From the NCBI GenBank assembly GCA_030378105.1, contig JAUCGL010000004.1:1-64000 (forward strand): DNA of 64,000 nt. Reading direction: 5' to 3'. Positions 1 through 64,000 of the stretch are shown here, piece by piece (the stretch's first letter is position 1; each line of letters starts with the position of its first letter). The translations under genes were made by a program, and so were the position numbers. The stretch is from Candidatus Halobeggiatoa sp. HSG11 (lineage in GTDB: Bacteria > Pseudomonadota > Gammaproteobacteria > Beggiatoales > Beggiatoaceae). A model generated the notes under the pieces. That model did no database searches. It saw only the letters and a list, made by a program, of their open reading frames with translations, and had not been told where the DNA came from.

Positions 1-71
1 CTTCTCATACTATTTTTTTCTTCAATAACGAAATCTATTGCACGTTTTCTGAAATCTATACTATAACTCAT
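1..71 (-). CDS. IS630-type transposase, N-terminal fragment cut by window edge
   Basis: The minus strand reads ATG at 69-71 followed by MSYSIDFRKRAIDFV and then VIEEKNSMR to the edge. This opening is typical of the N-terminal helix-turn-helix of IS630/Tc1-mariner-like bacterial transposases. Only 23 residues are visible, so whether the rest is intact is unknown. No terminal inverted repeat could be identified between this start and the next gene at 160. Confidence 0.6.
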   Translation of the reverse strand, partial: MSYSIDFRKRAIDFVIEEKNSMR

Positions 72-159
72 ATATTTTTACCTATAATTTATTTTTATGG
101 TGTGTTTTTATAAGAATGTTACTATAATGGCTAGTGGGACTGTTATTCTACTATTAAAA

Positions 160-1290
160 TTAACGCAACCATTGCCTTGGCGGTTGTGGAATACCCTGAT
201 GACGAATTTCAAAATATAACGCTGGAGTTTTACGACCACCACTATTACCAACCGTAGCAATGATATCCCCGGTTTTAACCCAGTCACCAAGTTTAATATA
301 CAAACTTTGATTATGTGCATATAAACTCATATAACCATTGCCATGATCAACAATAACCAACAAACCAAGATTACGAAACCATTGAGCAAAAACCACTCGT
401 CCCCAAGCAACAGCACGTATTTTACTACCTTTAGTTGCTTTTATTAAAATCCCTTGCCATTTTAAATAACCAACAGACCTTTGACCAAAATTTTTAATTA
501 TTTTACCTTTGAGTGGACGGGGCAATTGACCTTTGAGTTTAGCAAATGAATTATACCAACCGATTGGCTGTGGAATGCTTTTAAAACCCTCTTCCAAAGT
601 ACCAAGCAAAGATTGCAATTGATATTTATCATTCTGTAATCGTGTCAACTCCTGATCTTGAGTTTCGAGTCTTTTAGCCAACTTTGATAGAATTTTATGC
701 CGTTCTTGATAATTTCCTTCTAGCTCAGTTTTTTTATCTCGTTGATTAGTCACTAAATGATTCAAATCACCAGTTTCAGAATTAATAGTTTGCTTAATAT
801 TCGTCAGACTTTGTAAAGTAGAGTTAATTTCTTTTATTTGAGCAATCCTTGCTTGGTTAAAATAATCATAATAAGTTAGCAAACGACCGATAATAAAAGG
901 ACTTTCTTGGTTTAACCATAATTTCAAATAGTTTTGATGACCAACAATATAAGAAGAGCGTATTTGTTGAGCTAATTTAGAACGTTGAGTTACTAATTTA
1001 GCTTGTAAAACAGTTTGTTGATTTTGTAAATCGGTTAAACTATGTTGTTTATCCGTCAATGCTCCGTGCAATATCTCTAAACGTTGTGCAACCTCACCTA
1101 TATCCTCTTCACTATCTTGTAGCTGCTGTTGTAAACGACCATATTTAGTACGTGTATTATACATTTGCTGTTGCAATTTTTGAATTCGGAGTTCTAATTG
1201 ATGTAATTGCTCTTTTGGAGTGGCAGTTGTGGCGGCTGAAATAACAGTGGTTATTCCAAATAGTAGGCATAATACACGTATAATATACAT
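160..1290 (-). CDS. envC: EnvC-like murein hydrolase activator (M23/LytM fold, degenerate)
   Basis: Predicted periplasmic activator of cell-division amidases. The 376-residue protein has an N-terminal signal peptide (about residues 1-20), a long coiled coil (about 25-235, rich in Q/L/K/E heptads) and a C-terminal LytM domain (about 262-376). The LytM domain keeps the fold motifs IVDHGNGYMSLYAHN and ALYFEIR. It lacks the metal-binding residues of active M23 peptidases: HLHFE is replaced by ALYFE and the first HxxxD is absent. This is how EnvC proteins differ from true endopeptidases, so an activator rather than a hydrolase is inferred. The ATG start at 1288-1290 has no strong ribosome binding site. 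The gene follows the rhodanese gene on the same strand after a 60-bp tandem repeat array. Confidence 0.85.
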   Translation of the reverse strand: MYIIRVLCLLFGITTVISAATTATPKEQLHQLELRIQKLQQQMYNTRTKYGRLQQQLQDSEEDIGEVAQRLEILHGALTDKQHSLTDLQNQQTVLQAKLVTQRSKLAQQIRSSYIVGHQNYLKLWLNQESPFIIGRLLTYYDYFNQARIAQIKEINSTLQSLTNIKQTINSETGDLNHLVTNQRDKKTELEGNYQERHKILSKLAKRLETQDQELTRLQNDKYQLQSLLGTLEEGFKSIPQPIGWYNSFAKLKGQLPRPLKGKIIKNFGQRSVGYLKWQGILIKATKGSKIRAVAWGRVVFAQWFRNLGLLVIVDHGNGYMSLYAHNQSLYIKLGDWVKTGDIIATVGNSGGRKTPALYFEIRHQGIPQPPRQWLR

Positions 1291-1348
1291 TTAATGATTA
1301 AGTTGGTAGTGATTGTTATTTATGATTAAAATTACTTTAAGGAACGTG

Positions 1349-1588
1349 TCGGAATACAAGGTTCCCTTGTTTCAATTTGCAAGTAGACTTTGCAACTCAA
1401 ATCAAGAATCGGAATACAAAGTTCCCTTGTTTCAATTTGCAAGGAGACTTTGCAACTCAAATCAAGAATCGGAATACAAGGTTCCCTTGTTTCAATTTGC
1501 AAGTAGACCTTGCAATTCAAATCAAGAATCGGAATACAAGGTTCCCTTGTTTCAATTTACAAGGAGACTTTGCAACTCAAATCAAGAG
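1349..1588. repeat. Four tandem 60-bp repeats with two palindromes per unit
   Basis: Four head-to-tail copies of a 60-bp unit with only a few substitutions fill the gap between the rhodanese stop and the EnvC start. Each unit holds a CAAGG-TTC-CCTTG palindrome and a TTGCAA-N7-TTGCAA inverted repeat, so each could fold into hairpins in RNA or DNA. Because 60 is divisible by 3, several frames stay open across the array, which produces spurious ORFs on both strands. Confidence 0.95.
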
Positions 1589-1599
1589 TTTAAAAATTG

Positions 1600-2949
1600 C
1601 TATAATCCAAACCAGGGCATAGGAATATCTTTGACGGTGGTTAAACCAAATGTTTCCCAGTCTTGCATACCACCACGATACCATTTAAGTTTTTCTGGTG
1701 GATAACCAAATTCTAATAAACTAACGATATTGTCATGCGATTTATTGCACCAAGGGCCATTGCAAAATATAATTAAAGTTTTAGCATTTTCAAAGAAAAA
1801 TTTACCTTTATAATCAATATATACTCCAATTTGTTCTTTTAATAATTTTCTGACAATGGGCAGGCTAGATTTTTTACCACTAAGAACATCCCATGGAATA
1901 TTAACAGTTCCCGGTATAGAACCTTTAACCACCCAATCAATTTCTCGTGAATCAATAACTAAAATGGAATTATCACCTCTCGACATTCTTTCTAAATAAT
2001 TTAATATTTCTAGTTCTGCAACAATTTCAACTTTTTCCATAAAATCAATTGGTCTTAAACATTTTGGTGGACAAGGACGTGAAGTTTTAGCAAATTCAGG
2101 ATTAATAGTATTGTTTTTATTTTGAATTCGTTTGATTAACATTTCTTGACCATTATGATTCACTGGTACTGACTTTAAGTCTAAAGTTATGTTAACTTCA
2201 GGCTCACTATCTTGCCATACAAAGAAAAAGTTTTTGAACCATTTCATCCAAGCTCTAATAGTTGTTTCTTCTGATGGTAATGTCAACAAATCAATGATTT
2301 TAGTATCTAAATCAATCTGTGGTATTAACACATCATCAACTGTAGTTAATCCTAACGATTCCCATGACTGCATACCACCACGATACCATTTTAATTTTTC
2401 TGGTGGATAACCAAGTTGTAACAATGCTTTAATGCTAGTCGGCGACTGATTACACCAAGGTCCATTACAAAATAATACTAACGTTTTTGCAGCATCAAAA
2501 TAATATTTATCTTCATTGACAGTAACATTAAACTGCACTTCCAACAGTTTTTTAAAAACATCTGATTGAGTATTATTAAAAATATCCCAAGGTAAATTTA
2601 TAGCTCCCGGAATTGAACCTTTACTTACCCAAGCAACAGTACGAGAATCTATAATGACACTGTTATCATCTTGTAAATAATCCAATACATTCAATTCAAT
2701 AACAGTTTCCACACCTTCTGCTATAGTTATTGGTTTAATACAAAAAGGTGGACAAGGTCTTGAAGTTTTAGCAAATTCTGGGTTGATTAAATTATTAACA
2801 TTTTGATTGCGTCGAACAATTACTTTTCTATCATTATGTATTATTGATATAGATTGAAGATTTTCAGTAATCCCAACTCCAAGTTTCATTCCGGCCGAAG
2901 AAAATGATATAGTAATTAATACTAATATAAATAATGTTTTATATATCAT
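1600..2949 (-). CDS. Periplasmic tandem rhodanese protein
   Basis: Secreted protein of 449 residues made of two similar halves. The N-terminus (MIYKTLFILVLITISFSSA) looks like a signal peptide. Each half has the order NPEFAKTSRPCPPxC, a rhodanese fold with DSR...WV.KGSIPG, the loop FCNGPWCN, and PPEKLKWYRGGMQ.WE. The candidate persulfide-carrying cysteines are C161 and C396. Rhodaneses transfer sulfane sulfur; substrate and acceptor are unknown. The longer reading starts at TTG 2958; ATG 2949 is preferred because it lies inside the end of the channel gene (ATGATATATAA), giving an 11-nt overlap typical of translational coupling. No strong Shine-Dalgarno is seen, consistent with coupling. The duplicated RPCPPxC motif outside the rhodanese core is unusual. 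Confidence 0.85.
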   Translation of the reverse strand: MIYKTLFILVLITISFSSAGMKLGVGITENLQSISIIHNDRKVIVRRNQNVNNLINPEFAKTSRPCPPFCIKPITIAEGVETVIELNVLDYLQDDNSVIIDSRTVAWVSKGSIPGAINLPWDIFNNTQSDVFKKLLEVQFNVTVNEDKYYFDAAKTLVLFCNGPWCNQSPTSIKALLQLGYPPEKLKWYRGGMQSWESLGLTTVDDVLIPQIDLDTKIIDLLTLPSEETTIRAWMKWFKNFFFVWQDSEPEVNITLDLKSVPVNHNGQEMLIKRIQNKNNTINPEFAKTSRPCPPKCLRPIDFMEKVEIVAELEILNYLERMSRGDNSILVIDSREIDWVVKGSIPGTVNIPWDVLSGKKSSLPIVRKLLKEQIGVYIDYKGKFFFENAKTLIIFCNGPWCNKSHDNIVSLLEFGYPPEKLKWYRGGMQDWETFGLTTVKDIPMPWFGL

Positions 2950-4915
2950 AAAATACAACTATTGTAATTATAAATGCACTTATTAAAATTATAGGCCAAA
3001 ACAGTAATTTAGGTATTAAACCATCACGATAATATCCAATATTTACTTTATACCTATATAGAAAAAAACTAACTGTGGTTATTAAAAAGCTACAATAAAT
3101 AACTAAATAAAAAAATTCTAAATAAATAATTTCTGGCGTTTTAATAGTCCCTCGCAACCTTATGTGAGCAAGTAAAATGCCAAAAAATAAGCCAATTAAT
3201 GAACGCATAAATGTTGTAGTTTTTCCCAACCACATTTGAAGCCCAAATAATATAGTACTTATAATGATAAGTGGCAAAACGTTACTAATGAACTGGCCAA
3301 TAAATTCTCTTTTTAATAAAATATTAATATGCAAATGAGGAAAGTTAATATTTCCCATTCCCATAAATTCAACAATCCCAAAATTAGTATTTTCATAATT
3401 AATTCGATAGTTAAAAAAACTCTTAAATATCGCCCAACCAGATAAAACTAATTCTTTTTTAACTCCGGGTTTAGCCGCCGGATTCATAACTCCATAAGCT
3501 TCTAAGTCTGGAATCAAAATAACATTTTTATCAAAATCACGATGGGCTATACGAATTCCTATCTGACGCTTATCAAAAGGATATTTTGCGTAATAAAATT
3601 CGTGCCGCATAACGACTTGAAAATGCCAACCAATTAATTCAATATTATTTTCTTTTAAATGGTAAGATTCTGTTATATCAGTATATCCAGCTTGTGGCAA
3701 TGCAAATCCACGAGATATTGTGCTGGGAATGTCTTCGGAATATTTCTGCCATACATAACCAGAAAGTGTTATATTGTTTACTCCAGAAAACTTCATAGAT
3801 TCAACAAAGATGCCAGTTGGTATATAATAGACTGGTCTCTTAGATGACATTTGTTTGGTTTGGATATTTAAAAACCTTTCTAAACCAACTTTGTCAACAA
3901 TCGTTGTGCTACCTGCTATTTCAAGAAATGGAGCGGTTTGAGCTAAATACCATAAAAAACCTATGCCACCCATAATTATTATGCTAAAAGCAACTATATA
4001 TTCCCAGAAACCTCTTCGATCTCCTCTATCAATTCGGGAAACAAGTGCTGCTAATAAACTAAGGAAAATAACGGTGGCAATACAAATCCAAATCAATTTT
4101 TTGCGTAGAGAGCTAGTGTCTAACACATCCTTGAAGAATACTACCCCAATTGACCAGTTGGTTGAAGGTACAAACTGATAAAATATCCAAGCTGATTGAC
4201 CAGTTTCTTGATCTATATAATCAATTGTACCACTTGCACCATCAATAGCTTTTTCAGCTAATCTACGTAAAATATCATCATGATGTGAATCGGCTAAATT
4301 AAATACAGTTTGATTATTTTTAACATATTCTTCAATTGGATGAGCAATAAAAACTCCATTTTCCGACAAAATAAACCCATAGCCTGTCCTACCTAATTCA
4401 AGCTCAGTCATCAAAGAACGTACATTACTTAATAAATAATCAACAAATACAACTCCAATAGAAATTTCAACTTGTTTAGCAGTATCGAAATAAGTTATAG
4501 GTATTGTAAATACTTGAATTAAATCTTGTTTTGGTTCCCATTTGCCATCTTTATTAACGTAATAGGGAGAAAGTTTGCGTTTTTGAGGATGCTCAACATA
4601 AGGAGCAAAAGCTACTCCAATTCCAAACATGTTAGGAGTAGTTTTTAAGGCAACTTTTAATCTTTTTAAAATATTTTCTCGGCGTAATTTACCGGAACTT
4701 ATGTTGTCTGCTATATCATGAGCAACAGTGGATAATTTGCCTAAAACGGTTTCAATTTTTTGAGCTGCTTGTATGGTTTCTTGTTGAGCATGAGTTTTTT
4801 CTGAGCGAACTTTATTATTTTTTTCATGTACATAGTCAAACATCAAAAAACCAACTACTAATAAGCTTATTCCGCAAATAAATGATATAAGTTCAAAAAT
4901 ATGTTGTTTCCACAT
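2939..4915 (-). CDS. Cache-domain pentameric ligand-gated ion channel (pLGIC) fusion
   Basis: Inner-membrane protein of 658 residues with two recognisable modules. An N-terminal membrane segment (about 9-31) precedes a periplasmic dCache-like sensor domain (about 36-262). Two further membrane segments (about 272-294 and 304-327) lead to a second extracytoplasmic beta-rich domain (about 335-540) containing YPFD at 445-448, matching the conserved xPFD of the Cys-loop region of pLGICs. Four terminal membrane segments follow (about 542-565, 568-587, 594-618, 637-658). The M1 proline and the LLAHI...KTPEIIY stretch closely resemble the M2-M3 region of the Gloeobacter channel GLIC. The double-cysteine of eukaryotic Cys-loops is absent, as in other prokaryotic members. 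The rhodanese gene overlaps its 3' end. The ligand is unknown. Confidence 0.75.
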   Translation of the reverse strand: MWKQHIFELISFICGISLLVVGFLMFDYVHEKNNKVRSEKTHAQQETIQAAQKIETVLGKLSTVAHDIADNISSGKLRRENILKRLKVALKTTPNMFGIGVAFAPYVEHPQKRKLSPYYVNKDGKWEPKQDLIQVFTIPITYFDTAKQVEISIGVVFVDYLLSNVRSLMTELELGRTGYGFILSENGVFIAHPIEEYVKNNQTVFNLADSHHDDILRRLAEKAIDGASGTIDYIDQETGQSAWIFYQFVPSTNWSIGVVFFKDVLDTSSLRKKLIWICIATVIFLSLLAALVSRIDRGDRRGFWEYIVAFSIIIMGGIGFLWYLAQTAPFLEIAGSTTIVDKVGLERFLNIQTKQMSSKRPVYYIPTGIFVESMKFSGVNNITLSGYVWQKYSEDIPSTISRGFALPQAGYTDITESYHLKENNIELIGWHFQVVMRHEFYYAKYPFDKRQIGIRIAHRDFDKNVILIPDLEAYGVMNPAAKPGVKKELVLSGWAIFKSFFNYRINYENTNFGIVEFMGMGNINFPHLHINILLKREFIGQFISNVLPLIIISTILFGLQMWLGKTTTFMRSLIGLFFGILLAHIRLRGTIKTPEIIYLEFFYLVIYCSFLITTVSFFLYRYKVNIGYYRDGLIPKLLFWPIILISAFIITIVVFYDI

Positions 4916-5166
4916 TTTTATAATTTTCTTTAACTAGATTCGTAATAAACTGTTTGGTTGATAAGCTTGATGATATATTAGAGTATTTATACATTAAAGT
5001 TTAAATTTAAGCAAGTATTTATTAATTATGCTTGATGATTAATGGGCAGTGGGCTTGGATTATAATGAAATTTGCAAATATAATTAAATATTAGTAAGTT
5101 ACATAAAATCGACAAAATATCTCTTAATCTTAACTCAAATTATCAAAATCAGGATAGGATATCCAA

Positions 5167-5262
5167 ATGAAAACTATACAAATGATTTCCCATGCCGATA
5201 AAAAAGGTATGTTGCATATTCAAGTACCAAAAGATATGCAAAACAAGATATTAAAATACTAG
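5167..5262 (+). pseudogene. Short antitoxin-like remnant (31 residues)
   Basis: The reading frame starts MKTIQMISHADKKGMLHIQ and ends after VPKDMQNKILKY. The LHIQVPxDMxN pattern resembles the N-terminus of small antitoxins found beside PIN toxins in cyanobacteria and sulfur bacteria, which normally continue with a beta strand and a short tail. Here the frame stops early and no toxin gene follows, so it is probably a remnant. An AGGATA sequence lies just upstream of the ATG. It is the only recognisable content of the 4916-5273 gap. Confidence 0.4.
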
Positions 5263-5273
5263 AGATTACCATT

Positions 5274-8200
5274 TCACTGAACCTCAATAACAACCGGTTT
5301 TAAATCATAAATAAGTTGTCCATTCTCCAAACGATAACCTGCATAAATTTGTAAATTTCCCTTAGTAAATGGTAATATCATTGATTCAAATAGTTCTAAT
5401 TCATGTTGTTCTTCTAATAACACTGAGCTGGTTATATTAAACTCTGGTAATTTTAAACCATCCCAATTTTGCCAAATTCCACTGTTTAAAATAAAAGCAT
5501 TTACCTGTTTATCAATCTCTTGTATTGCAACAGCTAAAATATTTGCTTCAAAATTAAATTGATGTTCAATATCTGGAATAAGTTGTATTGAAACTTCTCT
5601 TAAATTAATAACTTTAATAAAATCTTCAACTTTATCAAAGAGTTTGCCATGTACAGTAGCATCAGGCATATTATCAACTTTTATTTCAAAAGCTATATTA
5701 TTAACTGTTATCTCATGGCTAGGATTAGTTTCAAAATCCAACGGCTGTTTAAGTCTTAATATGCCAGAATCATCCAACTCAAAATAATCATTTTCTAACA
5801 ATTCAAATTTATAATCTGACTCATCAGTCCAAATACGTCCAACAACTCCTTGATAATTTTCTGATACTGACTTTCTGGTCAAATAAATTAATGGTGTTTC
5901 TGTAACAGGAGTTATTTGAATAATAAAATTCTTTTGAAAAAAGCCACCACTAGAATCTGTGGTTTGAATATTAATTGGATAAGTATCCTCAAGATTTGCA
6001 TCAGTAACAATCTTAACTTCTTCAAATTGCGGTATAAAATCGGTGACATGTAATTCATCATCTATAATTTTAAAATAACCATTGGGATTGATAAGACTAT
6101 AGATAAATTCATCTTCTTTATCTTCATCTTCAGTAGAAAAAGTTCCAATCATATTATCTTTATCACTATCATTAAGCTCAAGAATAATTCCAGTTGGTGA
6201 TTTATTTGATTCTATTGTCAACGTAGCAATTTTATCAGTAAAATACTCATTGTCACTTGTACGATAACCAAACTCAACCTCAAATATACCAGTCATATTA
6301 AGTACAGTTCCCTCAAAAAGAAGGGTTCCTTCCATTTCTTTCTGTAATTGTACTTGAGTTCCAACCGTGATAGCAGGGAAAGCTATTGAAGATTCACTAC
6401 CAAATGCTTTCCAATAATAAATAACAATTATATCAGCATTTTCTCCAATATGCTGTGTAGCTGGCTCAATAGTTCCTGTCAACTTAAACTTTTCTGAAGC
6501 ATTTATACTATGATTGTTTCCAAATAATCCAGCTTGAGTTTGAATTTCTCCATTAGCTTTAAAAACTTCAGTTGGTGGTGGAATAACTATTTCAATTCCA
6601 GTACATTTTAAAGTATAAATTATTGGTTCTGATTCTGGAATAGTTATAGTTAAAGTTGCAGTATGCTCACCTAATTTAGGAATACACTGAATTTTTAATT
6701 TATGAGTTTTATATTCCTCATTAGTTTTGGCATCTATCGAAAATGGTGCTTTTCCTTCAATTATGGAAAAAACTTCATTAATATCCTTGGTAATTTCACT
6801 AGTTTCAATATTTAAAACATTATCTCCCGTATTAGATATAGCTATGAAATTGGTTGCTGGCGAACCTCCCAAAACTGTATTACCTACATTTAATATTCCA
6901 TCGTTCAATATCTCATTATTTAATATTTTAGTCGGTTTAGGAACAGAATCATAAATTGGCCCAGTTTTGTCAGCTTCTCCGGTACATATTAATTTATAAC
7001 TTTGCTCTTTTTTAATATTAGTGGTTACAGTTAAAATTGCAGTATGTTCAGCTAGTTTGGGAATACACTGAATAACTAATTCATGAGTTTTCTCTTCAGT
7101 TTCGTCATTTATTGGAACTATCGAAATTGGTTCTTCTATCTTACCTTTAATTATAGAAAAAACTTTATCAACATCTTCAGTTATATCACTAGTTTCAATA
7201 ACTAAAATATCATCTCCTGAATTAGAAATGATTATGGAATTAGTTACTTCATGTTCAAAAATGGCATTACCTACATTTAGAGTTCCATTATTTAAAGTTC
7301 CAGTTGTTTTTGGAATAGCTTCATAAATTGGCCCAGTTTTATCAGCTTCTCCGGTACAGATAAAATCATAAACTTTTTTGCTTGGAAGTGGGTCTTCAAT
7401 AAATACTTCCAATTTTGCTTTCCATTCTCCCACATTAGTTGGACGACAAGTTATCGTTAGTTCATAATCAGAAGCTTCATTTTGTACTAGTTCATTAATG
7501 GAAAAATCACTTTCATATTCACTAGTTATATCATAACCTGTTATTTCCAAACCTTCATAGTTAAAAATAGTGAGAGTTGTCGTGATGGCTTCCTCTATTT
7601 TAGTGGTTCCTATATCAATAGGTTCTTCATCTGGTTTTGTTGGCTTAGGCTTTGAATTGTAATGAGAATCTTCACCTTCACAAACTAAAGTATATTGATG
7701 AGTTTCTGAAATATCTTCTCCAATGGAATAACTTATTTCTAAAGTAGCAGTCCTAGGTCCAACCTCTACTGGAGTGCATTGAACTGTTACAATATTGAAA
7801 TCCTTACTGTAAGAAAACTCTTGTTTCTCATCTTCAATAATTTTTACTTTAGGGTCATCAATATTTTGTTTTAATATAGTTACGCTAACAGTTGTGGAAG
7901 GAGTACCTAACTCACTACTATACATATCTAAATAACTATCTGGTTCTGGCTCAGAAAATTTATCTGGCAAAGTTGTAGCTTTTTTAACTACTTCTAAGCT
8001 ATATTCACTTGTCGAAATGTAGCCTTCCAAATTATCTGTATATGTAGTCATCACAAAATAATGATTTATATCTGGTGATAAATAAGCTTCTGATATTTCT
8101 GTTTGATTGACCTTTTCTGGTTCATTATTTTCTACTAGAATAATTTCATCAATACTCTCATAAGGTCCTCCTGAAGTAGTCGCATGTTGGATTGTATAAT

Positions 8201-10445
8201 TTCCACTTGCAAATCTATAAGGGATTGTTTCCCATTGCAAAGTAACTGATGTTTGGGATTCAGAAACAATTTCAATTTTGGGTGGGATTGTTTGAGTTGT
8301 ATTCCAGTTTGGATTTTGAGTAGTTAATCTATTGTAATTTAAATCGGCAAGATCAATAAATGATAAAGGTATTTCATCACTTAGTTGATTGTAACTTAAA
8401 TTAAGTGTTTGTAATTTTTCAAGTAGACTTAAGTCTGGAATAAATCCAGTTAAGTTATTATCCGCCAGCTCAATTTTTGTTACATGAGTAAGTTCAGTAG
8501 TTGAATCTGTAGTACATGTTATTCCATACCATTCACAAGGACTATTGGTTTGATTCCATTTGTCATTATTGTTCCAATTTTCTCCGTCAGTTGTTGCATA
8601 AAATTTTAATAAAGTTAAGCATTCTGTTTCAGAAATACCAGTAATATCTGTTTGTGTACAATCAGTTGCAATAATTTCATTTGGTTTAACTATAGCAATT
8701 ATTGAGAAGCTATGAATTTTATCCTGACTACTAGATTGGAACGATACTTCTCCCTTAAAAGTATTTGCATAAGTTGTATTAACATTAATAGTAAAAGTTG
8801 TAAATTCCTTATTATTTGTGGAATCATCTTTATCTATAGTAATAATTCCAGTTTCAAATTCTCCTTTTATATCAAAAACTTTTTCGTTTATTACTTCTAA
8901 ATTATCTTCATTTGTTACTTCTAAACTCCACAAATTAACAAAACTTCCATCAACAATTTCTATTGTAAAAGTTTCGGAAACTGTATCGTCTAACATAACT
9001 TCGCCAAACTCAAAGCTACCATCAATGATATTATTATTGGCATCTAATACGTTAATTGTGGCTGTTTCTAATGTTTTTACTTGGTATTCTTCACTCTCAC
9101 TTACTAATCTATTTTGTTGCTCATCATGTATTTCAGTTATCGTTTCTATTTTAAAGTAATACGGTGTAGCTGGAGATAAACCGCCAATAGTTATGCTTCC
9201 ATCATTCTTACTTTCTGTTTTTTTTGTTTTATCATAACTACCAGAAACAGTTGAATATTTGATTTGATAATAACCAATATCAGCAGTATAGTCTATAGGT
9301 TCCCATGTAATTTCAATACTTGTCGGAGATTTAGAAGTTGCAACAACGGTGGTCTTGATTGGTGGAACAGTTTGAGTAGCTTCCCAGTCGGGGTCTTTAT
9401 CTTTCAAAAGCCCTCGTAAATAATCATCTTCTGTTGCCAACTTATTGTATCCTAAATCTAATAATTGGAGATCATCGGTTAAAATATTGGTAATAAAAAA
9501 TGGAAACTCACCTTGTAAATTATTGTTTTTTAAGTTTAATTTCGTTAATTTGGTTAAATATTTTATACTATCTGGAATAGAACCATTTAATTGGTTGTTC
9601 TCAAGATGTAGGTTAAGTAGATTATCCAGATTCGTTAAATCAGAAATATTGCCTGTTAATTTATTACTGCTTAAATTAAGTGTTTTTAATTCAGCTAAAG
9701 CACTTAAATCTGGTAAAGAACCAGTTAAGTTTTTATTACTCCTTTCAATAACTGTTACATGTCCACCTTCACAACTAACTCCATACCAACTACATGGGAT
9801 ATTAGTTAAATTCCAATAGTTATCGTAACTATCAGCCCAATTATTGCCAGAAGTATTATTATAAAGTTTTACCAAAGTATTACATTCATTTTGAGGAATT
9901 TCGGTGACAGTTGAGCAAAGATTCGTTATTTTAACTAAATCAGCATAATACTCTGGTTCTAATAGATAAGGTGTAGCTTCAGCATTTGTAATTGTAGTTG
10001 CGACTTGAAAATTGTCGCCTAATTCAGATTGTGGAATGTTAAGAGTTATTTCCGCTCCAAAATTCAAACAAGTATCTATTGGAATATCGTTTGGGTCTAT
10101 TAAAAATGTGACTGTATTGCCATTTACTGAACCACCTTTAACTATGCTATTTTTGACTGATAGTGAGCTTGAAGTCAGAGCGTTTCCCCATGTCATACCA
10201 TCATCCAAAGTAATTTTATAATAGAAATTTTGCTCGATAAAACCATCAAAACAATAAGTTACTCTATGTTTAGTTAAAAGTGAATCAAGAACAAGTGAAT
10301 AAGAACCATTCTGCACTCTATCAACAGATAAGTTAACCGGATTAATGGTAAGAGCGGCATAGACCGGCAAAACTGCCATATTGATGAGAATTATAAGTGT
10401 AATTTGTTTAAATATATATGTAATTTTATGATTTTTTATCGACAT
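5274..10445 (-). CDS. Giant secreted LRR / fibronectin-III / cadherin-like surface protein
   Basis: Predicted extracellular or cell-surface adhesin-like protein of 1723 residues. A signal peptide ends near VYA (about residue 30). Two plant-type leucine-rich-repeat blocks (about 200-348 and 602-708) each open with a cap of the type CxxL.KLY..T.G.NW...C.WYG..C and carry LxxLxLSxNxLTG repeats. Each is followed by a fibronectin type III-like domain. Three or four repeats of about 100 residues (about 840-1290) with ...CTGEADKTGPIY... borders resemble ASPM/SPD-2/Hydin immunoglobulin-like modules. Two cadherin-like stretches (about 1405-1580) follow. Start: ATG 10445 has AAAGGAA seven bases upstream and sits four bases after the REC-GGDEF stop; a longer frame from 10469 overlaps that gene and is less likely. 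No sortase signal or beta-barrel was recognised. Confidence 0.85.
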   Translation of the reverse strand: MSIKNHKITYIFKQITLIILINMAVLPVYAALTINPVNLSVDRVQNGSYSLVLDSLLTKHRVTYCFDGFIEQNFYYKITLDDGMTWGNALTSSSLSVKNSIVKGGSVNGNTVTFLIDPNDIPIDTCLNFGAEITLNIPQSELGDNFQVATTITNAEATPYLLEPEYYADLVKITNLCSTVTEIPQNECNTLVKLYNNTSGNNWADSYDNYWNLTNIPCSWYGVSCEGGHVTVIERSNKNLTGSLPDLSALAELKTLNLSSNKLTGNISDLTNLDNLLNLHLENNQLNGSIPDSIKYLTKLTKLNLKNNNLQGEFPFFITNILTDDLQLLDLGYNKLATEDDYLRGLLKDKDPDWEATQTVPPIKTTVVATSKSPTSIEITWEPIDYTADIGYYQIKYSTVSGSYDKTKKTESKNDGSITIGGLSPATPYYFKIETITEIHDEQQNRLVSESEEYQVKTLETATINVLDANNNIIDGSFEFGEVMLDDTVSETFTIEIVDGSFVNLWSLEVTNEDNLEVINEKVFDIKGEFETGIITIDKDDSTNNKEFTTFTINVNTTYANTFKGEVSFQSSSQDKIHSFSIIAIVKPNEIIATDCTQTDITGISETECLTLLKFYATTDGENWNNNDKWNQTNSPCEWYGITCTTDSTTELTHVTKIELADNNLTGFIPDLSLLEKLQTLNLSYNQLSDEIPLSFIDLADLNYNRLTTQNPNWNTTQTIPPKIEIVSESQTSVTLQWETIPYRFASGNYTIQHATTSGGPYESIDEIILVENNEPEKVNQTEISEAYLSPDINHYFVMTTYTDNLEGYISTSEYSLEVVKKATTLPDKFSEPEPDSYLDMYSSELGTPSTTVSVTILKQNIDDPKVKIIEDEKQEFSYSKDFNIVTVQCTPVEVGPRTATLEISYSIGEDISETHQYTLVCEGEDSHYNSKPKPTKPDEEPIDIGTTKIEEAITTTLTIFNYEGLEITGYDITSEYESDFSINELVQNEASDYELTITCRPTNVGEWKAKLEVFIEDPLPSKKVYDFICTGEADKTGPIYEAIPKTTGTLNNGTLNVGNAIFEHEVTNSIIISNSGDDILVIETSDITEDVDKVFSIIKGKIEEPISIVPINDETEEKTHELVIQCIPKLAEHTAILTVTTNIKKEQSYKLICTGEADKTGPIYDSVPKPTKILNNEILNDGILNVGNTVLGGSPATNFIAISNTGDNVLNIETSEITKDINEVFSIIEGKAPFSIDAKTNEEYKTHKLKIQCIPKLGEHTATLTITIPESEPIIYTLKCTGIEIVIPPPTEVFKANGEIQTQAGLFGNNHSINASEKFKLTGTIEPATQHIGENADIIVIYYWKAFGSESSIAFPAITVGTQVQLQKEMEGTLLFEGTVLNMTGIFEVEFGYRTSDNEYFTDKIATLTIESNKSPTGIILELNDSDKDNMIGTFSTEDEDKEDEFIYSLINPNGYFKIIDDELHVTDFIPQFEEVKIVTDANLEDTYPINIQTTDSSGGFFQKNFIIQITPVTETPLIYLTRKSVSENYQGVVGRIWTDESDYKFELLENDYFELDDSGILRLKQPLDFETNPSHEITVNNIAFEIKVDNMPDATVHGKLFDKVEDFIKVINLREVSIQLIPDIEHQFNFEANILAVAIQEIDKQVNAFILNSGIWQNWDGLKLPEFNITSSVLLEEQHELELFESMILPFTKGNLQIYAGYRLENGQLIYDLKPVVIEVQ

Positions 10446-10449
10446 TAGT

Positions 10450-11310
10450 TTATTCCTTTTGTGCAACAACTACCATGTTTCTACCATTTTCTTTGGCTTC
10501 ATACAAAGCATCGTCTGCTTGTTTAATTAACATTATATGGTCATCTATTAATCTAGAAATACCAAAACTGGCTGTCTGATGTCCTGCACCGGTAAAATTA
10601 TGTGTTTCAATTGTTTGTTTAATTCTTTCGGCAAATTTTTTAGCTCCTTGAATACTAGTTTCAGGCAGCAATATAATAAATTCTTCTCCTCCCCAACGAA
10701 TAGGGATGTCATTTTTACGACAATATTTATTTAAAATTGCGGCTAATTCAACCAATACTGAATCTCCAACATCATGACCAAAATTATCATTCACTCGTTT
10801 AAAATGATCAATATCTAGCATAATTAATGATAGTTGACGTTGATAACGTAATGCAAGTTTTATTTCTTTAACAATATGTAAATCAAAAAAATAGCGATTA
10901 TAAATTTGAGTTAAATTATCTATAACTGCATGGCGTTTATCTTGACAACTACGAATTCCAACTCGAATACGAGCCAATAATTCTTCAATTTCAAATGGTT
11001 TAATTAAATAATCATCCGCTCCAATATCTAGCCCAGTTATTTTATTAGAACTGTCAGCCATAGCAGTAAGCATAATAATATAAATAATTGAATTTTTGGG
11101 ATCGCTACGCAACTCTTTACAAACTTCGAAACCACTCATACCATGCATCATAACATCTAACAAAATCACATCAGGAATACAATCCCGTACTTGCTTTAAA
11201 GCTTCTGCCCCATCTTTGGCTTCAAATATTTCATATTTAACTTTTTTTAGATGAAAACACAACATTTTTCTTATACTATTATTATCATCTACAATTAAAA
11301 TTTTTTCCAT
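10450..11310 (-). CDS. Response regulator diguanylate cyclase (REC-GGDEF, PleD-like)
   Basis: Cytoplasmic two-component output protein of 286 residues. The receiver domain (about 1-120) has the phospho-acceptor in VILLDVMM and the conserved Lys in YLIKPFE. The GGDEF domain (about 128-286) has an intact active-site RWGGEEF and a product-inhibition I-site RKND just upstream, so it should make cyclic di-GMP when phosphorylated. An AAGGAAAA ribosome binding site precedes the ATG. The giant LRR surface protein begins four bases downstream, so the two are probably co-transcribed. A link between c-di-GMP and this adhesin-like product is inferred from the order only. No cognate histidine kinase is adjacent. 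Confidence 0.9.
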   Translation of the reverse strand: MEKILIVDDNNSIRKMLCFHLKKVKYEIFEAKDGAEALKQVRDCIPDVILLDVMMHGMSGFEVCKELRSDPKNSIIYIIMLTAMADSSNKITGLDIGADDYLIKPFEIEELLARIRVGIRSCQDKRHAVIDNLTQIYNRYFFDLHIVKEIKLALRYQRQLSLIMLDIDHFKRVNDNFGHDVGDSVLVELAAILNKYCRKNDIPIRWGGEEFIILLPETSIQGAKKFAERIKQTIETHNFTGAGHQTASFGISRLIDDHIMLIKQADDALYEAKENGRNMVVVAQKE

Positions 11311-11385
11311 AATTTTCCTTGTTTAATATATGGTTGTTTTTAATTTGCTATGTTGCTTAATTCATTTTAATCTCCCGATTATCCC

Positions 11386-11459
11386 TAACTTAAAAGAGGC
11401 GGAGGAGTGAAAGTTGCTCCCCTCATTGTTTAAGGAGGGGTTTGGGGGAGGTTAAGTTA
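11386..11459. repeat. Palindromic intergenic repeat between REC-GGDEF and lpd genes
   Basis: Ends are TAACTTAA and TTAAGTTA in inverted orientation. The inside holds a CCCCTC / GAGGGG stem. It looks like a small non-autonomous repeat or a structured spacer; no second copy was found in this window. Confidence 0.5.
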
Positions 11460-11465
11460 TCAATA

Positions 11466-12869
11466 TTATGCATGAATTGTTCTACCATCCACTCCTAAGG
11501 CAGCTTCATGTACTGCTTCTGCTAAAGTTGGGTGAGCATGGATAGTTCGGGCTAAATCCTCGGCACTAGCTTCCAATTCCATTGCCACAACTGCTTCCGT
11601 TATTAATTCTGAGGCATTATTACCAAAAATGTGAACTCCCAAAATACTATCAGTCTTTGCGTCTGCAAAAATACGTACCATACCACTTGTATCACCACTA
11701 GCCCTTGCTCTACCACTGGCTGCAAATGGAAATTGCCCAGTTTTATATTCAATTTTAGCCGATTTAAGTTGCTGTTCTGTTTTACCAACCCAAGCAATCT
11801 CAGGATGAGTATATATCACAAATGGAATAGTGGCATAAGACATTTTACTTTTCTGTCCAGCAATTAGTTCAGCAACCATAACTCCTTCTTCTGAACCTTT
11901 ATGAGCTAACATCGCTCCTCCGATGACATCACCAATTGCATAAATACCGGCTATTGCAGTTTGACATTGTTTATCAACTTGAATAAAACCTCTTTCATCC
12001 ATTTGTATTCCAGCTTCATTTGCATCCAAGTTATCTGTATGTGGTTTACGTCCAACAGCTACGATAAGTTTATCTACCACTAACTGCTGCTCAGAATAAG
12101 AAACGGTTACTTCATCATCAGCAACCGTAGCAGAAGTTACTTGAGCATTTAAATTAATAGCTAAACCTTGTTTTTTCAATTCTCGTTGAGCCAAAGTAGC
12201 AATTTTACGATCAGCCATTGCTAAAAAATCTGGTAAAGCTTCCAAAACAGTTACTTGACTACCTAATCTACTCCAGACACTTCCTAATTCAAGTCCAATT
12301 GCTCCAGCTCCAATAACTCCTAATCGTTCAGGAACTTTGTCAATGGCTAAAGCTCCGGTTGAATCTAAGATAAATTTATTATCAAATTTGGCTATTGGTA
12401 TTTGAACTGGAGTAGAACCAGTTGCAATAATAATGTTGTCACCACTGATAGTTTGTTGTTTACCATCTGGTTCAGTGATAATAACTTGTTTATTAGCAGC
12501 TAATTTAGCAGTTCCGGTTATGCTGGTTACTTTATTTTTTTTAAATAAGCCAGCAATCCCTTTAGTAAGAGTTTCAACAACTTCCGCTTTACGGGTTTGC
12601 ATGGTTTTTATGTCAATTGTTACATTATCACATTTAATTCCATGCGTAGCTGCTTGTTTTTGCATAAAAGAATAATGGTGTGAAGAATCAAGCAAAGCTT
12701 TAGAAGGAATACAACCAACATTCAAACAAGTGCCGCCAAGAGATGCTTGATTTTCTGAGTTGAGCCATTTATCAACACAAACTGTTTTCATACCTAATTG
12801 GCTACAGCGAATTGCTGCTACATATCCGGCGGGGCCGGCACCTATTACAATAACGTTATAATCTGCCAT
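11466..12869 (-). CDS. lpdA: Dihydrolipoyl dehydrogenase (E3)
   Basis: FAD-dependent E3 subunit that reoxidises dihydrolipoamide in 2-oxoacid dehydrogenase or glycine-cleavage complexes. The 467 residues match the family length. Visible are the FAD fingerprint IGAGPAGYVAAIR (from residue 9), the redox pair in GGTCLNVGCIPSK (C48/C53), the NAD-binding GAGAIGLELG, the second FAD motif IYAIGDV, and the C-terminal catalytic HAHPTLAEAVHEA. All key residues are present. The gene starts two bases after the E2 stop, so the two form an operon. Unlike its E2 neighbour it looks fully functional, and it could serve other lipoyl complexes encoded elsewhere. Confidence 0.95.
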   Translation of the reverse strand: MADYNVIVIGAGPAGYVAAIRCSQLGMKTVCVDKWLNSENQASLGGTCLNVGCIPSKALLDSSHHYSFMQKQAATHGIKCDNVTIDIKTMQTRKAEVVETLTKGIAGLFKKNKVTSITGTAKLAANKQVIITEPDGKQQTISGDNIIIATGSTPVQIPIAKFDNKFILDSTGALAIDKVPERLGVIGAGAIGLELGSVWSRLGSQVTVLEALPDFLAMADRKIATLAQRELKKQGLAINLNAQVTSATVADDEVTVSYSEQQLVVDKLIVAVGRKPHTDNLDANEAGIQMDERGFIQVDKQCQTAIAGIYAIGDVIGGAMLAHKGSEEGVMVAELIAGQKSKMSYATIPFVIYTHPEIAWVGKTEQQLKSAKIEYKTGQFPFAASGRARASGDTSGMVRIFADAKTDSILGVHIFGNNASELITEAVVAMELEASAEDLARTIHAHPTLAEAVHEAALGVDGRTIHA

Positions 12870-12871
12870 AT

Positions 12872-13963
12872 TTAAATCTCTAATAATAAACGGTAAGGGT
12901 CTTCAAGTAAATTCTTAATAGTAACTAAAAATTGTACTGCTTCATTATTATCTATCAAACGTTGATCATAAGACAATGCAACAAACATCATCGGATGAAT
13001 AACTACTTGTCCATTTTCAGCAACTGGACGTTCTACAATGTTATGAATACCTAAAATAGCATTTTGGGGAGAATTAAGAATAGGAGTTGAAAGCATAGAA
13101 CTAGACATGTTAGTTATAGTAAATGTACCTCCAGTCAATTCCTCCATAGTCAATTTAGCATTATCAGCTCTTTTAGTTAAATCAACAATATTTTTTTCTA
13201 TGTCAGCAAAAGACATGTTATCGGCATTATGTAAAATTGGTGTTACATTAAAGTTATTAATAGTTATACCAATATTGTAATAATTATGATAGACAATATC
13301 ATTGTTTATTATAGAAGTATTTATAATTGGAAATTTTTTTAATGCCATAACTACGGCTTTAGTAAAAAATGAAATTACTTCTAATTTAGTACCATGCTGT
13401 TTTTCAAAAGACTGTTTATATTTTGCACATAAATCTTTTATATTTCGCATATTTACTTCATCAAATACTGTTGAAATAACATGCTCAGTTTGAGTTTTAA
13501 GCAATAGTTTAGCTAGTTGAATACGTGAATGTGTCATTGGTATTCGTTCTTCTGTACGGGAAGGTAAACTAGATTTGCAGTCAATATTATTTTGCATATT
13601 ATCTGATTGTAAATTAATATTATTTTCAGTGTCAGAAATCTTGGATTCAGAAACTTTCGTTGCTGTATTTACTTCAATAGATGATGGAAGTTGTTTTGGA
13701 ATTGTTGGTAACTTAAATTTTGTGTTATTACCTTCTAAAATAGCAATAGTTTCTCCACCAGATACATATTCATTATTCTCTTTAAGGAGTTTAGTTATCT
13801 TACCATTTTGAGAAGCAAGCACTTCTAAAATAACTTTGTCAGTTTCAACTTCTATTAATCTTTCACCTTCTTTAACTACATCACCTATCTTTTTTTGCCA
13901 ATTCAATAATTTAGCGGTTGATTTGGCTGCAAGGACTGGTAATTTTATTTCCACATTGGACAT
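12872..13963 (-). CDS. sucB: 2-oxoglutarate dehydrogenase E2-like protein, catalytic His lost
   Basis: Homologue of dihydrolipoyl succinyltransferase, 363 residues, shorter than the usual 400 or so. An N-terminal lipoyl domain keeps the modification site [10 protein letters not shown] (K43). After a 55-residue low-complexity linker the catalytic domain follows from about residue 140. The peripheral-subunit-binding domain that normally holds E3 is not recognisable. The signature LSYDHRxIDG reads [10 protein letters not shown]: the catalytic His is Gln (residue 334) and the following Gly is Asn. The usual RGLVTPV loop and the GGVFGS stretch are also altered. No sucA (E1) gene lies upstream; that position holds repeats and a gene on the other strand. 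The frame is intact, so it is either a recent non-functional enzyme or a protein retained for another use. Confidence 0.8.
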
Positions 13964-13990
13964 AATATTTTAAATTTAAGTTAAATGTTA

Positions 13991-14141
13991 TGGCATCCTT
14001 CAAAAGCAGTTGACAGTTGTTTCGGGAATGGAGTGAAACGGATTTCCCGAAACGATTGCTAGATATTGGTTTCGGGAAATCCGTTTCACTCCATTCCCGA
14101 AACAACTGTTCACTACTTTTGCGTTAATATGAAGGATGCCA
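13991..14141. repeat. MITE-like element with a perfect 41-bp hairpin
   Basis: Outer ends TGGCATCCTTC (13991-14001) and GAAGGATGCCA (14131-14141) are perfect inverted repeats. Inside, 14013-14053 and 14069-14109 form a perfect 41-bp inverted repeat around a 15-nt loop. ATGTT occurs just outside both ends and may be a target duplication. A relative lies at 34431-34565. Confidence 0.9.
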
Positions 14142-14400
14142 ATGTTTTATTTATATATTCAGTTTTGTTCCTTTTCCTTATTTTAGAGTTGGAAATGGTA
14201 TACTCATGAAGGTATTTTATTAAGTATAAGTGAAGCTTTATATCAAAGTATATCATAAACTTTGTAGTTAAAAGTAATTGTGTTATATTCAATATTAAAG
14301 CTATTATATTAAAATTTGCATAAAAACAAAAAGCTAAATGTTCAACTGATTTAACATTAATCATCGACATCATAAACTATTTTTGTTATATTTGTTATTA

Positions 14401-14435
14401 TATAGCATTCCCCAATTGATAAAAGAATTGCTATA
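14401..14435. repeat. 35-bp mini copy of the TATAGCA repeat family
   Basis: Begins TATAGCATTCCCCAATT and ends AATTGCTATA in inverted orientation. It looks like a deletion derivative of the longer copies at 35576-35681, 39836-39919 and 40521-40625. It lies about 70 bases upstream of the phosphofructokinase start. Confidence 0.65.
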
Positions 14436-14503
14436 AACTCTGAAGTTACGCAGAAAATTTTTAATCAATTACAGAATACCTTTTAAAAAATAAGGAAAAT
14501 TTT

Positions 14504-15625
14504 ATGGCAAAATCGGTAGGCATATTAACCGCAGGTGGTGATAGTCCTGGACTTAACGCCGCCATTCGAGCAATTGGAAAAGCTGCTATTGGTTCTTTTG
14601 GAATGCAGTTTATTGGTTTTCGTGATGGTTTTCGTGGTTTAGTAGAAAATCGAACTGTACGTTTAGATGAAGCAGCCTTGTCGGGTATTCTTATTGTTGG
14701 TGGAACTTTATTAGGTACTAGTCGTGATAAACCACATCGTATGCCAATAGGTAGTAAAGTATTGGATATGACTGATACAATTTTAAAAACTTACCACAAG
14801 CACCATTTAGATGTACTAGTTTGTTTAGGTGGTGGTGGTACTCATAAAAATGCCTTTAGATTACAACAAGCTGGATTAAATGTTATAACTTTGCCTAAAA
14901 CAATTGATAATGATTTATCAATGACAGATACTACTTTGGGATTTGATACTGCTTTGGGCATTGCTACTGATGCAATTGATCGTCTACATAGTACTGCTCA
15001 TAGTCACCATCGCATAATAGTAGTAGAAGTTATGGGGCATAATACTGGTTGGTTGGCTTTAGGTGCTGGTATTGCTGGAGGAGCACATGTAGTTTTGATT
15101 CCAGAAATACCCTACAATATCAATACTGTTGCTGATGCTATTCGACAACGTAGCCGCTATGGAAAAAACTTTAGTATTGTTGTAGTTGCGGAAGGAGCTA
15201 TGTCAAAAGAAGATGCTAAGGTTATAAGAAATACTCAAAAATCTATTGAAGAAGCTAAAAATAAAAAAGACAAAACTGAAATTAAGGCACAATTAAAACA
15301 GTTAAAAGTTCAACAAGATGATAATACAAGACATCTAACAGAACAATTGGAAAGTTTAACTGGTTTAGAATCACGCGTAACAATTTTGGGTCATTTACAA
15401 CGAGGTGGCACTCCTTCTGCTGCTGATCGCTTGTTAGCTACTAGATTGGGTACTGCTTGTACTTATATGATTGAGGAAGGTAATTATGGAACTATGATGG
15501 CTGTTAGGGGAGAACAAATTAAACCGGTTAAATTAGAGGAAGTAGTTGGTAAGCGTAAAGTTGTACCTCTTGAGCATTCTTGGATAGAAACCGCTAATCG
15601 AGTTGGCATTTGTTTGGGAAATTAA
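14504..15625 (+). CDS. pfkA: 6-phosphofructokinase (GGGGT / PKTIDND type)
   Basis: Glycolytic enzyme phosphorylating fructose 6-phosphate; 373 residues. Motifs: [13 protein letters not shown] near the N-terminus, CLGGGGT (G109-T113), [45 protein letters not shown], and [15 protein letters not shown]. The GGGGT sequence replaces the GGDGT of classical ATP enzymes, and the Lys in PKTIDND is shared with pyrophosphate-using enzymes. Phosphoryl donor therefore cannot be assigned from sequence; a pyrophosphate-linked enzyme is common in sulfur and methane oxidisers. AAGGAAAA precedes the ATG. An insertion of charged residues (about 240-285) is a family feature of this subgroup. Confidence 0.9.
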
Positions 15626-15632
15626 TAATTTA

Positions 15633-15736
15633 AGTGAAAAGTGAAAAGTGAAAAACTAAAAGAACTCTTTGTAAAAATAATAAGTTGTTAAGATTATACG
15701 TTAATATTTTTAACTATTCACTATTCACTATTCACT
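15633..15736. repeat. Inverted AGTGAA-type repeats between convergent genes
   Basis: Three AGTGAA units after the phosphofructokinase stop are mirrored by three TTCACT units before the stop of the next, convergent gene. The arms could pair across a loop of roughly 55 nt and may act as a weak bidirectional terminator. Confidence 0.5.
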
Positions 15737-15742
15737 TACTTA

Positions 15743-16249
15743 TTACTTACCAAACAATGATTTAACATCATCTTCTAATACATAAGCAAAGGTAAATAAC
15801 CATTTACCATCATCTTGTTCCTTAAATACCAAGTTTTCTATCCTAAACATTTTACTTCCGTGAACATTTTTTGCTATAAGAGATGGTCTCTCTTTCATTA
15901 CTTCTGATATTATTTTCTGGGCACGACGATCATACTGATTGAATATGGTTTTAAACAGCTTAAGAAAAGCTTCCTTATCATAACTTCTTTCAGGGTCACT
16001 GTCCAAATCACCACGAGTTTTAAAAGGGAATTTAGTCATGGCAATAACTGTTGCATCTTTATTCAGCTTGCCTTTATCTGATAAAATATCTAATACAGCA
16101 GCTCTAAATTCTTTCCAAAATATTTGAGCTCCTTCTGGTACTCCACCTACTGCTGAGACAGTGCCTGCCGCTTGTACTGGAGTCATAAACAAAAAACTAC
16201 ACATAACCATAAGAAACAAAGAGTTTCTCAATACTGGTATATTTTTCAT
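15743..16249 (-). CDS. Periplasmic protein of unknown function
   Basis: Not recognised. The 168-residue product has a clear signal peptide (charged start, hydrophobic core, cleavage near VQAAG at about residue 28). The mature part is alpha/beta in character with FWKEFRAAVLDIL near its start and a C-terminal FTFAYVLEDD. No cysteines remain after cleavage, so no lipoprotein anchor is predicted. AGGAAT precedes the ATG. It is convergent with the phosphofructokinase gene and stands alone on its strand. Confidence 0.65.
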   Translation of the reverse strand: MKNIPVLRNSLFLMVMCSFLFMTPVQAAGTVSAVGGVPEGAQIFWKEFRAAVLDILSDKGKLNKDATVIAMTKFPFKTRGDLDSDPERSYDKEAFLKLFKTIFNQYDRRAQKIISEVMKERPSLIAKNVHGSKMFRIENLVFKEQDDGKWLFTFAYVLEDDVKSLFGK

Positions 16250-16699
16250 AAGCCAAAATTCCTAAGTGTTAAAATGGTCCTTAATCAACAAATTAATATG
16301 ATACTCAATTATCAAGTTTTTAACTCTTGTTTCCATGTTTTGCATTAACACCATGTGAGTTAAGAGAATAATGTTTTTTGGAGTCCAAAGCGTTAAGCTT
16401 TGTTAAGATTTAAATTTATAAGTCAATAATATCAAAGCTTCGCTTTGGACTCAAATAATTTTCCTTAACTTAAATAGCATTGATGCTTTGCATGAGATAG
16501 TTGAATTATTATATCAATTTGCAAAAACTATTCAAAATGATACATTATCCATAATTTTTTTTCAAGGTTTTAATTTGTAGTTATGATTTATTTGGTTTAA
16601 AGTTTATATTTTTTTGTATGCTCATTCTCCTCAAATTGTTGCCCCGACATGTTCGGTCTCATCGGACGACTCCGCACACAACATGCACTTTGTGTTGTC
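16250..16699. other. Intergenic gap with one strong inverted repeat
   Basis: No gene is seen. It contains an inverted repeat whose arms 16381-16402 and 16433-16452 share GAGTCCAAAGCG / CGCTTTGGACTC and an inner CAAAGCTT/AAGCTTTG type pairing, probably another MITE-type palindrome. The rest has no recognisable signal. Confidence 0.6.
16381..16452. repeat. GAGTCCAAAGCG palindromic repeat
   Basis: Arms of about 20 bp in inverted orientation separated by about 30 bp of AT-rich sequence; the outer 12 bp are perfect. It could form a long hairpin. Single copy in this window. Confidence 0.65.
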
Positions 16700-18834
16700 C
16701 TATTGCCCATCTCCATACACCACAAATCCTGCCCAATGATACGGATGTGAATATTCTTTACTGCTTGCTTGACCTCGAATCATTTTTAGTTTGATATTTC
16801 GTAGAGCGTGGGCCATTTTTTGGTTGGCTTTGAGGTTGGTGAATAGCCCTATGTTTAGGTCTTTGGATGAGTGTAAATCAACTGACCAGAGGGTGACAGC
16901 AACACGGGAAGTTCCGGCGTACATGAAAGCTCTGGTTAGTCCCATGATGCCTTCTCCTCGCACGTTTTCGCTACAGTTTTTTGTAGTGCAACCGGTGTTA
17001 CAGGCGGATAGGTTGACGAAATCGGCATTGAGTTTGAGGGCAAATACATCTGCCATTGTTAGGTAACCATCTTTAGTGGGATTTGATAGGACAAGGGCTG
17101 GTTGCTCTATTTGGTTGGATTTGTTTGGAATAATGCCGTGTACTGAGAACATTATGTAGCGGTAGTCGTCTAGTTTGTCGGCTTCGTTGAGGGCAAATAT
17201 GGTACTACGGCTGGCTTTGTTTCCTAAGTATATGGATTTGCTGTGGTCGGCGTTTAATAAGTCGGCAATTTCTCGTACTTCGTTTGCGGTGGCTGCAAGG
17301 CGAGTGAAGCAGTTTCCTTTGATTGATTTGAGGTATGATTTGGTGCGAAGTCCGGCAAAAGTTTCTGGTTTGGAGCGTAGTTTGGCAAAAATTTTTCTTA
17401 TGATGTTGAGCGTGAAATTGCAGGATGGATAGTTTGGATCTGCAAAAGCTAGAAACGGTTCTGGTGGTTGGGTCTTGCGTTCTTCATCACGGATAATTTT
17501 GAGTAGTGATGCTGAGGAGAGATAGCTTATTGGGTAATCTTCGATAAAATAGCGGATTGGTTGTTTTGGATTGGATGTTACTAGCGAGCCAAAAGGTAAT
17601 CCATATAAAGGTCCAGTGGGAATAATATAGAGTGTTTCTGCATTTTTTATTAATTTACGAGCTGCTTCAGGTAATAAAGTTTGATATAAATCATTACTAG
17701 CTTGCAAGAATTTATTTTTAAATAATGGGTTAAATAAAGCTCGTAGATTTTCTATTTTCTGTTTTAAAGTGTTTTCATCAACTGGAAGGGTAAACATTTG
17801 AAAATGTTGTCTGCCGATAACCCATAAAACGATATTTTTTTCCATTACGCCATAAATCAACATCATCTCACCTTTTTGTAATACTTGATTTTGCAAGGTT
17901 TCTAAGTCAACTGGTTGGGGGTATTTCAGGGCGTAGTATTTGGGATGTTTTGCTTTGATACGCTTTTTTAACATTTCTTCCGCTTGTTCAAGAGCGGTGT
18001 ATTCTTGTGGTGATAAAGATTGAGTATTTTGCCGTTTCAGAACAAGTGATTGTTCTGTTTCAATAATTTCATTATCTAAGCCAGTAAATCGCCGTGCCCC
18101 ACTTTGGCCCATTTCTTCCAAAAACAGTCGTCCTTGTTTGCGTTCAAAGATTTCAAAAGCTTTACGATCATAGCCTTTATTTGGTTGTTTTGAGTGTTGG
18201 GATTGTAATAATGCAATCAGTTCATCATAGACACCAATTTTATTACGCATGAAAGAGGTTTTGTATTCTTTAATGGATAGTCCTGCACGAAGTTTTTCTA
18301 GGTTGTCAAGAGCTTGTACATAGTGTTGAATAGCTGATTCAGGTTGGTTGAGTTTGGCTTCAACGGAGGCCAGACCACATTGTGCCTTCCATAAATCATC
18401 TGAGCGTATTGTTTCAAGGATGGTTGTGCAATCTTGAAAATTAGTTTTAGCCTTTTGATATTCTCCAAGTTTCTTATAAATTATACCTATACCGTCAAGA
18501 TCAATAGCTTCACCATGCTTATTACCAATTTCACGGTCAATTTCCAAAGATTGCTGGGAATAACTCAAGGCTTTTTGGTATTGGCCTATATTTTTGTACA
18601 CATTGCCGATGTTGATCAAATTTACTCCTTCTCCGTGCTTATGACCGATTTCACGGTTGATTTCCAATGCTTGCTGGTGATTGAACAAGGCTTTTTGGTA
18701 TTGTTCTAATTCTCTGTACACGCTGCCGATGTTGCCCAAACTTGCTCCTTCTCCGAGCTTGTTACCGATTTCACGGTGAATTTCCAAGGCTTGTTGGTAA
18801 TTGGTCAAGGCTTTTTGGTATTGGCCTATGTTTA
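16700..18834 (-). pseudogene. TPR-CHAT protein, C-terminal part (gene split by MITE)
   Basis: Downstream part of a broken gene. It holds the remaining tetratricopeptide repeats (YQKALxxxQQALEIxREIGxKxGEG type) and a CHAT protease domain of the caspase/separase fold with the His in FSVHG (codon 17138-17140) and the Cys in NLSACNTG (codon 17000-17002), so the catalytic dyad is intact. The open frame can be traced only from a TTG at 18808, and the first in-frame ATG lies about 190 codons later, after the TPRs; independent translation is unlikely. The 130-bp element at 18835-18964 separates it from its N-terminal part. Removing the element plus one copy of the 4-bp duplication rejoins both parts into one 1038-residue frame. 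Confidence 0.85.
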
Positions 18835-18964
18835 ATGTGAATTAAGAGCTAAAATTCATATAGCTTTTAAAACAATATGTTAAAAACTTACCAAGTAAAA
18901 GTCTCTAAATAGTAAATTCTAATTATATGATTTTTAAAATAATTATTTAGCTCTTAATTCACAT
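18835..18964. mobile_element. 130-bp MITE inserted in the TPR-CHAT gene
   Basis: Perfect 19-bp terminal inverted repeats (ATGTGAATTAAGAGCTAAA at one end and its complement at the other) enclose AT-rich sequence without a gene. TTTA at 18831-18834 and 18965-18968 is a 4-bp target duplication: the uninterrupted repeat sequence GGCCTATGTTTAGGTA can be read at 19078-19093 in the same gene. Element plus duplication is 134 bp, which shifts the frame. Confidence 0.92.
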
Positions 18965-19950
18965 TTTAGGTACATCGTACCGATATAATCTAAATTGTCC
19001 CCTTCTCCGAGCTTGTTACCAATTTCACGGTGAATTTCCAAGGCTTGTTGGAAATTGGTCAAGGCTTTTTGGTATTGGCCTATGTTTAGGTATGTCACAC
19101 CGATATTACCTAAATTGTCCCCTTCTCCGAGCTTATGACCGATTTCACGGTAAATTTCCAAGGCTTGTTGGAAATTGGTCAAGGCTTTTTGGTATTGGTC
19201 TATGCGTAGGTATGTCACACCGATACGATCTAAATCGTCCCCTTCTCCGAGCTTATTACCGATTTTGCGATTGAGTTCTAAAGCTTGCTGGTAATAATTT
19301 AAGGCTTTTTGGTATTGAGCTAATGTTTCGTATATGTTGCCAATGTTGTTTAAGGTATTTTCAACCTCATATTTACTGTCAATTTCACGGTAAATTTCTA
19401 AGGCTTGCTGTTGATAAATCAAGGCTTTTTGGTATTGGCCTATATCATGGTACACCACGCCGAGACTACCAATAAATATTCCAATATAAAATTGGCTTTT
19501 AGTTTGACGTGCTAGATTTAAACCTCGTTCCCACTTTCTTATAGCAATACGATATTCAGCAATACTATAGGCTTTTTTACCTTCTTTTATTAAACGGGCA
19601 AACATAGGATTTTCACTACCAGACAAACCTTGGCGCAACCTTGCCACTAACCCAGCTAAAGCACGTGTTTGCTCCACCTGTTTCCCCGTTCCCTCACTAG
19701 CACGAGCCAACATCTGTTGAAACTGCTTGGCAGTGTTAGGGTTATTGATAAATAATTGTCCAATTTTTTTCCAGTCTTTAGCCTGAAAGAGGGTATTAAA
19801 TTCATTAGCAAATTGTTCAAGTGAAATTTCCTCAACCTGTATTTTATCTGACTGTGTTAGCGGCTCAAGCGAAATTTCCTCCGCTCGTAGCCCCATTACT
19901 GATAAAATAACTAGGATTAATGCTAAAACGATGGTCTTGACTGTGTGCAT
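18943..19950 (-). pseudogene. TPR-CHAT protein, N-terminal part (gene split by MITE)
   Basis: Upstream part of the interrupted gene. It has a signal peptide (MHTVKTIVLALILVILSVMG), a helical region to about residue 135, then at least four tetratricopeptide repeats, and ends abnormally with MYLKCELRAK, the last seven residues read from the inserted element. The signal peptide suggests that the intact TPR-CHAT protease was exported, unlike the cytoplasmic TPR-CHAT that partners type III-E CRISPR effectors; no such effector is nearby. A truncated secreted TPR protein may still be made. The TPR units are almost identical to each other at DNA level, which favours unequal recombination. Confidence 0.85.
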
Positions 19951-19971
19951 ATTTTTGTCTTAATGAATTAT

Positions 19972-20418
19972 TTACGGTAAGAAATTATCCAACACTAATA
20001 TTTGTAGTTCTGATAAAACTGGAAAACGAATATCATTCGTCAATAATACTGTTGCATTATTTAGTAAAGCCGTCGCTATCTGAATAGCATCTGGTGTGCG
20101 TAATGAATACTGACTTCGTAAATGAGCCGCTTTTTCAGCAATAGCAACAGATATTTCTAATGTTGTTAAGCCTTTAACATTGAGTAAAATATCACGATAT
20201 TGTTGAGCTAATTGAATATTGCCATTACGCAAAGGTACTACTAACACTTCTGATAAGGTAATAACAGATGTGACAACCTTTATTTCACCTCGATCAAGTT
20301 TTTCAAAAAAATCAACAACAATAGGTAAATACGTTGGATGTTCTTCAATAAAATAAATAAGCGGAGCTGTATCCAATGCAACGATTTGTCCTTGTTTTAA
20401 TGCCTTCACCCATTCCAT
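19972..20418 (-). CDS. PIN-domain toxin (VapC-like ribonuclease)
   Basis: Predicted toxin of a type II toxin-antitoxin pair; PIN nucleases cleave RNA. The 148 residues carry the acidic cluster in order: ALDTAPLIYFI, LSEVLV, TPDAIQIATAL and LTNDIRF, so the metal site looks complete. The ATG at 20418 lies 13 nt inside the antitoxin gene, the usual antitoxin-first overlap. The target RNA cannot be inferred. Confidence 0.88.
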   Translation of the reverse strand: MEWVKALKQGQIVALDTAPLIYFIEEHPTYLPIVVDFFEKLDRGEIKVVTSVITLSEVLVVPLRNGNIQLAQQYRDILLNVKGLTTLEISVAIAEKAAHLRSQYSLRTPDAIQIATALLNNATVLLTNDIRFPVLSELQILVLDNFLP

Positions 20419-20684
20419 GAATCACGCTCCGCATTAATATGCTCTTTGACTGAAACATCCTGCCAAACTTGTTTACCTAAACCACGCAACTCTTGAATAC
20501 TACGATGTGATAGCGATAAATTTTCTTGATTATCAGAAGATACCTTCGTATCACCAGAAGTTTTGTCAAGCAAATGACTCTGCTCGTTTTTAAAAACAAG
20601 ATATTCTATGAAATCACAAGCCTCTGCTTGAAGCTGATAAGGCAATCGTTCTAAATTATCATAAATTTTATTAATTATATCCAT
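20406..20684 (-). CDS. Antitoxin for the PIN toxin (DUF2281-like)
   Basis: A 92-residue protein beginning MDIINKIYDNLERLPYQLQ and continuing EACDFIEYLVFK, the pattern of DUF2281 antitoxins, with a polar C-terminal tail suited to wrap the toxin. GAGGA lies just upstream of the ATG. It overlaps the downstream PIN gene by 13 nt. Such antitoxins usually repress their own promoter, but no operator could be singled out. Confidence 0.82.
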   Translation of the reverse strand: MDIINKIYDNLERLPYQLQAEACDFIEYLVFKNEQSHLLDKTSGDTKVSSDNQENLSLSHRSIQELRGLGKQVWQDVSVKEHINAERDSWNG

Positions 20685-20785
20685 AATTAATCCTCAATTC
20701 TCACATACAAAGTTTTCAACACTCCCAAATTCTATTTAGGAACGCACAACCAAGAGAGCTATCTGCTTCAAGTTAATTTAAAAAA

Positions 20786-21246
20786 TCAATTAGTTTCACC
20801 AGAAAATTCTCCTCCAGTCGGATCCCAAACACTAAGTCCAATATTTCTTGCCGCCTCATTCAATTCTATATCAGACGAGATTAACAACGTAGCTTGCGTA
20901 TCCAAAGCCGAAGCTAACTGAAAAGCATCGCAACCTCTAAAGAACGTATGTTCTTGCCAATTGACCAGCGTATTCTATTAAATCCAGATTTACTTACACA
21001 ACATCAACCTTAACTCCAATGTTCTTGAAACACTGTTATTATGGTTTCCAATTCCTCTTCATTTATACGTCGCCCACGACAAGCTCGTGTCAAAGTAGCA
21101 ATCATTTCAACATAAGTTACGGCAGAAGTTACAAATAAATTATCTTCTGAAAATGGATGCTCAGTCATAAAACTCTGAACATGCAACGTTCCTTCTTCAT
21201 TGAGGAAATATTTTACCCACGCCGAAGTATCAAAGAAAATAATCAT
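20786..21246 (-). pseudogene. Frameshifted PIN-domain toxin
   Basis: The intact start MIIFFDTSAWVKYFLNEEG runs to a stop at 21010 (78 residues). The family sequence then continues in other frames: VNLDLIEYAGQLARTYVL, and after another shift FRGCDAFQLASAL, LLISSDIELNEAAR, ending near 20786. The PIN acidic residues are therefore spread over at least three frames, and the toxin is inactivated by two or more indels. Its antitoxin gene directly upstream is intact. Confidence 0.85.
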
Positions 21247-21249
21247 TAA

Positions 21250-21495
21250 CTACTCTCTACCTTGAAGAACCATTTCCTGTGCACTGGGACCTTCCCCTCT
21301 CATAGTAATTGCATTGAAAGGTTTAAAATGGCCAAGTTTTCCTTTTTGCAGTAAACGCCGATTGTTTGGTGGCCGTATTAATTGTGTAATAGCATTTTCA
21401 ACTATCTGTTTTATTTTTTGTTGCTGTTCTTTTGAGGCGTTACGATAGGTTTTAGCCAACTCATTATTTACATCAGAAATATATACTTGAGTCAT
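21250..21495 (-). CDS. Antitoxin of the decayed PIN module
   Basis: Small protein of 81 residues (MTQVYISDVNNELAKTYRN...) ending three bases before the PIN pseudogene start. Size, position and the helical, charged central part fit a PIN-partner antitoxin. The family was not identified with certainty. It may now be an orphan antitoxin, able to bind related toxins. Confidence 0.65.
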   Translation of the reverse strand: MTQVYISDVNNELAKTYRNASKEQQQKIKQIVENAITQLIRPPNNRRLLQKGKLGHFKPFNAITMRGEGPSAQEMVLQGRE

Positions 21496-21525
21496 TGTCT
21501 TCTTTAAATTTTAGTTTATAATAAT

Positions 21526-21657
21526 CTAAAAAACTGCCTTTTTAAGGGCGGTTGCTAGTGGAAAAGTACCAAAAATGTGTAGTCCTGCAATTCGTAACCA
21601 AGTTACTGAAAAAATAATTAGCGACAAAGCTAAAGTTATGGTCTTGACCGTGTGCAT
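21526..21657 (-). pseudogene. Second copy of the TPR-CHAT signal peptide (fragment)
   Basis: The frame opens MHTVKTITLALSLIIFSV, nearly identical to the start of the TPR-CHAT gene at 19950, then diverges and stops after 43 residues. It is the 5' remnant of a paralogous gene or of a partial duplication. Two toxin-antitoxin modules now lie between the two copies. Confidence 0.7.
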
Positions 21658-21739
21658 ATTATTTTATTTAAAAATTTTGAACTTGATTTAACTGATTATA
21701 ATATAATAAATTTTGATATTCAATCACTCATTCTTTAAA

Positions 21740-21776
21740 ATAAAAAAAACCGCCTTTACAATTAATAAAGACGGCA
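21740..21776 (-). terminator. Rho-independent terminator of the secreted-protein gene
   Basis: On the minus strand a GCCGTCTTTA / TAAAGGCGG stem with a short loop is followed by eight T residues. It lies about 30 bases after the stop codon at 21808. Confidence 0.85.
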
Positions 21777-21807
21777 GAGAAATGCTTAAAACAAATATTT
21801 AATACTT

Positions 21808-22752
21808 CTATTTAGCTGGTGGCTGTTTAGAATTGGCCTCAGTAATGCGAAAATATCCAGTACCCGGCATCAACTCTAATTCCGCAGAATATGCATCAGT
21901 TTGAGTTGACCATTCTGGAAAGAAAGGGTTAAGCAACTGAAAATCAATGGAAGGCAAGCTTAACACACCCGTATTCCTATCAGGGTCAAACTTATAAGTA
22001 GGGTTAGGGTAATTACCTGTTCCACATGATAAACTACCATCAGCCTGACCTTTACTATAACCATTGTTATATGCCAAATCCAGTTCTGTTTGTTGACATT
22101 GAGTCTCATTACCAGAACTATTTTCAGTCTCCACATTTTCAGCAACACTCACAACATAGCCACTACCTTCACGACCAGAACGACCATTTAACACACCATT
22201 TTCACTATAATGAATTTCACCAGTACGCCAAAACCCAGTATTTTCTCGCATTGGAAAAAACGATTCCACCGTAAAAGGAACAACTTCTGTTGAAAAAGCA
22301 GTATAAGCCAAACGTTCGGCTTTCACTTTAACTCCTTGTTTAGTTACAATAAGAGTAATGCTGGAAAGAACTTCTTGTTGGTCACTATCACTCCCTCGTT
22401 GTTTAGCACCCAATGGAATATAAAACTCATTATGATAGCTCTGCCCACCAGTATGTCCGTCTGTACACCACACTTTGACCTCATTTTTCGGCTCACTAAC
22501 AGAACCAGAAATTAAATGGCATTCGGCATGACTACCGCCATATCCATCTGTGAAAGCTGTTGTAGAAAAATGGATTCCAAATCCAGAAACATCAGACAGA
22601 TTATTTACCGTAAAGGCAATGTTTTCTTGTTCATTAAGATTAATCATACCAGCTTGTGCAACAGATAAAGATAATGCAGTTGCAATACCAACAGCCCTAG
22701 CCAAAATACTACGTTGCTTTCCAGAAAATTTAGTATTAAAATATTTACGCAT
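21808..22752 (-). CDS. Secreted protein of unknown function
   Basis: Not recognised. The 314-residue product has a long signal peptide (two basic stretches, then a hydrophobic core ending at SVAQAG, about residue 35). The mature part is rich in beta-type sequence, glycine and asparagine, with the cysteine-containing segments HAECHLI, VWCTDGHTGG and ETQCQQTELDLAYNNGYSKGQ. A very good ribosome binding site (GGAGGATAAATC before ATG) and a strong terminator suggest high expression. The ECF sigma/anti-sigma pair upstream on the same strand could control it, but this rests on proximity only. Confidence 0.7.
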   Translation of the reverse strand: MRKYFNTKFSGKQRSILARAVGIATALSLSVAQAGMINLNEQENIAFTVNNLSDVSGFGIHFSTTAFTDGYGGSHAECHLISGSVSEPKNEVKVWCTDGHTGGQSYHNEFYIPLGAKQRGSDSDQQEVLSSITLIVTKQGVKVKAERLAYTAFSTEVVPFTVESFFPMRENTGFWRTGEIHYSENGVLNGRSGREGSGYVVSVAENVETENSSGNETQCQQTELDLAYNNGYSKGQADGSLSCGTGNYPNPTYKFDPDRNTGVLSLPSIDFQLLNPFFPEWSTQTDAYSAELELMPGTGYFRITEANSKQPPAK

Positions 22753-23055
22753 GATTTATCCTCCTATGTAGGATAGTTTATTTAAAGTTATCAGAGCATG
22801 CAACTCTGGTAACTTACTTATAAATTAAGTTAAAACAATTGAGCTATTTGCCCGTTTGGAAAATTTTCAGACTCAATATACAGACGATCAAAAAAGCACA
22901 AAAGATAGGGGAGAAATAAAAAATATTTTTAAATAAAAGGAAAACAAGTAGATACACCGTATAAAAATAACGGCAAACAAGCGGAGATTTGAATAAGAGC
23001 AGACAGAAAGTCTGCCCTCAATTTAAAAATTTGGAAACGAAATATATTTCCACCA
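22753..23055. other. Intergenic gap upstream of the secreted-protein gene
   Basis: About 300 bases with no gene. It contains a perfect GCAGAC-N5-GTCTGC hairpin at 22999-23015, just after the anti-sigma stop, which may be a terminator without a good T run. No clear promoter could be fixed. Confidence 0.4.
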
Positions 23056-23568
23056 TCATTCTCTAACAATCTGAACAATTAAACTACTCTCACCCGGCGA
23101 TGGCAAATTCAATTTATAATTTTGCAATAAAACAAACAAGGCATCTGGATTATCAGTAGATAAATCGGCTACTTCAACCATCCAACCATCATCAGTATTT
23201 TTCACATTAGCAATAATTCCAAGCTTGGCCAAATCCACCTTCAAATTTTGAGCCGTCACCTGTGGCTCAGAAACCATCAAACTTTGTGGAACTGAGGAAC
23301 CTTTCACCTGTGGACCTAAAGGATTTTTTACCACTGGCTCCAACGGCATCAACAAAATCACCACTACCGCCAATATCGAAGTAGCAACAGACAAACCTTT
23401 CCAATTTGAAAACTGTGGAACTAAACCATATAATTTTTGCCAAATACTTGGCTTATTAAAATTTTCCTCAAATGCCCTTTGCAAAATTTGTGGATTTAAC
23501 TTAACTGGTAGCTGGCGATATTCCAACTCAGCCCGCAAAGCTTCATTTCGCCTTTCATCTTTATTCAT
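23056..23568 (-). CDS. Membrane anti-sigma-factor-like protein
   Basis: Predicted single-pass inner-membrane partner of the ECF sigma factor. The 170 residues (from ATG 23568) have a charged cytoplasmic start (MNKDERRNEALRAELEYRQ), one membrane helix (about LSVATSILAVVVILLMPL) and a periplasmic C-terminal domain of about 90 residues. The frame could begin 12 bases upstream at TTG 23580, but ATG 23568 has GGAAA at a good distance. No zinc-binding HxxxCxxC motif is seen, so it is not a ZAS-type anti-sigma. The assignment relies on topology and on the sigma gene ending about a dozen bases upstream. Confidence 0.65.
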   Translation of the reverse strand: MNKDERRNEALRAELEYRQLPVKLNPQILQRAFEENFNKPSIWQKLYGLVPQFSNWKGLSVATSILAVVVILLMPLEPVVKNPLGPQVKGSSVPQSLMVSEPQVTAQNLKVDLAKLGIIANVKNTDDGWMVEVADLSTDNPDALFVLLQNYKLNLPSPGESSLIVQIVRE

Positions 23569-23580
23569 AACAATTTCCAA

Positions 23581-24126
23581 TTAATGATTACACTCACTCA
23601 AACAGTTTTCCAAGTATGTTTCAAGCTTTTTTCTACACTCAATAAGAAATTTCTTAGTTGCTCCTTCAGTCCTAATAATTTCATCAGCTATTTCTTTTAC
23701 AGAACAACCTTCAAACCATAACCTAACAACCTTCAAACGTTCAACAGCATTTTGTTCAACTTTTTCAAAATCATCTAAAACCTCAGAAATACATATCTGA
23801 CAATCCAAAAATTCAGGACAAAATTCTTCCATACCCTCTGGAATTGGTGTATTTTTCCTAAAAACATTAATGCATTCATTCTTAGTTATACGGGATATAA
23901 AAGTACAAAGACTACAATCGCCACGAAATTTATTATCACGAATGCTTTTAATAAATTTAATAGTAGCCTCTTGTAACGCATCTTCAACATCTTGATGAGA
24001 CATTTGAAACTTCCATTTAAAATAATACAATAATCTCCCACCACAATCATCAAAAAAATTATTTACTTCAATAGATTGATTTCCGTATTTAATATCATCT
24101 AAAATTCTTTTCTCATCATATTTCAA
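23581..24126 (-). CDS. ECF-type RNA polymerase sigma factor
   Basis: Sigma-70 family extracytoplasmic-function factor of 181 residues. Region 2 is visible in DVEDALQEATIKFIKSI...FRGDCSLCTFISRITKNECINVFRK (about 45-100). Region 4 is seen in VERLKVVRLWFEGCSVKEIADEI with its helix-turn-helix. It starts at TTG with AGGTGGG just upstream; no better ATG is in frame. Cysteines are unusually frequent between regions 2 and 4 (FCPEFLDCQICIS), which could allow redox or metal sensing. The anti-sigma-like gene follows directly. Confidence 0.85.
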   Translation of the reverse strand: MKYDEKRILDDIKYGNQSIEVNNFFDDCGGRLLYYFKWKFQMSHQDVEDALQEATIKFIKSIRDNKFRGDCSLCTFISRITKNECINVFRKNTPIPEGMEEFCPEFLDCQICISEVLDDFEKVEQNAVERLKVVRLWFEGCSVKEIADEIIRTEGATKKFLIECRKKLETYLENCLSECNH

Positions 24127-24286
24127 TTTTATTTATCCCACCTATTTTAGAAATTTAAAATCAATAATACCAAATTATCAGTGAAAGTTTCTGAAAAAAT
24201 ATGAAAAACTGTATAACACAAGTTGTGAGTTTCTTGAAATTTGAAAAAACAGTTAAGCAGAGCTGCTGTTGTGCGGAGTTTTTTTC

Positions 24287-24456
24287 TCGTTCCTACGCAC
24301 CAGCGTTGGAATGCAGATACACCGCACTAGCGGTGCGAAGAAATTAGTATATTAATTTTCTGATTCACTGTGCAATCTTGTACATTAATTTGACCGTGTA
24401 TTTTTTATATATACGCACCGCTGGTGCGGTGTTTCTGCATTCCAATGCTGGTGCGT
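24287..24456. repeat. GCACCGC/GCATTCC inverted-repeat element
   Basis: CGCACCAGCGTTGGAATGCA near 24288 is mirrored by TGCATTCCAATGCTGGTGCG ending at 24456; about 42 bp per arm match with few differences. A third partial copy of one arm lies near 24915-24955. Confidence 0.75.
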
Positions 24457-24653
24457 CACTGCCATTAAGTTAAGAAAATAACGACTATTAATCAATACGT
24501 TATAATGTTGACTATTTAGCATAGCAAAATGACGTAACTCAATAATTAACTAAAAATATTGAAGTATTTTTTAAGGTGCAATTTTTGCTTAACATATGAT
24601 TTGATATGTATAGCATTGATAATAAATATAAATTCCTTAACTTAGTGGCAGTG
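24457..24653. repeat. CACTGCCATTAAGTTAAG element, copy A
   Basis: Terminal inverted repeats CACTGCCATTAAGTTAAG and CTTAACTTAGTGGCAGTG enclose 160 bp of AT-rich sequence. The interior resembles the reverse complement of copy B. Confidence 0.85.
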
Positions 24654-24666
24654 AGCTAGTGAGCTA

Positions 24667-24796
24667 GTAGGGTGTATAGAAGCGAAGCGGAAATACACCA
24701 AAATTCAGCAAAATAAATTAAATATTGATATGATGATTAACAGAAGTTGTTTTGTGGGTTTGTGGTGGATTTACGCTTCGCTTCTATCCACCCTAC
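24667..24796. repeat. GTAGGGTGTATAGAAGCGAAGCG inverted-repeat element
   Basis: Ends GTAGGGTG and CACCCTAC, with arms sharing ATAGAAGCGAAGCG / CGCTTCGCTTCTAT. It is 130 bp long and lies between copies A and B of the CACTGCC family. Confidence 0.8.
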
Positions 24797-24957
24797 AATA
24801 TGTTTATCTCGTTTATTTCGTTTCCACATGCCATGTGGTAATGCCATAACACCGCGCCGGAGGTGCGTATCAAATAGTATTAATCTCAATATATCAGCAA
24901 GATCATAGCTATACTAGCACCGCTGGTGCGGTGCTTCTGCATTCCCACATAGCATGT

Positions 24958-25173
24958 CACTGCCATTAAGTTAAGGATTTAACATTTAATATCAACTAGA
25001 TATATTGAAAATCAGAGCAATTTTTTGTTAAGCAAAAACTGTACCTTAATAAATATTTCAATATTTTTAATTGATTGTCGGGTTACGTTATTTCGCTGTG
25101 CTCAATAAGCTAACCCGACCTACATAATAAATTATTGATTAATATTACTTATTTTCTTAACTTAATGGCAGTG
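24958..25173. repeat. CACTGCCATTAAGTTAAGG element, copy B
   Basis: Left end CACTGCCATTAAGTTAAG, right end CTTAACTTAATGGCAGTG. The interior carries a GTCGGGTTACG palindrome (25077-25122) that is absent from copy A. Confidence 0.85.
25077..25122. repeat. GTCGGGTTACG palindrome, copy 1
   Basis: GTCGGGTTA and TAACCCGAC are separated by about 25 bp and followed by CTAC. A second copy lies at 25596-25641. Confidence 0.75.
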
Positions 25174-25251
25174 ACATAGCATGTGGGAACGAGATAATTC
25201 AAGAAAAAATTCGTTTAATGCGATTAGAACTTGCGAAAGGAAAATCAAACC

Positions 25252-25356
25252 ATGAATGAAAGAATTGTTTCAAACCCAAATATAATGCTTGAAAAACCAG
25301 TGATTAATGGTACGAGAATAACCATTGATTTAATCCTAAAAAGACTATCAGATTGA
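25252..25356 (+). pseudogene. Truncated DUF433 antitoxin
   Basis: MNERIVSNPNIMLEKPVING is followed by TRITIDLILKRLSD and a stop. This is the N-terminal half of a DUF433 (VapB-like) antitoxin, whose usual pattern is KPVIxGTRI.V..IL..L. The second half is missing, and the sequence runs directly into an unrelated fragment. Confidence 0.75.
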
Positions 25357-25525
25357 AGCTTTGGATACTTTGCCTGATGATACCTTAATTCTTGGTTTGC
25401 ATGGTAAAAATGAGTTGCCTCTTGGTGTGATAGATGTGGAAACCTGTCAAATCACGGCGGAAACTGAAATCGCAACTGGTTATGACGATGTGGAAGGGAT
25501 TGCTTGGCCTAATTGTCAAGAATAG
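25353..25525 (+). pseudogene. C-terminal fragment of a secreted-type protein
   Basis: An open frame reads EALDTLPDDTLILGLHGKNE and ends GYDDVEGIAWPNCQE before a stop. It has no start of its own and is joined to the DUF433 remnant. The ending DVEGIAWP.C recalls the ending DVEGLALVCP of the gene at 30376-31467, so both may derive from one family. Confidence 0.55.
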
Positions 25526-25595
25526 CAAGCCATATAGGTCTGATTAAGCAAAACGTAATCGGACAAAACTTCATCAAAATTGTATTATGGAAAAT

Positions 25596-25641
25596 GTCGG
25601 GTTACGTTATTTTGCTTTGCTCAATAATCCAACCCGACCTA
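25596..25641. repeat. GTCGGGTTACG palindrome, copy 2
   Basis: Same palindrome as at 25077-25122, with CCAACCCGAC in the right arm and ACCTAC following. Confidence 0.75.
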
Positions 25642-25648
25642 CTCGGCT

Positions 25649-25718
25649 GTTTCGCTGAAAAATTGATTAGTTCACGGAATATGGACGTTCCGTGGACATC
25701 ATGAAATTTCTGCGAAAC
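25649..25718. repeat. GTTTCGC...GCGAAAC palindrome, copy 1
   Basis: Ends GTTTCGCTGA and TGCGAAAC; inside, TTCACGGAATATGGACGTTC is part of a nested palindrome (ACGGAA/TTCCGT). Related copies are at 31622-31695 (inverted) and 61291-61366. Confidence 0.8.
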
Positions 25719-25791
25719 TCATTTTACCATAGTGAATATTTGAAACTATTTTTCGTTGTCAAGGAGGAAGTTAGTTATTACCATTTTTAAC

Positions 25792-26115
25792 TTAAAAAAC
25801 TACCCCAATCAATTTATTAACCACCATATCAATCATGTCAATGCTTATTTTTTCTAACCGTGATCTTGCATTTATTTCTTGAGTTAATAAAAATTGCCGA
25901 ACTGTCCTCTTTCGGGTATTCAAAAGAGCTTCTAATTCATCATCATCTAAATCCCCATTAGCCCTCATAACCATCCATTTTTCTACTTTTTCACCGGTTT
26001 CTTTAATAACATCTTTGGAGTCATTTTTAGCTTGTAGCAAAAGTTTTTTAAATGTGGTTTTAGTAAAATCCAAGATTTCATCACCAGTTTCTCGTAAAAC
26101 ATCATCTAATGACAT
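25792..26115 (-). CDS. Small helical protein of unknown function
   Basis: Not recognised. The 107-residue protein is almost wholly charged helix (DVLRETGDEILDFTKTTFKK, ANGDLDDDELEALLNTRKRT) and ends in a more hydrophobic stretch. No signal or membrane segment. It begins two bases after the lipoprotein stop, in one transcription unit with ubiV and the lipoprotein. Confidence 0.65.
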   Translation of the reverse strand: MSLDDVLRETGDEILDFTKTTFKKLLLQAKNDSKDVIKETGEKVEKWMVMRANGDLDDDELEALLNTRKRTVRQFLLTQEINARSRLEKISIDMIDMVVNKLIGVVF

Positions 26116-26117
26116 TT

Positions 26118-26546
26118 TTATTTCCTCTTAAAAGGTGAACTCACACGGGATAATTCTCCAGAAATTGCATGAGTATAATTTTGAACGATTTCTTCCAAAT
26201 GTTGTTCAGCCCAACCAGCACTAAACAACTTTCCTTTCTTCAAAGACAGTTCACAATCAGCTAAAAACTGTTCCCACAAATTACTTACTGCCCTTTCTCC
26301 AGATTTATTAGCATCATCTCTTGATTTAGCATATACAAGGGCTTCTCGAAATCTTAAATCACCATTATCACAGCTACTTGTCACAGTATCTACCTGCCAA
26401 TTTTTACGAGACCCTTTGGTATAATCATCAATAAATTTCATATGAAATGCCTGTAATTTAGTAAAATTTTCATGTCTGGTAGCATCATAATGAGATACAA
26501 ACAAAGAACAGCCAGTTAAAAAAATAAGCAATATATATTTTGTCAT
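26118..26546 (-). CDS. Small lipoprotein of unknown function
   Basis: The N-terminus MTKYILLIFLTGC has a lipobox (LTGC, acylated Cys at residue 13). The mature 130 residues are helical with a pair of further cysteines (SSCDNG, LADCEL). Asp does not follow the Cys, so outer-membrane sorting is expected. The ATG overlaps the ubiV stop as ATGA, which implies translational coupling. Function unknown. Confidence 0.7.
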   Translation of the reverse strand: MTKYILLIFLTGCSLFVSHYDATRHENFTKLQAFHMKFIDDYTKGSRKNWQVDTVTSSCDNGDLRFREALVYAKSRDDANKSGERAVSNLWEQFLADCELSLKKGKLFSAGWAEQHLEEIVQNYTHAISGELSRVSSPFKRK

Positions 26547-27427
26547 TTTTCATCCATCCCGGCATTTCCATGCCAATATCCATCACAACTCCCTATTGGC
26601 GTTATACGCTGTAATTTAGTTATTTCATCAGATATAATTTCTGGTTTTTGTAAGCAATTTTTAAAAACTTCAATAACTTTTTCAGTGTGAAAAGACTGTG
26701 GACTGATACGCAATACATCAACATTTAAAGAAATTATATCCGGCAGTACTGACAGTAAATTATAGGTATAAGCAGATTGAGTTTGAATTCCGTTTAAAGT
26801 TAAAAATGGCTTATTATCTTGACTAAACAAAGTTAAACCATCTTGATAATCTATACAACGATATTGACAATCATCTTTGGGCAAATTATGAGTTCTAGCG
26901 GTAAAGCAACGAGCTGAGTATGCTAAAGGTAAACGACCATATACAAAAACCTCTGTTTCTACACCATCTGGGCGATTTACTTGAAAATCAGCTAACGTAT
27001 CACGAGACAACTCAACTGGCAATACCCAACGTACCAAACCAACCTTAGCTAAAAAATCTAAGCTATTATTATTGTAAATATTAACACTATGGCCAGTTAC
27101 AAATTTTTTTCCTTCCAATAATTGTACTGCGGCCATATCATTTGCTTCTACCATGAACTTACCATTATCACATAAGCTACGCAAAGTTTTAAGTTCTGAT
27201 TCTGCTTCTATCAAAGATAAAGTAGATAATACAACTTCTTTGCCAGCATCTGTTAATTTGGCAGCTAGTTCTAACCAATCAGAGGTACGTAAAGATTTGC
27301 GTTTAGAACAAACAGTTTCTCCCAAATAAATAATATCGACATCTGTGGTCGCCATCTGTTCATAGAAGTTGAATAATGTTTCGCGTGACCAATAGTATAA
27401 AACCGGTCCTAAAGATAATTTGTTCAT
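26543..27427 (-). CDS. ubiV: UbiV, O2-independent ubiquinone hydroxylation protein (U32 family)
   Basis: Member of peptidase family U32 that works with UbiU to hydroxylate the ubiquinone ring without oxygen. The 294 residues align over their length with Escherichia coli YhbV (UbiV): SLGPVLYYW, YLGETVCSKRK, LPLAYSARCFTAR, LNGIQT and RISPQ are all visible. The four cysteines expected to hold the 4Fe-4S cluster are present: C40 and the three in ARCFTAR...DDCQYRC. The usual partner genes ubiU and ubiT are not adjacent. Presence implies ubiquinone synthesis under low oxygen. Confidence 0.92.
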   Translation of the reverse strand: MNKLSLGPVLYYWSRETLFNFYEQMATTDVDIIYLGETVCSKRKSLRTSDWLELAAKLTDAGKEVVLSTLSLIEAESELKTLRSLCDNGKFMVEANDMAAVQLLEGKKFVTGHSVNIYNNNSLDFLAKVGLVRWVLPVELSRDTLADFQVNRPDGVETEVFVYGRLPLAYSARCFTARTHNLPKDDCQYRCIDYQDGLTLFSQDNKPFLTLNGIQTQSAYTYNLLSVLPDIISLNVDVLRISPQSFHTEKVIEVFKNCLQKPEIISDEITKLQRITPIGSCDGYWHGNAGMDEK

Positions 27428-27550
27428 AGTTATTTAAGTTGTGATTTGGCTTCTAGCTAGGTATATACTACTTAAGTCTTTTTATTTAGTTATTAAGAAT
27501 TGAAATACAAGGTTAATCAATATAAAATAACTGATTGGAGAATTTTAAAA

Positions 27551-28216
27551 ATGATAAAAAATAATTTAACACGTTTGTTACTATTGCTTATAATTGTTAT
27601 CGGTATCAGTTTAGTGGTTATCAATCGTGACTATATAGATGTTACGACAGTGCAATTATGGGTAGAAAAAGCTGGTTTTGCTGCACCTTTGGTCTTTATG
27701 TTGATTTATAGCATCGGTACAGTATTTTTTTTACCCGGTTCTATACTTACATTAGCTGGAGGAGCTTTGTTTGGCCCAATATTAGGTACTTTCTATAACT
27801 TAACCGCAGCCACTATCGGTGCTATGTTGTCTTTTTTAGTGGCTAGATTCTTAGCTTCTGACTGGGTAGCTCAAAAAACTGGCGGTCGTTTAAAACGCTT
27901 AATTGTTGGAGTGGAAAGTGAAGGTTGGCGATTTGTTGCTTTTGTACGTTTGGTACCATTATTTCCATTTAATCTACTTAACTATGCATTAGGTATCACA
28001 CGGATTGGTTTCATTCAATACAGTATCACAACTTACATTTGCATGTTGCCCGGTGCAATTGCTTATACTTATTTGGGTTATGCTGGTCGTGAGGCCATTG
28101 TTGGTGGTGAAAGCATTATTCAAAAAATATTACTTGCTTTAGCGTTATTAGCTGTTGTTGGTTTCCTACCAAGATTGATTGCTATTTTGCGAAAGGACTC
28201 AATACCACCAGTATAA
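27551..28216 (+). CDS. TVP38/TMEM64 (DedA-like) family membrane protein
   Basis: Polytopic inner-membrane protein of 221 residues. The SNARE-associated/VTT domain is seen in FFLPGSILTLAGGALFGPILGT, FLVARFLASDWV and RLVPLFPFNLLNYALGITRI. About five membrane segments are predicted. Family members are linked to membrane lipid transport and homeostasis; a specific substrate cannot be given. A longer frame opens at TTG 27500, but ATG 27551 with GGAG ten bases upstream is the better start. Divergent from ubiV. Confidence 0.85.
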   Translation: MIKNNLTRLLLLLIIVIGISLVVINRDYIDVTTVQLWVEKAGFAAPLVFMLIYSIGTVFFLPGSILTLAGGALFGPILGTFYNLTAATIGAMLSFLVARFLASDWVAQKTGGRLKRLIVGVESEGWRFVAFVRLVPLFPFNLLNYALGITRIGFIQYSITTYICMLPGAIAYTYLGYAGREAIVGGESIIQKILLALALLAVVGFLPRLIAILRKDSIPPV

Positions 28217-28221
28217 AAAAT

Positions 28222-28316
28222 TGGGCAGTCCTACAGAAAGTAGTGATGATTCCAAAAAACCTGTTAGGTCTCAAATACCTAGTAAGTTTAACACTACATA
28301 TTGCAGGACCACCGAA
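28222..28316. repeat. TAGTCCT repeat family, copy 1
   Basis: About 95 bp containing AAAGTAGTGATGATTCC and ACACTACATATTGCAGGAC; ends are imperfect inverted repeats (GGCAGTCCT / AGGACCACC). Direct repeat of 28441-28540. Confidence 0.8.
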
Positions 28317-28334
28317 AATACTATACAAGCTATA

Positions 28335-28404
28335 TACATTCATACGTGTGAAACCTGCGAGGTTTTGGAAACCTTGTAGGTTTTAAGTGAAATTATTTAT
28401 AAAA
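28335..28404. repeat. CGAGGTTT palindrome family, copy 1
   Basis: GTGTGAAACCTGCGAGGTTT followed by TGGAAACCTTGTAGG and AAGTGAAATTATTTAT. The core CGAGGTTT-TGG-AAACCT is a palindrome. Other copies: 35366-35451, 42406-42480, 43858-43918. A TATAGCA-family remnant (to about 28434) follows. Confidence 0.75.
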
Positions 28405-28440
28405 ATTAAGCATTCATAATTAAGAATTGCTATATGAAAG

Positions 28441-28540
28441 TTTGGTAGTTCTAAATAAAGTAGTGATGACTCCAAAAAAACTGCTAGGTCTCAAATACAT
28501 AGTAGGTTTAACACTACATATTGCAGGACTACCAAAGTTT
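28441..28540. repeat. TAGTCCT repeat family, copy 2
   Basis: TTTGGTAGTTCTAAATAAAG to CAGGACTACCAAAGTTT; terminal inverted repeat TTTGGTAGT / ACTACCAAA. It ends about 30 bases before the next gene. Confidence 0.8.
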
Positions 28541-28572
28541 AACCAAGTACTTAAAACACATAAGGAGAAAAT

Positions 28573-29988
28573 ATGAATAAACCATCTATATTACTTATTG
28601 AAGACGATGTTGTAAGTGCTGAAATGTATAAGGATTATTTAAATAATGAACCTATAAATTTAATACATCTAAAAACTGTAGCACAATCCATGGCCTATCT
28701 ACAAAAATCAGTAGCAGTAGCAGTTATTTTGCTTGATTTAGGTCTTCCAGATAGTAATGGTATGAAAATTCTGGAATATGTTAAGCAACAAATGCTTGAT
28801 ATTAAAGTTATTGTTATTACGATGGAAAATTCTGTTGAGGTTGTTGTTGAGGCAATGCACTATGGTGCTTTTGATTTTATTGAAAAGCCTATTCAAAAAG
28901 AAAGATTGATTATTGCACTGCGTAATGCTTTATGTAACATGTCACAATCTGTTGATTGTCATAATTTTAAAACAACACGCAAACAATATCATGAGATAAT
29001 TGGTGCTAGTTTGTCAATGCAAACAGTCTATTATAGAATTGATAAAATTGCTAAAAGCAACGCCTCAGTATTAATAACTGGTGAAACTGGTACTGGTAAA
29101 GAATTATGTGCTTTAGCAATTCATAAAGAAAGCTATCGTAAAAATGAACCTTTTATTACAATAAATTGTGCCACTATTCCAAAAGATTTAATGGAAAGTG
29201 AAATTTTTGGTTATGTTCAAGGAGCATTCACTGGTGCAATTAAAAACAGACAGGGAGCAGCACATTCAGCAAATCATGGTACTCTATTTTTGGATGAAAT
29301 AGGTGACATGGATATAATGTTACAAAGCAAGCTATTACGCTTTATACAAGAAGGAACATTTTATAAATTAGGCAAGGATATACAAGAAAAAGTTGATATT
29401 CGTTTTATCTGTGCCACTCATAGAGATTTACCATCTGAAATAAAAATTAACAAGTTCCGAGAAGACCTATATCACCGCCTTAATGTTATTCCTATCAATT
29501 TACCTCCGTTACGAGAACGGAAGCAAGATATATTGTTATTAGCTCAATATTTCCTACAAAAATATACCGAAAGAGAACAAAAAAAATTACAAAGTTTTAC
29601 TAAATCGGCAAAAAAATTTTTATTAGAGCATGAATGGAATGGTAATATACGAGAATTGCAGAATACCATTGAAAGAATTGTGTTATTAAGTGATGAACAA
29701 AGCATCACAAGTGATATTTTGCTTTCAAATATTGGTGGTGAGTCTTATATTTCGACTAATTCAAAACCGCAACCAATAAGCTATTCCAATCAGCAAATTC
29801 GCCCACTTGAAGAGGTCGAAAAAGAAGCAATTTTAGAAGCGATTAAATTTTGTCATGGTAATGTTGTGCTTGCAGCAAGGTTATTAAAAGTAAGTAAAGC
29901 AACAATTTATAGACGATTAAATAAATGGGATATACCACATAAATTGGAGGATTTTTTACAACTTGAACATCCAGATTTCAAAAAATAA
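28573..29988 (+). CDS. Sigma-54-dependent response regulator (NtrC/LuxO family)
   Basis: Transcriptional activator of 471 residues. The receiver domain (about 1-120) has the phospho-acceptor in VILLDLGLPD and the Lys of DFIEKPIQ. The AAA+ domain (about 140-375) has Walker A GETGTGKE, the sigma-54 contact loop GAFTGA, Walker B GTLFLDEIGD and the arginine region RFREDLYHRL-type (KFREDLYHRL). A Fis-type helix-turn-helix ends the protein (AARLLKVSKATIYRRL). All motifs are intact. AAGGAGA precedes the ATG. No sensor kinase is adjacent and no -24/-12 promoter was found next to the following gene, so its target is unknown. Confidence 0.93.
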   Translation: MNKPSILLIEDDVVSAEMYKDYLNNEPINLIHLKTVAQSMAYLQKSVAVAVILLDLGLPDSNGMKILEYVKQQMLDIKVIVITMENSVEVVVEAMHYGAFDFIEKPIQKERLIIALRNALCNMSQSVDCHNFKTTRKQYHEIIGASLSMQTVYYRIDKIAKSNASVLITGETGTGKELCALAIHKESYRKNEPFITINCATIPKDLMESEIFGYVQGAFTGAIKNRQGAAHSANHGTLFLDEIGDMDIMLQSKLLRFIQEGTFYKLGKDIQEKVDIRFICATHRDLPSEIKINKFREDLYHRLNVIPINLPPLRERKQDILLLAQYFLQKYTEREQKKLQSFTKSAKKFLLEHEWNGNIRELQNTIERIVLLSDEQSITSDILLSNIGGESYISTNSKPQPISYSNQQIRPLEEVEKEAILEAIKFCHGNVVLAARLLKVSKATIYRRLNKWDIPHKLEDFLQLEHPDFKK

Positions 29989-30375
29989 TCATCATGAGAC
30001 AAACTTTCTCAGTTTGAGAAAAAAAATCAATTTGATCACTTAAAATCCTTAAAATAAAGGATAATTTATACTTACAATAATCAAATAAACACTTTAAATT
30101 CATATATATAAGTGTAATAAAATATATTGTGGTACAAACATTGATTATAATATGGTTATATTCTTATATTTTGATATTTTAAATTAATCCTACTTTGTCA
30201 AATTAAATGTAGATCATTGATTTATAAGAAATCACTTAAATAGTTGAACCCAATAAAATAAAATTAATAACTTAAATTGTAATTTGACAAAGTGAAAATT
30301 AGGTTCTATTTAGTATTTCACAATAAGTAATTTAGCAAATGTAAACTGAACCTTAAATACAGCAAGGCAACAATT
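29989..30375. other. Intergenic gap with an ACTTTGTCAAATT inverted repeat
   Basis: No gene is seen. Perfect 13-bp inverted repeats ACTTTGTCAAATT (30192-30204) and AATTTGACAAAGT (30281-30293) bound an AT-rich stretch and could be a MITE or a regulatory site for the secreted protein that starts at 30376. AGTTTGAGAAAAAA near 30009 has weak terminator character. Confidence 0.55.
30192..30293. repeat. 102-bp element with 13-bp inverted ends
   Basis: ACTTTGTCAAATT and its exact complement mark the ends; the interior is AT-rich and codes for nothing. Confidence 0.65.
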
Positions 30376-31467
30376 ATGAATAAATTAAATAGTTTTAAAC
30401 TATTAATATGTAGCACAATTTTGACAAGTCCAAGTATTTTGGCTGAACCAAATACATCTCCCCTTCAACCTTATTTTGATGTTGGTTGTGTTGTACATGG
30501 TGTGGATGATTTTCGCCGAAATGATTCTCGATTTTTTTGTCTGTCTTCAACGGGATTTAATTGGACCTTAGCACCAGGACGAGCTGATTATGAGGGATTA
30601 GACTTTAATAGTAATGGTCATTATTACGATTCAAATACAAACTATCTTTATGCTTCCGCAGGTGATGATGCTAGGGCTCCTCATGTAAAGGGCAATATTT
30701 TGAAGATTGACCCGGGTTATCCAATTGCAGATTGTAATCCTTTTGTTGCGGATGATCTTGGACCAGTAACAGCCGTACATGCTGATGGTAGAGTACGAAC
30801 TATGGAAGAGGTTGATGGAATCACATTTGATATAGATGGTGATATGCTTGGATGGGCTCAAGAATCAGGATTTTTCAAGGTTCCAAACGCAAATTTGGGA
30901 CACGAAGGAAATATACCAACTGATGGAAATGAGTGGTTAGTTGACCAACCAGCTGAAATAGAAGACGTAGAAGACCTTGGTGCATGTATAGTTGGATTGT
31001 TAAATATTGATCATTGGGGACAAGCTGAGGATGGAGACGGAGAACAACATCCTAATCATCCGGCTACTATTGAAGATGTGAGTGCAGAAATCGTAGAAAG
31101 TGAGGATGGTACTTTTGTTGGACTAGTCAATTATGTACTAGCTTGTGATGACAATTTATTGGAGGAAACTCCTCCTTGTGCGGCAGAAATTGGTGATGCA
31201 TTGAATACGTACAATGCAAAAGAAATTGAAGCCATAGAAGGGTTGCCTCCTTTAGGACCTCCTTGGCATACTGACAAGGTTATGATTGGTTTTCATAGTG
31301 ACAGTTTGCCAGCAGGTGATGGTGTGTACCCGGGTTTGGTTTTGGGCGTTCTTAACTTACCTGATTGTACATTAAGATTTCAAGAAGTTTATGATATTCC
31401 GTATGAAGATAAACACAATAATTTAGATGTAGAGGGGTTAGCGTTAGTTTGTCCTACACCGCAGTAA
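30376..31467 (+). CDS. Secreted acidic protein of unknown function
   Basis: Not recognised. The 363 residues start with a signal peptide (cleavage near ILAEP, about residue 23). The mature protein is acidic, with several Asp/Asn-rich loops (DFNSNGHYYDSN, DIDGD, EDGDGE) that could bind calcium, and six or more cysteines likely to form disulfides. The layout, with DVGCVVHGVDDF near the start and LDVEGLALVCP at the end, is suggestive of a beta-propeller-like secreted protein, but this is a guess. AAGGCAA precedes the ATG. Confidence 0.65.
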   Translation: MNKLNSFKLLICSTILTSPSILAEPNTSPLQPYFDVGCVVHGVDDFRRNDSRFFCLSSTGFNWTLAPGRADYEGLDFNSNGHYYDSNTNYLYASAGDDARAPHVKGNILKIDPGYPIADCNPFVADDLGPVTAVHADGRVRTMEEVDGITFDIDGDMLGWAQESGFFKVPNANLGHEGNIPTDGNEWLVDQPAEIEDVEDLGACIVGLLNIDHWGQAEDGDGEQHPNHPATIEDVSAEIVESEDGTFVGLVNYVLACDDNLLEETPPCAAEIGDALNTYNAKEIEAIEGLPPLGPPWHTDKVMIGFHSDSLPAGDGVYPGLVLGVLNLPDCTLRFQEVYDIPYEDKHNNLDVEGLALVCPTPQ

Positions 31468-31621
31468 CCGTAATAGTCAGAACCATAAAAATTGATATTT
31501 GATTCCTACCTTGATATTCAATTTGGATGGTTCTGTTGTAATTTTAATACCCTCCAGAAACGGAGGGACAATTTATACTCAACAAGGTTATAAACTGGGA
31601 GGGAAAGAAACTGGCAAATGA

Positions 31622-31695
31622 GTTTCGCAGAAATTTCATGATGTCCACGGAACACGTCCATATTCCGTGTGAACTAATTAATTTTTCAGCGAAAC
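31622..31695. repeat. GTTTCGC palindrome family, copy 2 (inverted)
   Basis: GTTTCGCAGAAATTTCATGA to TTTTTCAGCGAAAC, the reverse complement of the copy at 25649-25718 with few changes. It lies between two convergent genes and may add a terminator hairpin. Confidence 0.8.
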
Positions 31696-31702
31696 TCCTT
31701 AT

Positions 31703-33325
31703 TTAAAAAATATGATAACTATTTATTCCAATTTCTTTAGCCTTCAACATAGCAACTTCCGAATTCTGAATTAATGTTTCTGTTTTTCTAATTTCTGTAT
31801 CTGGACAAAAACATATACCAATATTACAACTAATATGTAAATCTCGTTCTTCTATTAAAATTGGAGTGGAAATGTTGGTTATTATTCGATCTGCAATAAT
31901 ATTTATATTAAGTTCTTGTTTAATTGGAAATAAAATAATCCCAAATTTATCTCCACCTAAATGTGAAATAACATCGCCACCTTTAACACAAGATTTTAAG
32001 CGTTGAGCAATAATTTTAATAGCTTCATCACCATTATTAAATCCAAACTGCTCATTAATCTCTTTGAAATCATTTAAATTAATATATAACACAGCTAAAT
32101 GCTCTTCTTGGCGGCATATGCGAGCAAGATATTCTGTAAACAAAAGTTTATTAGGTAATTTCGTTAAATTATCATAGTGAGTTAAATAATAAGTTTGTTG
32201 TTTATCTACAGAATTCAGATCTGAATATACTGCCACATAATGACTTATACTATTATTCTCTCCACGAATAGCACTCATTGACATCCAAACTAAATATTCT
32301 TTGCCATCATTGTAACGATTCCAGATTTCACCATTCCAATGCCCCGTCTCATTAATTGTATTCCACATTTCTGTATAAAACGAATCATCATACTTTTCAG
32401 AACGTAAAAAATTAGGATTTTGGTCTACAATATCCTCATATTTATAACCAGTTATTGATAAAAAAGATTGATTAGCATTGATAATATTACCTTCAGCATT
32501 GGTTATTAAAACAGCATCTGAAATTGTTTCAAACATTTTATCAGCGAGATGAAGAGAAATTTTATCACGTTTATGTTTTGTTATGTTTTCAATTATTTGC
32601 ACAAAAAAATTGGTCGTATCATTTTTAACTATAGAAGTAGTTAAACGAATCCATGCAACTGATGAATTTGAAGTAAAAAAATATTTTTCTATTTGATAAT
32701 GAGTACAACGGCCATCTAATAATTGTTGATGTAATTTTTTTTCTAATTCAGAATCATAAGAATGAAACAAATTGTTAAATAGCTTGCCGTATATTTCTTG
32801 CTCTTCCATTCCTAACATATGTTGGACAGCCGGATTACTATGGATAACTTTACCATTAATATCCAATAGGGCCATACCAATTGCAACCTGTTCAAAAATA
32901 CCTCGAAATCTGATTTCACTTTCTTGTAAAGCAATACTTGCAAAACGTGCTTTTAATAAAATTTCTATCCGATGTCGCAATACAGCCCAATGAACTGGTT
33001 TAGTTATATATTCTGCTGCTCCAACTGCAAATGCCTTGTCAACCGAATCTTCATCATCTAATGATGTGATCATAATGATTGGAACATCAGCTCCACCGGG
33101 TAAATTTTTTAACTCTGAACATGCTGCAAATCCATCCATAACAGGCATTGCTGCATCCATTAACACCAAGTCCGGAGAACAGCGTTGAAATTCTTCTAAT
33201 GCAACAGTTCCTTCGCCAGCCACGACAACACTATAACCTTTACCTTTAAGAAGATTTTGTAACATACCTCTCATAAAAATATCGTCATCAACGATTAATA
33301 TTAACGGTGTTTTTTCTGTAAGCAT
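31703..33325 (-). CDS. REC-PAS-PAS-GGDEF protein with degenerate GGDKF site
   Basis: Signalling protein of 540 residues. Domains in order: receiver (about 8-125, phospho-acceptor in LVLMDAAMP, Lys in YITKPVHW), two PAS domains (about 135-250 and 257-375; the second carries NADAEGNIINANQSF-like and YLVWMSMSAIRGE motifs), then GGDEF (about 380-540). The active site reads LGGDKF rather than RxGGDEF, so the metal-binding Glu is Lys, and the I-site RxxD is KGGD. Cyclase activity is therefore doubtful; it may bind GTP or c-di-GMP, or act through protein contacts. No EAL domain follows. It stands alone between pheS and a repeat. Confidence 0.88.
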   Translation of the reverse strand: MLTEKTPLILIVDDDIFMRGMLQNLLKGKGYSVVVAGEGTVALEEFQRCSPDLVLMDAAMPVMDGFAACSELKNLPGGADVPIIMITSLDDEDSVDKAFAVGAAEYITKPVHWAVLRHRIEILLKARFASIALQESEIRFRGIFEQVAIGMALLDINGKVIHSNPAVQHMLGMEEQEIYGKLFNNLFHSYDSELEKKLHQQLLDGRCTHYQIEKYFFTSNSSVAWIRLTTSIVKNDTTNFFVQIIENITKHKRDKISLHLADKMFETISDAVLITNAEGNIINANQSFLSITGYKYEDIVDQNPNFLRSEKYDDSFYTEMWNTINETGHWNGEIWNRYNDGKEYLVWMSMSAIRGENNSISHYVAVYSDLNSVDKQQTYYLTHYDNLTKLPNKLLFTEYLARICRQEEHLAVLYINLNDFKEINEQFGFNNGDEAIKIIAQRLKSCVKGGDVISHLGGDKFGIILFPIKQELNINIIADRIITNISTPILIEERDLHISCNIGICFCPDTEIRKTETLIQNSEVAMLKAKEIGINSYHIF

Positions 33326-33384
33326 ATACCCTCTATTTAACTCTTAATGAAAGTAAAAATTCTTTAACTGTAAAGTAATTATAT

Positions 33385-34565
<1,181 letters not shown>

Positions 34566-34753
34566 AATGTTATAAAATAGTTTTAAATGGTTTCTATTTT
34601 AATTATGTTGACTAAAAAAATTTATGGTTATTATGTCATAATTTCTAAACTATTGGCAAGATTAACAACCTAACATTTTGCTTGTCTTTGTTATTTTTAA
34701 GGTATTAATGCGTATTCTTCAAGCTTCACATGGTTTGAAACAAGAATTGTTTT

Positions 34754-35299
34754 TCATTCACACCAATATTCAGGCTTATTAAGTGCATCAGCACACATGA
34801 TTTTACCACTTACGCTACCAATCACACCAGGATGAAGTTCTTGAACCATCCACGCATTAGCATTTTTCTCTAGTATTGGATAGGATGCTTCAAATCCTAG
34901 TACACCTGCTGGTTTGAATCCATGACGTGGATAATATTCAGGATGTCCAAGAACAAAAACCAGATCAACTCCTGATTCTGACAACATTCGCAGCCCTTCT
35001 TTTATAAGTTCACCACCAACACCTTTAGCTTGTACATTTGGAATAACAGCAAGAGGAGCAAGTATTACCGTTGATATTGAATCTTTTAAAGAATTTATAT
35101 ATGCTTTTGTAAATAAAATATGCCCAACTGTTTGTTCATTGATTACAGCGATGAGTGACAGTAGTGGCATTGCACTTGGATCACTTAACAATTCGTCAAC
35201 AAGAGTTGCTATCTCTGGACCTTCATATTTACCAAAAGCTTGTGTCTCAACATACAATACATCATTTAAATCTGATTCAGTCGATTTTCTTATTTTCAA
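34754..35299 (-). CDS. GNAT N-acetyltransferase (YhbS-like)
   Basis: Acetyl-CoA-dependent transferase of 181 residues. The GNAT core is visible: LYVETQAFG, VGHILFTKA, LAPLAVIPNVQAKGVGGELI with the acetyl-CoA loop QAKGVG, and VFVLGHPEYYPRHGF. The last motif is typical of the YhbS subfamily. The start is TTG with AGGAAA upstream; no ATG is in frame nearby. Acceptor substrate unknown. Confidence 0.85.
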   Translation of the reverse strand: MKIRKSTESDLNDVLYVETQAFGKYEGPEIATLVDELLSDPSAMPLLSLIAVINEQTVGHILFTKAYINSLKDSISTVILAPLAVIPNVQAKGVGGELIKEGLRMLSESGVDLVFVLGHPEYYPRHGFKPAGVLGFEASYPILEKNANAWMVQELHPGVIGSVSGKIMCADALNKPEYWCE

Positions 35300-35330
35300 T
35301 TTTATTTTTCCTATATTTATGTTTTTCAGT

Positions 35331-35500
35331 AACGTTAAACCTAACTAGGTATTTGAGACCTATAGATATTCACAAAAATACATTCGTGTGAAACCTGCGA
35401 GGTTTTGGAAACCTCGTAGGTTTATTAAGTGAAATTATTTATCTGAAAAATATAGCAGGTTTTTTAGAGTTATCACTTTATTTAGGAATACCAGATTTTA
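35331..35500. repeat. TAGTCCT-family copy interrupted by a CGAGGTTT element
   Basis: The outer parts 35331-35365 and about 35453-35500 match the intact inverted copy at 40401-40500. Between them sits a CGAGGTTT palindrome element (35366-35451). TATA flanks both sides of the insert and may be the target duplication. Confidence 0.8.
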
Positions 35501-35575
35501 ATCCTGTTAATTCTTATTTTGACAATTAACTCCACCGATATTGTCTATCCAAAAATTTCCTTTTACAGCACTTTT

Positions 35576-35681
35576 TATAGCAATTCTTAATTATGAATGC
35601 TTAATTCTTAATTAAAATCTATAAAAATATCAGATTCTTGCTTAATATAACTGTAGTCTATTTAATTGGGAAATGCTATAG
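35576..35681. repeat. TATAGCA repeat family, copy
   Basis: TATAGCAATTCTTAATTATG to AATTGGGAAATGCTATA; terminal inverted repeat TATAGCA / TGCTATA. It is inverted relative to the copy at 40521-40625. Confidence 0.8.
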
Positions 35682-35841
35682 TAAACTTCTTATACTTGTG
35701 AATTGTGATTGAAGATAATTTGGAATTAAGTTCATTTTCAAAACATATTTTAATCAATTTGCTGATAGTGTCAGTTTGATTATAATTCCATTCCTGTTTT
35801 TCGCATATAGCTTTCATAATACTTTCAAATGCAAGCATCCG

Positions 35842-35953
35842 CTGCCATTAAGTTAAGGAGATTGATTGGGATAACCACAAGAAATAACCCCTACAAATCA
35901 TTATCTTGTCGTAGGGGCAATCCTTTATGGTTACCCTTAACTTAATGGCAGTG
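35842..35953. repeat. CACTGCC family, short type, copy C
   Basis: CTGCCATTAAGTTAAGGAGA and CCTTAACTTAATGGCAGTG end sequences flank CCCCTACAAATCATTA and CGTAGGGGCAATCC, an inner inverted pair. It is a shorter variant than copies A and B, with a different interior. Confidence 0.85.
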
Positions 35954-36087
35954 GCCCAGTCAACGCGAGTATCCAGATTCATATACCGTGCTACGCAATT
36001 TCGGTGGCATTAAATGCGCATAGCTGGTTTGTTGTAAACACTTGTTTATTGTGCTTACAGTTTTGTTGAATGCTTCCCACTCCCCCT

Positions 36088-36221
36088 CATGACTTAACGG
36101 TGAGCTTGTTCAAAATTTCAAGAAATGCCAATTCGCTTAACTATTTCTTCAAATTTAAGAACTCTAACCTAATTGCGGACTACTCGACTTCGGCTTCGCC
36201 TCTCCATGTCTCGCAGCGTGT
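36088..36221. repeat. CATGACTTAACGG...CATGTCTCGCAG element, copy 1
   Basis: CATGACTTAACGGTGAGCTT, GTTCAAAATTT and CTCTCCATGTCTCGCAG recur in the same order, inverted, at 58752-58861. It may be a decayed gene end or a repeat element. Confidence 0.6.
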
Positions 36222-36450
36222 GAATTGGTGAATTAAAAATGCTTAATTATTAATGACTTTGCCTTTCATTAACAATTAAATATACATCTAAATTAGTTAT
36301 AAATTATCCCGAACACCTATGGCAAAACAATATATATGATTGAATACTACCAAGTTTTTGGTAAAAAGACCTGACAGGTTTGCAAAATCCGGCAGGTCTG
36401 AGAACTTTTTTCTGAAAGTCTATAACAGTTTTGATAAATTTAACAACAAC

Positions 36451-38673
36451 TTACCTAGTTAAATTCATAAACAACTTCGGCAATTTCTCAGGCAATTGTT
36501 CAACTTTATCAATGACCGCATACCGATTAGCCCCAAAAATATCTCCAACATATTCATCAGCATTTTTATCCAACGTGATACAATAAGTTGTGATACCTTT
36601 CTGTTCCAGCTCACTAACCGCCATATGAGTATCATCCTTCAAATACCGTTCATCCTGCACATCAATATCCGAAGGTTCGCCATCGGTAAGCAACAACAGT
36701 AATTTCTTCTCTTCCCTACGAGGCTCTAAATAACGAGCTGCATGACGTAATGCTGCTCCCATCCGAGTTGAATAAATAGCCTCCATCGCTGCTAACCGAC
36801 TTTTAACTTCAGTATCCCAACTTTCGCTAAAACCTTTGAAATGAGCGTACCGCACACCATGCCGAGTGTTAGAAGAAAAACCTGCAATTGCAAATGGGTC
36901 ACCTAAAGCTTCCACTGCCCAAGCTAGCAGAGAAACAGCTTCTTGACTCAATTGCAAAATAGTAGTATCACCACCATCTGGTTTTTCATTAATAGATTCA
37001 GACAAATCCAACAGTAGCAACACAGAAATATCTCGCCCATCCTTGACATGACTCTGATAAATCCTAGTATCGGGAACAGTACCAGCCCGATATTCAATCA
37101 TGGCTTTAATCAACACGTCCAAATCCAAATCATCACCTTCTTCTTGATAACGGATTCGTTTGCGTTGTTGCGGTTTGAGCAAATCAATAACTTTTTTCAA
37201 GCGTTTGGTTAATAACTGATTTTTTTCCAATAACTTATCAATAACGTTTGCATCACCGGGTTTTTGGATGCCTTCGTAAACTGTAGTCCAATCAGGCCGA
37301 TAATTTTGCACCTGATAATCCCACTCATGATAATGTTGCGGTGGCAATACATCCGACTCATCATCATCTGATTGCATGTTTTCAGCCCCATGATCAGAGT
37401 GAAAATCATCTTCATCATCAGTAGCTTCCAAAAACATCCACAGGTAACGATTATCATCCCGATAGGTAACTTGAGTATCCTTAAACCACACATTAGGTTT
37501 GCGAAAACTATGATCGTAAATTTTAGCTAAATATTTAACTCCCAAATCAGTACTTAGTTTACTATCATATGGATCAGCAGCCATACGAGATTGAAATTGC
37601 TCCACAAAATTTAACAATAGAGGATCGGTATAAGGATGATTTGGGTCTAATAACGCTCGTGATAACATAGCCAATTTATGCCGAATGCACGCATACTCTT
37701 CCTTATCACATTCACCATCTTTAGGTAACGGATGGAGAGATAACCATAATTTACGTAGCCCCGGATATGTGCTAATGGCTATATTTTCAACTCTAGCATC
37801 TTCAAAAGTTTCAATAGTTAAATGCTGGAAAGCACTGAAATTATCGGCTAAAAATGGTTTTGACCACAGTCTATGAGTTACCATATGAGCTATCATGGCT
37901 CGATAACGATTTATCCCAGTTACCTCACCTAAATCATCATATACATCAGGAATATGAAAGCCTAATTTATCTAAATGTGGCAGTGGCTTACGAGAAACAT
38001 CAAATGCTAATGAATAAGGACGAAAATTTTCTTCCAATTCCCAGAAAGCTCGCAGGAATAATTTAAGCTGCCGTTCATGGTCGATATACAAAGTTCCATG
38101 CCGTTCTCGCTGTAAGGAAGCATGAGCATCTGCGGTTTGTAAACTAAAAAAATCGCCCAATCTATGCGGCTGTTCTTTATAAGCCTTGATACCATATTGA
38201 ACCCAGTTTTGTAAACCACCGATACTGACTTGATTTAATAGATAAACTACCTTATTCAATAATGGGATTAAGCCTTCTTTTGCTTCCTCGGCCATATTAG
38301 TTACCATTTTCAACCACTCTCGCAGCAATTTAGCATCATCCAAACGGCGAGCTACTGCTGGTAAGGTGGTCAAAAATGGATTGATGGCTGGCCCTTGTAA
38401 TAAGGAAGACAGCGTTTCGGACATGTCGGTTACATCTTCAATGATGCTTTCATCGGTCAAACGCACAATTTCTGGCATTTGTTCCAATAAAATCAATACC
38501 AATTCCTTGCCTCGTCCCAATGCACAAACTCGGCTAGCAGCATTCAACCAAGTGGCAATTCCTTCTGGACTCATTGAGGCTTTGGCTTCACAGAGGCATT
38601 CATCGAAGATGTCGTCAATGTTGCTGACGCTACAGCGTAGTTGTTCTCGATATAATGCGGAATCTATTTCCAT
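36451..38673 (-). CDS. cbbO: CbbO-type von Willebrand factor A protein (RuBisCO activase component)
   Basis: Partner of the CbbQ AAA+ ATPase; in chemoautotrophs the CbbQO complex removes inhibitory sugar phosphates from RuBisCO. The 740-residue protein has a long helical N-terminal part, an acidic low-complexity stretch (about residues 425-450, EDDFHSDHGAENMQSDDD), and a C-terminal VWA domain (about 540-740) with the metal-ion-dependent adhesion motif LLLLDLSESINE and LLTDGEPSD. TTG 38685 overlaps the CbbQ stop, but ATG 38673, five bases after that stop, is preferred. NorD of nitric-oxide reductase clusters is a close relative; the CbbQ-type neighbour and lack of nor genes favour CbbO. RuBisCO genes are not in the window. 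Confidence 0.85.
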   Translation of the reverse strand: MEIDSALYREQLRCSVSNIDDIFDECLCEAKASMSPEGIATWLNAASRVCALGRGKELVLILLEQMPEIVRLTDESIIEDVTDMSETLSSLLQGPAINPFLTTLPAVARRLDDAKLLREWLKMVTNMAEEAKEGLIPLLNKVVYLLNQVSIGGLQNWVQYGIKAYKEQPHRLGDFFSLQTADAHASLQRERHGTLYIDHERQLKLFLRAFWELEENFRPYSLAFDVSRKPLPHLDKLGFHIPDVYDDLGEVTGINRYRAMIAHMVTHRLWSKPFLADNFSAFQHLTIETFEDARVENIAISTYPGLRKLWLSLHPLPKDGECDKEEYACIRHKLAMLSRALLDPNHPYTDPLLLNFVEQFQSRMAADPYDSKLSTDLGVKYLAKIYDHSFRKPNVWFKDTQVTYRDDNRYLWMFLEATDDEDDFHSDHGAENMQSDDDESDVLPPQHYHEWDYQVQNYRPDWTTVYEGIQKPGDANVIDKLLEKNQLLTKRLKKVIDLLKPQQRKRIRYQEEGDDLDLDVLIKAMIEYRAGTVPDTRIYQSHVKDGRDISVLLLLDLSESINEKPDGGDTTILQLSQEAVSLLAWAVEALGDPFAIAGFSSNTRHGVRYAHFKGFSESWDTEVKSRLAAMEAIYSTRMGAALRHAARYLEPRREEKKLLLLLTDGEPSDIDVQDERYLKDDTHMAVSELEQKGITTYCITLDKNADEYVGDIFGANRYAVIDKVEQLPEKLPKLFMNLTR

Positions 38674-38677
38674 GACT

Positions 38678-39475
38678 TTATCCAAAAATCATATCAACTG
38701 CATTATTAAGAGTTGCCCGAATATCTGGATCATCAGTAACTGGCCGTACCAATGCCATCCGACAAGCTTCCAGTGGTTCAATTCCGGCTTGCATTAAACT
38801 GGCTGCATAAACCAATAAACGAGTGGAAATTCCTTCATCTAAGCCGTGACCCTTCAAATTTCTTGCTCGATGAGCAATTTGCACCAATTTCTTGCTAGTA
38901 TCAGCATCTACATTACTTTCCTGAGCAACAATACTAGTTTCAGTTTCTTCATTTGGATAATCGAAATCTAAAGCAGTAAAACGTTGTTTAGTTGACTGTT
39001 TTAAGTCTTTCATCAAACTTTGATAGCCTGGATTATAAGAAATAACCAACTGAAAGTCTGGATGTGCTTCAATCAATTCACCTTTTTTATCCAATGGCAA
39101 AACTCGACGATGGTCAGTTAATGGATGAATAACTACCGTTGTATCTTGTCTAGCTTCCACTATTTCATCCAAGTAACAAATTGCCCCAATCCGACTAGCA
39201 ACAGTCAATGGGCCATCTTGCCAACTGGTTCCATCTTTATCCAGTAAGAAACGACCGACTAAATCCGAAGCAGTCATATCTTCATTACAAGCCACGCTGA
39301 TTAAAGGTTTTTGTAGCTTCCAAGCCATATATTCCACAAATCTTGTTTTACCACAACCAGTTGGGCCTTTCAGCATCACTGGTAAACGTTTTTGATAAGC
39401 GGCTTCATACAAAGCAACTTCATTGCTAGTTAATTGGTAAAATGGCTCTTCCTTGATAAGATATTGTTCTTTCAT
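38678..39475 (-). CDS. cbbQ: CbbQ/NirQ/NorQ-family AAA+ ATPase
   Basis: MoxR-type AAA+ motor of the CbbQO RuBisCO activase; 265 residues. Walker A is GPTGCGKT (about 36-43), Walker B ICYLDEIVEARQDTT, sensor 1 LVISYNPGYQ, and the arginine finger region STKQRF. Sequence resembles CbbQ of acidophilic and sulfur-oxidising autotrophs nearly throughout (for example MTASDLVGRFLL and PLTDHRRVLPLDKKGE). AAGGAAAAGC precedes the ATG. The cbbO gene follows immediately. All catalytic residues are present. Confidence 0.92.
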   Translation of the reverse strand: MKEQYLIKEEPFYQLTSNEVALYEAAYQKRLPVMLKGPTGCGKTRFVEYMAWKLQKPLISVACNEDMTASDLVGRFLLDKDGTSWQDGPLTVASRIGAICYLDEIVEARQDTTVVIHPLTDHRRVLPLDKKGELIEAHPDFQLVISYNPGYQSLMKDLKQSTKQRFTALDFDYPNEETETSIVAQESNVDADTSKKLVQIAHRARNLKGHGLDEGISTRLLVYAASLMQAGIEPLEACRMALVRPVTDDPDIRATLNNAVDMIFG

Positions 39476-39640
39476 AAGCTTTTCCTTATAAATATAATTT
39501 AGTATGATAATGAAATGGTTATTAATTTTAACAAGAAATTGGAGGGATGTCTACTTGAATGGATACATTGCAGATACTCCCACTAAAAAGAATTCAATAA
39601 TATAAAAAAATGAGAAATAATTTGGGCAAGTGAAAAACCT

Positions 39641-39754
39641 CATTGCCAATTAAGTTAAGGAGATTTATTCGGGTAACAACAAGGGATTACTCCTACAAAT
39701 CATCATTTAACGTAGGGACAATCCTTTATGGTTGCCATTAACTTAATGGCAGTG
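39641..39754. repeat. CACTGCC family, short type, copy D
   Basis: CATTGCCAATTAAGTTAAGG to CATTAACTTAATGGCAGTG; same interior as copy C (CCTACAAATCAT, ACAATCCTTTATGGTT). Confidence 0.85.
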
Positions 39755-39835
39755 AAGCGAAAACCCTGCATAAATTAACATCTTAAAAAATTAGGATTTA
39801 CGCATTGACAAAATAACCTTTTTATGAAATGGACA

Positions 39836-39919
39836 TATAGCATTTCCCGATTAAATAGATTACAGTAATACAAAATAAATATTTGATATTTTTGTAGAAT
39901 TTAATTAATAATTGCTATA
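39836..39919. repeat. TATAGCA repeat family, copy
   Basis: TATAGCATTTCCCGATTAAA to AATTGCTATA; lacks the GCATTCATAATTAAG segment found in the longer copies. Confidence 0.75.
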
Positions 39920-40210
39920 GCTCCCCATTTTTGTTTAAGCTTACCTAAAAATGTATTACAGTTGGTCAATTAAAAATGCTAACAGCATTAAATTGGCAAA
40001 TACAGATAGACAAAGCAGCTAACCATGACCGATATTATGTTCAAAATGATAACCTTGATTTTGTGTTATAAAGTTTAATTTTCAATAGACCAACGTACTC
40101 AATTTCATTTCATATAAGAGCAAATAATAATTGTTATAATACTTGACTATCAAGTTTTTAGACGCAAGCATAGCGTCTTTACAATATTAAACAATATGCC
40201 CGGTAAAGAC

Positions 40211-40300
40211 CACTGCCATTAAACCATAAAGGATTGTCCATATGTTATGTAATGATTTGTAGGAGGCATCCCTTGTAGTTACCCTAATCTAATTTGCTTA
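40211..40300. repeat. CACTGCC family, copy E (inverted, partial)
   Basis: CACTGCCATTAAACCATAAA followed by GGATTGTCC and GATTTGTAGGAGGCATCC corresponds to copies C/D in reverse. The distal terminal repeat is eroded (CCCTAATCTAATT). Confidence 0.7.
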
Positions 40301-40400
40301 ACACAAATGACAATGCAGGTAGAGACGTGATGTTCGCGTCTATCACGTTCATCACATTTGTTTTAAGTATAAGTTCTTCATTAGCTCTGATACTTTAAAA

Positions 40401-40500
40401 TTTTGATAGTCCTGCAATATGTAGCGTTAAACCTACTAGGTATTTGAGACTTAACAGGTTTTTTTGGAGTTATCACTACTTTGCTCAGAACTACCAAAAT
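40401..40500. repeat. TAGTCCT repeat family, copy 3 (inverted, uninterrupted)
   Basis: GATAGTCCTGCAATATGTAG to TTTGCTCAGAACTACCAAAA, the reverse complement of the copies at 28222-28316 and 28441-28540. Confidence 0.8.
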
Positions 40501-40520
40501 TTTAAAGATGTCTATTGAAT

Positions 40521-40625
40521 TATAGCATTTCCCGATTGGATGGACCACAGTTATATTAAGCAAGAATCTGATATTTTTATAGATTTTAATTAATAATTAA
40601 GCATTCATAATTAAGAATTGCTATA
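40521..40625. repeat. TATAGCA repeat family, copy
   Basis: TATAGCATTTCCCGATTGGA to TTAAGAATTGCTATA, nearly the reverse complement of 35576-35681. Confidence 0.8.
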
Positions 40626-40729
40626 TGACTGAAACTCAGTCAGGTTCTAAGCTTTAATATTTTTATCTTTATTTCGTTACTCATATGAGTTAAAATATAA
40701 CAAATTTATAAATCCATAGAGATCAATTA

Positions 40730-42262
40730 ATGAATATAACCAATAAAATTACCTTGGTAGTGATGTTTTGTTTTATTATTGCATTATTTATAATGTTACC
40801 ATTCGTACTGTTTCACATAAATAAATCTGGTCAACAAGAAGTTAAGCAATACAAACAAGAAGAAATTAATCGGGTTAAACAATCTTTGAAGGAATATGTT
40901 GATATCGCTTATGTAACATTAGATACCAATTACAAAAATGCCATGGATAAACAATATTTGGCTAGGCATTATGGTCAGCAATTGACTAATATTGTTGATA
41001 TTGCAGAAAGTATTCTTAAAACCAAAGCAGAAGCAGTGAAATTGGAAGGGCTAGAACTTTCTGAAGCTTTGGAACAAGCAGCGATGGAAGTGGCCAAGCT
41101 TCGTTATAACAATGGTAATGGTTATGTTTGGATAAGTGACACTACCGAACCACATCCAAAAATGATTATGCACCCATTGGAGCAAAATTTAAATGGCAAA
41201 ACATTGGATGATCCAAAATATAACAGTGCATTAGGTAAAGAGCAAAATATTTATCAAGCTGCTGTGGAAGTTTGTTATCATCATGGTAAAGGATTTATTG
41301 ATTATTTATGGCCGAAAACAACACCAAATGGTGTAATTGATGACATGCCAATGTTGGCTTATGTGCGATTGTTTGAAGATTGGAATTGGATAATTGGTAC
41401 TGCGATTTATGTTGATAATGCTATTGACGATGCGATTGAAAATAGTAAAGATGACATAAGAAAAATGCGTTATACCAATGGTATTGGGAATTTTTGGATT
41501 GCTGATACCAAACCTAAGTTGAAAATGTTAGTCAATTCAGATGAATTCACACTTGAAGAACAAGTTTTATCTGGAAAAGCTAAACAACATTATGAATCTA
41601 TTTTGAAAATTTGCCATCAACAAAATGGTAGCTGTTTTTATACTGATAATACAGCAAAATTACCACATACTAATAAAAAAGTGGCTAAATTATCATATGT
41701 TAAATTATATGAGCCGTTGGGCTGGATGTTAGGCACTGGTTTTTATTTGGATGATATTAACCGGGCTGTTGCAGAAAAAGAAGCAATGGTTAGAGAAGAA
41801 ATTAAGCATATGACAATAACGCTGGTAGTTGTCGCTATTATGGCAGTTATTTTAATCAGTGTATTAGGTTATATTATGTTAAAATATTTCCCAAAAATTA
41901 AGAAATCTATTTTAAAACATTCGGAAGGCCATGATTTACAAAAAATTCCTGAAATAAGAAACGAGGAAGTTTATAAGCCAGAAGTTTACAGACCGGTTGA
42001 TGGAGAAATAATAAATCCAATACCTAATAATAATGGTGGCGGTGGTGGTATGATACACACTGATGAATGTATTAAAATGGTACAAGAGGTCAGCAAGACC
42101 TTGATATCTGAGCATTCTAAATGGCTGGCTGCTAATTTATCCCAACCAGAAAAGCCAACTTCTTCTTCCATTTCTTCCATAGATAAAATAAAAAGACAGG
42201 CTAAAATGCCTTCACATACCAATACTGTTATTAATGATCTGAATAAAATGGTTGGTAAATAG
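40730..42262 (+). CDS. Double-Cache membrane sensor without an output domain
   Basis: Inner-membrane protein of 510 residues. A membrane helix (about 7-29) is followed by two Cache domains of the single-Cache_2 type (about 65-235 and 240-350). The halves share the pattern (K/R).RY.NG.G..WI.DT.P.....H/N (RYNNGNGYVWISDT and RYTNGIGNFWIADT) and end in WNWIIGTAIYVD and LGWMLGTGFYLD. A second membrane helix lies at about 365-388. The cytoplasmic tail of 120 residues has a GGGGG hinge and helices but none of the usual outputs: no methyl-accepting domain, HAMP, kinase or GGDEF. Such Cache pairs usually bind small acids. The output is unknown and may lie in a partner protein. Confidence 0.85.
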   Translation: MNITNKITLVVMFCFIIALFIMLPFVLFHINKSGQQEVKQYKQEEINRVKQSLKEYVDIAYVTLDTNYKNAMDKQYLARHYGQQLTNIVDIAESILKTKAEAVKLEGLELSEALEQAAMEVAKLRYNNGNGYVWISDTTEPHPKMIMHPLEQNLNGKTLDDPKYNSALGKEQNIYQAAVEVCYHHGKGFIDYLWPKTTPNGVIDDMPMLAYVRLFEDWNWIIGTAIYVDNAIDDAIENSKDDIRKMRYTNGIGNFWIADTKPKLKMLVNSDEFTLEEQVLSGKAKQHYESILKICHQQNGSCFYTDNTAKLPHTNKKVAKLSYVKLYEPLGWMLGTGFYLDDINRAVAEKEAMVREEIKHMTITLVVVAIMAVILISVLGYIMLKYFPKIKKSILKHSEGHDLQKIPEIRNEEVYKPEVYRPVDGEIINPIPNNNGGGGGMIHTDECIKMVQEVSKTLISEHSKWLAANLSQPEKPTSSSISSIDKIKRQAKMPSHTNTVINDLNKMVGK

Positions 42263-42405
42263 CTTTTTGTTAAGGGTAATTACTTTCAAAACAATCTATT
42301 AAGAGAAGTTGCTTAAATCTTGCATTTTAATTATTCATACTTAACAAAATTACCATACATCTTTATTTTAAGGAATGAGGATTTAATAACTTCCAAACCT
42401 TATAG

Positions 42406-42480
42406 TTTTTTTAGATAAATAATTTCACTTAAAACCACGAGGTTTCCAAAACCTCGCAGGTTTCACACGAATGTATTTTA
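42406..42480. repeat. CGAGGTTT palindrome family, copy (inverted)
   Basis: GATAAATAATTTCACTTAAA then CCACGAGGTTTCCAAAACCT and CGCAGGTTTCACACGAATG: the reverse complement of 28335-28404. It lies about 70 bases upstream of the fimV-like gene. Confidence 0.8.
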
Positions 42481-42552
42481 TTTGAATCCACATTTCTAAA
42501 AATAATACCAATATGGTAAAAGACCTTATTTAAGATTTTAACATGAATTAAT

Positions 42553-43788
42553 ATGCGAACTATAATACTAATTATTTTACTTACTGTAACAAATTCAACG
42601 ATTGCTAGTACTTATGGCCCAACTAAATCTGGAGATTTACTCTGGAATATTGCAGGTAAAGTACGTCCAAATACTTCCATAACTCGTTACCAAGCAATGT
42701 TGGCCTTACTCAAAGCTAATCCACATGCTTTTCAAATTTCTTGTAATCTGAATACGTTAAAAACTGGTAAAATACTACAAATTCCTTCAAATATGCAGGA
42801 ATTAACAAGTAAAGAAGCAGTCAATGAGTTTTATAGACAGCGTGATGAATGGGTTAATTTTCGTAAAAAAAATAAACAAATTATTTGTCAGTTGGTTGAA
42901 GAACGCTCCATCATAAAGATTCCAACGATTAAAAACTTAGTTTCAGAACCAGATATTGAGACTAAAGTTAAAATTACTTCTACAGAAACTTTTGAAACAG
43001 TTATTCCTGAAGAAATTGATATAAAAAAACCTTCAACATCAATAACACAAGTACTAGTTACTGAAGAACCAGATAAAATAGAAGATTTAACATTAATTCA
43101 ATTTATTTGGAATGACATTCAAATTTGGTTTTATAATCTTTCATATTTACATCAAGTTATATTTCTGGCTTTAATAATATTATTTAGTATTTCTTTGTTG
43201 CTATTATTATTTGCATCAATTTTTCGTAGTAAAAAATCAATTGATAAGAAAGATACTATAGATGTCGAAATAACAAATGTTTTGCCAGATAAGTCTGATG
43301 ATAACGTAACAAAACCATCTGACAAATCTGAGAAAATGAAAGAAAAGCTTGATACTGTTAGGGCATATCTTGCTGAAGATGAAGCTCAAAGAATTAAGAA
43401 ATTATTGCGGGAAGTTATGCAAAATGGTGATGATGAACAGAGAGTTGAAGCACAGCAATTATATGAGATAAATAAAAAAATTAGTTATCTTAAACTAACT
43501 GATACACAGGCTATTAATACTAATTTAAAAAGTGTTGAACAGATTAATAAAATTATACCAGCCGAATTATCTATAGCAAAAAATGAAGAACAAGCATTTA
43601 ATTTAATAGATAAAGTGTTTATGATGTTTGATGAAGAATTAAGTACTCAAGGCAAATTGCTCGATTCTTATATTGCTAGACAACAAGAAATTACAGAACC
43701 TAATGTAGCCGATTATGAAAATAATTATCAAGTTGTTGAAGAAGACTCGTTAAAAAGACCAGAATTAAAATCAACTCGAAAATTGTAA
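42553..43788 (+). CDS. fimV: FimV-like inner-membrane protein
   Basis: Homologue of the Pseudomonas FimV hub protein for type IV pili and polar organisation. The 411 residues start with a signal-like segment, then the FimV N-terminal domain (YGPTKSGDLLWNIAGKVRP...TRYQAMLALLKANPHAF...LKTGKILQIPS, about 22-85), which is thought to contact peptidoglycan. A membrane segment (about 200-225) and an acidic, helical cytoplasmic part (about 240-411) follow. It is much shorter than the 900 or so residues of Pseudomonas FimV, and the C-terminal TPR cap is not obvious. No pilus genes are adjacent. Confidence 0.82.
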   Translation: MRTIILIILLTVTNSTIASTYGPTKSGDLLWNIAGKVRPNTSITRYQAMLALLKANPHAFQISCNLNTLKTGKILQIPSNMQELTSKEAVNEFYRQRDEWVNFRKKNKQIICQLVEERSIIKIPTIKNLVSEPDIETKVKITSTETFETVIPEEIDIKKPSTSITQVLVTEEPDKIEDLTLIQFIWNDIQIWFYNLSYLHQVIFLALIILFSISLLLLLFASIFRSKKSIDKKDTIDVEITNVLPDKSDDNVTKPSDKSEKMKEKLDTVRAYLAEDEAQRIKKLLREVMQNGDDEQRVEAQQLYEINKKISYLKLTDTQAINTNLKSVEQINKIIPAELSIAKNEEQAFNLIDKVFMMFDEELSTQGKLLDSYIARQQEITEPNVADYENNYQVVEEDSLKRPELKSTRKL

Positions 43789-43829
43789 TTCTACTTTCGC
43801 AGCGAGACATGTTTAATGTTATCAGGAAT

Positions 43830-43940
43830 CTGGTAGTCCTAAATAAAGTAGTGATATACTTTTTCAGATAAATAATTTCACTAAAAACCTACGAGGTTTC
43901 TAAAACCTCGCAGGTTTGGTACTACATTGCGAGACTACCC
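43830..43940. repeat. TAGTCCT-family copy interrupted by a CGAGGTTT element
   Basis: Left part TGGTAGTCCTAAATAAAGTA (43830-43855) and right part ACTACATTGCGAGACTACC (43921-43940) belong to one TAGTCCT copy. The insert 43858-43918 is an inverted CGAGGTTT element. This is the second independent case of this nesting. Confidence 0.8.
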
Positions 43941-43998
43941 ATATCTATAATACTTTTGTCAATGCGTTATAAGTCCTATAAAAGCAGAGTTAAGTTAT

Positions 43999-44742
43999 AT
44001 GGAGATATTTTTGAAAGATAAAGAAAAAATAGCAGTATTTATAGATGCAGACAATGCCCCTGCAAAAAAAATTGATAAAGTATTGTCTGAATTGGCCCGT
44101 TACGGCGTTGTTAATATACGTAAGGCTTATGGAAACTGGAAAAACCAAAACCTTAAACCTTGGGAAGACGTACTTCACGAGTTTGCAATTCAGCCAATAC
44201 AACAATTTGACCTCACTAAAGGAAAAAATGCTACAGATATGGCACTAGTTATAGATGTCATGGATGTGTTGTACACAAAAGATATTGACGTAATATGTCT
44301 GGTATCATCTGACTGCGACTTCACTCCTCTAGTAACTAGATCATTAGCTGACGGTAAATTTGTTATTGGATTTGGTGAGCGAAAAGCTCCGTTAGCTTTT
44401 GTTAATAGCTGCTCAAGTTTTTTATACTTAGATGATGAAACAGAGGAGGCAGAAGAGCAACCAATCCAAAAACAAAGTAAGAATATTAAAAGTGATACAA
44501 AACTTATAAATCTGTTACGACAAGCTATTGAAGCTGTTGAAGATGATGAAGGCTGGGCTATGCTTGGACCAATAGGAACACATATTTCAAATCATGCTTC
44601 ATTTGATCAACGGAACTATGGATTTAAAAAATTAAGTGATTTATTTATGGCAATCAACCTATTTGAAATGAAAAAAACAAATAATTCAGTATTATGGGTA
44701 AGAGATAAAAAACGAGCCAAACAACTTAATAAGTCAATTTAG
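43999..44742 (+). CDS. NYN-domain (LabA/DUF88) protein with C-terminal LOTUS domain
   Basis: Predicted RNA-binding nuclease of 247 residues. The NYN/PIN-like domain (about 10-145) has the acidic residues in VFIDADNAPAKK, NATDMALVIDVMD and LVSSDCDFTPLV, in the expected order. A C-terminal OST-HTH/LOTUS domain (about 165-240) is seen in LLRQAIEAVEDDEGWAMLGPIG and RNYGFKKLSDLF. The combination is widespread in bacteria and is linked to RNA decay or processing, though the target is unknown. Start ATG 43999; GTTAAGTT gives no strong ribosome binding site. Confidence 0.9.
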   Translation: MEIFLKDKEKIAVFIDADNAPAKKIDKVLSELARYGVVNIRKAYGNWKNQNLKPWEDVLHEFAIQPIQQFDLTKGKNATDMALVIDVMDVLYTKDIDVICLVSSDCDFTPLVTRSLADGKFVIGFGERKAPLAFVNSCSSFLYLDDETEEAEEQPIQKQSKNIKSDTKLINLLRQAIEAVEDDEGWAMLGPIGTHISNHASFDQRNYGFKKLSDLFMAINLFEMKKTNNSVLWVRDKKRAKQLNKSI

Positions 44743-44857
44743 CTGACCATAAAATAACTATTGATTGAAATGTTATAATATATAACTCATAATTAATGCT
44801 TAACTAGAATATTAAACCTGACAAACCCCTTATCCTAAATAACCATTTTTCAAACAT

Positions 44858-46312
44858 ATGTTAAATTATTTTAAATATTTCTTACTATTAAGTTCACTGT
44901 CCTTAATAAACTTACCAGTCAATGCCCAGTTGTCTGATAAGATTAATAAAATTTTAAATGCCACCTGTTTAGATGACAAAAAAACTTCTGTCAGTATAGT
45001 TTCAATTCCAACTGGTAAACAAGTTTATTCTTACAATACTTTAAAACCTTTGTTGCCTGCTTCGGTGATGAAGATTGTTACGACTGCTGCGGCATTACAT
45101 TATTTAGGACCTGAATATCGTTTTCAAACCAAAGTGTTATATACTGGAAAACGCAATAAAAATATCATCCAAGGCGATTTAATCATGCGTGGTGGTGGTG
45201 ACCCAAGATTTTCCACTGAAACACTTTGGCATATTGCCACTCAAATAAAAGACAGTGGTATCAATGAAATAACAGGTGATTTGGTTATAGACAGCCATTT
45301 TTTTGATAGTTATGATCGGGCTCCAGCTTGGGAAGTTAAACGTACTCAAAAAGCTTATGATGCTAAATTAGGAGCTTTATCTTTAAACTTTAATGCAATA
45401 GCTGTCCATGCTTTACCGGGAAACAAAGCCGGTGAAAAACTTAATGTTTGGCTAGAACCAGCTCCGGCTTACATTAAGCTTATTAACAAGACTAAAACTG
45501 TCAAACGTGGTAAAAATACAGTATGGGCAAGTCGTAGAGAAAGTGAAGAAGTTCTTGGGCAAATAAATATGCTAGTTAAAGGTAAATTGTCTATTAATTC
45601 TCAAGAAAAAATTATTCGGTTAAATGTTGATAATCCGGCTCGTTATGCAATTGAAACCTTAAGATTATTATTACAAAAAGCTGGAATAAAGATACAAGGG
45701 ACAACTAAAATTGCTTTGAGTCCAACGAATGGTAAAGAAATTTATTCACATCTATCAGAACCTTTAACTTTGATTTTAAAAGAGTTAAATACTTTTTCTA
45801 ATAATTTTACTGCCGAACAAGTTATTAAAACTATTGCTGCGGAAAGATTTGGAACTCCCGGCTCTCATGCAGAAGGATTAAAATTAGTTATGGATTTTTT
45901 ACGAATTCTAAATGTTGATGAAAGAGGGGTGGTTATTGTCGATGGTTCTGGTTTATCTAGGAAAAATTTGATGACAACTAAAGCAATAACTGGTCTACTT
46001 GCCGCTATGTATTCACGATTTGATTCTGGGCCTGATTTTATCACTGCACTACGAGTTTTAGGAACTAATGGTATAAATTCCAAACGATTATCTAATTCAC
46101 CGGCTAAAGGGCAGATTCGAGCTAAGACTGGTACTTTAAGAAAAGTAAGTACTTTAGCTGGTTATGTGGCAAACCATGAAGGTAAAGTATTTGGTTATGC
46201 TTTATTTTTGAATAACAACCGTTGTGGGTATTGGAAAGCTGATAAGATAGAAGATAAGATTGTTACAGCTATTTATGAATTGGGGAATGACGGTTCTTCA
46301 ACATCACCTTAA
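44858..46312 (+). CDS. dacB: D-alanyl-D-alanine carboxypeptidase/endopeptidase (PBP4)
   Basis: Periplasmic low-molecular-weight penicillin-binding protein trimming peptidoglycan; 484 residues. A signal peptide (about 1-24, ending VNAQ) precedes the three active-site motifs: SVMK (Ser69, Lys72), SNN in FSNNFTAEQ, and KTGT near residue 420. The insert domain between the first two motifs has GDLIMRGGGDPRFS, typical of family S13. All catalytic residues are present. No closely spaced neighbour; it is convergent with the DUF2062 gene. Confidence 0.93.
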   Translation: MLNYFKYFLLLSSLSLINLPVNAQLSDKINKILNATCLDDKKTSVSIVSIPTGKQVYSYNTLKPLLPASVMKIVTTAAALHYLGPEYRFQTKVLYTGKRNKNIIQGDLIMRGGGDPRFSTETLWHIATQIKDSGINEITGDLVIDSHFFDSYDRAPAWEVKRTQKAYDAKLGALSLNFNAIAVHALPGNKAGEKLNVWLEPAPAYIKLINKTKTVKRGKNTVWASRRESEEVLGQINMLVKGKLSINSQEKIIRLNVDNPARYAIETLRLLLQKAGIKIQGTTKIALSPTNGKEIYSHLSEPLTLILKELNTFSNNFTAEQVIKTIAAERFGTPGSHAEGLKLVMDFLRILNVDERGVVIVDGSGLSRKNLMTTKAITGLLAAMYSRFDSGPDFITALRVLGTNGINSKRLSNSPAKGQIRAKTGTLRKVSTLAGYVANHEGKVFGYALFLNNNRCGYWKADKIEDKIVTAIYELGNDGSSTSP

Positions 46313-46401
46313 GACCGTTTCTTAATGACTCTGATATGGTAACTGGGTAGTTAACCATTTGAAGAGTCTCAAGAACATAGATAAATATTTTAATTAAATA
46401 G

Positions 46402-46962
46402 CTAAACTAATTTATTAATATTTTTTAATTGAGTTGGTTTAGCATATAATTTCCGATTACGTCTATCTTTCCATAATCTAACTACTTGTAAACGCCATAA
46501 AAAATTAACTGCTAAATAACCAATTGCAGCACTGATAGTACCTAATGCTAAACATCCTAACAATAATGGTTGTAAGAGATTACTTAATGTATATAACATC
46601 CATTCAGGAGAGAAACTAAAGTTTGTCTCTACGGTCGGTATTCCCAGTAAAAATGCCCCAAATTTATAGGCAAAATAAAATAATGGTGGCATAGTAACCG
46701 GATTTGTTATCCATACCAAACTAACCGATAATGGCAAATTAACTCGTAACCAAATTGCTGCTGCAACTGCCAATAACATTTGTGCAGGTAAAGGAATGAA
46801 AGCTATAAACAAACCAACAGCCATTCCGCCAGACAATGAACGTCTATTCAAATGCCATAAGTTTGGCTCGTGTAAAAGCTTCCCAAAAAATTGCAATTTA
46901 GGATGCGATTTAATTTTAGATGGTCGTGGTAACGAATGTTTAAAAAATTTCTTTATCGACAT
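46402..46962 (-). CDS. DUF2062 membrane protein
   Basis: Integral membrane protein of 186 residues. The DUF2062 signature is visible in LSGGMAVGLFIAFIPLPAQM, LRVNLPLSVSLVWITNPVTMPPLFYFAYKFG and the C-terminal membrane helix. GGAGGAAAT directly precedes the ATG. It is divergent from comEC with only 23 bases between the starts, an arrangement common in gammaproteobacteria, so the two probably share a promoter region. Function unknown. Confidence 0.9.
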   Translation of the reverse strand: MSIKKFFKHSLPRPSKIKSHPKLQFFGKLLHEPNLWHLNRRSLSGGMAVGLFIAFIPLPAQMLLAVAAAIWLRVNLPLSVSLVWITNPVTMPPLFYFAYKFGAFLLGIPTVETNFSFSPEWMLYTLSNLLQPLLLGCLALGTISAAIGYLAVNFLWRLQVVRLWKDRRNRKLYAKPTQLKNINKLV

Positions 46963-46985
46963 ATTTCCTCCGAATAAATAAGTAT

Positions 46986-49244
46986 ATGCGTTTAAGCATA
47001 TTGGCTTTTTTCTTTGGCATATTATATTGCCAAACCCTAACAGAACTACCAGACCTCATCTGGTTTCTTCTGGCATTGCCTTTAGTTAAATTTCCTCGTA
47101 CCCGTCTACTATTTTTCTTCGTACTCGGATTGGCATATGCAGTTTTTCGTGCAGATATTATATTAGCACAAAAAGTACCGATTGAACTAACAAGGAACAA
47201 TATAAAAATAACTGGCACTATAATTGGCACTCCTTATCAGCATGGATTAATATTTTCTCCAAAAGCCACTGAGGAATGGCCTAATCCCGGTCTTATTTAT
47301 TTAAAATATTCCCCAAATGTTCAGTATGAAATGATTCCCGGTCAAAAATGGCGATTAACAGTTCGCTTAAAACAGATACGAACTACATCTAATCCAGATA
47401 GCTTTAATCTTGAAACATGGCTGTTTAAAAACAGTATAGCGGCAACTGGTTCAATACGTTCAGCAACATATTTACAAGAATTTTCTTTATTGAACATCAA
47501 TAATATACGTCATCATTTAGCAGAAGAACTTAAAACAGAATTAGCTGAATATCAAAGCGTTGGCATAATTATCGCCTTGGCCCTTGGTGACAGAAGTGCA
47601 ATACCTACTCCCCAAAAAGAAATCCTACGTCATGCCAATATATCTCATTTAATTGCAATTTCTGGCTTGCATATTGGATTTATTGCATGGCTTACTTTTA
47701 TTATCAGCCGTAGTTTATGGAAATATATGGGCAGTATGGCATTATTATTTCCAGCTCCTCGTTTTGCAGCTTTGGCAAGTATATTTTTTGCGACTAATTA
47801 TGCCATGTTAGCCGGTTTTTCTTTGCCTACTCAAAGAGCTTTAATCATGGTGATGGTAGCATTGTTTGGCATAATATTCAATTACAAAATAGCTGCTTCT
47901 AAAATCTTTGCTATAACTTTACTACTAATATTATTATTGGAACCATTAACAGTTTTATCCATAGAATTTTGGTTATCATTTGGAACGGTTGCAATAATTT
48001 TTTATGGTTTGACTGGTTATCCTGAAAAAGGTAATAGTTTTTTAGAAAAGAATTTTATGCACATCATTAAAATTCAAATAATAGTAACTGTTGGGTTATT
48101 TCCCATCTTATTATTTATATTTGGTTATGTTTCGTTGTTGTCATTTGCCGCTAATTTCATTGCTATTCCTTGGACAAGTTTTATTGTTATTCCGTTCACT
48201 TTATTAGGAATAATTCTATTACCATTAACCAGTGGATTGTTACACATAGCTGCATTTACTTTTGATGCTATATTGATACCAATAATTTTTCTCGCTAATT
48301 TAGATTGGAATTTATGGCAGCAAAAAATATCATTATTCACTTTGATAACATCTATGATCGGAATTTTTATCTTATTGCTACCAAAAGGATTTCCAGCTAA
48401 ATGGTTGGGATTTATTTGGTTATTACCTTTATTTAATTATCCTCAATACCATTCAAATAATCTTAAACAAGGAGAGGTATGGTTCACATTATTAGATGTT
48501 GGACAAGGTTTGTCGGCGGTTATACGCACTAAAAATCATGTGTTAATTTACGACACTGGGCCAAGTAAATATATCGGTAGAACTGTTATAATTCCATTTT
48601 TGAGAGCTAAAAAAATACAACATATTGATAAACTTGTCATAAGTCATACTGATAAAGACCATGATGGTGGAGTTGAAGCTATCTTGAATAAGAAATATTT
48701 ATCAGTCGCAGAGATATTAACCAGTGCAGTTGATGAATATAAAACCAAATATCCTAAGTATAAAGTTGAGCCTTGCCAAGCCGATATTAATCATTGGGTA
48801 TGGGATGAAGTAACTTTTCAAATTTTACATCCTCCAGCCGATTTCAAGTTTAAAAATACTAATGATATAAGTTGTGTATTAAAAATAACTAATGGTAACA
48901 ATAGTATCTTATTACCCGGCGATATAAGTTCGGATGTTGAATTACAATTAATAACCAGCTATAAATCAAAGTTGAAGACTGATGTTTTAGTTGCTTCACA
49001 TCATGGTAGTGCTAGTTCATCAAGTATCAGTTTTATTAATATAGCCAATCCAAAAATAGTTTTATTTTCAAGTGGTTATAATAACAAATATAATCATCCA
49101 AGAAAAAATATAGAAAAACGTTATGAAAAATATAGAATTTTAACTCAAAATACTGCTGATTCGGGGGCTATTAATTTGAACTTAACTACGGATGGAATTT
49201 TCGGACCTGACATTGCTCGTAAAAAGTTTTATTGGTATGAATGA
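46986..49244 (+). CDS. comEC: ComEC/Rec2 DNA-uptake channel
   Basis: Inner-membrane protein that carries single-stranded DNA into the cytoplasm in natural transformation; 752 residues, normal for the family. An N-terminal membrane pair and OB-fold-like DUF4131 region (about 1-170) are followed by the Competence domain (about 180-470; HANISHLIAISGLHIGFIAW and LAGFSLPTQRALIMV) with many membrane segments. The C-terminal metallo-beta-lactamase domain (about 500-752) has LLDVGQGLSAVI, SHTDKDHDGG and VLVASHHGSASSSS. All parts appear intact, so DNA uptake machinery is probably functional. Confidence 0.95.
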   Translation: MRLSILAFFFGILYCQTLTELPDLIWFLLALPLVKFPRTRLLFFFVLGLAYAVFRADIILAQKVPIELTRNNIKITGTIIGTPYQHGLIFSPKATEEWPNPGLIYLKYSPNVQYEMIPGQKWRLTVRLKQIRTTSNPDSFNLETWLFKNSIAATGSIRSATYLQEFSLLNINNIRHHLAEELKTELAEYQSVGIIIALALGDRSAIPTPQKEILRHANISHLIAISGLHIGFIAWLTFIISRSLWKYMGSMALLFPAPRFAALASIFFATNYAMLAGFSLPTQRALIMVMVALFGIIFNYKIAASKIFAITLLLILLLEPLTVLSIEFWLSFGTVAIIFYGLTGYPEKGNSFLEKNFMHIIKIQIIVTVGLFPILLFIFGYVSLLSFAANFIAIPWTSFIVIPFTLLGIILLPLTSGLLHIAAFTFDAILIPIIFLANLDWNLWQQKISLFTLITSMIGIFILLLPKGFPAKWLGFIWLLPLFNYPQYHSNNLKQGEVWFTLLDVGQGLSAVIRTKNHVLIYDTGPSKYIGRTVIIPFLRAKKIQHIDKLVISHTDKDHDGGVEAILNKKYLSVAEILTSAVDEYKTKYPKYKVEPCQADINHWVWDEVTFQILHPPADFKFKNTNDISCVLKITNGNNSILLPGDISSDVELQLITSYKSKLKTDVLVASHHGSASSSSISFINIANPKIVLFSSGYNNKYNHPRKNIEKRYEKYRILTQNTADSGAINLNLTTDGIFGPDIARKKFYWYE

Positions 49245-49635
49245 TATTAATAATGTAACCGAGGAGTTTCATTATTGTTCCCAAACTCTGGTTTGGTAAC
49301 ACAATGCCATTTAAGCTTTGTTTTGGATTGAGCTAAGGTATATCATTGTTAATGACGAAGCTCGTAGGGTGCATAAACGATAGTGTCATGCACCACATGG
49401 ACAGATTTGGTGTATGACGTTTCACTTATACACCTTACGAGTTGTTACTTCGGCGAGTGGGAATTAGTAAATAATTCCATTAAGGGGCTTGTGTGATTTT
49501 ACTTTGAATAAGGAAAGTAGTAGAATAGAAGTTGCTTGGGCTTCGGTTGTTGATTCTGTGGAGAGTGTGAAACGGGAGGCTCGGCATTGTTAATGTGTGA
49601 CATTGAAATTAAATATTTTTTAAGGAGAAATCTTA
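49245..49635. other. Intergenic gap with a CTCGTAGGGTG repeat and a gene tail
   Basis: Contains the repeat at 49361-49441. A frame at about 49503-49592 reads NKESSRIEVAWASVVDSVES then VKREARHC and a stop, with no start of its own, which looks like the C-terminal remnant of a lost gene. Confidence 0.55.
49361..49441. repeat. CTCGTAGGGTG repeat family, copy 1
   Basis: CTCGTAGGGTGCATAAACGA to TATACACCTTACGAG; the 15-bp ends are imperfect inverted repeats. Copies at 50728-50785 and 53794-53874. Confidence 0.85.
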
Positions 49636-50709
49636 ATGAAGTTTGTATATGCTGTTTTAAATTGGGGATTTGGGTTACTTTTTCTGCTTTTGGGAACTTT
49701 TGGAATACTAGCTGAGTCTGTATTACAAGGAATTCCTTTTATTTTCATTTCTTTAATTTTGTTGCCTCCTGTTAGAAATTTTGTTTACTCAAAGACAAGG
49801 AAGGAAATGTCTGTAGTTGTAAGAACTATTTTAATTTTTGTTTTTTTGGGTGTATTTGGTGTTTTTAATCATCAAAATATGGAGAAAAAACATGCTCAAA
49901 ATTTGGCAACTCAGCAAGCTAAACAAAAAAATGAACAGCAAAGACTGGAAAGAAAGCAACAAAAACTTGTTTATTTTAATGCCAATAGAGAGCAAATAAT
50001 TTTAGATATAAAAGCGTCTCTTACTGCTAAAGAATATCAATCTGTATTATCACAGTCAAATAAGTATCTTGTACTAGATGACAAAGAGTTAAATGAGTTA
50101 AATGCCATAGCAAAAACTGAACTTGCTGATATTGAAAAGGCTGAACAAGCTGAAAAGAAACGGCTTGCTGATATTGAAAAGGCTGAACAAGCCGAGATTA
50201 GGAAAGCTGAACTTGCTGAAAAGAAACGGCTTGCTGATATTGAAAAGGCTGAGAAAACAAAACAATTACTTGCTGAATTGAAAAATGTTCCTGTTGAACA
50301 GTATGAAAAAAATAGAGATTTATACCAACAACTGGCAAAAATAAATCCTGATAACAAGAAATACAAACAAAAAATAAGTTTTTATTCAAGTAAAATCAAA
50401 GAATCAAACCAAAAATGGTATGAAGGCGGAACACTTCATGAAAAAAAGGGGGTAGATTGGCGAGAAGCGTCACAAAAAAATAAGTTAGCTACATGTGCTG
50501 ACTTTATTTGGACTTGGCACCAAAAAAAATTGCTTAATGATTTACTTACAAAAAATATAACAACAACTGATGATATTAAATTTCTTGCCAATAAAATGGT
50601 TGTTAGACTTGATGCTTATTCTAAGGATAAACAATTTGTCAATTTAAAAATACGAATTAGTGCTGGTTTGGTAGCTTTTGATATGGGATGGATTACTATA
50701 GAAAAATAA
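49636..50709 (+). CDS. Membrane protein with coiled-coil repeats, unknown function
   Basis: Not recognised. The 357 residues start with three membrane segments (about 3-25, 30-47, 55-75), then a long charged coiled coil (about 85-220) containing near-identical repeats of AEKKRLADIEKAEQAE, encoded by tandem DNA repeats at about 50126-50250. A soluble C-terminal domain (about 265-357; WYEGGTLHEKKGVDWREASQ, ATCADFIWTWHQK) resembles uncharacterised domains of bacterial accessory proteins. AAGGAGAAA precedes the ATG. Copies of the CTCGTAGGGTG repeat lie on both sides. Confidence 0.7.
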   Translation: MKFVYAVLNWGFGLLFLLLGTFGILAESVLQGIPFIFISLILLPPVRNFVYSKTRKEMSVVVRTILIFVFLGVFGVFNHQNMEKKHAQNLATQQAKQKNEQQRLERKQQKLVYFNANREQIILDIKASLTAKEYQSVLSQSNKYLVLDDKELNELNAIAKTELADIEKAEQAEKKRLADIEKAEQAEIRKAELAEKKRLADIEKAEKTKQLLAELKNVPVEQYEKNRDLYQQLAKINPDNKKYKQKISFYSSKIKESNQKWYEGGTLHEKKGVDWREASQKNKLATCADFIWTWHQKKLLNDLLTKNITTTDDIKFLANKMVVRLDAYSKDKQFVNLKIRISAGLVAFDMGWITIEK

Positions 50710-50727
50710 TAATTGGGCGTGATATAG

Positions 50728-50785
50728 CTCGTAGCACCATATAGACAGATTTGGTGTATGACGTTTCACTTATACAGCTTACGAG
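50728..50785. repeat. CTCGTAGGGTG repeat family, copy 2 (internal deletion)
   Basis: Same ends as 49361-49441 but missing about 23 bp after CTCGTAG. Confidence 0.8.
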
Positions 50786-50815
50786 TTTCTAATAATTTAA
50801 GGGGATATAATATAT

Positions 50816-51280
50816 ATGGTCGAAATATTTAAAATATTTCAAGGATGTTTAACACTACTTATAGCATGTATAGTCGCATATATTGCAATTCAACAATATC
50901 TAGTAAATAAGAGGAAACTTCAATTAGACTTGTTTGATAAAAGATTACAAATATATGAGGAACTCATATCTTTATTGAATATAATAGCAAGTTTACCTGA
51001 AGAAAAACAAAATAATTTTCAAATTCAACAATTTACAAATGATATTAGAAATTGTAATAATAAACTTACAGTAGCAGATTTTTTGTTTGAAGATGATGAG
51101 GTAATAACTTATTTAAAAAATATACGAAAACGTAGTATGAAAACACGAACAGCCTATATACAGGTGTCCAATGGTAAAAATCTTGAAAAGAATGAATTAA
51201 TTAAAGAAGAAGAACTAAAATGGTTTTCAAAACAATTTGATGAATCAAGACGTATATTCGTAAAAGCCATGAAAGTATAA
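50816..51280 (+). CDS. Single-pass membrane protein of unknown function
   Basis: Not recognised by name. The 154 residues have one membrane helix (about 8-27, CLTLLIACIVAYIAIQQYL) followed by KRKLQLDLFDKRLQIYEELI and a helical, charged cytoplasmic part. The motif LDLFDKRxxIYE recurs in many small bacterial single-pass proteins of unknown role. AAGGGGATA precedes the ATG, and a strong terminator follows. Confidence 0.7.
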   Translation: MVEIFKIFQGCLTLLIACIVAYIAIQQYLVNKRKLQLDLFDKRLQIYEELISLLNIIASLPEEKQNNFQIQQFTNDIRNCNNKLTVADFLFEDDEVITYLKNIRKRSMKTRTAYIQVSNGKNLEKNELIKEEELKWFSKQFDESRRIFVKAMKV

Positions 51281-51314
51281 AAATTATCTGATTCTAAGAA
51301 TTAATTTACCTAAC

Positions 51315-51347
51315 AAAAGCCCCAAGTCCATGACAAGGGGCTTTTTT
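51315..51347 (+). terminator. Rho-independent terminator
   Basis: AAAAGCCCC and GGGGCTTTTTT form a stem with a 14-nt loop and a T run. It ends the 50816-51280 transcript; the A run on the other side lets it also serve the convergent gene at 51363. Confidence 0.9.
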
Positions 51348-51362
51348 GATTGTGTGACATAA

Positions 51363-52097
51363 TCAAAGTTGTGATGTTAGTTTTAAGATTTCGTTTATCA
51401 AATTTAGAGGTTTAGCTACCTTACCCAAAAAATCATACAGTTTACTTTTTAAAGATGGGGATGATTCTAATGATTCGTAGTTGGTAGCAATACCACCTAC
51501 AATTTTTTGGAAATTATCTTTTAAATCTTTTGCACCGTATATTTTATATTTACTTATTATCTCTCTGATAGCTTCAAGAGATTCTAATAAGCAAATTCTT
51601 AAATCAGGATTTATTGCAGACTTATGAATTTCAGAGAATAATTCTTCAACACTATTTTTAATCTCATCTAGTTCGATTTTATTTAAACTTTCTTCATCGT
51701 AATCTGATAACAACATAGAAATTGTTTTTAATGTATGCAATACATGTTCATCAATATTAGCAAGAGCTGTGGGGAAATCGTCATCATTTAAATCTCTAGG
51801 ACGAACCAATGTTTCAATTTTATCAAAATGCGTAAAATAATGTTCGTAGTCTTCTCTACTACAAAATACTTTAAACATTCTTTTAGTATCTTTCATTAAT
51901 TCATATACACAAGATACCGCTTCAATAATCTCTTCATTAGTAACCTGATTACCATCTTTAACTTCTAATTCAAGAACATCTATCCATATAACACCATGAT
52001 TTCCATAAGTAACACTTTGTCGATTATTGTCATACCAATCTTTCAACTCCTCTAATATATTTAGGAGTCTACCTGCTGGATTATTTCCCTTAACCAA
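51363..52097 (-). CDS. Soluble helical protein of unknown function
   Basis: Not recognised. The 244 residues are acidic and nearly all helical, without signal or membrane segments. A tryptophan-rich stretch (ELKDWYDNNRQSVTYGNHGV) opens it. The start is TTG with GAGGAAAT upstream; no ATG is in frame near it. Located in a run of four same-strand accessory genes. Confidence 0.65.
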   Translation of the reverse strand: MVKGNNPAGRLLNILEELKDWYDNNRQSVTYGNHGVIWIDVLELEVKDGNQVTNEEIIEAVSCVYELMKDTKRMFKVFCSREDYEHYFTHFDKIETLVRPRDLNDDDFPTALANIDEHVLHTLKTISMLLSDYDEESLNKIELDEIKNSVEELFSEIHKSAINPDLRICLLESLEAIREIISKYKIYGAKDLKDNFQKIVGGIATNYESLESSPSLKSKLYDFLGKVAKPLNLINEILKLTSQL

Positions 52098-52232
52098 TTT
52101 TATTTCCTCTACTGTAATAATTTTTCATTATATTATACAATCAAGTACACTTTGTTTCAATAAATTTTTTACAATATTAAGTTTTTGATTATGTTGTAAA
52201 ATCAAGTTTTTAATATATTAAACTTTATCATA

Positions 52233-52991
52233 TCATTCAAATATTTTATTAAAATAATCCCTTACTTCATTAAAATTATAATGATTTGATTCTTTTAAAT
52301 ATAGTGAAAAATCTTTTGCAATTTTATCTATATTATTATCCAACTTAGCTTTTTTTAATGCAGATAAAAGACTATTTTTTACACCATCCAAAGACATACC
52401 TTTTTCCATTTGTTCACAAGATATTTTATATAACTTATTAAATATTGGATTTCCATTAGGCGTATAACCATAAACCTCATCATTTTTACCTATTTCATCT
52501 AAATTATAATCAAATTCTTTTCCAAATTTTACCATTTCATCAGTCATAGATATTGAATTATGTATATTGAAACGGTCACACTCAATACCCTTACAAATAC
52601 ACCATGCATCAAAAATAACAGCATGTTTATATTTTTTTTCTTTCTGAAGAAATATTCTCATTTGATTGACAATACTTAATTGAGAAAATGCATCAGTATA
52701 AGTAATATTTAACTCATTTAATATTTTCCATCCTTCATCATTTTTACCAGCCAGTTGAAGATACATTGGTAATCTAAGTCTTTCTTTAGTCATTAACTCT
52801 TCAGAACCTTTAGCAGAATAGGCTTCCTTTAATTTATCACATGCTTCATCAAATTTTTTCAGTTTTTTTAATTGAGTAGCTTCTTTTAGTAACTCACGAG
52901 CATGATTAATTTCATTTTCATCTAAAATTTTTACATTTTTATTAGATGTACTATTTTTATTATTAAATTTTGAAAATAAATTATTTAACAT
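52233..52991 (-). CDS. TPR-like protein of unknown function
   Basis: Not recognised. The 252 residues have an Asn/Ser/Lys-rich start (FSKFNNKNSTSNKN) and helical pairs resembling tetratricopeptide repeats (ARELLKEATQLKKLKKFDEA, CDKLKEAYSA). No membrane segment. It resembles small TPR proteins that bind partner proteins; no catalytic motif is visible. It is separated from its neighbours by more than 100 bases on each side. Confidence 0.65.
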   Translation of the reverse strand: MLNNLFSKFNNKNSTSNKNVKILDENEINHARELLKEATQLKKLKKFDEACDKLKEAYSAKGSEELMTKERLRLPMYLQLAGKNDEGWKILNELNITYTDAFSQLSIVNQMRIFLQKEKKYKHAVIFDAWCICKGIECDRFNIHNSISMTDEMVKFGKEFDYNLDEIGKNDEVYGYTPNGNPIFNKLYKISCEQMEKGMSLDGVKNSLLSALKKAKLDNNIDKIAKDFSLYLKESNHYNFNEVRDYFNKIFE

Positions 52992-53040
52992 ATTAGTTAT
53001 TAAGGTAAGTAAATATTATTAATACTTATAAGTATCTCTT

Positions 53041-53094
53041 CAAGTCAACTATCTTAACATCAAATAGACAGTTTGATTGCGTGACAAAATCAAG
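53041..53094. repeat. 54-bp accessory-region repeat, copy 1
   Basis: CAAGTCAACTATCTTAACAT to TTTGATTGCGTGACAAAATCAAG matches 54656-54709 at most positions. Its end is a TTGATT-N9-AATCAA hairpin, which also occurs at 51345-51368 and, less well, at 52186-52206. Confidence 0.75.
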
Positions 53095-53124
53095 TTAAGG
53101 TTAATTTTAATAAATTAAGTTCAA

Positions 53125-53718
53125 TTAAATTTTAGGTTTGTTAATAATAGGCCAACCAAATATTGATAAATAAAGAATAGCAAAAACGAAACTAAATTTT
53201 ATCGTCCATTCAGGTAACACATAAATAAATATTCCACTTAGTAAGTTACTAAGCATTATGCCAGCACCCATGCCATAACTAGTTGATAAATCTAGTTCTT
53301 CATTATTTGCATTATTGCCTATGATATTATGGAAAATATAAATACCAATCTCTACAAAAAGTATAAGCATAATAAGCCAGTATGGTAAAACCACAGAAAA
53401 AATAGAGAGTAGTAGAACTGGAAAGATAGATAACTTAATTAGTTCAATAAAGACAGATAAAGATACAGTGTTAGCATATATTATATGCAGCATTTCGTAT
53501 CTCCATTTTTCATGAACTCTTGTAAATATACTTTTGTGAGAAGACTCACTTGGTTTATAGTTTTTTAAATTTTCCTGTATTTCAGTATGTTTAATTTCTT
53601 TAGGATTGTTTTTATAAAGCCAGTCTGTCATTTGAATAAATGCGACTACTCCTCCAATAAGAGTTGATAGAGCTAAAATAAACTGAAAAATTGTGTTTGT
53701 AAGTATATTTTCTAACAT
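53125..53718 (-). CDS. Polytopic membrane protein of unknown function
   Basis: Not recognised. The 197 residues carry about five membrane segments: one near the N-terminus (FQFILALSTLIGGVVAFIQM), a pair in the middle (LSIFPVLLLSIFSVVLPYWL and LIMLILFVEIGIYIF), and two at the end. A cytoplasmic loop of about 50 residues (NPKEIKHTEIQENLKNYKPS) follows the first. No transporter motif is seen. Confidence 0.65.
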   Translation of the reverse strand: MLENILTNTIFQFILALSTLIGGVVAFIQMTDWLYKNNPKEIKHTEIQENLKNYKPSESSHKSIFTRVHEKWRYEMLHIIYANTVSLSVFIELIKLSIFPVLLLSIFSVVLPYWLIMLILFVEIGIYIFHNIIGNNANNEELDLSTSYGMGAGIMLSNLLSGIFIYVLPEWTIKFSFVFAILYLSIFGWPIINKPKI

Positions 53719-53793
53719 TTTTAAAAAATATGGTTAAATTTAAAGAAACAAACTTATTATACTTGATATTGTAGAGAAAACTCGTATAAGCAG

Positions 53794-53874
53794 CTCGTAG
53801 GGTGCATAAACGATAGTGTCATGCACCACATAGACAGATTTGGTGTATGACGTTTCACTTATACACCTTACGAG
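53794..53874. repeat. CTCGTAGGGTG repeat family, copy 3
   Basis: 81 bp, almost identical to 49361-49441 (one G/A difference noticed, CACATGG versus CACATAG). It lies between the membrane-protein and TIR genes. Confidence 0.85.
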
Positions 53875-53918
53875 TTATATTTAAAATTTTGATTTTGTCT
53901 GCTATTAATGAGAAGTTA

Positions 53919-54566
53919 CTAGTATAATTTAAGCTTCTTTTTAAGAAACTCATTATCTTTGCTACTTAATAAACTCCTATTTTTTAACATAATTGGTGTC
54001 AAATACTTTGACTTACATAATGTACAATTATAAATCTGACTATTTTTAATAGATATTTCTAGTATTTCTTTTCCTTGTTCTGGTGATAATTTATCAATAT
54101 ATGGAAGTAGTCTTTTAAAGTTAATTTCAGCCCCATAATAAGATTCAGACTCTGCTATTATCTTGAATATTAAACCGATACCCCATTCAAAATCAGCTTT
54201 AATAATACCTGGTAATAAGTTATCAAGATAGACATTTTCAGGGTCAATTTTTGTTGATTGAATATTGCTCGCAAACCCTTGTGGAACACTTCCATCAATT
54301 GAAAGTGGAATTATTGTCATTTCAGTACGAAAACTAGCAATGCCTGATTCTTGAATACACCAAAATGAATTATTATAATGTTTACTCCACAAGCTAATAA
54401 ATATATTAGCCTTCCCAATTTCTTGAAGTATTTTAACTCTCCACTCTTCGGATACATTTATATCTTCATGAGCCATAAATGGAGTAAAACCAACTTTGGT
54501 GAAAATATCTTTTACCTTACTAGCTATAATTTTATCCTTAGTTTGATAACTGATAAATATATGCAT
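53919..54566 (-). CDS. TIR-domain protein
   Basis: A Toll/interleukin-1 receptor domain occupies the first 140 or so residues of 215. It opens MHIFISYQTKDKIIASKVKD, contains FTPFMAHEDI and a candidate catalytic Glu in WCIQESGIASF, and SLWSKHYNNSFWC fits the central strand-loop. Bacterial TIR domains often act as NADases in antiphage defence or as effectors; which applies here cannot be told. The C-terminal part has a CTLCKSK pair (CxxC) that could bind metal. Standalone: no adjacent Thoeris, CBASS or Argonaute partner was recognised. Confidence 0.85.
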   Translation of the reverse strand: MHIFISYQTKDKIIASKVKDIFTKVGFTPFMAHEDINVSEEWRVKILQEIGKANIFISLWSKHYNNSFWCIQESGIASFRTEMTIIPLSIDGSVPQGFASNIQSTKIDPENVYLDNLLPGIIKADFEWGIGLIFKIIAESESYYGAEINFKRLLPYIDKLSPEQGKEILEISIKNSQIYNCTLCKSKYLTPIMLKNRSLLSSKDNEFLKKKLKLY

Positions 54567-54655
54567 AATACTTCCTTATTAACCTAACACTTTCTTCACC
54601 CTCCAAACTTTGGCGAGTAATAAATAATTAGAACATATTGCACTAATTTCCCATT

Positions 54656-54709
54656 CAAGTCAACCATCTTAATATCAAGTAAAAAGTTTGATTGTGTGAC
54701 AGAATCAAG
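54656..54709. repeat. 54-bp accessory-region repeat, copy 2
   Basis: CAAGTCAACCATCTTAATAT to TTTGATTGTGTGACAGAATCAAG, in the same orientation as 53041-53094. It forms the broken 3' end of the helicase remnant. Confidence 0.75.
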
Positions 54710-54921
54710 CCGGGTAAGGTCGATGCAATGAAATGAAACCGACCAAACATAAATCCAATTAATAATTTCTGTGTTTTCTCAACATCAACCTGCAAACACC
54801 GCCCAATCTGCTGATAAAAAATAATCGGACTCTCAGTTGGACGCAACAAAATAACCGCTCCCACATCAGCAATATGCAATCCCTCATTCAACATATTAAT
54901 TGTAAAAAGCTGTTGTTTCAT
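54710..54921 (-). pseudogene. Remnant of a superfamily 2 helicase
   Basis: The frame reads FTINMLNEGLHIADVGAVIL then LRPTESPIIFYQQIGRCLQV. It corresponds to motifs V and VI of DEAD/DEAH restriction-type helicases (NEGxxxxxV...PT.S...y.Q.iGR.LR). Upstream domains are missing, and downstream the frame runs into the 54-bp repeat and stops at 54655. The remaining stretch could be the tail of a protein whose nuclease part survives at 55077-55574. Confidence 0.75.
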
Positions 54922-55076
54922 TATTTGGATAGCAGTCTGTTATAATAATTGCATATTAAATATATTTAATCAAAAAATTATAATATTAGCAACTCGTTAA
55001 GCCGTATATGTTTAAATAATCAAAATTAAATATCAGTTATTTTTACTCATTCCCAACTACCTCATTGGTAACGTAT

Positions 55077-55574
55077 TCATAACACACCAGCATCATTGTT
55101 CTCGTTCCCAACGTCCCGTTGGGAATGCAGTCGGGGACGCTCTGTGTCCCGCAACGCAGAGCGTTGCAGAAGGCATTCCCAACCAAGAGGTTGGGAACGA
55201 GAAAAATCTTGCAATCTATCTCTATCAATAAGCTCTACTCCTAAGCGTAAAGCTCTTACTCTGACTTCAGAATTAAAATAAGAATTTGTTACCAATATCA
55301 TATTTGTTACATTAGCTAATTTTGCTCCTGTAACTAATTGATTTAATGCCTTTACATCAACATTTGTTCCAGCTTTACGTTGTTTAACTTCAATAGCAAA
55401 TTTTCTTTTATTTTTATACGCAAATATATCCACACCACCATCACCGTGTTTATATTCACCACCTTGTTTAGTAATTATTGCATTTGTCCAACCGGCTGCA
55501 ACAAAAACATCCTTTACAAATATCTCGAAATCTGACCAAGAAAGTTTATCTATTGTGTTGAAATTTTTAATCAT
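55077..55574 (-). pseudogene. Mrr-type restriction nuclease truncated by a repeat
   Basis: The first 130 or so residues form an Mrr_cat/PD-(D/E)XK nuclease domain: LSWSDFEIFVKDVF, HGDGGVDIFAYKN and FAIEVKQRKAGTNVDV carry the catalytic D...ExK, and VLVTN-type IMLVTNSYF and LIDRDRLQDF follow. From about residue 126 the translation (SRSQPLGWECLLQRSALRDT...) is simply the in-frame reading of the repeat element at 55101-55201. The true C-terminal part, possibly a helicase like the fragment at 54710-54921, is lost. The nuclease domain itself could still be made. Confidence 0.8.
55101..55201. repeat. CTCGTTCCCAAC palindromic element
   Basis: Terminal inverted repeats CTCGTTCCCAAC and GTTGGGAACGAG, with internal GTTGGGAATGC / GCATTCCCAAC and a CGCAACGC hairpin. 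101 bp. Elements of this type are widespread in cyanobacteria and large sulfur bacteria. It interrupts the Mrr-type gene. Confidence 0.88.
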
Positions 55575-55648
55575 TTTTTATTATTAGATTATATTCTAAA
55601 CAAGCAAGGTACGTCACACGCACCTTTCCCACTCAAAAACACTTCGCA

Positions 55649-56929
55649 TCAACCCTCAACCGGCTCCACTTTCAATAAAAGTCCCTGTACTTCTATCACT
55701 CTTACCCTCTGACCGGGTTCAATCGGCACCGATGCTTGAGCTTTCCATGCTTCACTATGAACAAACACTCGCAAATTCCCATCATCATTACTTAAACATT
55801 TACCCTCTTCACCTATCATCTCTTCATGCCCCCCCAAAGCCTGTTTAGTACGAATTTTAATAAATACTTTTAATACCCATAAAAAGAAAGCAACAGTTAC
55901 GATACTTAAACCTCCAATAAGAGGTCTAGAAATAGTATAATCCTGCACTTCGGTATCTATCAAAATCACAGAGCCGATGATAAATGCAACTAAACCACCA
56001 ATACCCAAAGCCCCAAAACTAGGCACAAACGCTTCCGCTATCAAAAAAGTTATACCCAATAAAATCAATGCAATACCAGAAAAATTAACTGGTAAAATTT
56101 GGAAAGCAAATAAAGCAAGCAATATCGAAATTCCGCCCACTACACCGGGTAAAATGCTGCCGGGACTATACAACTCAAAAAATATTCCATATATTCCAAG
56201 CAATAACAATATATAAGCAACATTTGGATTAGAAATTATAGTCAATAATTTATTTCGCCAGTCAGGTTCAAGGACCGTGATTTTAATTCCATCCGTTAGG
56301 ATGCGATGGTCTTGACCTAATAGTTTAACTGATTTAGCATTTATTTTAGCCAACAACTGCTTCTGATTAACTGCAATTAAATCAATAACATTCTTTTTTA
56401 ATGCTTCTTGAGCTGGCAGACTTGCAGAATCACGCACTGCTTCCATAGCCCAATTAGGATTCCGTCCGTGCATTTGAGCCAGAGATAGTAAATAAGCCTC
56501 CGCATCATTAACCATCTTATTCTTCATAGTATTGGATTCTGGTTTGGTAGTAGCAGCAATTTGTACTGGAGTAGCAGCACCTAAATTGGTTCCGGGAGCC
56601 ATAGCCGCAATATGACTTGCATATAAAATATACGTCCCAGCACTTGCTGCTCTTGCCCCAGACGGACTCACATAAGTAACCACTGGAATTGAAGAAGCAA
56701 TGATGCTCTGCACTATATCTCGCATTGAAATATCTAATCCACCCGGAGTATCCATTTGCAAGATAATCAAACGAACTCCCGAACTTTGTGCATCCGCTAA
56801 ACTGCGTTTAACATAATCGGCAGTAGCTGGCCCAATAGCACCATCTATTTTTAGCAACCAAGCTTCATTTTTAGCATTAGCTTGAAATGAGATAAATACA
56901 ATGAATAGTAGTAAGGTGATTTTTTTCAT
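55649..56929 (-). CDS. NfeD-family membrane serine protease (ClpP class)
   Basis: Membrane-bound protein of 426 residues. A signal peptide (about 1-19) precedes a ClpP-like Ser-Lys protease domain (about 22-220): LQMDTPGGLD, YVSPSGARAASAGTYILYAS with the candidate nucleophile Ser, and NKMVNDAEAYL with the candidate Lys. Four or five membrane segments (about 235-340) and a C-terminal OB-fold NfeD domain (about 365-426, VEGQGLLLKVEP-like) follow. In other genomes these long NfeD proteins work next to a stomatin/slipin (SPFH) gene; none is adjacent here. Confidence 0.92.
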   Translation of the reverse strand: MKKITLLLFIVFISFQANAKNEAWLLKIDGAIGPATADYVKRSLADAQSSGVRLIILQMDTPGGLDISMRDIVQSIIASSIPVVTYVSPSGARAASAGTYILYASHIAAMAPGTNLGAATPVQIAATTKPESNTMKNKMVNDAEAYLLSLAQMHGRNPNWAMEAVRDSASLPAQEALKKNVIDLIAVNQKQLLAKINAKSVKLLGQDHRILTDGIKITVLEPDWRNKLLTIISNPNVAYILLLLGIYGIFFELYSPGSILPGVVGGISILLALFAFQILPVNFSGIALILLGITFLIAEAFVPSFGALGIGGLVAFIIGSVILIDTEVQDYTISRPLIGGLSIVTVAFFLWVLKVFIKIRTKQALGGHEEMIGEEGKCLSNDDGNLRVFVHSEAWKAQASVPIEPGQRVRVIEVQGLLLKVEPVEG

Positions 56930-57018
56930 AATTATTTTATGTGATTAGGATTAAAGGTTAAATAATCAAATAGTGATTTTTATAGCCAACAAACTCATCA
57001 AATTTTTTATAAAAATGC

Positions 57019-57046
57019 TTGCTTAATATTTTTAATATGTTATAAT
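57019..57046 (+). promoter_or_regulatory. Sigma-70-type promoter of tRNA-Lys
   Basis: TTGCTT at 57019-57024 and TATAAT at 57041-57046, 16 bases apart. Transcription would start about 7 bases upstream of the tRNA. Confidence 0.7.
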
Positions 57047-57059
57047 GGTTGTTTCTATT

Positions 57060-57135
57060 GGGTCGTTAGCTCAGTCGGTAGAGCACCGGACTTTTAATCC
57101 GTTGGTCGTGCGTTCGATTCGCACACGACCCACCA
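57060..57135 (+). tRNA. trnK: tRNA-Lys (anticodon UUU)
   Basis: 76 nt with encoded CCA. Acceptor arms GGGTCGT / ACGACCC, D-arm GCTC...GAGC, anticodon loop CTTTTAA, T-arm GTGCGTTCGATTCGCAC. The outermost anticodon-stem pair is C-U, a mismatch at the place where E. coli tRNA-Lys has a G-U. No integrase or att duplication was found beside it. Confidence 0.96.
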
Positions 57136-57161
57136 TCCTTCCTTTAAGATATTGTCTAGAT

Positions 57162-57608
57162 TTACTTTTTAAGTTGTGCTTTAACGTATTTAACTAAAGC
57201 TGTGCCATCACAAATACAACTCATATTTTCCCGATAAAATAATAATTGTCTGATTGGGGAGCCTTCTTTTTGCATAATTGGATGTAAATTTTGAGGATGT
57301 AAATGCTCCTGTTTTGTATTAATATTTTCCACTTCATCGCAGACAATTCCTAGTGGATGCTCTTCATCTTTGGTTTTCAGCAATATAAAAAACTCTCGAC
57401 TGCTAGGCATTTTTGTCATCAAGGATAAATCATTATCCAGACAATATACTCTTGATTCTAATCCATGCCCAACAAATCGACCTATTTCAATCTCATCAGT
57501 TTGATTTGGTTGAATATCAGCAACAATTTCCACTGATTGCACTTCGTTTTGAGGGATAAATAAATAGCAGTTATCAAATGCTAATAACATGTAAAAATCG
57601 GCGATCAT
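57162..57608 (-). CDS. CheW-like domain protein (probable)
   Basis: Soluble protein of 148 residues with a beta-rich pattern close to CheW domains: FYMLLAFDNCYLFIPQNEVQ at the start, FFILLKTKDEEHPLGIVCDEVENI in the middle and a C-terminal helix ALVKYVKAQL. CheW-like proteins link chemoreceptors and kinases. The similarity is in pattern rather than in strong motifs, so the call is tentative. The ATG overlaps the stop of the SUMF1-like gene as ATGA, so the two are translationally coupled. Confidence 0.5.
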   Translation of the reverse strand: MIADFYMLLAFDNCYLFIPQNEVQSVEIVADIQPNQTDEIEIGRFVGHGLESRVYCLDNDLSLMTKMPSSREFFILLKTKDEEHPLGIVCDEVENINTKQEHLHPQNLHPIMQKEGSPIRQLLFYRENMSCICDGTALVKYVKAQLKK

Positions 57609-58552
57609 TTTTGTTGATGTCTTTTATAGTTGTATAATCTTGGTTTAATTGGATATATTTGAATATTAGTCTTATTATCCGTTGGTTTAGTATAATTTCT
57701 AGCAATTCTAAAGCCAATAGTAAAATCACCGTTTTTACTTTTAAAACGAGCTGCTGATCTTGTATAATTAGCTAAACTATACCAAGAACCACCACGTATA
57801 ACCATTGCTTTTTCATTGAATTTAAGACAATGTTGCTCTTTACCATTATATAATATTTCGTATTCTGAACATGTCCATTCATAAACATTGCCGACAGTAT
57901 CATACAGGCCAAAATAATTGGGTGCAAAAGAGCCTACCTTAGCAGTTTTTTTATTATCCCATCTACTACCACAACCATCACAATTACTCTGGTTATAACC
58001 AATTTCATTGCCCCACCAATAAATGGTGTTAGTTGTAGCACGAGCAGCATATTCCCATTCTGCTTCGGTAGGAAGTCGATATTTATAACCAGTTTGCTCA
58101 CTTAGCCAATCAATATATGCAATAATATCTTGCCAAGCAACATTAATAACTGGTCGTTTACCACGTCCCCAACCTTCATCTTTTGGTAATTTACGCCCGG
58201 TTGCCAGTGCAAATTGGTCGTATTCCGCAAAAGTTACTTCATAACGTCCAATTGCAAAACTATCAATAGACACGGTATGTACTGGTTGCTCCCATTTAGC
58301 TCCAACATTTTGAATATCTCCCATTTGAAAATGACCAGCCGGAATAACTACCATTTCTGGCCCATTCCCTTCAATTTTTAACGAGTCCTGAAAAAATTTA
58401 TCAGATTTAGGAGTATTTTTTTTAATAGCTGATGATATTGCTGCTTGAGTTGTTAAGGTATAAAGTGGAATAAAATAGTTATATTCAAACCAAAGTAAAA
58501 CTCCACCTACAGTTATACTAGCAATAAAAGTAGCAATGAAAACCCTTGCCAA
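57605..58552 (-). CDS. Membrane-anchored SUMF1/FGE-like protein lacking the catalytic Cys
   Basis: A 315-residue protein with an N-terminal membrane anchor (about 4-25) and a formylglycine-generating-enzyme fold (about 60-300): VVIPAGHFQMGD, HTVSIDSFAIGRYEVTFAEY, RLPTEAEWEYAARA, YDTVGNVYEWTCSEY, VIRGGSWYSLANYTRSAAR and GFRIAR. Active FGEs have two cysteines after RGGS.; here they are Ser and Thr, so sulfatase activation is not expected. Such non-catalytic members often bind or modify partners, for instance with kinases. The start is TTG with GAGAGG upstream. Confidence 0.85.
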   Translation of the reverse strand: MARVFIATFIASITVGGVLLWFEYNYFIPLYTLTTQAAISSAIKKNTPKSDKFFQDSLKIEGNGPEMVVIPAGHFQMGDIQNVGAKWEQPVHTVSIDSFAIGRYEVTFAEYDQFALATGRKLPKDEGWGRGKRPVINVAWQDIIAYIDWLSEQTGYKYRLPTEAEWEYAARATTNTIYWWGNEIGYNQSNCDGCGSRWDNKKTAKVGSFAPNYFGLYDTVGNVYEWTCSEYEILYNGKEQHCLKFNEKAMVIRGGSWYSLANYTRSAARFKSKNGDFTIGFRIARNYTKPTDNKTNIQIYPIKPRLYNYKRHQQK

Positions 58553-59039
58553 GTTAAGCCTCTCTTGATTTTTTTAAGTTTAATATTTATTGGTTTAGTC
58601 TTATTTAATGAGTAGTACCGTAAAATACAATAGCATTATTTTAACATATATTTAAATGAATTTAGAACTTAAGGAATGTGTATGGCAGAATGACCATATT
58701 AAAATTTGTATAAAAGCAGAAAATTATGGATACTTAAGAACTTTAATAAACACTGCGAGACATGGAGAGACGAAACCAAAGTCAAGTAGTCCATAACTTA
58801 CGTGAGGGTTCAAAATTTTGAACAAGCTTACCGTTAAGTCATGATGGAATCGGTGGGATGAAATATGTATATTACTGTTTATATTATTAAATATCTGCGA
58901 AACTTATCTTTAAACATAATGATTTTAATATATCAGTCTTAATACATTCAAAAACTTGATTATCTAGCTGTAATAGTTTATTCTTAATTTTTATAGGTAT
59001 TTATACCCATTTCTTGTGTACATTAAATAATTTATTAAA
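58553..59039. other. Intergenic gap with a CATGTCTCGCAG-family copy
   Basis: No gene is seen in this divergent gap of nearly 490 bases apart from the repeat at 58752-58861. AT-rich stretches near 58990-59030 may hold the promoter of the methyltransferase gene, but no clear boxes could be fixed. Confidence 0.5.
58752..58861. repeat. CATGACTTAACGG...CATGTCTCGCAG element, copy 2 (inverted)
   Basis: CTGCGAGACATGGAGAG, AGTCCATAACTTA, TTCAAAATTTTGAAC and AACAAGCTTACCGTTAAGTCA correspond to 36088-36221 in reverse order. Confidence 0.6.
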
Positions 59040-61286
59040 ATGACAGAATATATTTTACAAAATTTCAATTTTAACCAACTAAACTCGCCTGATTTTAAAG
59101 AAGACAGTGTACGAGAAGTATTGATTTTACCTATTTTACAGCAATTAGGTTATGAAAATCAATATATTGTCCGTAGTAAATCTTTAGAACATCCATTTAT
59201 AAAAATTGGTTCTAAAAAACGTAAAATTAAACTGATTCCTGATTATTTGCTTAAAGTTGCAGATAATTATGCGTGGGTATTGGATGCCAAAGCACCAACT
59301 GAAGAAATCAAGACTGGTGAACATATTGAACAAGTTTATTCTTATGCGATTCATCCCGAAGTAAGAACTAAATATTTTGCTTTGTGTAATGGCTATGAGT
59401 TTGTTGTATTTAGACCAGATACCGAAAATCCAGTTTTATCTTTTCAGCTTGCTGAAATTCAATACCATTGGGAAACTTTGCAAAATTATCTTGCACCAAG
59501 TGCCTTTCAAAGTGGAAAGCATTTTGTGTATGAAACAACAAATCGTGCTAAAAATTTTCCAGTTAAAGAAGCTGATTTTAATTATTTAGATCGTCCATTG
59601 TTAGATGAATTACCTGTTAAAAAGCAAGCAGCTAAACGACATTTTGGTGTACATGGTTATTTTACTAAGCAAGCTTGGAATGTTGTACAAGAATATATTC
59701 GTCATTTCAGTCGTCCTGATGATTTAGTGCTTGATCCTTATGGTGGTAGTGGTGTAACTGCGATTGAGGCAATGATGACTGACCGCCGTGCAATTCATAT
59801 TGATTTAAATCCAATGTCATTTTTTTTGGTAGATAGTTTAGCGACCCCAGTTAATTTAGATAAATTAGGCCAAGCATTTGAAAAAATTAAAAATCAATTT
59901 GAGAAAAAATGTCCAACTACAGATAAGGAAATTTTACAAGCCTTAAAAAAATATCCCTATCCAACTGGATTAGTCTTACCAAAAAATTCAGATGTAGATA
60001 CTATTGAACAACTATTTAGCCCTAAACAAAAAGCTCAATTAGCCTTTCTTAAAAGCCTTATTTTGAAGCAAAAAGATAAAAGTATCAGAAAATCTTTACT
60101 TATAGCTTTTTCCAGTAGCATTACAAAAACAAATTTAAGTTATCACAACTCTAAATCAAGAGACAAAAATGCAGGTAATGCCGCACCTTTCGCTTATTAT
60201 CGCTATCGTGTAGCTAAAGAAGATGTTGATTTATCTGTTATTTCTACTTTTGAAACTAAATTTAAAAAAATAGTTGCTGCAAAAAAAGACATACAATCTA
60301 AAATCAATCCTCAAACAATTGACCGTTTGCAAGTTATTAAAGGCACAGCAACTGATTTAAGTTTTTTAAAAAATGAAACTGTTGATTACATTTACACCGA
60401 TCCACCTTATGGTAAAAAGATTCCTTATTTGGATTTATCTACCATGTGGAATGGTTGGCTTGATTTACCGGTTACGAGAGAAGACTATGCTCAAGAAGCT
60501 ATTGAAGGTGGTGAACATGATAAAACCAAAATTGAATATAATGCGTTGATTGCTTTGTCTATTGAGGAAATGTACAGGGTATTAAAATTTGACCGTTGGA
60601 TGAGCTTTGTTTTTGCTCATAAAGACCCTGAATTTTGGCATTTGATTATTGATACCGCAGAACGGTGTGGTTTTGAATACGCAGGTGCGGTGAAGCAAGC
60701 TAATGGACAAACCAGTTTTAAAAAACGACAAAATCCATTTACCGTGTTGTCTGGCCAATTAATCATTAATTTCAAAAAAATCCGTCAACCAAAAGCAATT
60801 TTGAAAGCTAATCTTGGAATGAATATTGGCGAAATAATTATGCAAACCATTGAAGGAGTTATTGCTAAACATAATGGTGCAAGATTAGAACAGATTAATG
60901 ATGAGTTAATTATCAAAGGTTTAGAATTAGGATTTTTAGACTTATTGAAAAAAGAATACAGTGATTTAACTCCTCTTTTAATGCAAACTTTTGATTATAA
61001 TGATGAATCAGAAGAATTTACAATTCGGAAAGATACTAAATTCAAAACTTCTGTTGATGAACGTTTACGGATTAAATATTACTTAATTTCTTTATTACGT
61101 CGTTCTGAATTAGAAAAAAAATATCCAACTTTTGATGAAATAGTGTTGCATATTATGCCATTACTAAAAAATGGAACCACTCCAGAAAATCAAACTATTT
61201 TAAATGTGTTAGAAGATATTGCAGTTAGAATAGAAACAGATAAATGGAAATTACAAAGTGAAAATCAAGGAGAATTACATTTTTAA
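59040..61286 (+). CDS. One-protein nuclease-methyltransferase (HsdR_N + N6/N4 DNA methylase)
   Basis: Predicted restriction-modification enzyme of 748 residues. The N-terminal domain (about 15-150) looks like the type I HsdR nuclease part: VREVLILPILQQLGY, IPDYLLKVADNYAWVLDAKAP supplies a PD...DxK catalytic set, and IEQVYSYAIHPEVRTKYFAL follows. The methyltransferase part has motif I LVLDPYGGSGVTAIEAM (about 230) and motif IV YTDPPYGKKIPY (about 455), giving N6-adenine or N4-cytosine specificity. Both activities appear intact. No separate specificity or restriction subunit flanks it. It may be a solitary type IIG-like enzyme, or a methylase with a regulatory nuclease-like domain. Confidence 0.82.
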   Translation: MTEYILQNFNFNQLNSPDFKEDSVREVLILPILQQLGYENQYIVRSKSLEHPFIKIGSKKRKIKLIPDYLLKVADNYAWVLDAKAPTEEIKTGEHIEQVYSYAIHPEVRTKYFALCNGYEFVVFRPDTENPVLSFQLAEIQYHWETLQNYLAPSAFQSGKHFVYETTNRAKNFPVKEADFNYLDRPLLDELPVKKQAAKRHFGVHGYFTKQAWNVVQEYIRHFSRPDDLVLDPYGGSGVTAIEAMMTDRRAIHIDLNPMSFFLVDSLATPVNLDKLGQAFEKIKNQFEKKCPTTDKEILQALKKYPYPTGLVLPKNSDVDTIEQLFSPKQKAQLAFLKSLILKQKDKSIRKSLLIAFSSSITKTNLSYHNSKSRDKNAGNAAPFAYYRYRVAKEDVDLSVISTFETKFKKIVAAKKDIQSKINPQTIDRLQVIKGTATDLSFLKNETVDYIYTDPPYGKKIPYLDLSTMWNGWLDLPVTREDYAQEAIEGGEHDKTKIEYNALIALSIEEMYRVLKFDRWMSFVFAHKDPEFWHLIIDTAERCGFEYAGAVKQANGQTSFKKRQNPFTVLSGQLIINFKKIRQPKAILKANLGMNIGEIIMQTIEGVIAKHNGARLEQINDELIIKGLELGFLDLLKKEYSDLTPLLMQTFDYNDESEEFTIRKDTKFKTSVDERLRIKYYLISLLRRSELEKKYPTFDEIVLHIMPLLKNGTTPENQTILNVLEDIAVRIETDKWKLQSENQGELHF

Positions 61287-61290
61287 TAAG

Positions 61291-61366
61291 GAATTCCGCA
61301 GGGACTTCATGATGCTAAAGGAAACGTCCCTATTCCGTGAACTAATTTATTTTTCATTGAAACAGC
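61291..61366. repeat. GTTTCGC palindrome family, copy 3 (diverged)
   Basis: GGAATTCCGCAGGGACTTCA to ATTTTTCATTGAAACAGCG follows the same order as 31622-31695 with several changes. It begins five bases after the methyltransferase stop and may act as a terminator hairpin. Confidence 0.65.
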
Positions 61367-61424
61367 GTAATAGTTGCCTCAACCTCGGCTTCGCTTATCC
61401 ATGTCTAACATCGTCAGTTTCTTA

Positions 61425-61652
61425 TCACAACTTATTAATTATTTTAGCATTATTAGATAATTTGACAATTTTGTCATATTTCTTATCACCGGGACGATAT
61501 AACTGCGAATATCTTTCCTCACGAAATACTTCTTCTTCAACACAAGGAGTGGTGTTCTTACCCTTGAAAATAAATTTAAAAATAGGTTTGATTGGCAAAA
61601 CGGCAAAAATTAGCATAAACATTAACCATGCCACAAATTCAATATCATCCAT
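61425..61652 (-). CDS. Small single-pass membrane protein, unknown
   Basis: A 75-residue frame with one membrane helix (about 5-25, FVAWLMFMLIFAVLPIKPIF) and a basic cytoplasmic tail (FKFIFKGKN, REERYSQLYRPGDKKYDKI). AAGG is about a dozen bases upstream of the ATG. Composition is that of a real membrane protein rather than a shadow frame, but no family was recognised. Confidence 0.5.
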   Translation of the reverse strand: MDDIEFVAWLMFMLIFAVLPIKPIFKFIFKGKNTTPCVEEEVFREERYSQLYRPGDKKYDKIVKLSNNAKIINKL

Positions 61653-61741
61653 ATTTAAGATACCTTGCTTAAATTTTATTTAATATTATTGGCACATACA
61701 TTGCTTATTATATTAATAGCATTCCTCCTTATATGTATTTT

Positions 61742-61773
61742 ACCTCTCTCCATTTGGCAGGGAGGTTTTTTTG
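61742..61773 (+). terminator. Rho-independent terminator
   Basis: ACCTCTCT and AGGGAGGT form a stem around a 9-nt loop, followed by seven T residues. No plus-strand gene ends directly before it; the nearest ends at 61286. Confidence 0.8.
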
Positions 61774-62383
61774 TTTTTTCTTAAAAGCTTAAATGAACTG
61801 ACCACCACTTTTAAAGATGGATGAATTCACATAACCACTTAACAGCAAGTCTATTAAGACTAGACATCTTTCCTTACATAAAACTTTCTCAAGTTGATAA
61901 AAGTAGCAACTTATTCGCCATGTTAAACTTATATCTGTTTACCTAAATAAGCTTCTTTAACTAAACCATTTCAAGAGTGTTTCTAAAATAATTATTTATC
62001 AATAAATTAAGCAAAATATTTTATACGGTTTTCATGCAAGTTATTAATTATTAAACATAATATAAATTATTGAACTCTTCTAACAGTGATAAAGATGTGG
62101 AGATTTGTGATAAGGGAAAACTGCTTGAATAATCAGTGTTCTCAAATTTTAACCAAGTAATCTTTGTATAAAAATTATGAGATAAAAAGGTAAATTAAAA
62201 AAAATAACAAAATTACTTGGTAAAAATATATAACTTATTAATAAATAAAGATTTTAAAAATACTCTTGAAATACTTTAGTAACCATATAATTTATAAAAA
62301 AATTAATATTCTTTAACTTTTGTCAATGTGTAAATCCTATGATATTACAACAAATTTATCACTACTATATTTAGGATTATCAA

Positions 62384-62422
62384 AAAATGGATGCCACCAA
62401 TTCAGATGACACCCATTTATTT
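62384..62422 (-). terminator. Probable terminator of the surface-protein gene
   Basis: On the minus strand AAATGGGTGTC and GGCATCCATTT form a stem with one mismatch and one G-T pair, followed by a T run. It lies 76 bases after the stop codon. Confidence 0.75.
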
Positions 62423-62497
62423 TAATACAAGGAATCCAGTATCTTCAAATTTATCAGATTTAAAGTTGGATTCCTACGCCGTTAATTGAAAATATTC

Positions 62498-64000
62498 TCA
62501 ATCAGAAAATAACTTCTGTCTAGCTCCATCTGGATAAACTAATACAAAATTGTCTTCTTCTTCAAGAACCTGCAAATTGCCATCTGCTGGAACATCGCCT
62601 TGAGTTACTTCATAATCAACTCGGCCACTATAAGTTGTTCCATCAAGAGTAAATCGCAATTTCTGAGCAGTTAAACCAACAGAACTATCAACAGCTAACA
62701 AAGCATCCATATCAGCTGGGGCAGCATAAAACGATTGTTGACGTTTCTTGCCGTCCTGTTCAAATACAAAGTTTGCTACTTCTGCAACAGATAAACCTAT
62801 TTCAGCATTTGTTTCAACTGAGAACAAGTCAGGTCTTGCACTATACCAAATAGCATCAGAAGCACTTACCTTAACATTACCATTAGCTTGAACTTCCACA
62901 TTTGGTAAATTAATTGCAGCTAACGCAATCTGTAAAGCATCAAGGTTTTGAACTGCTGGTTGAGCGGTTATATCTAAATCAATAGCAGTTATGAAATGTA
63001 CAGTTTGAGTTGGAGTTAATCGCAAACTAGCATTTCGTTTAGTACTATTAGATGCTGCAATTCGTACAGCATATAAGATAGTATTATCTTCAGCTTGTAA
63101 TATATCAGCATTTTGAGTAACAATCAAACCCATATCTTTCACTAAAGCATTGATAGCTGCCAACAATGAGTCATTGATTCTAACACCAATACCAAAAGTA
63201 ATATTATTACCTAAAATAACTTCCGAACCAATTATTACACCTTCCAGATATGTATTATCTTCAATCGTCAGATTTTGCAATAAGGTTGGGGCATTGATAT
63301 CACCAATAATATTACCTTGTAAATTAACTTTTTCAAGCGTGGTATCAGCAGCAAAACTAACATTTTTGAACACACCACGCATAGAGCCAGAACTTGTTAT
63401 AGTACCACCAACGGTTCCATTTTCTAAACTAGTACCAACAAAGTCAAAGTCATTAATTTGACCATTATTGATGATAGTACCAGTGAACTTACCACCAGTT
63501 ACTACAGCATCTTCAACAACTGTCACTCTGGAAACCATACCAGTAACAGTTATGTTTCCGCTAAGTTCACCACCAGCAATACTACCATTAATAGTAGCAT
63601 CTGTGATTAAATGACCGTTATTGCTACATACACCATTGATAGTACCAGTTATTGGACAACTACTACTACTTGGATTAATAAATGGAGTATCATTAGCACT
63701 AGTTGTAGTATCTGTAGTATCTGTAGTATCTGTAACATCTACAGAACTGCTTATTAGCTCTTCTGCTGCAACAACTGCTAATTGAACTTTAGCTTCTGCT
63801 ATAGCACTCATGTCAGATTGTGATATTGCTACAATAGTTATAACATCAGTTGTATTAACTTCTGAACCTAACACAACATTGAAAGTTATATTAGCACTTT
63901 GCAAAGCTTCTACTGTAACAGAACCATTAGCATCAACACCAGTCAGCCCTTCAATAGCCCAACCAATAGAATCAGCTACACTAACATTGAAATTATCTGC
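62498..64000 (-). CDS. Large surface protein, C-terminal 500 residues (cut by window edge)
   Basis: The frame is open from the right edge to the stop at 62498, giving 500 residues; there is no start in the window. The visible part begins with an extracellular-domain-like stretch, then a Thr/Asp repeat (DTTDTTDTT, from a 9-bp DNA repeat near 63705-63740) and a proline/serine linker. A right- or left-handed beta-helix-like region follows with regularly spaced GTI.N.G, GKFTGTI.NNG, GTVGGTITSSG and GNIIGDI units (about residues 130-280). The C-terminal part is globular and ends PDGARQKLFSD. It is probably an adhesin or polymer-forming surface protein; no anchor motif is visible. Confidence 0.8.
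   Translation of the reverse strand, partial: ADNFNVSVADSIGWAIEGLTGVDANGSVTVEALQSANITFNVVLGSEVNTTDVITIVAISQSDMSAIAEAKVQLAVVAAEELISSSVDVTDTTDTTDTTTSANDTPFINPSSSSCPITGTINGVCSNNGHLITDATINGSIAGGELSGNITVTGMVSRVTVVEDAVVTGGKFTGTIINNGQINDFDFVGTSLENGTVGGTITSSGSMRGVFKNVSFAADTTLEKVNLQGNIIGDINAPTLLQNLTIEDNTYLEGVIIGSEVILGNNITFGIGVRINDSLLAAINALVKDMGLIVTQNADILQAEDNTILYAVRIAASNSTKRNASLRLTPTQTVHFITAIDLDITAQPAVQNLDALQIALAAINLPNVEVQANGNVKVSASDAIWYSARPDLFSVETNAEIGLSVAEVANFVFEQDGKKRQQSFYAAPADMDALLAVDSSVGLTAQKLRFTLDGTTYSGRVDYEVTQGDVPADGNLQVLEEEDNFVLVYPDGARQKLFSD

Follow-up and report, generated by a model that had tools for sequence, protein, structure and literature searches.

Fusions of a Cache/MCP-N domain to a pentameric ligand-gated ion channel (pLGIC) were reported in Methanosarcina, Cytophaga and Microbulbifer by Tasneem et al. 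2004 (PMC549065), with the added domains placed after the signal peptide and before the LBD. From Rhodopseudomonas, the same work described a Cache gene standing alone in the vicinity of a pLGIC, and chemotactic receptors were proposed. The class to which the protein described here belongs is therefore already known, since those fusions also carry an N-terminal Cache domain and a pLGIC core in one chain; the Microbulbifer protein may even belong to the same family. Compared by description only, the 2004 paper differs in that it speaks neither of a hairpin in the membrane separating Cache from LBD nor of a retained M0 helix, a rhodanese or injection-system neighbours.

Another related case is DeCLIC, a prokaryotic pLGIC in which a large N-terminal domain tunes gating (PMC12664993, PMC9897478), as could happen here. 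The N-terminal domain of DeCLIC consists of two periplasmic jelly-roll lobes, whereas our protein has a dCache domain with membrane helices of its own as anchors; given this difference and the silence of the 2004 paper on a hairpin, it was fair to call the topology uncommon, as an earlier note on this DNA had done. GLIC shares with the fusion protein the fold of beta-sandwich plus M1-M4, the Pro-loop and the M1 proline, but only about 14% identity, and it has neither Cache domain nor M0. On the sensor side, the dCache histidine kinase sensor mmHK1 (mmHK1S-Z3; 3lib, 3li8) presents the same dCache fold at about 20% identity, although its output is a kinase and that of the fusion protein is a channel. 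Judged by the literature searched, four features appear to be new: the hairpin in the membrane, the retention of M0, the truncated lobe of the Cache domain and the partner genes.

The fusion gene and its neighbours

The window, that is, the whole stretch of 64,000 nucleotides of Candidatus Halobeggiatoa sp. HSG11 that was analysed, contains the Cache-pLGIC fusion gene at 2939..4915 on the minus strand (658 aa, ATG start, TAA stop). The earlier note had given the same coordinates without naming the strand. Twenty full-length relatives were found in other genomes and as paralogues (36-83% identity); identity is 82-83% within the genus and 36-64% widely across the family. Named carriers include Thioploca, Thiomargarita and Candidatus Parabeggiatoa, and full-length relatives beyond the family were observed in Desulfuromonadales (L075) and Armatimonadetes (L076). 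Against the nearest relative, the first, second and third codon positions accumulated 91, 39 and 222 base differences over 657 codons, and this pattern was alike in the Cache, hairpin, extracellular and membrane parts. Judged from the codon positions, purifying selection acts on all domains. The twenty full-length relatives, together with this pattern, indicate that the ORF is a real gene.

Downstream on the same strand, a double-rhodanese protein with a signal-peptide-like N-terminus is encoded at 1600..2949 (Pfam Rhodanese, 3.6e-23), and its ATG overlaps the 3' end of the channel gene by 11 bases. A rhodanese-family gene is the next conserved same-strand gene in every one of the 11 window-type loci with sequence downstream of the channel gene. 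In the genus of the window this partner is a two-domain protein of about 450 aa, and in Thiomargarita-type genomes, for example L061:8007-8666, a single-domain protein of about 220 aa. In seven of these 11 loci the rhodanese is followed by a stand-alone dCache_2 protein, on the same strand in six; in the sister clade, the dCache_2 gene lies directly downstream of the channel in 10/10 loci extending far enough. This partner has no recognised output domain. Two strong copies are present in the own genome, both away from the channel: C20 (64% identity) and the plus-strand gene at 40733-42262 of the window (46%; dCache_2, 1.5e-54).

Other observations concern the surroundings. Just downstream of the rhodanese gene, positions 1349-1587 hold four head-to-tail 60-bp units with 94% matches, and upstream of the channel, at 5274-10469 on the minus strand, a protein of 1731 aa is encoded that combines leucine-rich repeats with fibronectin type III domains. 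In a relative, a 263-aa shortened Cache-channel (L047:3058-3846), in which the N-terminal Cache part is joined to the membrane part, adjoins an intact dCache partner; it probably reflects gene decay or faulty assembly. Furthermore, a triple fusion of about 1190 aa was observed elsewhere in the own genome (L032:1807-5367, G000:C93) and in L041 and L044. Here Peripla_BP_6 (3.9e-39) is followed by a pLGIC and, after M4, by a sugar-type SBP_bac_1 domain (7.8e-32), so that the channel carries sensors at both ends.

The two folds and the membrane hairpin

Seven membrane helices were predicted by hydropathy in the window protein and in its fused relatives, and an AF2 model of the former, built as a monomer from a 41-row alignment (pLDDT 84.3, pTM 0.74), concurs. 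TM1 (residues 6-24, 4844..4900, minus strand as all features of the gene) opens a 72-residue helix (2-73) that runs into the Cache domain in the model, and TM2 (268-292, 4040..4114) is the exit helix of the Cache module; both were located by hydropathy and the model. For TM3, which we call M0 (300-326, 3938..4018), as well as for M1 (538-561, 3233..3304), with its conserved Pro548, and the pore helix M2 (569-590, 3146..3211), the limits come from the model and the alignments, and for M3 (598-621, 3053..3124) and M4 (633-655, 2951..3019) from the model.

The dCache domain occupies residues 34-267 (4115..4816), with a short distal lobe. The dCache_2 profile of Pfam matches it above its cut-off (5.6e-11), and VIA-align superposes residues 34-270 on the dCache sensor 3lib (Z 19.1, 216 residues, 3.3 A). 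Two PAS-like lobes and the long N-terminal helix are recognised, placed between two membrane helices.

The channel half was harder to identify by profiles. A Neur_chan match had been proposed in the earlier note as a check, and on this Pfam criterion the channel claim would have looked weak: there was no such match in the C-terminal half of any of 19 members (the window protein and 18 relatives), and the Pfam scan of the window protein gave nothing convincing for this half. A single-sequence phmmer search of the PDB yielded weak matches to GABA-A receptors (residues 527-632, E 0.036). When a profile of the 19 C-terminal halves was used instead, 31 distinct PDB sequences were matched, all of them GLIC or GLIC chimeras (best E 9e-5), and the matches span the extracellular and membrane parts. 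Bridging with hhalign linked the family, at a probability of 99.1%, to pLGICs of the PBP type that occur in the same genomes; one of these (L032) hits NCBIfam and Pfam models of ligand-gated channels, with scores below their cut-offs.

Structure comparison points in the same direction. A single-sequence AF2 prediction of the C-terminal half reached a pLDDT of 40 and was discarded; with the 41-row model, the best Foldseek matches were GLIC, and VIA-align superposed residues 359-655 on GLIC 6zgk (Z 19.5, 274 residues, 2.7 A), with a beta-sandwich followed by four helices in the monomer. The pLGIC-type extracellular beta-sandwich (residues 336-536, 3308..3910), delimited by profile, alignments, model and GLIC superposition, terminates at the conserved pre-M1 Arg536. 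Its Pro-loop is YPFD at 445-448 (3572..3583), as had been noticed before. The proline of this loop is absolutely conserved in pLGICs (PMC4795631), and its counterpart P446 is invariant in our 41 sequences. R536 and W430 are likewise invariant in them, and P548 of M1 nearly so. The architecture first read from the letters, a Cache sensor, two extra helices and a pLGIC, is thus borne out by seven helices and two predicted folds; a model lacking the beta-sandwich and four helices, which by the earlier note would have refuted its reading, was not obtained.

The turn between TM2 and M0, SRIDRGDRRG, is rich in arginine, which fits the expectation for the cytoplasmic side; with the N-terminus inside, both the Cache domain and the beta-sandwich are periplasmic. 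Seven Cache-less channels (about 373-398 aa) begin with the M0 helix too, and Trp304 of M0 is invariant in 41/41 rows of fused and Cache-less channels. Since Cache-less relatives retain M0 with its invariant tryptophan, M0 is part of the channel module and not a Cache helix, and the Cache domain therefore connects to the channel only via the membrane hairpin. The recurring unit is M0 plus channel, to which Cache is attached through a short cytoplasmic turn. Sequence and structure prediction together show the two folds, the order of the elements, the topology and the place of M0 in the channel module.

Our first idea was that a free channel had later been fused to a Cache module. In the tree of the channel part, which is rooted by a long branch and whose rooting is unsure, the Cache-less forms make up one clade nested among the fused ones (96/82). 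The idea was dropped for this reason, a loss of TM1-Cache-TM2 being no less likely.

The Cache pocket and the pore

In the distal lobe of the window-type proteins and of the sister clade, about 36 residues are missing (the Y-D-Y-T...W-Y...W-x-E-P stretch), whereas this segment is present in the paralogue-type L039 and in members outside the Beggiatoaceae-type group (L075, L095-L103). It is usual in ligand-binding dCache domains and not needed for the fold; its incompleteness in Beggiatoaceae-type members weakens the claim of ligand sensing and leaves the fold assignment as it is. The distal lobe is the one that holds the ligand in well-studied dCache domains. That a ligand of the Cache domain gates or tunes the channel, as the earlier note had put it, is therefore something that we only infer, and the Cache domain of the window protein, judged from its residues, may bind nothing.

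The missing segment, absent throughout the Beggiatoaceae-type group, also fits a possible though somewhat unlikely alternative, namely that Cache is a module for assembly, anchoring or docking, for instance of the stand-alone dCache protein, while gating is done by the beta-sandwich alone, as in GLIC and ELIC. In 17 loci a neighbouring gene codes for a dCache_2 protein, and the Cache-less relatives have retained everything else. The membrane-proximal lobe is nevertheless well conserved, as its profile match indicates (dCache_2, 5.6e-11), and the Cache stretch is under purifying selection, both of which speak against such a role.

Regarding the pore, M2 contains three arginines (571, 586, 588) and no acidic residue. 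Its register was taken from a bridging alignment in which the fusion family was combined with a GLIC fragment and with the PBP-linked pLGICs found in the same genomes; this alignment places R571 at 2', F578 at 9' and R588 at 19'. The arginine at 2' is retained in the 12 window-type members, and that at 19' is nearly invariant family-wide. Three arginines without any acidic residue, and the conservation at 2' and 19', suggest that the pore, if read from its residues, would be permeable to anions. The same alignment qualifies the motif LLAHI...KTPEIIY, first taken as the M2-M3 segment of GLIC: KTP is in register, but LLAHI sits about four residues further along M2 than the LIAHI of GLIC. LLAHI was accordingly rejected as a match, and that part of the likeness is probably coincidental.

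The arginine at pore position 2' is unusual, and one may ask whether the protein conducts at all. It could have the pLGIC fold and be a non-conducting receptor, or it could be an obligate hetero-pentamer partner of Cache-less or other Cache-channel paralogues. The own genome does contain one further channel with a Cache domain (C286) and one without (C136), and genome G235 has a cluster of three pLGIC-like genes. Yet in the genome of the window these two genes and the fusion gene are not adjacent, and the fold and the conserved gating residues are intact, so we regard this explanation as unlikely. That an unrelated C-terminal membrane domain was misread as a channel from a short motif, as the lack of a Pfam channel match and the register of LLAHI could suggest, is highly improbable and was ruled out by profile matches restricted to GLIC in the PDB and by the superposition on GLIC across the beta-sandwich and four helices.

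Proposed mechanism and roles in the family

We consider it probable that the protein is a receptor-channel in the membrane that belongs to the pLGIC (Pro-loop) superfamily, with sensing by Cache and coupling through the hairpin, and its predicted assembly is most likely pentameric. A point against this reading is that dCache domains often pair as dimers, which makes them a poor fit to a five-fold symmetry without help. Each subunit would have seven membrane helices, TM1 and TM2 holding the periplasmic dCache domain; the arginine-rich cytoplasmic turn would join TM2 to M0, which would lead into the beta-sandwich and the M1-M4 pore. Cache, possibly with the separately encoded dCache protein, would sense a periplasmic small molecule or the redox/sulfur state. 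Because the TM2-M0 hairpin is the only covalent path, the signal would travel as a movement of these helices, as for Cache domains driving kinases and chemoreceptors, and would bias the pore opened by the beta-sandwich. The conserved neighbouring rhodanese suggests that sulfane sulfur is connected with the stimulus, as would suit a sulfur oxidiser, although adjacent genes may belong to different pathways.

Some relatives, in other gammaproteobacteria, have another context. In genome G276, a block encodes a sheath, a gp19 tube, CIS_tube, a VgrG-like protein, baseplate J, a CIS tape measure (9.9e-119) and an AAA protein, together with a peptidoglycan-binding membrane protein, an eCIS_core-type gene, the Cache-pLGIC and a second, plainer pLGIC-like gene. 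The same blocks are present in G235 and G106 and, with a Cache-less channel, in G240, while the contig of G163 starts within the block. At the downstream end of these contractile injection operons, Cache-pLGIC or Cache-less pLGIC genes lie beside eCIS_core genes (L120 and L103 in G276, L115 and L097 in G235, L118 and L102 in G106, L124 and L098 in G240, L099 in G163), several of them about 5 kb past the tape-measure gene. Among 20 genomes of the order of G235, eight have a Cache-pLGIC and all eight a tape-measure gene, one further genome has the tape measure only and the other 11 have neither, all positives being of one genus. No paper pairing contractile injection systems with ligand-gated ion channels was found in the literature searched, the eCIS surveys examined do not mention ion channels, and we found no earlier proposal there of a pLGIC as sensor or trigger of such a system. 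For the own genome of the window, in which neither an eCIS_core nor a CIS tape-measure match was obtained, this link was rejected, and the context therefore holds for relatives only.

As a tentative and rather doubtful generalisation, the family could consist of sensor-channels that are coupled through the membrane and act within sensory units of several proteins: with a separate dCache auxiliary protein and a rhodanese for the sensing of sulfane sulfur in the giant sulfur bacteria, and as membrane sensor or trigger of a contractile injection system in other gammaproteobacteria. Such a dCache auxiliary protein would recall the alpha2delta subunits of calcium channels, which carry Cache domains. 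The fusion proteins would be natural channels in which sensor and pore are linked solely through membrane helices, and the Cache-less relatives, whose M0 and pore are the same, provide built-in controls. The physiology of bacterial pLGICs is largely obscure, and the conserved partners, that is, the dCache protein, the rhodanese and the injection-system operons, make their roles testable.
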